34,874 nt of DNA, from assembly GCA_020428685.1 (NCBI GenBank), contig JAGQMJ010000008.1, forward strand, positions 1-34,874, given 5' to 3'. This document shows, piece after piece, positions 1 to 34,874 of this stretch. Made by a program: the position numbers and the translations under genes. Positions within the stretch are counted from its first letter, which is position 1. Every line of letters starts with the position of its first letter. Source of the stretch: Candidatus Kaiserbacteria bacterium (GTDB lineage: Bacteria; Patescibacteriota; Minisyncoccia; Phycocordibacterales; UBA918). The notes beneath the pieces are model-generated. The model made no database searches. It was not told the DNA's origin and worked only from the letters and a program-made list of their open reading frames with translations.

Positions 1-17
1 CGGCCCCTTCGGGGCCG
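1..17 (-). terminator. Partial intrinsic terminator after rplT
   Basis: A 7-bp GC-rich stem (CGGCCCC/GGGGCCG) with a TTC loop lies 21 bases past the rplT stop. The U-tract expected on the minus strand would fall outside the window, so the terminator is only partly visible. Confidence 0.6.
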
Positions 18-37
18 GCCTTTCTAGAGTCTAAACT

Positions 38-385
38 CTACTTATTTACTTCTGCTACGATTCGTCCGAAAGCTTCTGGGTTTTCTACTGCTAGAGTAGC
101 GATTACCTTTCGGTCTAGTTCAACGTTTTTATCCTTTAGCATTTTGATGAATCGACTGTACTTGATGCCGTATGCCATCAATGCTGCGTTGATGCGAACT
201 GTCCAAAGACGACGGAAGTCGTTCTTCTTGTCCTTGCGGTGAGCAAAAGCATGAAGTTGTGCGTGATAGATTGCTTCACGAGCAACTCGCTTTTTCTTTG
301 AGCGTTGTAGACGGTAACCCTTAACTTCGTCAAGAATGTTGCGTCGGCGCTTTTGGGCCATTAGACCTCCTTTTACACGTGCCAT
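38..385 (-). CDS. rplT: 50S ribosomal protein L20
   Basis: This 115-residue protein is bacterial L20, a primary 23S rRNA-binding protein needed early in large-subunit assembly. The very basic N-terminal half (MARVKGG, then KRRR and KGYRLQRSKKKRVA) and the block DFRRLWTVRINAA are typical of the family, and the length is normal. It sits 23 bases after rpmI on the same strand, so the two are probably cotranscribed from the promoter near 659-687. No SD precedes its ATG. In many bacteria L20 represses its own operon; here infC has been separated from the pair, so any such control would act on a shorter transcript. Confidence 0.97.
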   Translation of the reverse strand: MARVKGGLMAQKRRRNILDEVKGYRLQRSKKKRVAREAIYHAQLHAFAHRKDKKNDFRRLWTVRINAALMAYGIKYSRFIKMLKDKNVELDRKVIATLAVENPEAFGRIVAEVNK

Positions 386-408
386 ATCTTGTAGTTATCT
401 ATTAATAA

Positions 409-600
409 TTAAGCGCCTGTACCTGGTAGGAAACGACGTGTAATACGCTTGCTCAATGAGAGTAATTGAGTTCGCTTACGAGCTAGTCGTTGTCGTCCAG
501 TTTGACGGGCATTAAAGTGGTTTTGACCAGGCTTGCGAGCAACTAGTTTGCCGTTCTTGGTTACCTTAATGCGCTTAGTAAATGATTTATTTGTTTTCAT
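409..600 (-). CDS. rpmI: 50S ribosomal protein L35
   Basis: Small basic ribosomal protein with the L35 signature (MKTNKSFTKRIKVTKNGK, then ARKPGQNHFNARQTGRQRLARKR). I place the start at the ATG at 598-600, which gives 63 residues, close to the usual 64-66. A longer frame begins at a GTG at 631-633 but would add eleven residues absent from the family. No SD precedes either start. The gene is upstream of rplT on the same strand. A short hairpin (GCCAC/GTGGC, about 629-646) lies in its leader and could be a regulatory structure, but that is an inference. Confidence 0.95.
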   Translation of the reverse strand: MKTNKSFTKRIKVTKNGKLVARKPGQNHFNARQTGRQRLARKRTQLLSLSKRITRRFLPGTGA

Positions 601-628
601 AAAATTCGAATTTTTTGATCGGGCTTCA

Positions 629-687
629 GCCACAAAAGGGACGTGGCAAAGTGGGCAAAATATACCGTACTTGAGGGTAAAAGTCCA
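629..687 (-). promoter_or_regulatory. Promoter and leader hairpin of rpmI-rplT
   Basis: On the minus strand TGGACT (682-687) and TATATT (659-664) are separated by 17 bases, a good sigma-70-like promoter. The predicted leader of about 50 bases carries a small GCCAC/GTGGC hairpin at 629-646. A dedicated promoter fits with rpmI-rplT being uncoupled from infC. Confidence 0.5.
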
Positions 688-720
688 GACGTAGCTGGCT
701 CTGGTTTTATTGCGATGTTG

Positions 721-873
721 TGGTATATTGCGCCAAGAGTATCCTGTCTACCTAATGAATGATACTGAATTGTCACTCATTAGGTGGAACGGGATCAGCC
801 TGTTCTGTCCAATTGGGCGACCGATTGGCTGGCGAGCGATCGTCAGTATGTACTCCACGTAGGAGGTTTTGAC
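721..873 (+). promoter_or_regulatory. Promoter and structured leader of the orphan gene at 874
   Basis: TGG-TATATT (721-729) is an extended -10 element. The leader that follows contains a 9-bp inverted repeat, ACCTAATGA/TCATTAGGT, around 751-785. It ends in AGGAGG at 861-866, seven bases before the ATG. The SD decides the start. Confidence 0.45.
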
Positions 874-1863
874 ATGAAAACCATTGAGTTGAACTTGAGT
901 AATCTGAGTGCTGCGCAAATGACAAGCGAGGTAAGAGTCACTGCTTCCATGATGCCTGAGCCATGGTTCTTGGATCATTGCTTTAACTGTGAGGATGATA
1001 GTTTTGAGCCTAAGAACCTGGCTAACCTTCTGCGACAGTATTGCCAACTGGCACTTCCAGAGCTTCAGGACCCTGTCAAACGTATCATTGCTGAATTGTC
1101 CAAGAGTCCACCAAACGGTATGTTTGGAACTGAAGGGTTGAGTGACTTGTCTGCAGTTTTTCTGAATGAGCAGCATGGCCAAGTTAAAGTTGGACTTACT
1201 GGGGCTTGTCTGGAAATGAGACGATATGGCAGTGGTCTGGGTATCAGATGTAAAGATTCTCGTAACGACGAACATGCACTGACGAATAACCTCTTCACAC
1301 TGTTGGCCAAGGAGCATTTAGTTTCATTGCGGCAGTTCCACCATCGCATAGAAGTCAGTCTTAAGTGTAGCAACGAAGCGCTTGATGTGGATGAGTTGCT
1401 GGCTGCGCTTGCGAAGTGGGTTCCGAGTATTCAGTGTGATCTGGAGAATACGTCGCAAATCGTGGACGGCGTAATCGCCAAGTTCCTTAATGAGCACCAA
1501 AAAGATGTTCTGGTAGGTCGCTTTCACGGTGCTCTGCCGGTGTACTTGGATTTCGATTTTGATATTCAAGGTGAACATGTTCGAGATGCGAATGTGCGAC
1601 GTGGAATATTTAAGGAGCGAGAGGGGTCAATCATTCGTTTCTACAACAATGGTACACATCCAGAATTGCGGGTGCGGTTTTACGTACGGACTGGTCAGTC
1701 ATACGGTGTGTTCAATGCGGTTGAACATGGATACGATTATGCCAAAGAGCAGCGCTTGATGTTGACTGCGGTCTGGTGTTTGGCGGTAGGGTTGGGTGAT
1801 TTTACGTATTTCAAAGCACTTGAACTCAACTCACATTGGCTTCAGGTAAGGAATGAGCCGTAG
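874..1863 (+). CDS. Unrecognised protein inserted between infC and rpmI
   Basis: I do not recognise this 329-residue protein. The start at 874 follows a near-perfect AGGAGG with seven-base spacing; a frame beginning at 784 would add thirty residues with no ribosome-binding site. There is no signal peptide or obvious membrane segment, and the composition is that of a mixed soluble protein with several cysteines in its N-terminal half. It lies on the opposite strand between rpmI and infC, genes that are usually one operon, so it was probably inserted. It has its own promoter region, a leader hairpin and a strong terminator at 1882-1916. These traits match the other SD-led orphans of the window. 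Confidence 0.75.
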   Translation: MKTIELNLSNLSAAQMTSEVRVTASMMPEPWFLDHCFNCEDDSFEPKNLANLLRQYCQLALPELQDPVKRIIAELSKSPPNGMFGTEGLSDLSAVFLNEQHGQVKVGLTGACLEMRRYGSGLGIRCKDSRNDEHALTNNLFTLLAKEHLVSLRQFHHRIEVSLKCSNEALDVDELLAALAKWVPSIQCDLENTSQIVDGVIAKFLNEHQKDVLVGRFHGALPVYLDFDFDIQGEHVRDANVRRGIFKEREGSIIRFYNNGTHPELRVRFYVRTGQSYGVFNAVEHGYDYAKEQRLMLTAVWCLAVGLGDFTYFKALELNSHWLQVRNEP

Positions 1864-1881
1864 CTCAATTGGCTTGAAAGC

Positions 1882-1916
1882 AACCGGCCGGTCCCTTTGG
1901 GACCGGCCGGTTTTCT
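1882..1916 (+). terminator. Intrinsic terminator between convergent genes
   Basis: A perfect 14-bp stem (1882-1895 with 1899-1912, arm AACCGGCCGGTCCC) and a three-base loop run into TTTTCT. It terminates the orphan gene and may also serve infC from the other strand. Confidence 0.9.
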
Positions 1917-1928
1917 TGTGAAAATGGC

Positions 1929-2609
1929 TTACACCATCCCCGTTTCAAGCAAGTCGTCCAAAGACTTCTTTTTGGACTTATTTTCTGCTTTTTCGTCTGG
2001 CTTTACTTTCTTTTTCTTCTTTACTACTTCTTCTTCGATTACTACCACGGCTTTTTGCTTTTTAGCTCCTGGCAGTCGTTCAATGGTGGCGGTCCATCCC
2101 TTAGGACTTTTCTTCATCGGATCGGCTAGCTTGTATTCAGCTGGAATAATCTTTAGAAAACGGTCGAGTCGTTCCTTGAGGAAGCTGGCTTCCATGTACT
2201 TGTACCGACCCCAAAGGAAGAGATCGACTTTCACACGGTGGCCCTCTTCGAGCCATTCAGCGATTCGCTTGGCTTTTAGTTGCTGATCGTGTTCGCCAGT
2301 TCCGATTTTTACCTGAACACTCTTAGTTTCGGTAACATGGGCCTTAGCCTTAGCTTCACTAGCTTTTCGCTTAGTTTCATAACGGTATTGTCCGAAGTCA
2401 GTGATTTTGGCAACTGGCGGTTTGGCATTTGGCGAAATCTCGATTAAATCGAGCTTGCGTTTTTCAGCTTCTTTCAAGGCTGCAGTTAAGGAGAGAGTAC
2501 CGATATTTTCACCATCAGGCCCAATCACACGTAGTTCAGACGCACGGATGGCGTGGTTGATTCTGGTGCGGGTATCTTTTCCTGAATAGCTTCGGTGTGG
2601 TTTTTGCAA
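1929..2609 (-). CDS. infC: Translation initiation factor IF-3
   Basis: IF-3 binds the 30S subunit, blocks premature joining of 50S and checks start-codon pairing. The conserved N-terminal block (RINHAIRASELRVIGPDGEN), the linker with KITDFGQYRYE, and the C-terminal domain (KIGTGEHDQQLKAKRIAEWL) are all present. At 226 residues it is about 45 longer than usual because of a lysine- and glutamate-rich tail. The only start that keeps the N-terminal domain is TTG at 2607-2609, since an in-frame stop lies just upstream and there is no in-frame ATG. IF-3 genes often use a poor start codon for autoregulation, so TTG may serve the same purpose. No SD is visible. Confidence 0.95.
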   Translation of the reverse strand: MQKPHRSYSGKDTRTRINHAIRASELRVIGPDGENIGTLSLTAALKEAEKRKLDLIEISPNAKPPVAKITDFGQYRYETKRKASEAKAKAHVTETKSVQVKIGTGEHDQQLKAKRIAEWLEEGHRVKVDLFLWGRYKYMEASFLKERLDRFLKIIPAEYKLADPMKKSPKGWTATIERLPGAKKQKAVVVIEEEVVKKKKKVKPDEKAENKSKKKSLDDLLETGMV

Positions 2610-2840
2610 GTTGAAATTGGTTTATGAAATAAATATGTACGACTCAAATTATTGCTAACTCAAGCGATACAAGTTGTATCAAAATGTACCATACAAAGGC
2701 TGGTTTGCAAGGTGGTTATCTAAAAAGAGAAGTAGAGGGGCAAATGTGTGCTCATATATTTTCATTAGTGATAAAATTCCCAACAATCTCCCTGATTGAC
2801 ACTATTGTATCTGGCGGTCAGATGGTACAATCAATCTCAC
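2610..2840. promoter_or_regulatory. Divergent intergenic region of infC and the lysine-rich protein gene
   Basis: A 15-base perfect palindrome (GATACA-AGT-TGTATC) at 2666-2680 lies upstream of infC and looks operator-like. On the plus strand, TGG-TACAAT (2823-2831) is an extended -10 ending nine bases before the ATG at 2841, which predicts a leaderless or nearly leaderless mRNA. No confident infC promoter was found. Confidence 0.45.
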
Positions 2841-3557
2841 ATGAGTAGTCCTTTAGATAGTGAAGAAAAGCCAAAACGAACTCGCCGTCGTACTACGAAG
2901 AGTGCAGACACAGAGACTTCGGAAGTTAAAAAGCCACGTAAGACGGTGGCTAAAAAAACTGCGGCTAAAAAAACTACTACTAGGCGAGTAACCAAAAAAT
3001 CAGCAGAAGTAGAAGAGGAGTCTGAGCTGCGGAGGGAAGAGCCTGAGGCTTCAAATCGAAAGGCGCCGACGCCGATTGCGTCGCAAGAGGCTGAGCGCAA
3101 GCAAAAAAAGACCCAGATGATAGTTGTCACTGTTTTACTACTGATCGGCGTCGGCGCCTCAGCCGCGGTCGGTCTGACAGATGACGGTCAAATAAACGTC
3201 AATCAAAGAATCGAAGCTCGCAACGAAAGAGTCCGCACCAATAAAGCTGACTCAAATGATTTGGCTGCTAGCCAGGTCGAGGTCCCAGTTCAAAATACTA
3301 ACAACAATAAACCTGACGGAGGGCTAATCGGACTAGGTACCGGTGGGGCAGCCCCAAAGACAGCTTCAGAAATAGCCAAAGATACCGCGACTTCTTCAGA
3401 GTCTACAGCCTCAAGTACCGAAAGCGCTTCTAGCACTGAGTCGGTCGAGCTGAATGAAGATGAAGAGGTGACTTCTGAAGAAGTAGAAGAATCCGAAGTA
3501 ACTGCCGAAGAGCCTTCATCGGATGAAGAGTCGGCAGAAGTGGTACCAGCTAGCTAG
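2841..3557 (+). CDS. Membrane-anchored protein with lysine-rich N-terminal tail
   Basis: Unrecognised 238-residue protein with three clear zones. Residues 1-55 are very basic, with histone-H1-like AKKT repeats (VAKKTAAKKTTTRRVTKK). Residues 92-112 form one membrane segment. Residues 115-238 are a low-complexity acidic Ser/Glu/Thr-rich tail. The start at 2841 follows an extended -10 by nine bases, and the frame upstream would run through the promoter. By the positive-inside rule the basic tail should face the cytoplasm and the acidic tail the outside. It converges with, and overlaps by eight bases, a SET methyltransferase gene, so the lysine tail is a candidate substrate. That link is inference from position and composition. 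Confidence 0.8.
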   Translation: MSSPLDSEEKPKRTRRRTTKSADTETSEVKKPRKTVAKKTAAKKTTTRRVTKKSAEVEEESELRREEPEASNRKAPTPIASQEAERKQKKTQMIVVTVLLLIGVGASAAVGLTDDGQINVNQRIEARNERVRTNKADSNDLAASQVEVPVQNTNNNKPDGGLIGLGTGGAAPKTASEIAKDTATSSESTASSTESASSTESVELNEDEEVTSEEVEESEVTAEEPSSDEESAEVVPAS

Positions 3558-3942
3558 TTTTAGATAGGCAGGATTCGCAACGGCAACCCATTGGTTTTAT
3601 CATTATATTGAAATAGTCTTTACCGTAGTTGTAGGTTAATTCCTCGCCAGCGGCAATTTTCTTTTTAGCATAAATAAATACCCGCTCTTCTTTATCGTCT
3701 AGCTCGGGATAGCAGTTGGGCTTGCAGCTGTGGTTTATGTAACGAGCAATGTTCTTGCGACACTTGCCATCTATGGTCCAGTTGTCGTTGAGTTCAAATA
3801 GATATTTTCCGCCCCGCACATTTGCTTCATTTGCAGAAATGGTTTCACCGATATACTCAATCACCAAATCGCCTTTTTGAAAGGGCTGGTTTGCAAACAA
3901 TCCCAGTCCAGCGCTACTTCTTTTTACTATCACTTTTGACAT
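3550..3942 (-). CDS. SET-domain protein (putative lysine methyltransferase)
   Basis: A 130-residue protein that is almost entirely a SET domain. SET enzymes transfer a methyl group from S-adenosylmethionine to protein lysine. Hallmarks visible are RYINHSCKPNC around residues 67-77, which forms the SAM-binding pseudoknot, ELTYNYG at 101-107 with the catalytic tyrosine region, and a post-SET cysteine cluster CRC-x2-C (C120, C122, C125) that would bind zinc with C73. It lacks pre-SET or targeting domains. TGC-TATACT at 3950-3958 ends seven bases before the ATG, so it is probably leaderless. It is convergent with the lysine-rich membrane protein gene and divergent from the phosphoketolase gene. 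Confidence 0.9.
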   Translation of the reverse strand: MSKVIVKRSSAGLGLFANQPFQKGDLVIEYIGETISANEANVRGGKYLFELNDNWTIDGKCRKNIARYINHSCKPNCYPELDDKEERVFIYAKKKIAAGEELTYNYGKDYFNIMIKPMGCRCESCLSKTS

Positions 3943-4019
3943 GCCGGCTAGTATAGCAAAAAATGCTATCTACATACTGTGAACAAACTAAATCGTAAAA
4001 CCTGCTAGAATAGAGGGCA
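3943..4019. promoter_or_regulatory. Back-to-back leaderless promoters
   Basis: The minus-strand SET gene has TGC-TATACT (3950-3958) seven bases from its ATG. The plus-strand phosphoketolase gene has TGC-TAGAAT (4003-4011) eight bases from its ATG. Neither has a convincing -35, in keeping with extended -10 promoters. Confidence 0.55.
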
Positions 4020-6374
4020 ATGAGTGATGTTCTTAAAAAGTTCGTTCGGGCCGCCAATTATTTATCAGCCGCCCAGATATATTTACAAAGTAATACATTA
4101 TTAGAAGAGCCTCTAAAGTCAGAGCATATTAAGCCGCGACTACTTGGACATTGGGGGACATGTCCAGGGATTAATTTTACATACGCCCACCTCAATCGAG
4201 CGATTATTGCGCACGATGTAAACATGATGTTTGTGCTTGGCCCAGGCCACGGCTTTCCTGCTGTGCAGGCCAACCTATTCATGGAGGGAACGCTTACTAA
4301 ATATTTCAAGGAAATAACCCACGACACAAAGGGTATTTCTCACATGGCACGGATGTTTAGCTGGCCCTATGGATACCCGAGCCACAGCAATCCTGAGGCC
4401 CCAGGAGTTATTTTGGAAGGAGGCGAACTAGGATACTCACTATCTACTTCTTACGGTGCAATTTTAGACAACCCAGATTTAGTCGTGGCTTGTCTAGTTG
4501 GTGACGGAGAGGCCGAAACAGGCCCTACAGCAACCGCGTGGCACCTCAACAAACTTATCGACCCAGCACACAATGGAGCCGTGCTTCCGATTTTACATTT
4601 GAATGGTTACAAGATTTCTGGACCAACTTTCTTTGGTCGCATGAGTGATGACGAGCTCCGAGCTCTCTTCTGGGGCTATGGATACGAGCCACACTTTGTG
4701 GATGCTTATACAGAAGAAGACGTACACGGCCGCATGATGCAGGTGATGGATGATGCGATTGAAGCGATTCGATTTACTCAGCACTGCGCTCGAGAGGGTA
4801 CACTACATGACAACCCACGTTTCCCAATGATTATTCTACGTACTCCAAAAGGGTGGGATAGTATCAAGTACATTGGCGACAAGAAAATTGAAGACAATCA
4901 CAATGCTCACCAGGTTATTGCTGACGCTGCCAAGACTGATGAAGGTCAGTTGGCCCAAGTTGAAGAATGGTTGCGATCATATAAATTTGAAGAACTCTTT
5001 GACGGAGAAAAGTTTGATGATGATATCCAGAGCTTGATCCCACGAGAAGGACGACGTATGGGTGACAGTGATCACGCTCGAGGTGGCGACCCTCACTACA
5101 AGCCACTAGTTCTTCCTGAGGTTGATAAATACGCAGTAGGTAATACTTGCGATTTGGATAATCCTATCTGTGGAACTGAGAGTGGAATGGAAAAGATCGG
5201 TGAATACCTGCGAGACGCTATGAAAGCCAATGAAGGCAATCGTAATCTACGCCTCATGTCTCCAGACGAAACCTATTCAAACAAGTTGGGTTCTGTATTT
5301 GAAGTTACAAAGCGAGCTTTTGTGTGGCCGCACAAAGAGTGGGACAAAGACATGGCTTGGGACGGGCGAGTGCTAGAGATGTTGTCTGAACACAGTCTAC
5401 AAGGTTTGTTGCAAGGCTACATTTTGACTGGTCGTCATGGTTTGTTTGTTTCTTACGAGGCGTTTGTGCAGATCGTGTCTAGTATGACCGACCAGTATGC
5501 AAAGTTCCTCAAGATTGCGCGAGATGTAAAATGGCGCGGTACTATTGCATCCTTAAACTACATCCTTACTTCAGGTGCATGGCGACAAGAGCACAACGGA
5601 TTCTCTCACCAAAACCCAGGATTCATCGACGGTATCCTCCAAAGACAGGGTTGTTTCACCAATGTCTATTTCCCGGCTGATGCCAACACCGCTCTGGTTG
5701 CATTTAACCGTGTGATGAAGTCTACAAAAGAAATCAACGTAATTGTTTGTGAAAAGCGACCGCTACCAGTATGGCGAACCATCACAGAAGCAAAAAAAGA
5801 TATTGAAGAAGGTATTTCTGTTTGGGATTTTGCCTCAGATGAAAACCCTCATGTCGTATTTGGTGCGGCAGGGGATTATCCTACTCTAGAAGCTCTAGCT
5901 GCTATCAGCTTGGTGCGTCAGCATGCGCCTGAGATTCAGACAAGATTTGTAAACATCACGTCTTTGTCTGCTCTTGGAATTGGAAATTCACAGTGCCGAG
6001 TTTTGCGACATGATTTCAAGCATTACTTCACTGAAGACAAGCCGGTAATATTCAACTTCCACGGTTACCCACAGACAATCAAACAAGTTTTGTTTGACTA
6101 CGCCCAAAATCCACAACGATTCACCGTGCATGGTTATGAAGAATCAGGCTCTACAACAACTCCGTTTGACATGATGGTGCGCAACCGAGTTGATAGATTC
6201 CACTTAGCGATGGATGCTTTTGCTAAAGCGGCTGAGCAGGGAGTTATCGAAGAGAAAAAGGCTCAAGAACTCATCTCATCATTCCAAGAAAAATTGGCAG
6301 AACATAGAAGCTATGTGGTCGAGCATGGTGAAGACTTGGCTGAGATTACTGACTGGGTATGGGAACAACGCTAG
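4020..6374 (+). CDS. xfp: Xylulose-5-P/fructose-6-P phosphoketolase
   Basis: Thiamine-diphosphate enzyme that splits xylulose 5-phosphate or fructose 6-phosphate with phosphate, giving acetyl phosphate plus glyceraldehyde 3-phosphate or erythrose 4-phosphate. The 784-residue length fits the family. Diagnostic blocks are GHWGTCPGINF near residue 42, GPGHGFPA near residue 74, the TPP/Mg motif GDGEAETGP with a following asparagine from about residue 161, and WRQEHNGFSHQNPGF near residue 521. It overlaps the acetate kinase gene by 16 bases, so the two act as one operon that converts sugar phosphate to acetate with ATP formation. The ATG lies eight bases after the -10, with no real SD. Confidence 0.97.
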   Translation: MSDVLKKFVRAANYLSAAQIYLQSNTLLEEPLKSEHIKPRLLGHWGTCPGINFTYAHLNRAIIAHDVNMMFVLGPGHGFPAVQANLFMEGTLTKYFKEITHDTKGISHMARMFSWPYGYPSHSNPEAPGVILEGGELGYSLSTSYGAILDNPDLVVACLVGDGEAETGPTATAWHLNKLIDPAHNGAVLPILHLNGYKISGPTFFGRMSDDELRALFWGYGYEPHFVDAYTEEDVHGRMMQVMDDAIEAIRFTQHCAREGTLHDNPRFPMIILRTPKGWDSIKYIGDKKIEDNHNAHQVIADAAKTDEGQLAQVEEWLRSYKFEELFDGEKFDDDIQSLIPREGRRMGDSDHARGGDPHYKPLVLPEVDKYAVGNTCDLDNPICGTESGMEKIGEYLRDAMKANEGNRNLRLMSPDETYSNKLGSVFEVTKRAFVWPHKEWDKDMAWDGRVLEMLSEHSLQGLLQGYILTGRHGLFVSYEAFVQIVSSMTDQYAKFLKIARDVKWRGTIASLNYILTSGAWRQEHNGFSHQNPGFIDGILQRQGCFTNVYFPADANTALVAFNRVMKSTKEINVIVCEKRPLPVWRTITEAKKDIEEGISVWDFASDENPHVVFGAAGDYPTLEALAAISLVRQHAPEIQTRFVNITSLSALGIGNSQCRVLRHDFKHYFTEDKPVIFNFHGYPQTIKQVLFDYAQNPQRFTVHGYEESGSTTTPFDMMVRNRVDRFHLAMDAFAKAAEQGVIEEKKAQELISSFQEKLAEHRSYVVEHGEDLAEITDWVWEQR

Positions 6375-7546
6375 TTGTTAACCCTGGGAGTTCATCTAGA
6401 AAATACGCTCTTTATGATGGTAGGGAGCTGGCTTTAGAAGTACGTTTTGAAGACACAAATACTGGTTTTGAAATGTGTTCACAGGTTTCTGGAACACAGC
6501 AGATTTGTGAGTCTATTAAAGAATCTGATTTCAAATCAGCTTTTGCAAAAGTAGCAGAAGAAACAAAAAATTACCTACAGCGAGAACTGATGGGTAAGAA
6601 GTTGGATGCAATTGTGGTTAGGGTGGTGTCACCGGGAACCTTTTTCCAGAAACATGCTCTCATCGACGATACTTATTTAGCAGAACTAAAAAAGCGTGAA
6701 TCGACCGCTCCACTCCACATTCCAACTATTGTTAGGGAGATTGAAAGTGTAAAGAAATTTTTTCCTGATGTGAGGCTTGTGGCGGCATCAGACAGTGCTT
6801 TTCATAGTGAGATGCCGCCACAAGCCCGAGAATTCAGTATTGCTGTTGAGGATGTAAATTCACTAGATATACATCGATTTGGATATCATGGATTATCGGT
6901 AGCGTCTGTCGTAAGACGGATTCATCCTTTGATAGGTCAAGACCCTGAGAGAATGATTGTTTGTCATATCGGCAACGGTACTAGTGTGACAGCTGTTAAA
7001 AATGGAAAGAGTGTAGAAACCACTATGGGGTTTGCTCCGGCCACAGGCTTGCCGATGGGGAGTAGGGCAGGTGACATAGATAACGCTGCGCTACTGGAAT
7101 TAATAAGAAAGAAAAATTTCCGGCCTATCGACGCAGAAATGTACATCAATACAAAAGGCGGTTTTGCAGGTATGGCAAAAGAGTCTGATATCAGGCGCTT
7201 GCTCGACAGGCGTTCCCAAAATGATGCAACCGCAACAAGAGCTCTCGATGTGTTTGCTTATCATGTGCAAAAGTCAGTTGCTGCTCTCACGGTAGCGCTT
7301 GGAGGGCTTGATGTGTTGGTTTTGACAGCCACCGCTTCGGTCCGAAGCTCAGAGCTTAGAAGTCTGGTTTTGAGAGGCTTGTCGCATCTTGGTGTTGATG
7401 TTAGTAAAGATAGAAATGATTTATTGATTGGCAAGGAAGGGGTGATTAGTGTTCGTAACAGCGCAGTGAAAATTGTGGTTATGAAGACAGACGAAATGGG
7501 TGAAATGGCTTTGGTGGGAGATAGGTTTAACTCATCAGATAAGTAG
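6359..7546 (+). CDS. ackA: Acetate kinase (divergent C-terminal motif)
   Basis: Converts acetyl phosphate and ADP to acetate and ATP. The ASKHA-fold signatures are present: NPGSSSRKYALY at residues 8-19, VVRVVSPG with the R88 equivalent of the catalytic arginine, SDSAFH with D145, HIGNGTSV at 203-210, and TGLPMGSRAGDID with R236. The normal GIGEN-type nucleotide motif is replaced by TATASVRSS around 322-330, and the conserved TDEE near the end reads TDEMGE. The enzyme may therefore handle nucleotide differently, or belong to a lineage-specific subfamily. The start is inside the phosphoketolase gene, 16 bases before its end, which argues for translational coupling. Confidence 0.92.
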   Translation: MGTTLVVNPGSSSRKYALYDGRELALEVRFEDTNTGFEMCSQVSGTQQICESIKESDFKSAFAKVAEETKNYLQRELMGKKLDAIVVRVVSPGTFFQKHALIDDTYLAELKKRESTAPLHIPTIVREIESVKKFFPDVRLVAASDSAFHSEMPPQAREFSIAVEDVNSLDIHRFGYHGLSVASVVRRIHPLIGQDPERMIVCHIGNGTSVTAVKNGKSVETTMGFAPATGLPMGSRAGDIDNAALLELIRKKNFRPIDAEMYINTKGGFAGMAKESDIRRLLDRRSQNDATATRALDVFAYHVQKSVAALTVALGGLDVLVLTATASVRSSELRSLVLRGLSHLGVDVSKDRNDLLIGKEGVISVRNSAVKIVVMKTDEMGEMALVGDRFNSSDK

Positions 7547-7593
7547 CACCCATCTCTGTTATTGATGGTAGTATGTAGGGAACATAAAGTGTC

Positions 7594-8910
7594 ATGGATT
7601 CTTCATTTGGACAAAATAGAAAAGCATTAGGTCAGTCATTACTGGTATTTACGCTAACGTTTGGTGCAGTTGTTTTGCTGGCCGTATATTACGACTTCTC
7701 CAATATTGATTTGGGAGGGTTACTATTTTTGTCAGCCTCACTATGCTGTGTATTTATTGCCAAAAACACTTACGATACTGCCAAGGCCACCATTAACACC
7801 GAAGTTTTAAAAAACAGTTTCGCAAAGGATTTGGCTTTTTCTTCAGAGGAACTCTATGTACAGCTTTACAAAAATAGTCCCATCCCGTACCTCTTGATAG
7901 ATATGGATGGTCATGTGCAGTCAGCCAATATTGCTGCCGTACGTTTGTTGGGTGTACAACAAGGAAAGGTAAATGGTATCAATGTCTTTAGTAATATCCA
8001 GTGTGATGTCTTGGAGCATTTAGATTTTTTAATAGAAAAATATCGAAGCGGTGTGGCGATTAGTGATGAGATGGTGAAAGTCAAAAGACCAGATCATCGT
8101 GAAGCTTGGTCACTGCTCTCACTCTTTAGATTTACAGATGTTAACGGACAACAGATAGGCTTATTGACTCTGGTCGACATAACCAAGCAAAAGAAAGCTG
8201 AGGACGCGAAGTCTGAATTCGTTTCATTGGCTTCTCACCAGCTGAGAACTCCAATCGCAGGTATGAAGTGGAGTGCTGAACTACTGCAGATGGATAATCC
8301 AGAAACACTGACCGACCGACAGCTCAAGTACATTGATAGACTTTTGATTAGTATAAAAAGAATGGCTGTGTTGGTGGATGATTTCTTGCGGGTGTCTCGC
8401 TTTGAGCTGGGGACTTTTCAGGCAGAGTATGAGACTGTCTCACTATCAAAATTATTCGAAGACATTATGTCTGAGCAGACAGCTCGGGTAGAACAGAAAG
8501 GATTGAGTGTTAAAACTTTTTACGATGAATCTGTTGACTCTATCGTGACCGACCCAAATCTTATCCGCATGATTGTGACCAATCTATTTTCAAATGCTAC
8601 CAAGTACACTAGAGAAAAGGGAACTATTCATATTGGGTTTGGTACAAAAGGAGACGACATTATCATTACTGTTGCAGACAATGGAATGGGGATACCAATA
8701 GAAGATCAGGATGGAATCTTTTCAAAATTATTTAGAGCTTCAAACGCTGTTCGGGATGTTCCAGATGGAACTGGTTTGGGGCTTTATATCGTGCGTGAAG
8801 CGGTGGAGGTGTTGAAGGGAAAGATCTCCTTTACAACCACCGAAAACGTCGGGACTACTTTTGAAGTCCTTTTGCCACTTGAGCTACCAGAAGAAAAATC
8901 TAAAAAATAG
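7594..8910 (+). CDS. Membrane PAS sensor histidine kinase
   Basis: A 438-residue kinase. Two membrane segments (about 13-32 and 41-56) are followed by a PAS domain (about 86-198), a HisKA dimerisation domain with the phosphorylatable H215 in SHQLRTP, and an HATPase domain with the N box (NLFSNATKY), G1 box (DNGMGIP) and G2 box (GTGLGLYI). No periplasmic domain is visible, so the input is probably membrane or cytoplasmic via PAS. TGG-TAGTAT at 7566-7574 lies 19 bases before the ATG. The tail-to-tail neighbour is a lone receiver gene two bases away, a plausible but unproven partner. Confidence 0.93.
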   Translation: MDSSFGQNRKALGQSLLVFTLTFGAVVLLAVYYDFSNIDLGGLLFLSASLCCVFIAKNTYDTAKATINTEVLKNSFAKDLAFSSEELYVQLYKNSPIPYLLIDMDGHVQSANIAAVRLLGVQQGKVNGINVFSNIQCDVLEHLDFLIEKYRSGVAISDEMVKVKRPDHREAWSLLSLFRFTDVNGQQIGLLTLVDITKQKKAEDAKSEFVSLASHQLRTPIAGMKWSAELLQMDNPETLTDRQLKYIDRLLISIKRMAVLVDDFLRVSRFELGTFQAEYETVSLSKLFEDIMSEQTARVEQKGLSVKTFYDESVDSIVTDPNLIRMIVTNLFSNATKYTREKGTIHIGFGTKGDDIIITVADNGMGIPIEDQDGIFSKLFRASNAVRDVPDGTGLGLYIVREAVEVLKGKISFTTTENVGTTFEVLLPLELPEEKSKK

Positions 8911-8912
8911 AT

Positions 8913-9281
8913 TTATATAATATCTTCAATTTTGTTTAGCAGGTCTTTGACGCTCCAATCAGGCTTAAACAAAACTCTGTCTGAAGGCAGGTCAATATTT
9001 TTAGAAATATTCTCAGTTGATTCTGAAGCGGTCAAAACAACAATATTGGCTTTCTTGCCCCATGAGTCTTCACGTATTCGTCGGTAGACTTCGTAGCCAT
9101 CAATATCAGGAAGTCTGATATCGAGTAGTATGAGGTCGGGTTTTTGTTCAACAGCAATCGAAACACCTTCGCGGCCATTTGGTGCGACTAAGGCATTGAA
9201 GTCTTTCATGCTCAGCATGTCGACGAGTGATTCTGCTAAATAGGATGAGTCCTCAATTACTAGTACGGTTTTCTTTGACAT
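8913..9281 (-). CDS. Stand-alone response regulator receiver
   Basis: A 122-residue CheY-like receiver with no output domain. Visible landmarks are the acidic pair in VIEDS near residues 9-10, the phosphoacceptor aspartate in LILLDIRLPD, the conserved threonine in VVLTAS, and the switch lysine in FKPDW. Without a DNA-binding or enzymatic domain it must act by protein contact, as CheY or Spo0F do. A TAAAAT hexamer (9288-9293, minus strand) ends six bases before the ATG, consistent with a leaderless message. It converges on the histidine kinase gene. Confidence 0.93.
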   Translation of the reverse strand: MSKKTVLVIEDSSYLAESLVDMLSMKDFNALVAPNGREGVSIAVEQKPDLILLDIRLPDIDGYEVYRRIREDSWGKKANIVVLTASESTENISKNIDLPSDRVLFKPDWSVKDLLNKIEDII

Positions 9282-9322
9282 GTATATATTTTACCGCACT
9301 TTTAAAATAATGTTTGGTTTGG

Positions 9323-9358
9323 TTGTCGGTATGTAAGAATGACGTATACTTAACGTCA
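9323..9358 (+). promoter_or_regulatory. Promoter with an inverted repeat over the -10
   Basis: TTGTCG (9323-9328) and TATACT (9345-9350) are 16 bases apart. The -10 is flanked by TGACGT and ACGTCA (9340-9345 and 9353-9358), a 6-bp inverted repeat that could be a repressor site. Confidence 0.45.
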
Positions 9359-9367
9359 CATATAAAT

Positions 9368-9973
9368 ATGAAAAAAGCATACGTTATAGCAGGATTATTT
9401 TTGTTGGCTGGTTTGAGCTTTGCTGTTTACTCGCAAGTTTTAAAGCCGCAGCTCGATAACAGAATGGTGACTGCAGTGGTTCCGACCACTATTGATAGGC
9501 CAGATATTTTACTAAGTTTTACATATCCAAGTGGGGAGGCAGGCTATGCGCTGGTTGAGCCTCCAGTTGCAGAAGAGTCAGACATTAAGGCGGTATTTCT
9601 TTTGATTGAAACTGAAAGGTATATAAAACATCAAGGTAAAGAAGATGAGGAAGACGCTCCGCCAGTTATTAGTGTAATGGTGTTTGATAATCAAGCAGAC
9701 GAAACAGAGGGAGGACGTATCACGAGGATGCAAAACTGGGCAGAGAAAAATTCCGCTCTCACTGGATTTGATAATCTTTCAACAGAGTCAGAAGTAGTAG
9801 AAATAGATGGTGCTAGAGCGATTCACTACCAGACAGAAGGTAAGTATAAGAAAGACATGTATTTGGTGAGTCATCGCGGCAACATGTATCTGTTTGTCGG
9901 TCAGAGTGAATCTGATGATGATAAAATGCAACAGACATACCAAGATTTGATTGGCTCAGTACTCTTCTACTAG
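9368..9973 (+). CDS. Exported or membrane-anchored hypothetical protein
   Basis: Unrecognised 201-residue protein. The N-terminus (MKKAYVIAGLFLLAGLSF) is a signal anchor or uncleaved signal peptide, with no lipobox. The rest is a soluble, acidic, probably extracytoplasmic domain. The sequence ends with a pattern (Tyr-Leu-Val-Ser-His, then a Tyr-Leu-Phe-Val-Gly strand and a final helix) like small alpha/beta domains that sense or bind at the cell surface, but I cannot assign a family. The start at 9368 is chosen because it begins the signal sequence; an alternative at 9314 would run through the promoter. Confidence 0.8.
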   Translation: MKKAYVIAGLFLLAGLSFAVYSQVLKPQLDNRMVTAVVPTTIDRPDILLSFTYPSGEAGYALVEPPVAEESDIKAVFLLIETERYIKHQGKEDEEDAPPVISVMVFDNQADETEGGRITRMQNWAEKNSALTGFDNLSTESEVVEIDGARAIHYQTEGKYKKDMYLVSHRGNMYLFVGQSESDDDKMQQTYQDLIGSVLFY

Positions 9974-9988
9974 CTTGTCTAAAATAAT

Positions 9989-10016
9989 AAAACCACCAGT
10001 GTGAGCTGGCGGTTTT
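9989..10016. terminator. Bidirectional terminator
   Basis: An 11-position stem with one mismatch (AAAACCACCAG with CTGGCGGTTTT) and a six-base loop has an A-tract on one side and a T-tract on the other. It serves the plus-strand exported protein gene and the minus-strand gene at 10037. Confidence 0.85.
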
Positions 10017-10036
10017 ATGTTGTCTACTGGGATGAG

Positions 10037-10414
10037 TCAGGCTGCTACTTTATCAGTGGCCCTGGCTTCAATCTCGGCTGACGTAGTGTCAGACTCGAGA
10101 TCTTCCATGGTCATGCCGGCAGCAGTGAGGTGTCTGTCTCGGCAACAGCGGAGGCTGATGGCGGTCATTGATTCTTCACTGCCACCAAGTTGGATAAACG
10201 CTTTCAGTTGTTCGTTGCACCAGATGGCAAACTGGTGGTTAATCCAGTTGTTTGCAATCTTGACTCCGGTGGCCGTCAGCTCGCTCGCGCTTGCTGTAAG
10301 CTCACTTTCGAGCGTGAACAGTCTCGAGAATGTTTCGACAAAGAAATAATTCAGCACCATTGCGTCTCCGACTACTTCGGCAGGTTTGCCTGCTTTGTTT
10401 TTGGTTTTTGCCAC
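10037..10414 (-). CDS. Unrecognised protein with strong ribosome-binding site
   Basis: A 125-residue protein of unknown family. It starts at GTG (10412-10414), which follows AAGGAG (10421-10426) by six bases, one of the few good SD sequences in the window. The N-terminus is lysine-rich, the middle is predicted helical (residues about 18-80), and the C-terminal third is acidic. No signal peptide or membrane segment is seen. It has a consensus-like promoter (TTGACA-16-TATTCT) and ends at a bidirectional terminator, so it is a single-gene transcript. It belongs to the group of SD-led orphans described under findings. Confidence 0.75.
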   Translation of the reverse strand: MAKTKNKAGKPAEVVGDAMVLNYFFVETFSRLFTLESELTASASELTATGVKIANNWINHQFAIWCNEQLKAFIQLGGSEESMTAISLRCCRDRHLTAAGMTMEDLESDTTSAEIEARATDKVAA

Positions 10415-10460
10415 TGCTTACTCCTTCAGTTTGACTACGGTTAAAAAACAATCAGCCCAA

Positions 10461-10488
10461 AGAATAACCTTAAAACTGATTATGTCAA
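10461..10488 (-). promoter_or_regulatory. Sigma-70-like promoter of the gene at 10414
   Basis: On the minus strand TTGACA (10483-10488) and TATTCT (10461-10466) are 16 bases apart. It gives a leader of about 40 bases before the GTG start. This is the best -35 match in the window. Confidence 0.6.
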
Positions 10489-10651
10489 GTTCGATTCTTG
10501 AATCCCCACCCCAAACGCACAAACCTTCAGAATAGTTTTGTTTTAAATCAAGCCACAAGCAAAACATTCTGACCGTACTCTTGTAAGCAAAGGAAATGTG
10601 GTGGCAAAATCCATAAACGCCTGTTCAGTACTAATGTCAGTGGGTGGTGAA

Positions 10652-10684
10652 CAAAAAATGCCCCTGACTGTTTCCAATCAGGGA
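10652..10684 (-). terminator. Intrinsic terminator of the GC-rich orphan gene
   Basis: On the minus strand a 9-bp stem (CCCTGATTG with CAGTCAGGG, one G-U pair) is closed by a GAAA tetraloop and followed by a run of six T. It lies about 100 bases past the stop of the gene at 10783. The rest of 10490-10782 shows no gene. Confidence 0.85.
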
Positions 10685-10782
10685 CAAAAATTGCGTCGAG
10701 AAAACTTACTCCCAGCAATTTTTCTCTCAACAACATTTAAAAATCAAAGACTCAAAAGGTTCAAGTCTTCAATCTTCATAGA

Positions 10783-11685
10783 TCACTGCGGAACGAAGCC
10801 AGACGCCGACCCATAGCAGTCGTTAGCACTGCCAGACCAGACCGCTTCAAACTTGACCTCGCCGCCGTGGAACTCGAAGCACGGGGCGTGATCGAAGCGA
10901 CCATCGACATCCGGATCATCGAACTCATCACCAGCGCAGTCGATCCAGAGATCAGCATAGTGCTTGAGGCGATCAGGGTGAGTCAGGATCATGATACCGA
11001 CAGCGAACGAACCGAGGCCGAACTGGTTTTGGTCAACCATCACTTCACGTGCTCGGCGAACCGAGCGGCCGCGATGGGTGATGCTGAACTGAGCGGCGAT
11101 GATCAGAATGTCAGCGTGACCTTGGTCAGCACTGATTTTCTGCCATGCTGCTTCGGCACGAGCGGATTGACGCAGACGATCTGTGCCGAGTTGACCTTCA
11201 CGGTAGTTGTGGAAGTTGCCGTTGCGGTCTTTCTTGATACGCTCCAGCATCTGTACAACCGAGTCGTTGTAGGTTCCAGTCAGAAGAGAATCTTCTTTCC
11301 AGACGTTCGGGACGGCGAACCATCCTTCGGCACCAGCAGGCAGTTCGCCTTGTTCAAGCACTTCCGCATCTTTGAGCTGTGGATACAGCTCTTTGAGGCG
11401 AGTGACCTGTTCGGCGAGCGGCTTGGGCTGGTAACCCGAAAGGTAGCCATAGGTCGATTTGACCTCCTCGTTCTTGGATTTGTCGGTGACCGACAAATCC
11501 TGGAGCGATGCGAGAGCGGCGTTGCGAATCGCGGAAGCGAATTCGTCGCCGTTTTCGATGACACGTTGTGCGCCGGTGTTGTTGAGACCGAGTTCACGAA
11601 TAACTTTCTCGATGGCGTCGGAACCGAAACGGTTGATTTGCTTGATCTGTCCGCCAGTTGCAGACTTTTGAGTAATCGCATTCAT
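10783..11685 (-). CDS. GC-rich unrecognised protein
   Basis: A 300-residue protein I cannot assign. The gene has roughly 52-63% G+C in the lines I counted, against about 40-45% in neighbours, and so differs in codon use. The start at 11683-11685 follows GGAG by seven bases. It has a long structured leader, an extended -10 promoter and a clear terminator. The N-terminal half is probably helical and contains GAQRVIENGDEF. The C-terminal third is richer in Asp, Gly and aromatic residues and holds three cysteines. A long open frame on the opposite strand (10867-11718) appears to be a by-product of this biased composition. Horizontal transfer or special selection are both possible. Confidence 0.8.
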   Translation of the reverse strand: MNAITQKSATGGQIKQINRFGSDAIEKVIRELGLNNTGAQRVIENGDEFASAIRNAALASLQDLSVTDKSKNEEVKSTYGYLSGYQPKPLAEQVTRLKELYPQLKDAEVLEQGELPAGAEGWFAVPNVWKEDSLLTGTYNDSVVQMLERIKKDRNGNFHNYREGQLGTDRLRQSARAEAAWQKISADQGHADILIIAAQFSITHRGRSVRRAREVMVDQNQFGLGSFAVGIMILTHPDRLKHYADLWIDCAGDEFDDPDVDGRFDHAPCFEFHGGEVKFEAVWSGSANDCYGSASGFVPQ

Positions 11686-11696
11686 GCGTTATCTCC

Positions 11697-11836
11697 AAAT
11701 ATGTCAGATTCGCTCTGAGCGTTGCGGTCGGTCTTCGTAAATGAGACAAACACTCCACATCCCAGCGAGTGGGAGACAGGGTGTTTGCCTCATTTGCAGT
11801 GATTATGATGTAAAGAACAAGTGATCGACTATAACA
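11697..11836 (-). promoter_or_regulatory. Promoter and long hairpin leader of the GC-rich orphan
   Basis: TGT-TATAGT (11828-11836, minus strand) would start a leader of about 135 bases. Within it, 11739-11753 pairs with 11781-11795 in a 15-position stem with one G-U pair, enclosing an inner CCCA/TGGG hairpin. The structure resembles an RNA regulatory element, but I do not recognise the class. Confidence 0.5.
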
Positions 11837-11859
11837 CGGATTTAGTTAAAAGTTAATCG

Positions 11860-11868
11860 TGGTAAACT
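11860..11868 (+). promoter_or_regulatory. Leaderless promoter of the thermonuclease gene
   Basis: TGG-TAAACT ends ten bases before the ATG at 11879. There is no SD. Confidence 0.5.
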
Positions 11869-11878
11869 CTAGTTAATT

Positions 11879-12427
11879 ATGCTGAAGCTAATAAAAGTTC
11901 TTTTGGTTTTGATTCTCATAGGATGGATTATTTCCTTAAATACTCAGCCTAACCAAAAGCTGGAAAGGGTGGAGATTGAAAGTGGTGGTGAGCTGGCTCA
12001 TGTCACGTATGTGATTGACGGGGATACGATTAAGGTTGAGCTGGATGGTGAGGTGGAAACAGTTCGCTATATCGGGATTGATACGCCTGAGCCATATCGG
12101 GAAGGGGAGCCAGAATGTTTCTCGAAAGAAGCTACGTCTGCCAATACGGAATTGGTGCAAGGAAAAATAGTGCGCTTGGTCAAGGACAAAGAAGATCGTG
12201 ATCGCTACGGAAGATTGTTGCGGTATGTGTATGTTGATGAAGTGTTTGTAAATGAGGTATTGGTGCGGGATGGTTTTGCTGAGGTGATGAATATAAAACC
12301 AAATACAGCACACAGTGCAGAATTTAAAAAACTAGAAAATATTGCTCGAGCTGGAGAGATCGGTGTGTGGGGAGCTTGTTCTAAAGGGGATAATAAAAAT
12401 TCGCAAGATAAAGCTGTGCGACAATAA
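11879..12427 (+). CDS. Thermonuclease (SNase-like), membrane-anchored
   Basis: A 182-residue staphylococcal-nuclease-type enzyme, which cuts DNA and RNA with Ca2+. The N-terminus (MLKLIKVLLVLILIGWIISL) is a membrane anchor or signal sequence, placing the catalytic domain outside the cytoplasm. The OB-fold core shows VIDGDT with the metal-binding aspartates, VRYIGIDTPE carrying the first catalytic arginine, then the later arginine in RDRYGRLLRYVY. Extracytoplasmic nucleases could supply nucleotides to a cell with limited biosynthesis, which is a common idea for this type of bacterium and not shown here. The binding protein gene follows 26 bases later. Confidence 0.93.
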   Translation: MLKLIKVLLVLILIGWIISLNTQPNQKLERVEIESGGELAHVTYVIDGDTIKVELDGEVETVRYIGIDTPEPYREGEPECFSKEATSANTELVQGKIVRLVKDKEDRDRYGRLLRYVYVDEVFVNEVLVRDGFAEVMNIKPNTAHSAEFKKLENIARAGEIGVWGACSKGDNKNSQDKAVRQ

Positions 12428-12453
12428 GTTCAGTATCAATTTCTTTTCAATTT

Positions 12454-13665
12454 ATGTCTTCCAAAAAATCAAAAATAGTTTTAAGCATAGCTACCTTAAT
12501 TCTTCTGATTATTGCCTTAACGACAATCTGGTGCTTTACAAATTTGCAGTTTAGTGGAGAAAAAACTATCCGCATCGTTGGAAGTTTCCCGATGCAGACT
12601 GTGAGTGTCGGGCAGGAGATAGTAAACGGAATTAAGCTGGCCCTGGAAGAGGAAGATTATCGTGTAGGCGACTACACTATAGAATTTGAAGTTTTGGACG
12701 ACGGTGATTCTCATGGAAGGTGGCAAGAATCACTAGAAATTAAGAATGCTGAGCTAGCTGTCTCCGATCCAAGAACGATGATATATCTTGGGCCTTTCAA
12801 TAGTGGCGCTGCAAAAGTAAGTATTCCAATCACCAACAATGCCGGCTTGGCTCAATTGAGTCCCGGTAATACGTGGCCCGGTTTGACGCAAGCAGGATTT
12901 CTGCCAGGGGAGCCGGGGATTTTTTATCCAACTGGAGTAAGAAATTATTTTAGAGTGTGTCCAACAGATGCTCTCCAAGGTCCGGCTGGAGCAGTTTGGA
13001 TGAAGGAGCTTGGAGGACAAACGGTTTATATTGTAGATGATGGTGATGCTTATGGAAAAGGTATTGCAAGTTTATTTGGAAAGAAGGCTAAGGAGCTAGG
13101 TTTAGAGGTGATTGGACACGATACTCTCAGTGAGAAATTTAGTGTGGAAATGGCGATGGATATTGTTTCGAGCAACTCCCCAGACTTCATATATTTTGGC
13201 GGTATTACTCCATCTGGAGGTGTAGATTTGGCTGTGGCACTAGGTAAGTCTGATCTTCCAGTCAAGCTGATGGGCCCAGACGGTATCATGGATCAGTCCT
13301 TTATCGATCAGGCCGGGTCTTATTCTGAAGGAGTCTATGTGACTGTTGTAGGTCTTCCAGCTGAGGATTTGGGAGAAAAAGGTAAAAAATTTGCTGCGGA
13401 TTACTTTGAAGCCTATCAAAAAGAGCCAGGATCTTACTCTGCTTTTGGTTATGAGTCAGCCAAGGTCTCACTGTTAGCAATTGAAAATTCAGTCAAGAAG
13501 GACAGAGCGTCTATTCTCGAGTCTTTGTCAGAGATTCGTAATTATAATGGCTTGCTTGGACAGTGGAGTTTTGATGAGAATGGTGATACCGACAATAGTT
13601 TGATTAGCGGCAATAGGGTAGAGAATCAAAGTTTTGTCTTCGATAAGCTACTTGATACTAAGTAA
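12454..13665 (+). CDS. Branched-chain-amino-acid-type substrate-binding protein
   Basis: A 403-residue type I periplasmic binding protein of the LivJ/Peripla_BP_6 kind. An N-terminal membrane anchor (about 8-30) precedes the first lobe, which opens with IRIVGSFPMQTVSVGQEIVNG, and the second lobe contains VYIVDDGDAYGKG and PVKLMGPDG. No permease or ATPase gene is adjacent. The next gene, 17 bases on, is a CACHE-HAMP sensor, so this protein may deliver a bound ligand to a receptor and not to a transporter. The anchor in place of a lipobox is unusual for Gram-positive-like cells. The function is inferred from fold and context. Confidence 0.88.
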   Translation: MSSKKSKIVLSIATLILLIIALTTIWCFTNLQFSGEKTIRIVGSFPMQTVSVGQEIVNGIKLALEEEDYRVGDYTIEFEVLDDGDSHGRWQESLEIKNAELAVSDPRTMIYLGPFNSGAAKVSIPITNNAGLAQLSPGNTWPGLTQAGFLPGEPGIFYPTGVRNYFRVCPTDALQGPAGAVWMKELGGQTVYIVDDGDAYGKGIASLFGKKAKELGLEVIGHDTLSEKFSVEMAMDIVSSNSPDFIYFGGITPSGGVDLAVALGKSDLPVKLMGPDGIMDQSFIDQAGSYSEGVYVTVVGLPAEDLGEKGKKFAADYFEAYQKEPGSYSAFGYESAKVSLLAIENSVKKDRASILESLSEIRNYNGLLGQWSFDENGDTDNSLISGNRVENQSFVFDKLLDTK

Positions 13666-13682
13666 GTGTTAATTTATTTCTA

Positions 13683-14933
13683 ATGAAAAAGAAGAAGAAT
13701 AAAGTGTTGGGTGGTATCGGTCGCGCACTCTTGGTGCCGTACTTATTGAGCGCATTTCTGATATTAAATATCATCGGTGCGATTGGGTACTACTCGTTCA
13801 CTGTAGAGAGTTCTTACATAGAACAGCTTCAGCTAGAGGTGATGGATAGAGCGAGCGATTCTGTCGATAGTTACATACAAATAATTCTAGAATCACTCGA
13901 GCTGACACAGAAGAATCTGCAGTGCAGGTACTGTGTAGCTGATGTTGAAGGGAGTCTAAAAAATGTTTTTGACAATAACGCGAGTGTATACAATATCGGC
14001 TTGATAGATACAAATGGCGATGAGTTGTATAGACTTAATAGATACTCTTCAAATGATAATGTTGTTTTAAGGAATGTTTCTGAGGAGGAGTATTTCAAGG
14101 AGGCTGTTTTGGGACATCGGTACATAAGTCGTTCTTTTTATTCAGAATACGAGCTTCCGTCTGTCAGTATTAGTTTGCCAGTAGTCTCTATCGATGGCTA
14201 TGTGATGTGGGTGCTGGTTGCAGATATTGATTTAAGTGCTATGTGGGGAGCGGTTACTAGGGTCAATTTGGGCGATACAGGCTATATATATGTAGTAGAT
14301 CAGTCTGGCCGTCTTATTTCTTATAAAGATATCTCTGTTGTAAAACAAGGTTTGGTTTTGACTGATGTGCAAGGAGTGCAGAACTATCTTTCAAATAGAA
14401 AGAAAATTGAAGCCTACTCCTCTTTTACTGGACAAGAAGTGCGCGGTATCTCAACTACAATTCCAGCCACCGGATGGGGATTGATAGTGGAGCTGCCGAA
14501 AGATGAGATAGAAAAAAAGCTGCTGCCATTTGTTGTTATCGCCGTTACTTCCTTTATTGTTTTAATGGTTCTAGCAATTGTCTTGATAAGGCTTACTTAT
14601 AGGAGGCTGTTGGTCCCAATTAAGAAATTGCAAAATGGAGTTGCAGAAATAGAGTCTGGTAATTTGAAGCATGCTATCGAAGTGTCTGAAGACGATGAAC
14701 TGGGGGAGTTGGCGCTGGCTTTCAATGAGATGAGTGGTCGACTTGATAATGCCTACACTCACCTTGAGCAAGAAGTGCAAGAAAGAACTTCTGAGCTTCT
14801 AAATACCCAGAAAAATCTTGAAGAAAAATTGAATGAAGTCGGCCGATTGAACGACCTGATGGTAAACCGCGAGCTGAGGATGATTGAGCTGAAAAGCGAG
14901 ATAAAGAAATGTAAGCAAGAAGATGAAAAATAA
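13683..14933 (+). CDS. CACHE-HAMP sensor without catalytic domain
   Basis: A 416-residue membrane receptor. The first membrane segment (about 14-37) is followed by an extracytoplasmic double-CACHE-type domain (about 40-275, with LGDTGYIYVVDQSGRLISY), a second segment (about 280-302), a HAMP domain (about 303-357) and a coiled coil to the end. No kinase, cyclase or methyl-accepting signalling domain is present. The last 40 residues carry a signature (RLNDLMVNRELRMIELK) that recurs in the CHASE4 receptor at 32750. That shared ending suggests a common output or docking module. It lies 17 bases after the binding-protein gene, so the two probably form an operon and a ligand-sensing pair. Confidence 0.9.
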   Translation: MKKKKNKVLGGIGRALLVPYLLSAFLILNIIGAIGYYSFTVESSYIEQLQLEVMDRASDSVDSYIQIILESLELTQKNLQCRYCVADVEGSLKNVFDNNASVYNIGLIDTNGDELYRLNRYSSNDNVVLRNVSEEEYFKEAVLGHRYISRSFYSEYELPSVSISLPVVSIDGYVMWVLVADIDLSAMWGAVTRVNLGDTGYIYVVDQSGRLISYKDISVVKQGLVLTDVQGVQNYLSNRKKIEAYSSFTGQEVRGISTTIPATGWGLIVELPKDEIEKKLLPFVVIAVTSFIVLMVLAIVLIRLTYRRLLVPIKKLQNGVAEIESGNLKHAIEVSEDDELGELALAFNEMSGRLDNAYTHLEQEVQERTSELLNTQKNLEEKLNEVGRLNDLMVNRELRMIELKSEIKKCKQEDEK

Positions 14934-14934
14934 T

Positions 14935-14980
14935 TTAATCAAAAAGGTGTTTTCATAAATGAAAACACCTTTTTGATTAA
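14935..14980. terminator. Long bidirectional terminator hairpin
   Basis: A perfect 20-bp stem (14935-14954 with 14961-14980) and a six-base loop follow the receptor stop by one base. The arms contain A-tracts and T-tracts, so it can terminate both strands. The VOC gene is convergent. A further 7-bp repeat TCCCACA/TGTGGGA is at 14991-15022. Confidence 0.9.
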
Positions 14981-15026
14981 GCGTAGTATGTCCCACAAAG
15001 ATTAAGGGTCTGTGGTGTGGGATTGT

Positions 15027-15383
15027 TTATGATGCAGGCTGCCACAACTCAATCGGGTTTCCTTCAGGATCGTGTACACGAGCAAATGTCCCAACTTCTG
15101 GCATGCTATTCCACTCATCTTTTTCTATGACCTCTACTCCTTTGGCCTGCAATTCAGTGATAAGTGACTTGAGATCGCTTACGCGAAAATTTAGCATCCA
15201 CTGCTTGCCAGCGGGGAAGTAGTCTGAGTCGTTGGGTTGTGGCTCAAATACCGTCGGGCCTGACTGCTGCTGCCAAACCATTTCCTGTATTTCTACGCCA
15301 AGTACCTCCGTGTACCATTTTTTAAGTCCTTCAGGATTCATCGAACGAAACATGAAGCCTCCAATACCAGTGATGTAATTCAT
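15027..15383 (-). CDS. VOC-family (glyoxalase/dioxygenase-like) protein
   Basis: A 118-residue single-module vicinal-oxygen-chelate protein. The family uses paired beta-alpha-beta-beta-beta units to bind a metal, and members include glyoxalase I, dioxygenases and antibiotic-resistance proteins. Visible marks are FRSMNPEGLKKWYTEVLG near the N-terminus and VHDPEGNPIELWQP at the C-terminus, which holds the usual metal-ligand glutamate. The substrate cannot be read from the sequence. TGT-TATACT at 15391-15399 ends seven bases before the ATG. A second VOC gene lies at 34446. Confidence 0.9.
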   Translation of the reverse strand: MNYITGIGGFMFRSMNPEGLKKWYTEVLGVEIQEMVWQQQSGPTVFEPQPNDSDYFPAGKQWMLNFRVSDLKSLITELQAKGVEVIEKDEWNSMPEVGTFARVHDPEGNPIELWQPAS

Positions 15384-15390
15384 ATGTTTT

Positions 15391-15399
15391 AGTATAACA
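15391..15399 (-). promoter_or_regulatory. Leaderless promoter of the VOC gene
   Basis: TGT-TATACT on the minus strand, with a seven-base gap to the ATG and no SD. Confidence 0.55.
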
Positions 15400-15493
15400 A
15401 AAAGAAGTGGCCTTAGCCCCCTAGAGCTTTTTTCTTGAAATTGAATATTAAAATTTCCATAAAATTGTAGATTTGTGGTAGTAGACTAAACAC

Positions 15494-15530
15494 TTTACAT
15501 ATGTATATACAAAGTATATACTTTGTATAT
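15494..15530 (+). promoter_or_regulatory. mazEF promoter with palindromic operator
   Basis: TTTACA (15494-15499) and TATACT (15517-15522) are 17 bases apart. A perfect 26-base palindrome (15505-15530, half-site ATATACAAAGTA) covers the -10, the predicted transcription start and the first two bases of the mazE ATG. MazE-type antitoxins repress their own operons, so this is very likely the operator. Bound protein would block polymerase directly. Confidence 0.8.
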
Positions 15531-15768
15531 GAAAACCAAAATTCAAAAGTGGGGCAATAGTCTAGGAGTTCGGCTACCGAAAAGTATTGCTGAGCAAAAA
15601 TCACTGAGAGAGGGCCTTGGTGTGTCTGTGGTGATTAAGGATGGTCAAATTGTTATTGAGCCAGCTCAAGAAGACGTTACACTGGAGAGTCTTTTGGCTG
15701 ATGTCTTAATAGATAATTTGCACAATGAAACTGAATGGTCCGACGCGCGTGGTAATGAGATATGGTAA
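15529..15768 (+). CDS. mazE: MazE-family antitoxin
   Basis: A 79-residue antitoxin. The N-terminal swapped-hairpin AbrB-like domain (KIQKWGNSLGVRLPKSIAEQ) binds DNA, and the C-terminal tail (NLHNETEWSDARGNEIW) should wrap around the toxin, as its E. coli counterpart does. The start is the ATG at 15529, not the TTG two codons earlier, because it follows the -10 by six bases inside the operator palindrome. The stop overlaps the toxin start by seven bases, so translation is coupled. The close resemblance to E. coli MazE suggests horizontal spread. Confidence 0.93.
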   Translation: MKTKIQKWGNSLGVRLPKSIAEQKSLREGLGVSVVIKDGQIVIEPAQEDVTLESLLADVLIDNLHNETEWSDARGNEIW

Positions 15769-16106
15769 ATAAACAATATGTTCCAGATAGAGGCGATTTA
15801 GTATGGGTTGATTTTAATCCGACTAAGGGTAGAGAACAGACGAAAGTGCGGCCTGCTATTGTGATTTCTCCCAAAAATTACAACCAAAAAACAAGTCTAG
15901 CTATCATTTGCCCAATTACTTCAGCGCAAAAAGGATATCCGTTTGAGGTTGAAGTTAAAAATAAAAAAGTGGCTGGTGTTATTTTATCCGACCACGTCAG
16001 GTCACTAGACTGGAAAGCGAGAAATGTAAAACATATTGCCAAAGCAAAACCATCTGTACTTTCTGAAGTGCAAACAAAACTCCTTTTGCTACTGAAGATC
16101 CAATAA
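15762..16106 (+). CDS. mazF: MazF-family endoribonuclease toxin
   Basis: A 114-residue toxin that cleaves RNA at short sequence motifs when not bound by MazE. It matches the E. coli type across its length: YVPDRGDLVWVDFNPTKGRE, KVRPAIVISPKNYN with the conserved arginine, the threonine in CPITSAQKGYPFEV, and SDHVRSLDWKAR. No key residue appears to be missing, so it should be active. It overlaps mazE by seven bases. The 132 bases after it show no clear terminator. It opens the accessory island that runs to the integrase. Confidence 0.95.
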   Translation: MVNKQYVPDRGDLVWVDFNPTKGREQTKVRPAIVISPKNYNQKTSLAIICPITSAQKGYPFEVEVKNKKVAGVILSDHVRSLDWKARNVKHIAKAKPSVLSEVQTKLLLLLKIQ

Positions 16107-16238
16107 AAACCTGCCCGAAAGAAAGTTTTCTATTCTCCATAATATGCTTTTATGTGGAATACTTTGCACCAAGTTAAAACCTCTTTGATTGAAATGAGGT
16201 GTGCTAATTCTCTTAAGGTTGTGGATTTATTGTGATTT

Positions 16239-16745
16239 CTATATAAGAATATTTTTTACTTCATCAGGAACGTCTACAGGTTTAGATTTTGTTTGTAATT
16301 CATCTTCACTGTTTAATCCAATTCCTGCATTAGGTTGAAGTGTATAGATAGTCACATGTGCTGGTTGATGAGCTATTTTCATATCAATTTTCTCTGAGAG
16401 ATAGTCAGCAAAGGTATTCAAATTAGAGATACCGCACAATGCGACAACACTTTTACGTTCGTCAGCGCTAGCAGTTCTAAATTCATTTGTGAATTCTTCA
16501 AACCTCAATTCCTTTTCTTTTATAAAATCACAAAAGTGACTAAGGACTTCATTTTCAATAGCAGGTTTAACTTCTAGAATATTTTTTACACAAAGTAAAC
16601 TCACGTGAAAATGGTCTTTCTTGAGTAGTGTGTCGCCATCAATTTCTAGTGTTGCAGGAAGAGGGTAGTCATTTAGCCAGAGAGCAATATAGCCTTTGTC
16701 GTACGTGATGTTATTACGGTTACAGATTAGTTTTTCTGGTTTCAT
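16239..16745 (-). CDS. 2H-phosphoesterase-like protein
   Basis: A 168-residue protein with two H-x-S/T motifs, HVS at residues 47-49 (in KDHFHVSLLC) and HVT at 130-132 (in QPAHVTIYT), about 80 residues apart. This is the signature of the 2H phosphoesterase superfamily (LigT and cyclic phosphodiesterase relatives), which act on 2',3'-cyclic phosphates or 2'-5' linkages in RNA and nucleotides. The rest is not close to any member I know, so the substrate is open. It lies between a MazF RNase and a HEPN-like protein, both of which would create RNA ends with such phosphates. TGC-TATACT ends six bases before its ATG. Confidence 0.6.
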   Translation of the reverse strand: MKPEKLICNRNNITYDKGYIALWLNDYPLPATLEIDGDTLLKKDHFHVSLLCVKNILEVKPAIENEVLSHFCDFIKEKELRFEEFTNEFRTASADERKSVVALCGISNLNTFADYLSEKIDMKIAHQPAHVTIYTLQPNAGIGLNSEDELQTKSKPVDVPDEVKNILI

Positions 16746-16751
16746 GTTTTT

Positions 16752-16760
16752 AGTATAGCA
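16752..16760 (-). promoter_or_regulatory. Leaderless promoter of the 2H-like gene
   Basis: TGC-TATACT on the minus strand with a six-base gap to the ATG and no SD. Confidence 0.55.
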
Positions 16761-16798
16761 AAAGAAAGAAGATTACCCAGCAATGAGTAAACTTTCAT

Positions 16799-16960
16799 AT
16801 GGTTCTATATATTTCTATGTTTGGTGGAAGCGTACTGGGTTACTTTGAACTCTTATATGAAATACCATCATTACAATCTGATATGGAAAACTACATCGAA
16901 GCCTATAATGCAACGGGTCTGATAGAGCGTAAAAATAACCTTGAATTCATAATGCTTTAG
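16799..16960 (+). CDS. Possible small membrane protein or gene remnant
   Basis: A 53-residue frame in the otherwise empty 16761-17015 interval. The N-terminus (MVLYISMFGGSVLGYF) is hydrophobic and the rest is polar. A TAAACT hexamer at 16788-16793 ends five bases before the ATG. A second frame starting at ATG 16783 overlaps it and encodes an aromatic-rich start, so this may be a frameshifted remnant. Support is weak. Confidence 0.25.
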   Translation: MVLYISMFGGSVLGYFELLYEIPSLQSDMENYIEAYNATGLIERKNNLEFIML

Positions 16961-17015
16961 TAGAATTTATATATAAAGACAAAATCTATTGAACTCTAGT
17001 AGAAAGGACTGAATT

Positions 17016-17024
17016 TGGTATTAT
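17016..17024 (+). promoter_or_regulatory. Leaderless promoter of the 68-residue gene
   Basis: TGG-TATTAT ends seven bases before the ATG at 17032. It decides that start over an ATG at 17023, which overlaps the -10. Confidence 0.5.
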
Positions 17025-17031
17025 GGTAGTA

Positions 17032-17238
17032 ATGAAACCTGACAAGAAAAAAGATGGTCTGACAGACTTGGTAGATGTAGCAAGTAGACCAGTAAGCGAT
17101 AATTCAGGTCCTAAAGTGAGTGATGGTCAGGCTGTGACTTCATCTGGAGATGTTGTTACTCTAGATTATGGTCTTGAAAACGAAATAGATGCTCTGGCCA
17201 AACGAATTACAAAACAAGTTGAAGACAAAAAAGTCTAA
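17032..17238 (+). CDS. Small hydrophilic hypothetical protein
   Basis: A 68-residue protein (begins MKPDKKKDGLTDLVDVA) with no recognised domain. The middle is Ser/Gly/Val-rich and the last 25 residues are a predicted amphipathic helix (NEIDALAKRITKQVEDKKV). It converges on the HEPN-like gene and overlaps its 3' end by four bases. Its size, charge and position make an accessory or inhibitor role for the adjacent operon possible, but nothing in the sequence proves it. Confidence 0.6.
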   Translation: MKPDKKKDGLTDLVDVASRPVSDNSGPKVSDGQAVTSSGDVVTLDYGLENEIDALAKRITKQVEDKKV

Positions 17239-18629
17239 CTAGCTTCATTGATAGGTTCAGGTGTAACTTTCCTTGTATAGGCTTGAATCACATTCTCTAT
17301 CATTTCATTTAGGTGTCCCATGTCTACCGCCATTCTTTCTAGTGGATTGAATGTGTACTGTTCACCGTCTTTCTCAACTACTGCAATATGTTCAACAACC
17401 ACTTTCATTTTTGAAATGCGGTAGGCTTGGCGGTCTTGAATTCTTTTATTTTCCTCAAATCCTTCAGGAAACATGTGGACAATATCGGCTGGTATAGGAG
17501 GTTCTTTTGCATAAATAATTGCATCAATTTCTGCATCAGTCATTTTTGATTCAGGTGTTTCAGCTGTAAGTGGACCAGCTGTCATTACTTCTCTATGTGC
17601 TGATTGATTTCGTACTTCACCAAGGAAAAAAAGCCATTCCTGAACAGTATCAGATGTAATATACGAATGAAGTATCTCATCAACTTCTTGAAGTCGCGAA
17701 ATAAATTCAGCACGATTTTTATTTTGAGTTACTTTGAATCCAACCTTCATGCGTCCGTTTTCTAGGCTATAGCCAATGTCAAGAATGTCGTTGGTTATCC
17801 ATGCAAGGTGGTCAATTGCACCATAGAGAAGGTAGTAATAAAAGTTTAGATGATAAATAATGGAACTATGAAAACGAGGATTTACGCTGTTGAATATACC
17901 CTTTCTTACAGCGTCTAGCTGTTGCTGAATTTTGAAGAAAAGGATTTGGTCACGTGCTACTAGCAAGTCTGGGTATCTGTTGTGATTGAAAGACCTTACT
18001 TTTTCTTTTGCACTGTCACTTACACCTTTGCTATGAATGAGCGATTCAAAAGGATGTAGTTTTTTATTGATAAAACCATCTATCATTTGGTGGGCAAGAT
18101 TGGGTGAATCAATGCCGTAAATAGGACTACTGAATTTGTAGTAGTTATAAAATCCTTGTAAAAAAATCTCAATATTGGACACCAAGTCCTCGTAGCTTAC
18201 GATAATCAAACCGTATCCTTCACGAACGTGGACTCTAACATCTTCAGGAATATCTAAGGGTGTTACAAAGTACAGACACTTGTTTTGAACTGCCAAAGTA
18301 ATTGATTCATTTAGTACTCTGGTAAAATTTGAAAAGTCTTCTTCAAGAGCAAGAATTTCTTCAGGCAAGCTCATATCAGTCAGAACGCTTTCGGGAGGTT
18401 CATTTATGTTTGTTATGTCATCTGTTGGAAAAAATGCTCTCCTGGTACCTAGTATTTCTTCAGAGTATTTCGGATAGTAAAATGTCACTTTACATAAGTT
18501 CGGTTCGATACTGTTCATGTAGTGGTGAAGCATGTCCACAAGCCCTACTTTCTGCTCTATTCTCTGGCCAAAAGAAAAAAGCATTGGGTCAATCATCACA
18601 CTCAGTTCGTTATTTATCAGGTTCCACAT
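17235..18629 (-). CDS. HEPN-like protein, second gene of a putative defence operon
   Basis: Unrecognised 464-residue protein. Its C-terminal half is helical and contains YYYLLYGAIDHLAWI (about 264-278) followed by EVRNQSAHREV, which has an R-x4-H motif (R340, H345). Helical hairpin plus R-x4-6-H is the mark of HEPN domains, many of which are RNases in toxin-antitoxin and anti-phage systems. The N-terminal 220 residues look alpha/beta and match nothing I know. It begins 12 bases after the stop of the Shedu-like gene, with no SD, so the two form an operon. The HEPN call rests on one motif and its helical context. Confidence 0.6.
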   Translation of the reverse strand: MWNLINNELSVMIDPMLFSFGQRIEQKVGLVDMLHHYMNSIEPNLCKVTFYYPKYSEEILGTRRAFFPTDDITNINEPPESVLTDMSLPEEILALEEDFSNFTRVLNESITLAVQNKCLYFVTPLDIPEDVRVHVREGYGLIIVSYEDLVSNIEIFLQGFYNYYKFSSPIYGIDSPNLAHQMIDGFINKKLHPFESLIHSKGVSDSAKEKVRSFNHNRYPDLLVARDQILFFKIQQQLDAVRKGIFNSVNPRFHSSIIYHLNFYYYLLYGAIDHLAWITNDILDIGYSLENGRMKVGFKVTQNKNRAEFISRLQEVDEILHSYITSDTVQEWLFFLGEVRNQSAHREVMTAGPLTAETPESKMTDAEIDAIIYAKEPPIPADIVHMFPEGFEENKRIQDRQAYRISKMKVVVEHIAVVEKDGEQYTFNPLERMAVDMGHLNEMIENVIQAYTRKVTPEPINEAS

Positions 18630-18641
18630 AGTGCATAAAGT

Positions 18642-19925
18642 CTATAAATTCTTTAGTTTCTGGACCGTTTCAAATAAATGTTTTAGAAGGTCATCGTAAG
18701 TCATGAACAAGTATCCTCCTCGGGCATAGAGTTTTTCTAACTGGTCTTGATATATTTTTTTAGTACGGCCAGCAATAACCACGCCTTTTATTGAAGTTAC
18801 ATCATCAATAGAAACACCGTCCATCTTCAAGTCATTTAGAAAACCATACCTGTTTCTTTGCGACTCCAATAACCAGTCTTCAACTTGATTGATGGCGTGT
18901 GTCAGTTGCGAGTGTTGACTGTTATCTTTTGTGAATAGTTGAAGATTTGCTCTCTCGATTTCAATTAGCACTAGTTCATTACGATGATTGTATATAGCAA
19001 AATCAGTTTTGTGTTTAGTAGTGGCGTCAGCTTTGAACTTCAATAATCTTGGGTTGAAGGGATTTAGTATAAATGGATTTTCTTCAATATATTTTTGAAT
19101 TTGTTCCTCTGTAGTTTCCTCGTTTTCAATTAGTTCTTTGAAGCCACGATAAATTTCTTCAAGTTTTGCATGGGTATAGTTTCTCTCCATTGATTCACTA
19201 TTTGTGAAAGGGCTTGGCTTATATCCAAGTAGATAGTGCATATTTTCTTTTAGATAATGCAGAGGAATATGCAATTTTCCGCATTTGCACTTGAATTCAG
19301 TGGGCAGGTCTTCATACCAAATAACACCTTCAGCTATATCATCTTTATCTATGCCAGCTTGGATTTGTAATACTTCTTTGCATTCATTACAACGTAGCTC
19401 GTATTTCACATGCTTGGCACTCAGAGGGTCACTTTTTATAGCTTGCAGTCTTGCTGGTGTAAGAGGTAAAGCTTTGCTATGAGATATGAAAAAACTGCCG
19501 ATTCTATCTTCTCTGAAAAATAAATCATATTCACCTGGTTCTCTAAATATGCCTGGGATTTTTGCCACAGAAATTGTATATTTTGTAGGAAACTTACTAC
19601 CGCCACCAACAATTTCAAATGATGAAATTTCTATAAAGCCTACCTCGTGACCATTTGAAGACTGCTTCAGCATAATCTTCTCTTTCACTACTTCTTGTAC
19701 CCTGTAGTTATCAATTTGAAGAACAATATAGTAGTTGTCAGCAGGCAAAGGGAAAATCACTTCGCTAGTTATTGTTCGAAGCCCAATCATGTCTTGACGA
19801 GTAAATTTGCCACCACCGTCTGCTGTGCCTATTGAGGGTGTTGAATACCTGTCGCAAATACCTAGAAAATATACGGGCAGGTTATCTTTCAGAATTTTGT
19901 CTGACAGCTTATTTTCAGTGTTCAT
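18642..19925 (-). CDS. Shedu-like (DUF4263-type) nuclease with zinc ribbon
   Basis: A 427-residue three-part protein. Residues 1-150 are beta-rich and resemble small phage-associated domains (FPLPADNYYIVLQIDNYRV). Residues 175-220 hold a zinc ribbon, C179-x2-C182 and C213-x-C215. Residues 275-427 resemble the PD-(D/E)XK nuclease of the Shedu anti-phage family: YIEENPFIL at 279-287, TDFAI with D308, and VLIEIERA at 319-326. Where the usual core has E-x-K, this protein has E322-x-E324, so the metal site is altered. I chose ATG 19923-19925 because TATGCT ends six bases before it; a TTG at 19943 lies upstream of that promoter. It is the first gene of the operon. Confidence 0.7.
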   Translation of the reverse strand: MNTENKLSDKILKDNLPVYFLGICDRYSTPSIGTADGGGKFTRQDMIGLRTITSEVIFPLPADNYYIVLQIDNYRVQEVVKEKIMLKQSSNGHEVGFIEISSFEIVGGGSKFPTKYTISVAKIPGIFREPGEYDLFFREDRIGSFFISHSKALPLTPARLQAIKSDPLSAKHVKYELRCNECKEVLQIQAGIDKDDIAEGVIWYEDLPTEFKCKCGKLHIPLHYLKENMHYLLGYKPSPFTNSESMERNYTHAKLEEIYRGFKELIENEETTEEQIQKYIEENPFILNPFNPRLLKFKADATTKHKTDFAIYNHRNELVLIEIERANLQLFTKDNSQHSQLTHAINQVEDWLLESQRNRYGFLNDLKMDGVSIDDVTSIKGVVIAGRTKKIYQDQLEKLYARGGYLFMTYDDLLKHLFETVQKLKNL

Positions 19926-20074
19926 GTGTCCAGCATACAACAATGAACTTCATGAGGCCACTATCATAGATATGTCCATAAATGACCTTCAGTGAGGTAA
20001 TACTTGAAGATTATGAACGTCTGTATAAGTAAGACTTGCAATATGTTTATATTGCTATAATTTAGTTAGTTCTT
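19926..20074. promoter_or_regulatory. Divergent promoters of the Shedu-like and Panacea genes
   Basis: On the minus strand TATGCT (19932-19937) ends six bases before the ATG. On the plus strand TGC-TATAAT (20053-20061) ends 13 bases before the ATG at 20075. No SD is present for either. Confidence 0.5.
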
Positions 20075-20551
20075 ATGGCCACAAAAAAACTATCCGCGTT
20101 GGACGTCGCAAACTACGTCATTTCACTCGCATCAAATAATGTTATAGGTGATGATGGTGAAGTCGAAGGTGTAACAAATTTGAAGCTTCAGAAAATACTT
20201 TATTTTATTGAAGCCTATAGCCTAGCTGTGGCTGGCAAAAGTTTGTTCCCTGATTCTATTGAAGCTTGGGAATATGGGCCTGTTATTCCTAGCGTCTATC
20301 ACAAGTTCAAAACTTTTGGTAGTAGTCCAATAATTCAAAAAGAAACGAAAGTAAAAGTAGATGAAAAAACAGCTAGCCTGATTTCTGATGTCTGGAATAC
20401 TTTCAATAAATATTCAGCCAGCCGTTTGGTTGATATAACACATAGACATGACCCGTGGAAAAATACTTACGCGAAGAACAGCAAAAGTGGGCTAAAAACT
20501 TCTATTAGTCGTGACGAGATGAAGAAATACTACAAAGGATTATTTGCATAG
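20075..20551 (+). CDS. Panacea-domain (DUF4065, SocA/GepA-like) antitoxin
   Basis: A 158-residue protein with the Panacea signature: an N-terminal ALDVANYVI helix, TNLKLQKILYFIEAYSLA near residues 44-61, and IEAWEYGPVIPSVYHKFK near 72-89. Panacea proteins are antitoxins that pair with many unrelated toxins, and SocA in Caulobacter is a ClpXP adaptor. The neighbouring gene starts six bases after its stop and is the natural toxin candidate. The gene is divergent from the Shedu-like operon. Confidence 0.88.
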   Translation: MATKKLSALDVANYVISLASNNVIGDDGEVEGVTNLKLQKILYFIEAYSLAVAGKSLFPDSIEAWEYGPVIPSVYHKFKTFGSSPIIQKETKVKVDEKTASLISDVWNTFNKYSASRLVDITHRHDPWKNTYAKNSKSGLKTSISRDEMKKYYKGLFA

Positions 20552-20557
20552 ACTTCC

Positions 20558-20977
20558 ATGGAAGAAGAACAGGTTACAAAAATTGATTTTCAGTATGCTG
20601 AAAGCCCAATTAGATTTAGCTTGAGAAGTTGTTGTACTAAAAAACCATACTCAATGATTCACATTGAGCGTCAGGCTATACCCGTGCTACTCAAGAGGTT
20701 GAAACATTTCGAAGATGAATATACCTGGAAAATGCTTGTTTCAGAAGAAAGGGGCAAGGGTATTACCCCAGAAAAAAAGAATGGCGAAAGTTACAAAGCC
20801 ATTGATGCACAGAGACAGTCGGAAGATGGTGTTTTTATGGGTGAGGAAAATCATTATTTCCACATGAGGGTGAAAAGTAAGGATAAGCAGTGGGGATTAT
20901 TCCGCATCTTTGGCTACCAGAAAAAGGACATGTTTTGTATTACACATTTTGATGTGAAGGGGTCTTTCCATCATTAG
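20558..20977 (+). CDS. Candidate toxin partner of the Panacea antitoxin
   Basis: A 139-residue protein with no family I can name. It starts six bases after the Panacea stop, the usual toxin position in such pairs. The C-terminal third reads HYFHMRVKSKDKQWGLFRIFGY and then MFCITHFDVKGSFHH. This alternation of strands with basic and aromatic residues, ending in histidines, resembles the beta-sheet core of RelE/HigB-like RNases. The similarity is in layout only. Alternatives are a different small RNase or an inhibitor of translation. No membrane segment is seen. Confidence 0.65.
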   Translation: MEEEQVTKIDFQYAESPIRFSLRSCCTKKPYSMIHIERQAIPVLLKRLKHFEDEYTWKMLVSEERGKGITPEKKNGESYKAIDAQRQSEDGVFMGEENHYFHMRVKSKDKQWGLFRIFGYQKKDMFCITHFDVKGSFHH

Positions 20978-20991
20978 AAAAATACCTCCAT

Positions 20992-21020
20992 AACCCTGCA
21001 TAACAAGGTTTATCAGGGTT
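20992..21020 (+). terminator. Hairpin after the Panacea pair
   Basis: A 7-bp stem AACCCTG/CAGGGTT with partial inner pairing lies 15 bases past the stop. The T-run after it is weak (CATTTG), so termination may be incomplete. Confidence 0.45.
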
Positions 21021-21026
21021 CATTTG

Positions 21027-21092
21027 TAAAGTGTAAGTGGTGCTTGGTAACAGGCAATAACAGGCAAGGGAAAATATAAAGTGTAAGTGGTG
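21027..21092 (+). repeat. Direct repeats upstream of the integrase
   Basis: TAAAGTGTAAGTGGTG occurs twice (21027-21042 and 21077-21092). Between the copies TAACAGGCAA is repeated in tandem (21048-21067). Related GGTAACAG recurs near 21171. The interval 20978-21234 has no gene; these repeats may bind an integrase regulator or mark an element-specific region. Confidence 0.7.
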
Positions 21093-21234
21093 TTTTTAGG
21101 CAGAATACGTTTATTTTGAAGGCTGTTTCTTTACTAATAAACTGTAATTATCAGTAAAAGTGCGTTTGTTGGTAACAGTAAAGAACAACAAATCCCTTTG
21201 TGTCCATTTTGGCAGGAAAGGGTAGAATATACCC

Positions 21235-22887
21235 ATGAATCCGTTTGAAGGCATAGTTACTCCAGAACAGTTAGTTGCCATACTGCAACAAAGTGTAGGA
21301 GGCGTAGAGGTACCAAAAGAAAACCTTCGATATGCAATCTACGTGAGGAAATCTACTGACTCTGAAGATAACCAAGAGCGTTCACTGGGGGACCAGCTAG
21401 ACGAATGTAAGAAACTAGCTAGTAGCCACGGAATCATCGTCTTAGACGAGAATATCGTGCAAGAGAGTGAATCTGCTAAAGAATCGGGTATACGCCCACA
21501 GTATCGAAAACTGATAAATAGAATCGTGGCAGGTGAACTTGATGCAATAATCGCATGGCATCCAAATCGCCTCACAAGAAACATGCTTGAGGCAGGTGAA
21601 ATCATCGACTTACTTGATAAGCAGATAATAAAGGATTTGAAATTTCCTAGTCATACGTTTGTAAATGATGCTTCAGGGAAGATGCTCTTGGGAATTGTGT
21701 TTGTGATGGCAAAGCAGTATTCAGAGCAATTGAGTGCAGATATCAAGCGGGGTAATCAAAAAAGTATTGAAGCAGGTGATTACATCAATACACCGAAGCA
21801 TGGCTACATAAAAGACAACAACAAGAAGCTTCGACCCGACCAAGGTAACTGGGCAATTATCAAGCAGGCTTTTCAGATGAGATTGGAAGGGCAGACACTT
21901 GAATCAATAGTGAAGTATGTGCGTGATTCAGGCTATTTCGGTAGAGGTAAAGATAATCGTGAAATACAGTTCAAGATGTCGCTTTCGACCATGGCCAATA
22001 TATTCACTGACCCATTTTACGCTGGTGTGCTTCAGTATGGAAAACAACACGTAAACCTAACGGACCTGTATGACTTCATGCCGATGATTACGGTCAAAGA
22101 GCATTTATCTATAAACAAATATGACTCTATAAAGGAAGCGTTTCGGCCACGTAGGTCACAGCGTAGTCTGGGTAAGTTGGTGGCAGATTTCTTGCCACAG
22201 CACGTGTATTGCTCGCACTGTGAAGGTCATATGCAGGCAGGTATCAGTAAGGGTAAAACCAAGCAGTATTACTACTTCAGATGCCAGACACCAGAGTGTG
22301 AACGGTACAACAAAGGAACCAGAGCCAAAGTGGTTATTGATTTTGTAGTGGATTTTCTTGCAAAGCATCCGTTTGCTTCAAAGTCGTCTTATCAGAGTTA
22401 TCGTCAGGAAATTATCAGAATTCAGAATCAAGGATTGTCTGAATTGAATTCGCAGATAGCGAGTGCCAAAAAGAAGAATAGCTTGATGGCTGATGATATT
22501 GCTGAAATAAAATTGAATCTATCCAAAGAAAAAGACATCGATACCAAGACTATTCAAAAACAAGAACTGAAGCGTTTGGAAAGCGAACTCTTGGCAGGTA
22601 AGAAGATGGCTGAAGAATTGCTCGCAAAGAAAGCAAAGATAAATAAAGCACCGCTTACGTTCGAAGAGTTTATTGATGTTATGGAAGCGTTACCAGCTAA
22701 AATCAAAAAAGTTCAATCGACAAGTGGCAAACATGAGTTGATTGCACCTGTGTTCTTGAACTTTTTTGTCTCAGCGAAAAACGTTGAAAAATATGGTCTA
22801 AAATCACCTTTCAATAAGCTTATTGCTGATGATTTTTCGAAGTGTGGAGATGGGGGGAATCGAACCCCCGTCCGAATTAGGGTGTGA
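21235..22887 (+). CDS. Large serine recombinase (integrase)
   Basis: A 550-residue large serine integrase, which joins element and chromosome through a covalent serine-DNA intermediate. The catalytic domain has YAIYVRKSTDS with S40 as nucleophile, the arginine-rich PNRLTRN, and a recombinase domain from about 180. A zinc ribbon (YCSHCEGH, then FRCQTPEC) lies near 323-350, followed by a coiled coil at about 395-470. The last 14 residues (CGDGGNRTPVRIRV) are encoded by the 3' end of tmRNA, read on the opposite strand, so the natural C-terminus may have been replaced on integration. A TAGAAT hexamer (21223-21228) ends six bases before the ATG. Confidence 0.95.
   Translation: MNPFEGIVTPEQLVAILQQSVGGVEVPKENLRYAIYVRKSTDSEDNQERSLGDQLDECKKLASSHGIIVLDENIVQESESAKESGIRPQYRKLINRIVAGELDAIIAWHPNRLTRNMLEAGEIIDLLDKQIIKDLKFPSHTFVNDASGKMLLGIVFVMAKQYSEQLSADIKRGNQKSIEAGDYINTPKHGYIKDNNKKLRPDQGNWAIIKQAFQMRLEGQTLESIVKYVRDSGYFGRGKDNREIQFKMSLSTMANIFTDPFYAGVLQYGKQHVNLTDLYDFMPMITVKEHLSINKYDSIKEAFRPRRSQRSLGKLVADFLPQHVYCSHCEGHMQAGISKGKTKQYYYFRCQTPECERYNKGTRAKVVIDFVVDFLAKHPFASKSSYQSYRQEIIRIQNQGLSELNSQIASAKKKNSLMADDIAEIKLNLSKEKDIDTKTIQKQELKRLESELLAGKKMAEELLAKKAKINKAPLTFEEFIDVMEALPAKIKKVQSTSGKHELIAPVFLNFFVSAKNVEKYGLKSPFNKLIADDFSKCGDGGNRTPVRIRV
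22843..22887. other. Putative attachment site at the tmRNA 3' end
   Basis: The integrase reading frame runs 43 bases into the tmRNA acceptor and T-arm. The tmRNA is intact on the right side, as expected if the element to the left inserted at its 3' end and restored it. I found no second copy of this sequence in the window, but serine integrases need only a very short common core. Confidence 0.5.
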
Positions 22888-23235
22888 TTGTGAGTCTACA
22901 GTGCGTAGTTAGTTCTTTGAGTTTAAAGTCATTTGCTTGAGAACAAACAAAACACAAATGACTCGAGTTGTTTAATTCTTAGTTACCTACGACAACGGCA
23001 AAGGTAGCCAAAGTCTCGTGTCTATTCTACCTCAGTCAGCGTATGAGACGTTTACTGATGAAGCATCGTCCGGCAGGCGTAATTACGCGAATGCGGGAGC
23101 GAGTCCGAACGCGTTAGCGTAAGGACTTAGTATTGCTTTTTTTGCAAATACAAATTGGAACCTCTTAACGAATTGATTACCAGTTTCGACACTGCACACA
23201 ATCAGCACGACCAACCGTCGATGCCAAGCATCCCC
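22845..23235 (-). ncRNA. ssrA: Transfer-messenger RNA
   Basis: tmRNA frees ribosomes stalled on broken mRNAs and tags the unfinished protein for proteolysis. The 5' end GGGGATG (23229-23235) pairs with CATCTCC (22846-22852), and the T-arm GGGGGTTCGATTCCCCC is intact. The CCA end is not encoded. The tag frame at 23083-23145 gives AKKAILSPYANAFGLAPAFA. The length of 391 bases is typical. smpB lies just upstream on the same strand. The integrase gene overlaps the 3' end. Confidence 0.95.
23083..23145 (-). other. tmRNA tag-peptide reading frame
   Basis: Starting at the GCA resume codon (23143-23145) the frame encodes 20 residues and ends in TAA. The tag is longer than the 10-residue E. coli tag and ends in Ala-Phe-Ala, not the usual Leu-Ala-Ala, which may reflect the preferences of the local protease set. 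Confidence 0.8.
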
Positions 23236-23247
23236 AGGGTGATCGCG

Positions 23248-23278
23248 GGCGGGAATTTTCCGGAGGAAAATTCCCGCC
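23248..23278. repeat. Palindromic repeat, copy 1 (between smpB and ssrA)
   Basis: A perfect 14-bp stem GGCGGGAATTTTCC/GGAAAATTCCCGCC with a three-base loop. There is no T-run, so it is not a normal terminator. Its core and loop match copy 2 at 29973-30013 when read on the minus strand. In the smpB-ssrA transcript it could be a processing site. Confidence 0.75.
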
Positions 23279-23313
23279 GTGATCGTAATCACTCTGGGAA
23301 CGGTGTACTAATA

Positions 23314-23760
23314 TTATTGAGATTTCAAGGTGCGGTCTATGTCGCGCTTTACGTCACGAGCTTTGATTGATTCGCGTTTGTCTTGTTTCTTTTTTCCGCG
23401 AGCAATAGCAAGCTCAAGCTTGACCTTACGATTATTATTATACAATCGAACAGCGATAGCTGTCAAGCCTGCCGTTTCGGTTTTGTTTTCGATCAGAGCT
23501 AGCTCTTTCTTTGATAATAATAACTTACGAGGTCTTTCCGGATCATAGCTCTTTGGAACATTCAGTGGCTGCAGTGGTGTAATGCTAGAGCCTACCAAGT
23601 AGGCTTCACCACCTCGTACTATTACATGTGCGCCTTCTAGCTTGCCTCGCTTGGCTCGAATGCCTTTTACTTCAAAACCATTCAATACCAAACCAGCCTC
23701 AAAAGTATCGAGTACTTCAAAATCAAATCGAGCTTTTTTGTTTTGGATGTAAGTGGTCAT
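23314..23760 (-). CDS. smpB: SsrA-binding protein SmpB
   Basis: A 148-residue partner of tmRNA. It binds the tRNA-like domain and mimics the missing codon-anticodon stem in the ribosome. The family blocks are present: NKKARFDFEVLDTFEAGLVL, GFEVKGIRAKRGKLEGAHV, and a basic C-terminal tail (KKQDKRESIKARDVKRDIDR). The ATG at 23758-23760 gives normal length; a start at 23883 would add 41 hydrophobic residues that run over the next promoter. TATCAT lies eight bases before the ATG. The gene order smpB then ssrA fits with shared function. Confidence 0.96.
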   Translation of the reverse strand: MTTYIQNKKARFDFEVLDTFEAGLVLNGFEVKGIRAKRGKLEGAHVIVRGGEAYLVGSSITPLQPLNVPKSYDPERPRKLLLSKKELALIENKTETAGLTAIAVRLYNNNRKVKLELAIARGKKKQDKRESIKARDVKRDIDRTLKSQ

Positions 23761-23799
23761 GAACGCTAATGATACTATAATAGAACTTAAAATACGAAA

Positions 23800-24705
23800 A
23801 TGATTTTTGAAGGTGATAAAAATGTGGTTGACGCCATCAAGGAAAAGAAGCGGTTGATTGATTTGGGTCAGAGTAATGAACACGTAAGACCACTGTTGAT
23901 TCAGGGTGGCGGTTTGATGTGCGGTGCTTATGGGGTAGGGACTTCACTCTTTTTAGAGGAGATGGGCTACACCAGTGTTTTTTCTTATCTAGTTGGAATA
24001 TCTTCTGGTGCCCCTATCGCGGCACATTTTGCTGCTGGGACTAGTCGGTACGGGGCTGATGTTTTGAGGGAAGATTGTACCGATGCTCGCTTTATAAATT
24101 ACTGGCGATTCTGGCATCAGGTAAACGTGACGTATCTGATGGATGTGGCACGCAACCACGCCGAGAGAAAAATAGATGTTGGTCAAGCTTTAAAAAATAA
24201 AACCAAATTATTCTTTGGGGTGGCTGATTATAAAACAGCCTCGCCACTTTTACTAAGACCACACGATGAAAAATCTTTTTTCGAAGGATTGCACGCTTCA
24301 ATCAATCTACAAAACATTTCGCCGCACACCGTAGAGGTGGATGGGGTGCGGTATGTTGACGGAGGGTTTGCTAGTCCACATGTCATTACCAAAGCGATTG
24401 AGGAGTTAAGCCCAACGCATGTACTTATTGTTACCAATAATAATAAGGGTACTACGAAGCTTCCGCTCTTTGAGCGTATTTGCAACCAGACTATATTTCG
24501 ACATCGCTTGAGTGGCGCTTTAGCAAAAGCGATCAATCGTCGCATAGATGCGAGGGATGAAGCTCTAGAAAAAGCTTTAAGTGGCAGTATACCGACGGCG
24601 GTGGTGTGGGGTGATGGCACTATTGGCAGGCTTGAAAAGAATCCAAATATAATCACATCTACTATAGAAACCTCAAAGGTTTGGTGGCAAGAATTATTTC
24701 AATAA
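23800..24705 (+). CDS. Patatin-like phospholipase
   Basis: A 301-residue acyl hydrolase. The oxyanion loop is IQGGGLMCGAYGVG (about 34-47), the nucleophile elbow is GISSG with S68, and the catalytic dyad aspartate is D187 in YVDGGF. Patatins release fatty acids from phospholipids and also act as effectors in some anti-phage systems. No signal peptide is seen, so it should act in the cytoplasm or at the inner membrane face. It is divergent from smpB with 39 bases between; a TATAAT at 23776-23781 lies 18 bases before the ATG. ftsH follows 50 bases after the stop with its own promoter. Confidence 0.92.
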   Translation: MIFEGDKNVVDAIKEKKRLIDLGQSNEHVRPLLIQGGGLMCGAYGVGTSLFLEEMGYTSVFSYLVGISSGAPIAAHFAAGTSRYGADVLREDCTDARFINYWRFWHQVNVTYLMDVARNHAERKIDVGQALKNKTKLFFGVADYKTASPLLLRPHDEKSFFEGLHASINLQNISPHTVEVDGVRYVDGGFASPHVITKAIEELSPTHVLIVTNNNKGTTKLPLFERICNQTIFRHRLSGALAKAINRRIDARDEALEKALSGSIPTAVVWGDGTIGRLEKNPNIITSTIETSKVWWQELFQ

Positions 24706-24740
24706 TGAGGCTTTAACGTGGCGTTTCAAGCTGGTTTCTG

Positions 24741-24746
24741 TATAAT
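24741..24746 (+). promoter_or_regulatory. ftsH -10 element
   Basis: A perfect TATAAT ends nine bases before the ATG at 24756, with no SD in between. A leaderless message is predicted. Confidence 0.5.
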
Positions 24747-24755
24747 AGCCCTCAT

Positions 24756-26858
24756 ATGAATAAGCCCGAAAATACAGAAAAACCAATAGAAGAAAAGGCG
24801 GAAACTACGCCAACGCCTGAAGAAAAGAATGATGAAACTAAAGTAGAGCCTAAGCCTATTCCACCAGCTCTAGAAGCTGATAAGAAAAGCTTAAATTTGC
24901 GTCAGGTTGGAAAAAAGATGCCGATTGGACCAGGAAATTTCTGGAACAATATGTTGTCTACGCTACTGTTACTGATTTTTGTAACAGCACTATTTTCTTA
25001 TGTGACTGAAAATAGAGTGGTTCCTGAAGAGTTGACTGTGACTGATGTGGTGAATCAAGTAAAGGCTGGTGAGGTAGACACTATCATTGTTCGAGGCGCA
25101 ATTTTAGAAGTGTCTTACAAAGACGATACGCGCACTCCAGGTGAGGCCAAGCGAGAAGTGGACGCTTCAATCAGTGAGTCATTGACTAATCTGGGTGTCT
25201 CAACCGAAGAGCTGGCGTCGATTACCATTGATGTCCAGAGAGAGACTGGCTTTATGTATTGGTTTGGTCAATTTGCTCCTTTCTTATTTCCATTACTATT
25301 TCTCGGAGTGATTATTTGGTTTTTCACTCGTTCGGTTAAGGGGGCTGGTATGCAGGCGATGAGTTTTGGTAACAGTAAGGCTCGAATGATTGATCCAAAT
25401 GACACCAATCAAAAGGTGACATTTAAAGATGTGGCCGGAGCAAAAGAAGCAAAGCAGGAGCTCGAAGAGATTGTAGATTTCTTAAAGAATCCAAAGAAGT
25501 TTCTTGATATTGGGGCCGAGATTCCAAAGGGTGTGATGATGATGGGTTCTCCTGGTACAGGAAAGACATTGTTGGCGCGCGCTGTGGCCGGAGAGGCTGG
25601 GGTACCGTTCTTCTCGATTTCTGGTTCTGAGTTCGTTGAGATGTTTGTGGGAGTTGGTGCTTCTCGAGTGCGAGATTTGTTCCAAATGGCCAAGAAGGCT
25701 GCTCCAGCGATTATTTTTATTGATGAGATTGATGCTGTAGGACGAGTGCGTGGTACTGGTGTCGGAGGAGGAAATGATGAACGTGAGCAAACACTGAACC
25801 AAATCTTGGTTGAAATGGACGGCTTTGAGCCAAATGCAAAGGTGATTATTATGGCAGCTACCAACCGTCCTGACGTGCTTGATCCAGCTCTCTTGCGACC
25901 AGGGCGATTTGATAGACGAGTGACGATTGATTTGCCTGACAGGAAAGACCGTGAAGCGATTTTGACTGTACATGCTCGCAAGAAGCCGTTGCAAGAAGAT
26001 GTAAATCTAGAAATCATTGCTCAGAGAACACCTGGTTTTTCTGGGGCGGATTTGTACTCGCTTATGAATGAAGGTGCGATTCTCGCAGCTCGAGAAAAGC
26101 GCAAGAAGGTTGGTCAGTTTGATTTGATTCGTTCGATTGAAAAGGTGATGCTTGGTCCAGAACGTAAGAGTCATGTACTTTCAAAGCATGAGAAGCTTGT
26201 GACTGCTTACCACGAAGTTGGGCATGCTTTGGTAGCGTCTGTGCTTCCATATGCTGACCCGGTACAAAAAATCTCTATTATTTCCCGCGGTCGAGCAGCC
26301 GGCTACACTCTCAAGCTGCCAGACCAAGACAGAAGAATGCATACTAGAAAAGAATTCTTGGATGATATTGCTATGACGCTTGGAGGTTATGTGACCGAAA
26401 AAATGGTCTTCGATGATTTGTCTACTGGTCCTTCAAACGATCTACAGGTGGTAGCAAACATGGCTCGAGATATGGTGACTAAGTATGGTATGAGTGAGAC
26501 TCTCGGTGCGGTCGCTTTTGAGGGGACTGGTGGTCGAATGATCGGCGGCGGCATGTCTGACGATAGAGGATATTCACCGCAGGTAGCCAAAGCAATTGAT
26601 GATGAAGTGTCAAAGATTATTGAAGATGGAAAAGAAAAGGCACGTGAGATTCTGACCAAGTACCGCAAGGCGCTTGATGTTATCTCGCTTCGACTGCTTG
26701 AGGTTGAGACTTTAGAGCGTGAGGAGTATGAAGCTTTGTTGAAGAAGGAGGGGGTAGAAATCAAAGATGCCTACGAGGATATGTACAAAGATGATGTCAA
26801 AGTAGGTGACCCGACACGAGGGTTGGAAATCGGTCCTGAGATTGTGGAAGGGAAATAA
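24756..26858 (+). CDS. ftsH: ATP-dependent zinc metalloprotease FtsH
   Basis: A 700-residue membrane AAA+ protease that pulls out and degrades membrane and unstable proteins, including tmRNA-tagged ones in some bacteria. An acidic and proline-rich N-terminal extension of about 60 residues is followed by membrane segments at about 66-83 and 168-188. The AAA domain has Walker A GSPGTGKT (264-271), Walker [10 protein letters not shown] and the arginine-rich second region of homology with RPGRFDRR. The zinc site is HEVGH at 486-490. The length is slightly above the usual 610-650 because of both tails. Confidence 0.97.
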
Positions 26859-26874
26859 AATTTGGACTAGCGCC

Positions 26875-26929
26875 GCTCGTGACACCAGTCACGAGCTAGA
26901 AAAAACACCAGTCATGTGACTGGTGTTTT
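26875..26929. terminator. Double hairpin between ftsH and tRNA-Ile
   Basis: The first hairpin is GCTCGTGAC/GTCACGAGC (26875-26896). The second, AAAACACCAGTCA/TGACTGGTGTTTT (26902-26929, two-base loop), has A- and T-tracts on both sides and should stop transcription from ftsH and from the minus-strand tRNA. Confidence 0.85.
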
Positions 26930-26937
26930 CTCTGCGC

Positions 26938-27013
26938 TGGTCCGCCCACTTGGACTCGAACCAAGGACCACAGAGGTATAAGCTCTGCGCTCTACCAACT
27001 GAGCTATAGGCGG
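26938..27013 (-). tRNA. tRNA-Ile(UAU)
   Basis: A complete 76-base cloverleaf. The acceptor stem CCGCCTA/TGGGCGG (one G-U pair), D-arm GCTCAGTTGGTAGAGC, anticodon stem CAGAG/CTCTG with loop CTTATAC, and T-arm CTTGGTTCGAGTCCAAG are all well formed. The 3' ACCA is encoded. The anticodon TAT reads AUA, a codon usually served by lysidine-modified tRNA-Ile(CAU), so this gene is unusual. Confidence 0.9.
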
Positions 27014-27069
27014 GTTGGTGACTCACACTATAGCGCAATTGGTGCTTATCGACAATTCACTAAATCGAC

Positions 27070-27098
27070 TTTACATTTTTGTTAGCTGGGGTTATAAA
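27070..27098 (+). promoter_or_regulatory. Strong promoter of a small transcript
   Basis: TTTACA (27070-27075) and TATAAA (27093-27098) are 17 bases apart. Transcription would start near 27105 and end at the terminator at 27297-27323, giving about 220 bases. Confidence 0.6.
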
Positions 27099-27152
27099 GG
27101 GAAGTGGACGATATGTAGGGCGTCCTTTCTGTCCAACAACTGGAGAGTAATC

Positions 27153-27212
27153 ATGAAACATACTTCAGCGGTGATGCAGCAAACCGGACGGACTCGAAAG
27201 GAGGTGGAGTAG
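27153..27212 (+). CDS. Possible 19-residue peptide gene
   Basis: The ATG at 27153 follows GGAGAG (27142-27147) with good spacing. The frame encodes MKHTSAVMQQTGRTRKEVE. It lies in a transcript with its own strong promoter and terminator, and ends in a second AAGGAGGT that has no start codon after it. It may be a real micropeptide, a leader peptide, or chance within a small RNA. Confidence 0.4.
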   Translation: MKHTSAVMQQTGRTRKEVE

Positions 27213-27296
27213 TACTATCTTAAAGCGTCACAACAATCTTTCCTCATCTGATTGTGGTGATGCTTGGTAGGGTTAGAGACCCTAAAAAAAGCCAGC

Positions 27297-27323
27297 GACC
27301 GCGCAACCCGCGCGGTCCTTTTT
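27297..27323 (+). terminator. Intrinsic terminator of the small transcript
   Basis: An 8-bp stem GACCGCGC/GCGCGGTC with a five-base loop is followed by CTTTTT. An AGGGT/ACCCT hairpin lies just before it at about 27269-27283. Confidence 0.88.
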
Positions 27324-27426
27324 ATTGTCTGCTTGATTGCTCCCGGATGATAATCATCTAGCGAATATTGCACTTTGACGAAATTTTTGGTTTGATGTGG
27401 TTTGGGTTCTTAAGGGGAGTTATGTC

Positions 27427-27726
27427 ATGAATGAGGATATCAAGCGTCTTCCATTATTCTCAGAAAAAGACCTTGGGCTAGCGAAGTCTTGGGTGAAAGC
27501 ATTAAAGATTGCTTTTTGGCCTAAGGCTGGTGCTGGATACATACGTCTTATTACGAGTGAGGATAAGCCTTCGGTCCATAGGATTCCTGGCCGATACGGC
27601 TTGTTTGTTTTGAGTAAGAGCGGAGAGATGAATTTGGTTTATTCAAATTTGTCTCTCCAATGTGTGACAGATTATGCAAAGAAGCATAAACGCCGCCACG
27701 GCATTACCGAATGTCTGAGCGAATGA
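27427..27726 (+). CDS. Small unrecognised protein with SD
   Basis: A 99-residue protein of unknown family. The ATG at 27427 follows AAGGGGAG (27412-27419) by seven bases, so the start is firm; a GTG frame from 27397 would begin upstream of the SD. It is moderately basic, with a C-terminal YAKKHKRRHG patch that could touch nucleic acid. There is no signal or membrane segment. A terminator at 27734 follows. It shares the SD-led, single-gene layout with other orphans of the window. Confidence 0.7.
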   Translation: MNEDIKRLPLFSEKDLGLAKSWVKALKIAFWPKAGAGYIRLITSEDKPSVHRIPGRYGLFVLSKSGEMNLVYSNLSLQCVTDYAKKHKRRHGITECLSE

Positions 27727-27733
27727 ACAAAGC

Positions 27734-27753
27734 AGCGCGTAAGCGCTTTTTTT
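27734..27753 (+). terminator. Terminator overlapping the recG end
   Basis: AGCGC-GTAA-GCGCT is followed by a run of T into 27753. It closes the 99-residue gene and touches the recG stop codon on the other strand. Confidence 0.75.
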
Positions 27754-29929
27754 ACTCCATGTGTAGGACTTCTCCGATTCGAGATACATGCTCTGCTATG
27801 AGAGGAAAGTCTTTGGCGAGGTCGGGGTGTTCGGCTACTAGGTGTCTGGCTTCATTGCGAGCCGCTTCCACTAACTTGAGGTTTTTGATAGCTTCCATTC
27901 CGAGGTCGGATAAGCCGGATTGTTTACCACCGTATAATTCACCACCACCACGGAATTGTAGGTCGTGTTCGGCTAACTCAAATCCATTCTTGGCGGTCGC
28001 TAAGGCTTTTAGTCTGTCGCGGGTTTTATCGCTCTTACTTTCGGTGACAGCAAAACAGTAGGGCTGGTGTGTACCCCGAATCACACGTCCCCGAAGTTGG
28101 TGGAGCTGGGCAAGACCAAAGCGTTCGGCACCTTCGATGATGATGTTGGTGGCGTTTGGAACATTGACTCCGACTTCTACCACAGAAGTAGCGACCAAAA
28201 TATCGATTTTGTGAGCGTTAAAATCATGCATGATTTTCTCCTTTTCAGCAGGTGTCATTTTGCCGTGTAGAGCCGCTATGGTCCAGTTTTGGAAAACGTC
28301 TTTCTTCAAGCGCTTTACCTCAGCGATCACACTTTTCATGGTGAGGGTGGTCTGGGCATCTGGGTCTGGTTCTTCGATGCGCGGACAAATGACGTAGGCT
28401 TGCCGGCCGGCCGAAAGCTCGCTTTCGACATGGTCGTACATTTCTTTGCTTTGGCTTGGCCCGACCACTTTTGTGATAACAGGCTTTCGGCCGGCCGGCA
28501 TCTCATCTAGCAGAGTAATATCGAGATCACCATAAATTGTAAGGGCTAAGGTACGAGGGATCGGAGTGGCTGTCATTGAAAGTAGGTGTGGTAGACGTGC
28601 GTCTTTTTTGGCTAGCTGCTTTCTTTGGTTGGTGCCAAAACGGTGTTGTTCGTCAATAATCACAAAAGCTAAATGTTTGAATTCAACACTTTTATAAATC
28701 AGAGAATGTGTCCCAATTACAATCGGGATTTCACCATTTTTAATCCACTTGGTTAGCTGAGCTTTGGAAATTTTGGTCGGCTTCTTTGGGTCTGATTTGC
28801 TGGGGAATTTCATGCATCCAGAACCAGTGATTAAGCCAATTGAAATTGGTAAGTGTTGAAAGTATTCAATGAAACTTTCGAAGTGTTGCTTGGCTAAGAT
28901 TTCGGTCGGAGCCATGTATGCCACTTGGAGATTGCCGTACTCAATACTTTTGCTAAGTCCTTCAGGTGGGCGAGAAGTGGCAACGGTATAGGCGGTGGTG
29001 GCAGCGACAGCTGTCTTACCGCTTCCTACATCACCTTCTAGAAGTCGACTCATGGCGTGGTTGCCGACAAAGTCTTTTGTAATAGATTGGATTGCTTCGG
29101 ATTGGGCCTTGGTTAGGCTGAAAGGGAATCGGCTAGTGAATTCTTTGAGTTGCGCCGCGGTCGACTGAATCGAATATGTCTGCGCGGCACTGACCGCGGC
29201 GCGTTCCTGCGCTTTCTGTACTTGTATATAAAATACTTCTTCAAAAGCAAAACGCTTGCGTGCGCTGGCAGCATGCTCGGCTTTTTTGGGTGAGTGAATC
29301 CAGACTAAGGCCGTTTTTAATTCTGGTAGATTGTAACGTTTCAATATAGCCGCCGGTATTGGGTCTATCAAAGTTTTAAGAATATCTTTCTCAAAACACT
29401 TGAGTACAGTGTGATAAATCCACTTGCTAGTGATACCTTTGGTTTCTCTGTAGACAGGGTAGAGAGTTTCGTCCAGTTGTTCGGTGTCTTTGAATATCGA
29501 ATCGTGTCTGTCGATGGGTAGGGAATCAAGTGGTTCAACTTCTGGGTTAGAAAGGTATAGCTTGCCTTCACTACCGGCTACTTTACCAGCTAGTTTTACA
29601 TACATTCCATCGGTATACATCTTGGCGATGTATGGCTGATTGAACCACATGATTTTCATTTTGGCTGAGCCGTCCTCGACATAACCTTCGGCAATTGGTT
29701 TACGACTCTTCCAGGCTTTACGAGTCTTTAGTCCAGAGAGTTGTCCGTATACCACTGCGTCTTGGTTTTTCTCCAGGCCGCCCACAGACTGAACGTCTGA
29801 AATATCTTCGTATCGAGCTGGAAGATGATAAAGAAGATCTGTGACAGTTTTGATGCCAAGCTTTTTGAGCGCTTTAACGTGGGCCGTATCGATGCGGAAA
29901 TGTGTTGTCAGTTCATCAGATAATTTCAT
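27752..29929 (-). CDS. recG: ATP-dependent DNA helicase RecG
   Basis: A 725-residue branch-migration helicase that regresses stalled replication forks and processes Holliday junctions. The N-terminal wedge/OB region starts with a helix-hairpin segment (KALKKLGIKTVTDLLYHLPARY). The helicase core has Walker A GDVGSGKT, DEQHRFG as the DEAH-type box, SMTATPIPRTLAL as motif III, and QLRGRVIRG as motif VI. The length is normal. TGG-TACAAT (29937-29945) ends seven bases before the ATG, predicting a leaderless mRNA. An 18-bp inverted repeat lies inside the gene. Confidence 0.97.
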   Translation of the reverse strand: MKLSDELTTHFRIDTAHVKALKKLGIKTVTDLLYHLPARYEDISDVQSVGGLEKNQDAVVYGQLSGLKTRKAWKSRKPIAEGYVEDGSAKMKIMWFNQPYIAKMYTDGMYVKLAGKVAGSEGKLYLSNPEVEPLDSLPIDRHDSIFKDTEQLDETLYPVYRETKGITSKWIYHTVLKCFEKDILKTLIDPIPAAILKRYNLPELKTALVWIHSPKKAEHAASARKRFAFEEVFYIQVQKAQERAAVSAAQTYSIQSTAAQLKEFTSRFPFSLTKAQSEAIQSITKDFVGNHAMSRLLEGDVGSGKTAVAATTAYTVATSRPPEGLSKSIEYGNLQVAYMAPTEILAKQHFESFIEYFQHLPISIGLITGSGCMKFPSKSDPKKPTKISKAQLTKWIKNGEIPIVIGTHSLIYKSVEFKHLAFVIIDEQHRFGTNQRKQLAKKDARLPHLLSMTATPIPRTLALTIYGDLDITLLDEMPAGRKPVITKVVGPSQSKEMYDHVESELSAGRQAYVICPRIEEPDPDAQTTLTMKSVIAEVKRLKKDVFQNWTIAALHGKMTPAEKEKIMHDFNAHKIDILVATSVVEVGVNVPNATNIIIEGAERFGLAQLHQLRGRVIRGTHQPYCFAVTESKSDKTRDRLKALATAKNGFELAEHDLQFRGGGELYGGKQSGLSDLGMEAIKNLKLVEAARNEARHLVAEHPDLAKDFPLIAEHVSRIGEVLHME
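28401..28500. repeat. Inverted repeat inside recG
   Basis: An 18-base arm, TGCCGGCCGGCCGAAAGC at 28401-28418, is repeated as its exact complement at 28483-28500, 64 bases apart. The arms encode parts of MPAGRKP and ESELSAGRQA. The GC-rich GGCCGGCC core stands out from the rest of the gene. Confidence 0.8.
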
Positions 29930-29936
29930 GATGATT

Positions 29937-29945
29937 ATTGTACCA
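29937..29945 (-). promoter_or_regulatory. Leaderless promoter of recG
   Basis: TGG-TACAAT on the minus strand with a seven-base gap to the ATG. Confidence 0.55.
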
Positions 29946-29972
29946 ATTTTGTTGTGGTTTGGGGTGGTTGGG

Positions 29973-30013
29973 TTTTCGGGGGCAAATTTTCTCCGAAAAT
30001 TTGCCCCCGAAAA
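29973..30013. repeat. Palindromic repeat, copy 2 (between recG and malic enzyme gene)
   Basis: A perfect 19-bp stem (29973-29991 with 29995-30013) and a TCC loop. The core AAATTTTC-TCC-GAAAATTT flanked by G-rich and C-rich arms resembles copy 1 at 23248. It lies between divergent genes, so it is not a terminator. Confidence 0.8.
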
Positions 30014-30063
30014 TAACCAGCGTATACTAGTATGGTCACATTTTATTTATTAAAATTCTATCC

Positions 30064-31224
30064 ATGGCAACCAAAAAACCAGACTACAACAAACTTGCTC
30101 TAGCTTTACATAAGAAGTTAAAAGGAAAGATTGAAATCACTAGTAAAGGAAAACTAAAGACCAAGACTGAATGGAGCACAATGTACTCTCCTGGAGTTGG
30201 GGCGGTTTCTTCATACTTATACAAAAACCCTGCAGAAGCTCGTAATTACACCATAAAAAGGAATACTGTGGCGGTGGTGACTGATGGTTCGGCTGTGCTT
30301 GGTTTGGGTAATCTGGGGGCTATTCCAGCGTTGCCGGTTATGGAAGGTAAGTGTGCGATTTTTAAGGAGATGGCTGATGTGGACGCTTTTCCAATCGCTC
30401 TTGGTACTCAGGATACTGAAGAAATAATTGCGGCTGTAAAAGCGATAGCTCCAGGGTTTGGGGGGATAAATTTGGAAGACATTGCCGCACCTAAGTGTTT
30501 TGAAATTGAGACTAGATTGAAAGCAGAATTGAATATTCCCGTCATGCATGATGATCAGCATGGTACGGCGATTGTTGTTTTGGCCGGCCTTATCAATGCG
30601 GCTAAGGTGGTAGAAAAGAAGTTTGAAAACTTGCGAGTGGTGGTGGTAGGAGCAGGGGCGGCCGGCCGCGCTATCACGCTGCTCTTATCTCTGGCTGGGA
30701 TTAAGGAGATTATCGTCACAGATTCAAAAGGGGCTATTTATGACGGACGCCCGGATTTGAGTGGATACAAGAAAGACCTGGCCAAGATTACCAATCATCA
30801 GAAAATTTCCGGTGACGTCTTGCAGGTAATTGACGGCGCTGACGCAGTGATAGGAGTTTCTGGTCCTGGTACTATTGCAAAAGCCCATGTGGAGCATATG
30901 TCACGCCAGCCAATTGTATTTGCTCTTGCCAATCCGATTCCAGAAATCATGCCCGAGGATGCTAAGCGAGCGGGAGCAGTGGTGGTGGCAACTGGCCGCT
31001 CAGATATGCCAAATCAAATCAACAACTCACTGGCTTTCCCAGGGATTTTCCGCGGTGCGTTAGACAATGGTGTCAAAGAAATCACTGATGAAATGAAATT
31101 GGCAGCCGCCAAAAAAATCGCCAGCCTAATAAAAAAACCAACCGCCGACAATGTGATTCCATCAATCATGACTCCTGGTTTGGTAAAGGCAGTGGCGGGG
31201 GTAATAAAAAGTTCTAAGAAATAG
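30064..31224 (+). CDS. Malic enzyme (NAD(P)-dependent, short form)
   Basis: A 386-residue oxidative decarboxylase that turns malate into pyruvate and CO2 with reduction of NAD(P). The catalytic tyrosine is Y41 in STMYSPGV, the general base lysine is K96 in VMEGKCAIF, and metal-ligand residues lie in NLEDIAAP and MHDDQHGTA. The Rossmann motif is VVVGAGAAGRA. The length matches short bacterial forms without a phosphotransacetylase domain. Two -10 candidates exist: TATACT at 30023-30028 and TAAAAT at 30051-30056, the latter seven bases before the ATG. No SD is present. A hairpin that terminates the opposite-strand neighbour follows directly. Confidence 0.95.
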   Translation: MATKKPDYNKLALALHKKLKGKIEITSKGKLKTKTEWSTMYSPGVGAVSSYLYKNPAEARNYTIKRNTVAVVTDGSAVLGLGNLGAIPALPVMEGKCAIFKEMADVDAFPIALGTQDTEEIIAAVKAIAPGFGGINLEDIAAPKCFEIETRLKAELNIPVMHDDQHGTAIVVLAGLINAAKVVEKKFENLRVVVVGAGAAGRAITLLLSLAGIKEIIVTDSKGAIYDGRPDLSGYKKDLAKITNHQKISGDVLQVIDGADAVIGVSGPGTIAKAHVEHMSRQPIVFALANPIPEIMPEDAKRAGAVVVATGRSDMPNQINNSLAFPGIFRGALDNGVKEITDEMKLAAAKKIASLIKKPTADNVIPSIMTPGLVKAVAGVIKSSKK

Positions 31225-31255
31225 AAAAAGCGGGCGAACCGATAGGTTTGCCCGC
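31225..31255 (-). terminator. Terminator of the 58-residue zinc protein gene
   Basis: An 11-bp stem (31230-31240 with 31245-31255, one G-U pair) and a GATA loop lead on the minus strand into a run of five T. It abuts the malic enzyme stop on the plus strand. Confidence 0.85.
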
Positions 31256-31262
31256 CGCCCGC

Positions 31263-31439
31263 TTAAGCGGATAATTCTTCACGACTTTGATCCTGTTTAA
31301 GGCACGTATCTGAACAGTAAAAATAATTTTTTCTGTTGACCGTGATGTAGGGTGTCGTGCCGTCGATCTGATAAACGAAGATCTTTTTGCAGCAATGACA
31401 TGTGTATTTAGTCTCGACCGTAAAGATAGGTTGATACAT
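31263..31439 (-). CDS. Small zinc-binding protein (58 residues)
   Basis: A short gene with a strong SD, CAGGAG at 31446-31451, six bases before the ATG. The protein begins MYQPIFTVETKYTCHCCKK and has a second cysteine pair in YFYCSDTC near residues 39-46. The C-x2-C plus C-x3-C layout is that of a treble-clef or TRASH/MYM-like zinc finger, which can bind metal or nucleic acid. It is transcribed alone and ends at a good terminator. It is one of the SD-led orphans. Confidence 0.75.
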   Translation of the reverse strand: MYQPIFTVETKYTCHCCKKIFVYQIDGTTPYITVNRKNYFYCSDTCLKQDQSREELSA

Positions 31440-31675
31440 TTTTGTCTCCTGACTAGTCTAACCAAGTTTAGAGTGTCAAAAAACACACTCACAGTCAAGC
31501 TTCGGGCTTTGTTTCTGGTCACTTGATATGGTATTCTGGCCCGTACAGCCATTTGGTTGTTACGAAGCGTGTCAGAGTGCTCAATGAGTAAAGAAGCGAA
31601 GCGACTATTACGAATTAGTGTTTAATACTCCAACGCTCTTCAGGTTAAAAAATAGTAACGAACAGTTGAATAAAT
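31440..31675 (+). other. Intergenic stretch with a tRNA-Ser-like fragment
   Basis: No gene was found here. CGTGTCAGAGTG at 31568-31579 is an exact copy of the acceptor/D-arm start of tRNA-Ser (31681-31692). The surrounding bases have only a loose match, so this is probably a decayed tRNA copy. A 6-bp repeat GAGTGT/ACACTC lies near 31471-31490. Confidence 0.45.
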
Positions 31676-31760
31676 GGAGACGTGTCAGAGTGGTCTATCG
31701 TGCTTCCTTGCTAAGGAAGTGGGGTTTACGCCCCCGGAGGTTCGAATCCTCTCGTCTCCG
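31676..31760 (+). tRNA. tRNA-Ser(GCU)
   Basis: A class II tRNA with acceptor GGAGACG/CGTCTCC, anticodon stem CTTCC/GGAAG and loop TTGCTAA (anticodon GCT), a GC-rich variable arm (GGGG-TTTAC-GCCCC) and T-arm GGAGGTTCGAATCCTC. CCA is not encoded (CCG follows the discriminator). Pieces of its sequence recur on both sides, at 31568 and at 32579-32708. Confidence 0.93.
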
Positions 31761-31769
31761 CCGTTTAGA

Positions 31770-31806
31770 GCCAGCACGAGACACCTGCCTCGTGCTGGCT
31801 TTTTTG
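31770..31806 (+). terminator. Terminator of tRNA-Ser
   Basis: A perfect 11-bp stem GCCAGCACGAG/CTCGTGCTGGC with an eight-base loop and a run of six T. Confidence 0.92.
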
Positions 31807-31813
31807 TTACAAT
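31805..31813 (+). promoter_or_regulatory. Leaderless promoter inside the terminator tail
   Basis: TGT-TACAAT overlaps the end of the terminator T-run and ends seven bases before the ATG at 31821. An earlier ATG at 31812 overlaps the -10, so the second ATG is the better start. Confidence 0.5.
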
Positions 31814-31820
31814 GACCTCA

Positions 31821-32447
31821 ATGAAAGAAATTTTAGCTTTGTTGGCAGATTGGGCGAATGGTATCTTTGCTGTTGTATTAGCTTCGTTTATCACCAGCAC
31901 AGAGGTCGTGTGGTGGCATTTTCTAATTGGGATACTTATCGCCATGTGTCCTGATCTTGATGCGATTCCTGAGCTGATAAAACGCAAAAGACTTGCTGCT
32001 TCAGCTGAACACCTATCTGATCATCGAGAGGGATTGCATTACCCCGTAATCTTCTTGGTTGTTGGTGGCATACTTGTATACCTATACCCATTTTATGGAT
32101 GGATGTTTTTAATTGCTGTTATGTTGCATTTCATTAATGATTTATATGGAACTGGTTGGGGTATTCCACTATTATGGCCACTTACTGATCGACGGTATAA
32201 ATTACTAGGGAGAAGAGTTAATAGGATGAAATCTATTTTAGTTGAAGATGGTGACTGGGAAAAACTACCTGATTCTGAAAGAAGATTACGACTAATTGTC
32301 TCATGGGAAAAGAAAGAACTTACCTCTTACATACAAAAATGGGGTATGGAAAATTGGATAAATCGATACTACTTAAACATTAATTGGATTTCTGGCATTG
32401 AGTATGGGTTGTTCATGTTTGCTATCGTTTTGATATTTATATACTAG
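31821..32447 (+). CDS. Membrane-bound metal-dependent hydrolase-like protein
   Basis: A 208-residue protein like the YdjM/DUF457 inner-membrane family, named for a predicted metal-dependent hydrolase. Landmarks are MCPDLDAIPEL near residues 38-48, a histidine-rich EHLSDHREGLHYP near 60-72 and MLHFINDLYGTGWGIPLLWP near 99-118; the Asp and His residues are likely metal ligands. Several hydrophobic segments span the membrane, including one at the C-terminus. The substrate is unknown. The gene lies between tRNA-Ser and a repeat of the tRNA 3' end, so it could be cargo of an insertion. Confidence 0.82.
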   Translation: MKEILALLADWANGIFAVVLASFITSTEVVWWHFLIGILIAMCPDLDAIPELIKRKRLAASAEHLSDHREGLHYPVIFLVVGGILVYLYPFYGWMFLIAVMLHFINDLYGTGWGIPLLWPLTDRRYKLLGRRVNRMKSILVEDGDWEKLPDSERRLRLIVSWEKKELTSYIQKWGMENWINRYYLNINWISGIEYGLFMFAIVLIFIY

Positions 32448-32550
32448 CGCTCGAGACACTATCGAGTTGAATTTAAAATACTGTCGAAACGGTCAAGCAG
32501 GGCTTGGTATCACACGGTTCTAACTCGAGACCGCCCGCTCGTATAAAATT

Positions 32551-32574
32551 CCGCCATCTGGCGGTTATTTTATT
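32551..32574 (+). terminator. Terminator of the hydrolase gene
   Basis: CCGCC-ATCT-GGCGG is followed by TTATTTTATT. The 100-base stretch between the stop and this hairpin contains a repeated CTCGAGAC (about 32451 and 32524) and may fold, but I see no gene there. Confidence 0.82.
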
Positions 32575-32578
32575 GGGC

Positions 32579-32707
32579 GGAGACGAAGTAAAGCGTGGGA
32601 CGCTTTACGTGAGGGTTCGAAAAGCTTTTGAGGTAGATTCGACTGAAAGAAGAATATATCCAAAAGGTATACTGGTCGTGTAACGACCGAAATTTCTCTC
32701 GTCTCCG
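32579..32707 (+). ncRNA. Candidate structured RNA capped by a tRNA-Ser acceptor stem
   Basis: The ends GGAGACG (32579-32585) and CGTCTCC (32700-32706) plus the G discriminator are identical to the acceptor of tRNA-Ser(GCU), and the pairing extends outward by two more bases. The body is not a tRNA. It has a 9-bp hairpin GTAAAGCGT-GGG-ACGCTTTAC, a palindromic AAAAGCTTTT, and GGTCGT-GTA-ACGACC just before the 3' strand, and lacks a T-arm at the expected place. It may be a tRNA-derived small RNA, a decayed tRNA with an insert, or a recombination site. Confidence 0.45.
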
Positions 32708-32748
32708 CAAACAAAAAGCACCCGTAGGGGCTTTTTGTTGGCGGAGAC
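32701..32748. terminator. Extended bidirectional terminator hairpin
   Basis: The inner stem (32710-32723 with 32727-32739, one bulged A) has A- and T-tracts on both sides and would end the CHASE4 gene. It is extended by GTCTCCGC (32701-32708) pairing with GCGGAGAC (32741-32748). The left outer arm can instead pair with 32577-32584 in the candidate RNA. Confidence 0.8.
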
Positions 32749-32749
32749 A

Positions 32750-33994
32750 TTACTCATTGCCTTGTTTTTTCAACCTGGACTCCAGATCTTTATTGATTTG
32801 TTTTAGCTCTACCATCTTGAGTTCTCGGTCGATCATAATTTTGTTGAATCTTTGAATGTCTGTCAGCTTCTGCTCCAGGTCTTTAGAAATTTCTTTTTCG
32901 CGTTCTGTAAGCAAGGCCTCGTTTGCTTGGGCTTTTTGAAGACTTTCAAGGAGGGAATTCATCACTGTTGCAAAGTTGCCGATCTCATCTAGTTTCTCTG
33001 CTTTTACACGAAGAGAGAGATTGTTAGTTTGACTGATTTCCTTTACTTGCTTGGTTAGTGATGTGAATCTGGTAATAAGAAGTTTCTCAAATAGGTAGCC
33101 AACTACAACCGTGATTAGTAGGATAGAGATGGTGATAGTGATGATAAAAATATGTAGTGTTTTTATACCGTTGTTGTAAATGTCTCTTGAGTTGTCTACG
33201 CGCAGGATACCGATTGGTTTGTTGTCGATATTTTCTAAGGTTAGATAGCCCGAAATAGTTTTTTTGTCTGTGTCGATAATGAAATGTTCTTGTCCTTGTT
33301 CAAGGTTTGTTTTGGCCGTTTCTACATCTAGAGGTAGTTCGCTCTCATTGAGAGGGAATATACTGAGTGAGAGCTGGGTCAAATCCCTAAAGTCATCAAT
33401 TTTTTCTTCATCAACGTATCTACCAAAGATTAATGAGCCAGTAGGTGGCATGTCTTCCTCGCTATCCAAGATAGGTGAAGATGCGACCATCAGTATACCT
33501 TCGTCCAGTGCTATCATCCCCGTGTCTACTTCATTCGGACTAGTGTGTATATAGAATTTGTCATAGCTCATTATTTGTTTAATAATATTCTCGCTATTTA
33601 CTTCTTCGCCACTTTCAAAATCAACTGCTTTTGCATAGATGACTTGATTGTGTGAGTTTAAGTAAATTATCAGGTTGATATTTAGGTTTACTAGTGTTGA
33701 ATCATCCAGGTTTGCCTCGATGTATTCTGGGTTGCTGTCTTGGGCAAAGATATAAGTATCGTCCCAATGTGACCAGTCGATGAGTGAGACTCCTAAGTGT
33801 GTCAGGCTGTTATTGATTGCTGCATCGGCTCTCGATAGATCACGGATGATATTGTCATTCTCGATTTCATCGTAACTAGAAAGAAGGATGATGGAAGTAA
33901 CACCCATGATAGCCGCTCCTAAAAACATGGCCGTGGCAAAAATTGAAATTATAATCCTGGTGCGGATGGACATAATTTTTTTAGGTGTTTTCAT
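32750..33994 (-). CDS. CHASE4-HAMP sensor without catalytic domain
   Basis: A 414-residue membrane receptor. Membrane segments at about 11-36 and 283-305 enclose an extracytoplasmic CHASE4-type domain with the hallmark LIDWSHWDDTYIF at 71-83. A HAMP domain (about 306-360) and a coiled coil follow. There is no kinase, cyclase or chemotaxis signalling domain. The C-terminus carries RFNKIMIDRELKMVELK, matching the ending of the CACHE receptor at 13683 almost position by position. The output must go through that module. TATAAT (34001-34006, minus strand) ends six bases before the ATG. Confidence 0.9.
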   Translation of the reverse strand: MKTPKKIMSIRTRIIISIFATAMFLGAAIMGVTSIILLSSYDEIENDNIIRDLSRADAAINNSLTHLGVSLIDWSHWDDTYIFAQDSNPEYIEANLDDSTLVNLNINLIIYLNSHNQVIYAKAVDFESGEEVNSENIIKQIMSYDKFYIHTSPNEVDTGMIALDEGILMVASSPILDSEEDMPPTGSLIFGRYVDEEKIDDFRDLTQLSLSIFPLNESELPLDVETAKTNLEQGQEHFIIDTDKKTISGYLTLENIDNKPIGILRVDNSRDIYNNGIKTLHIFIITITISILLITVVVGYLFEKLLITRFTSLTKQVKEISQTNNLSLRVKAEKLDEIGNFATVMNSLLESLQKAQANEALLTEREKEISKDLEQKLTDIQRFNKIMIDRELKMVELKQINKDLESRLKKQGNE

Positions 33995-34076
33995 ACTAAT
34001 ATTATATATCTAGTCCGGTCGTATTTTTCTGATTATCCTTACTCTAGTTTTTGATAGACACCTTTTGGATTGCTCT

Positions 34077-34085
34077 TGTTATAAT
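34077..34085 (+). promoter_or_regulatory. Leaderless promoter of the YdeI-like gene
   Basis: TGT-TATAAT ends nine bases before the ATG at 34095. It decides that start over a frame that begins at 34065, before the promoter. Confidence 0.55.
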
Positions 34086-34094
34086 AAAAACATC

Positions 34095-34382
34095 ATGTCA
34101 GCTTCAAAAATTAACAAAGATTTCTTACATAGAGTGCCTGCAGATTTGCGGGCTGCGCTGAATAAAAATAAAGATGTTGAAGAGTACTGGGAAAAACTCA
34201 CGCCGTTGGCTAGAAATGAGTGGATTTGTTGGGTCACGATCGTAAAAAAGCCTGAAACTAGAGCCGAGCATTTGAAAAGACTGTGCGAAGATTTGCGCAA
34301 AGGGAAGAAACGACCGTGTTGCTGGCCGGGCTGTCCGCATCGTCGGGAAAGTGCAAAGAAGTATTTTAAGGATACCAAATAA
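34095..34382 (+). CDS. YdeI/OmpD-associated family protein
   Basis: A 95-residue protein resembling the YdeI or OmpD-associated (bacteriocin-protection-like) family. The match is VPADLRAALNKNKDVEEYWE near the N-terminus, then LTPLARNEWICWVTIVKKPE and a basic helix RAEHLKRLCEDLRKGKK. The C-terminal PCCWPGCPHR adds three cysteines and a histidine that could bind zinc, which I do not recall as general for the family. The molecular role of the family is poorly defined. Confidence 0.75.
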   Translation: MSASKINKDFLHRVPADLRAALNKNKDVEEYWEKLTPLARNEWICWVTIVKKPETRAEHLKRLCEDLRKGKKRPCCWPGCPHRRESAKKYFKDTK

Positions 34383-34445
34383 ATCATTTGCTTGTGAAAG
34401 GTATTTTACCTATGATTGATGTATAGAAGTCTAATTTAACTGTGT

Positions 34446-34838
34446 ATGAATAAGGAAAATCCAGTAGTTTGGTTTGAGATTTATGTTGATGATATGGAGA
34501 GAGCCAAGAAGTTTTATGAGACTGTGTTTGAAACTTCATTAGAAGAAATGCAAATGCCAGACGCTTCATCAGACGGCATGAGAATGTTGTCTTTCCCTAT
34601 GACTATGGATAAGACTAGTGGTGCGCCTGGTGCATTGGTAAAAATGGAGGGTATGAAGGCTGGAGGGGGAGGTGCGGTAGTGTATTTTGGAAGTTCAGAC
34701 TGTGCTATTGAAGAGGCGCGAGTAGAGGATGCTGGAGGAAAGATTCTTCAGTCCAAGATGAATATCGGAGAGTATGGTTTTTCTGCAATGGTGGTTGATA
34801 CAGAAGGAAACATAATCGGTATTCATTCATTTGAGTAG
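34446..34838 (+). CDS. VOC-family protein
   Basis: A 130-residue vicinal-oxygen-chelate protein. It starts with the typical VVWFEIYVDDMERAKKFYE and ends with VDTEGNIIGIHS, the usual last strand, although the common final Glu ligand position reads Gly-Ile-His-Ser here. Members are often described as glyoxalase- or lyase-like, with the substrate unknown. It differs clearly from the other VOC protein at 15027. No SD precedes the ATG; a TCTAAT ten bases upstream is a weak -10 candidate. Confidence 0.88.
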   Translation: MNKENPVVWFEIYVDDMERAKKFYETVFETSLEEMQMPDASSDGMRMLSFPMTMDKTSGAPGALVKMEGMKAGGGGAVVYFGSSDCAIEEARVEDAGGKILQSKMNIGEYGFSAMVVDTEGNIIGIHSFE

Positions 34839-34874
34839 TTTGTTTTGGGTGCAGTAAAGGCCGCCAGCGAAGCT

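Follow-up and report, generated by a model that had tools for sequence, protein, structure and literature searches.

The window analysed here, a stretch of 34,874 nt from a Candidatus Kaiserbacteria genome (contig JAGQMJ010000008.1), contains a compact two-gene operon in which a divergent relative of the Shedu nuclease SduA (427 aa; 18642..19925, reverse strand) is followed, 12 nt past its stop codon and on the same strand, by a 464-aa protein with a HEPN domain supported by transitive homology (17235..18629, reverse strand). Both genes ride on an island, integrated at ssrA, that also carries toxin-antitoxin-like pairs, and they probably serve in anti-phage defence. The pairing of an SduA-like with a HEPN gene looks new and was seen in one genome only; the conserved feature is not this pair but the placement of the HEPN gene as the second gene of an operon whose first gene changes. 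A preliminary description, made from the sequence alone, had given both genes with the right coordinates, strand, 12-nt spacing and residues; its interpretation is supported in part.

The reading that we favour, tentatively and as a possibility somewhat short of probable, is a mobile two-gene defence module that combines a Shedu-like DNA sensor or activator with a constant HEPN RNase effector, both functions being predicted ones. During infection, the Shedu-like protein would recognise foreign DNA, by analogy with the DNA-end binding of EcSduA, while itself cutting DNA weakly, differently or not at all, and would activate the HEPN protein, which would then cleave RNA and bring growth to a stop (abortive infection). 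In such a module, the role of constant effector would fall to the HEPN protein, with an exchangeable sensor/activator encoded by the first gene. A sensor with a HEPN effector, already suggested in the preliminary description, is plausible. We favour this reading because EcSduA uses its N-terminal part to bind DNA ends and places its nick at a set distance (reviewed in PMC12904381), because Rx4-6H HEPN domains are predicted RNases that are common in abortive infection (PMC3710099), and because, in related systems, HEPN RNases next to DNA-targeting nucleases have been suggested to be suicide effectors of last resort (PMC12839542). A broader proposal, which we consider rather unlikely, would place the unit in an undescribed family of mobile, partner-swapping two-gene modules of small-genome bacteria, with a constant HEPN RNase behind interchangeable sensors, one of which would be a Shedu protein that, having lost the catalytic lysine, senses DNA instead of cutting it.

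The Shedu-type nuclease domain recognised in the preliminary description was borne out by model searches. The C-terminus of the 427-aa protein holds the SduA_C/DUF4263 domain according to both Pfam (PF14082, E = 3.9e-19, 69.8 bits versus a cut-off of 27) and the SduA models of PADLOC (best match 2.2e-20), and a profile that includes the protein found the solved Shedu proteins 8ti8, 8ps4 and 8ti9. Within this PD-(D/E)XK domain (18684..19115, reverse strand), D308, E322 and Q347 have counterparts in an alignment with 23 further SduA proteins, of which 12 belong to the host's phylum and 11 come from plasmids (Pseudomonadota, a cyanobacterium and a haloarchaeon). Two residues beyond the glutamate, all 23 have lysine and only the window protein has glutamate (E324), at the position that aligns with the catalytic lysine of 8ti8 and 8ps4; the protein departs from the complete catalytic set of Shedu, D...E-x-K plus Q, at the lysine alone. 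Since the lysine is present in every other aligned SduA and in the solved Shedu proteins, the change from E-x-K to E-x-E pointed out earlier is real and unusual, being unique among the 24 aligned proteins. By its domain, the protein is a divergent Shedu relative and a candidate, rather than an established, member of the active Shedu nucleases, which form homotetramers that bind DNA ends, nick DNA and restrict phages.

As in Shedu proteins, whose DNA-end binding goes through variable N-terminal domains (PMC12904381), the N-terminal part of the protein is variable. Besides Glu324 in place of the catalytic lysine, it differs from Shedu in a putative zinc ribbon, C179-x2-C182 ... C213-x-C215 (19260..19400, reverse strand). 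The cysteine pairs are present (CNEC at residues 179-182 and CKC at 213-215), whereas no model matched above its cut-off (Rubredoxin, E = 0.1), so the support is at motif level; the cysteine pattern was not found in the other SduA proteins of the phylum that were checked. AlphaFold2 predictions on the lone sequences had mean pLDDT values of 37.8 for the SduA-like protein and 36.5 for the HEPN protein, too low to inform on folds, including the helical bundle with a composite active site that characterises HEPN domains.

Loss of the catalytic lysine in this protein alone, together with the retention of D308, E322 and Q347, speaks for the sensor-effector module. The same residues bear on a different arrangement with two effectors, in which the Shedu-like protein would cut DNA by means of an E-x-E site like that of BamHI and would be backed up by the HEPN RNase when DNA cutting fails. 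BamHI, a PD-(D/E)XK enzyme, is active with E-x-E, and by this analogy the motif in the SduA-like protein is no proof of a dead nuclease and may still be catalytic, a point that also counts against the sensor-effector module. Furthermore, the retention of all three other residues is not expected after long inactivity, and the notion of HEPN proteins as suicide effectors in reserve is an accepted one (PMC12839542). However, because the lysine is kept in 23 of 23 other Shedu proteins, its loss likely matters, and we consider an arrangement of two effectors somewhat unlikely.

For the 464-aa second protein, searches returned no match to any Pfam, NCBIfam or PADLOC family, PF18730 (Cthe_2314-like HEPN) included, and a PDB sequence search found no relatives. 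Among 380 sampled genomes of the phylum, a homologue was found in genome G279 (E = 6.4e-10, 26% identity) which itself matches PF18730 above the cut-off (1.9e-8), and a two-sequence profile found a third member in genome G838 (E = 2.9e-25), whose PF18730 match (6.4e-5) lies below the cut-off. The HEPN assignment is therefore transitive, as the homologues match PF18730 while the protein's own sequence fails to; the HEPN-like nature proposed in the preliminary description holds by way of these homologues and the family model, and not by direct family detection, which counts against the sensor-effector module. An HMM built from four PF18730 matchers scored the window protein at 24.7 bits over residues 256-372 (17514..17864, reverse strand), compared with 10.0 bits for the best of 2000 shuffles, whereas an HMM from only the two distant PF18730 members, with the two close homologues removed, did not detect it. 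The matched region contains R340-N-Q-S-A-H345, an Rx4-6H motif with a polar residue after the arginine, of which R340, N341 and H345 (RN-x3-H) are invariant in all three members. The sequence comparisons thus support a Cthe_2314-like HEPN protein, probably an RNase as predicted from its motif; the motif RN-x3-H is common to the window protein and PF18730, from which the former differs by an extra N-terminal region without a family match; no fold is assigned to its first ~150 residues. The second-gene family would comprise proteins of ~400-460 aa with a Cthe_2314-like HEPN domain that keeps RN-x3-H. Across 364 genomes of the host's class, the profile of this family retrieved the window protein itself and one marginal match only.

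In all three loci where it was found, the HEPN gene takes second place in a tight operon, lying on the same strand 12 nt (window), 4 nt (G279) and 11 nt (G838) behind the first gene, with a serine recombinase 2.6, 2.6 and 4.0 kb, respectively, from the HEPN gene. The first genes of the G279 and G838 loci encode proteins of 472 and 333 aa without a family match, and no homology was found among the three first genes in any of the pairwise comparisons. A HEPN domain in the G279 and G838 first genes was considered and rejected, each having a lone Rx4H string and no family match. The constant operon order behind three unrelated first genes, with recombinases nearby, argues for the sensor-effector module.

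The exact pair, by contrast, was met at a single locus in the material searched, and this counts against that module: the pair was not seen at any of the 24 other SduA loci inspected (13 in the phylum sample and relatives, 11 on plasmids), and the conservation of the pair in other genomes, on which the preliminary description had made its proposal depend, was not found. A single genome of the phylum sample, G051, has matches to both PF18730 and SduA_C, and the two lie ~83 kb apart; no relative of the window's HEPN protein was found in any SduA-bearing genome of the sample other than the window's own. None of the neighbours at the 11 plasmid loci is annotated as HEPN, a judgement by annotation that may overlook divergent HEPN genes. 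Searches for close relatives of either protein came back empty, both by tblastn against plasmids and phages and with peptide patterns against viral and genome contigs; the homologues of the HEPN protein, used as tblastn queries, retrieved nothing in plasmids, and viral contigs yielded no Shedu relatives.

A pair confined to one genome, without such a partner at any of the other SduA loci, would suit two independent pieces of cargo, that is, a stand-alone divergent Shedu gene and an unrelated HEPN defence gene brought together in the island by chance. Shedu is, moreover, described as a single-gene system, whereas the SduA-like gene here has a tight second gene. Against mere adjacency, the 12-nt same-strand gap suggests co-transcription, and the G279 and G838 homologues likewise follow a first gene at 4 and 11 nt, so that a partner seems to be the rule for the HEPN protein; independent cargo accordingly strikes us as distinctly unlikely.

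The mobile setting is indicated by a serine recombinase gene (21235..22887, forward strand; PF00239 2e-19, PF07508 5.2e-9), the last codons of which hold the 3' end of the tmRNA gene ssrA (22842..23235, reverse strand; Rfam RF00023, 116.8 bits), the likely integration site; the two-gene unit is therefore cargo of an ssrA-integrated island. In G381, a genome of the same genus, the flanking genes are syntenic and only ~1.5 kb separates them from the tmRNA, versus ~12.9 kb in the window; other relatives have different cargo at this site, and same-genus genomes have other cargo or none. The G+C content is 0.34-0.38 at 16-21 kb versus 0.43-0.47 in much of the remaining window. The left boundary of the island is not fixed, because no long flanking repeat was found around it.

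Divergent from the operon lies a gene with a Panacea/SocA antitoxin domain (20075..20551, forward strand; PF13274 3.1e-23), and 6 nt beyond it starts a 139-aa ORF (20558..20977, forward strand) with weak matches to NF046006 (MAG6450; 1.5e-4) and NsnC (1e-4), its putative partner and perhaps a toxin. Panacea proteins are antitoxins against diverse toxins (PMC8832971), and the two genes are likely a PanAT-type pair, as judged from sequence. On the other side, overlapping genes for a MazE-like antitoxin (15523..15768, forward strand; PF04014 3e-9) and a MazF/PemK-like toxin (15762..16106, forward strand; PF02452 9.3e-29) form a MazEF/PemIK-like pair (15523-16106). A short ORF of 68-71 aa (17023..17238, forward strand; 68 aa from an inner ATG) converges on the operon and overlaps the HEPN stop codon by 4 nt; the suggestion that it is a third component found no support, as it has no family match and nothing similar elsewhere in the genome. 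In a promoter and terminator scan, promoter-like sites were rarer than in shuffles and terminator-like sites no commoner.

The toxin-antitoxin-like neighbourhood is consistent with the sensor-effector module. Together with a constant second gene and variable first genes at three loci, it would also suit first genes that are exchangeable effectors restrained by the HEPN protein as a constant, antitoxin-like regulator, but only three loci are known and all three keep the predicted RNase site RN-x3-H, needless in a purely regulatory protein, which leaves this reading very doubtful.

The Cthe_2314 HEPN family had no operon association detected in a 2013 survey (PMC3710099), whereas the HEPN gene of the window is an operon partner. 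As here, HEPN and restriction-endonuclease modules are joined in one conflict system in the DUF4145-HEPN/REase fusions (PMC3710099); those associations, however, fuse modules from different HEPN and REase families, whereas the window has two genes, one Shedu-type and one Cthe_2314-like. If the sensor-effector module is real, it would be a case of a Shedu nuclease domain recruited to work alongside an RNase encoded by the adjoining gene, and the first operon context for the orphan Cthe_2314-like HEPN family. The exact pair is known from a single locus, the HEPN gene from three.

Several further features were observed in the material. In the variable region adjoining the island, the window encodes a staphylococcal-nuclease-like protein (11879-12427; PF00565 1.2e-19). 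The G838 locus (L047, 2-7256) is a serine-recombinase island in which DUF5681, DUF5677 and DUF4238 proteins surround the HEPN homologue. In genome G210 (L049, 5814-7152), a PF18730 HEPN protein (6.1e-11) is followed after 43 nt by a 178-aa ORF that has no Pfam match and contains a D...E-A-K string resembling PD-(D/E)XK, possibly a second HEPN-nuclease pairing. Finally, the G279 contig (L048, 8238-11405) contains an ORF with a pilin-like N-terminus, the C-terminal sequence of which (NNSPS..S.IGFRVAR) recurs, altered, in a separate ORF ~2 kb downstream; the two ORFs look like a repeat pair and possibly represent a diversifying gene.
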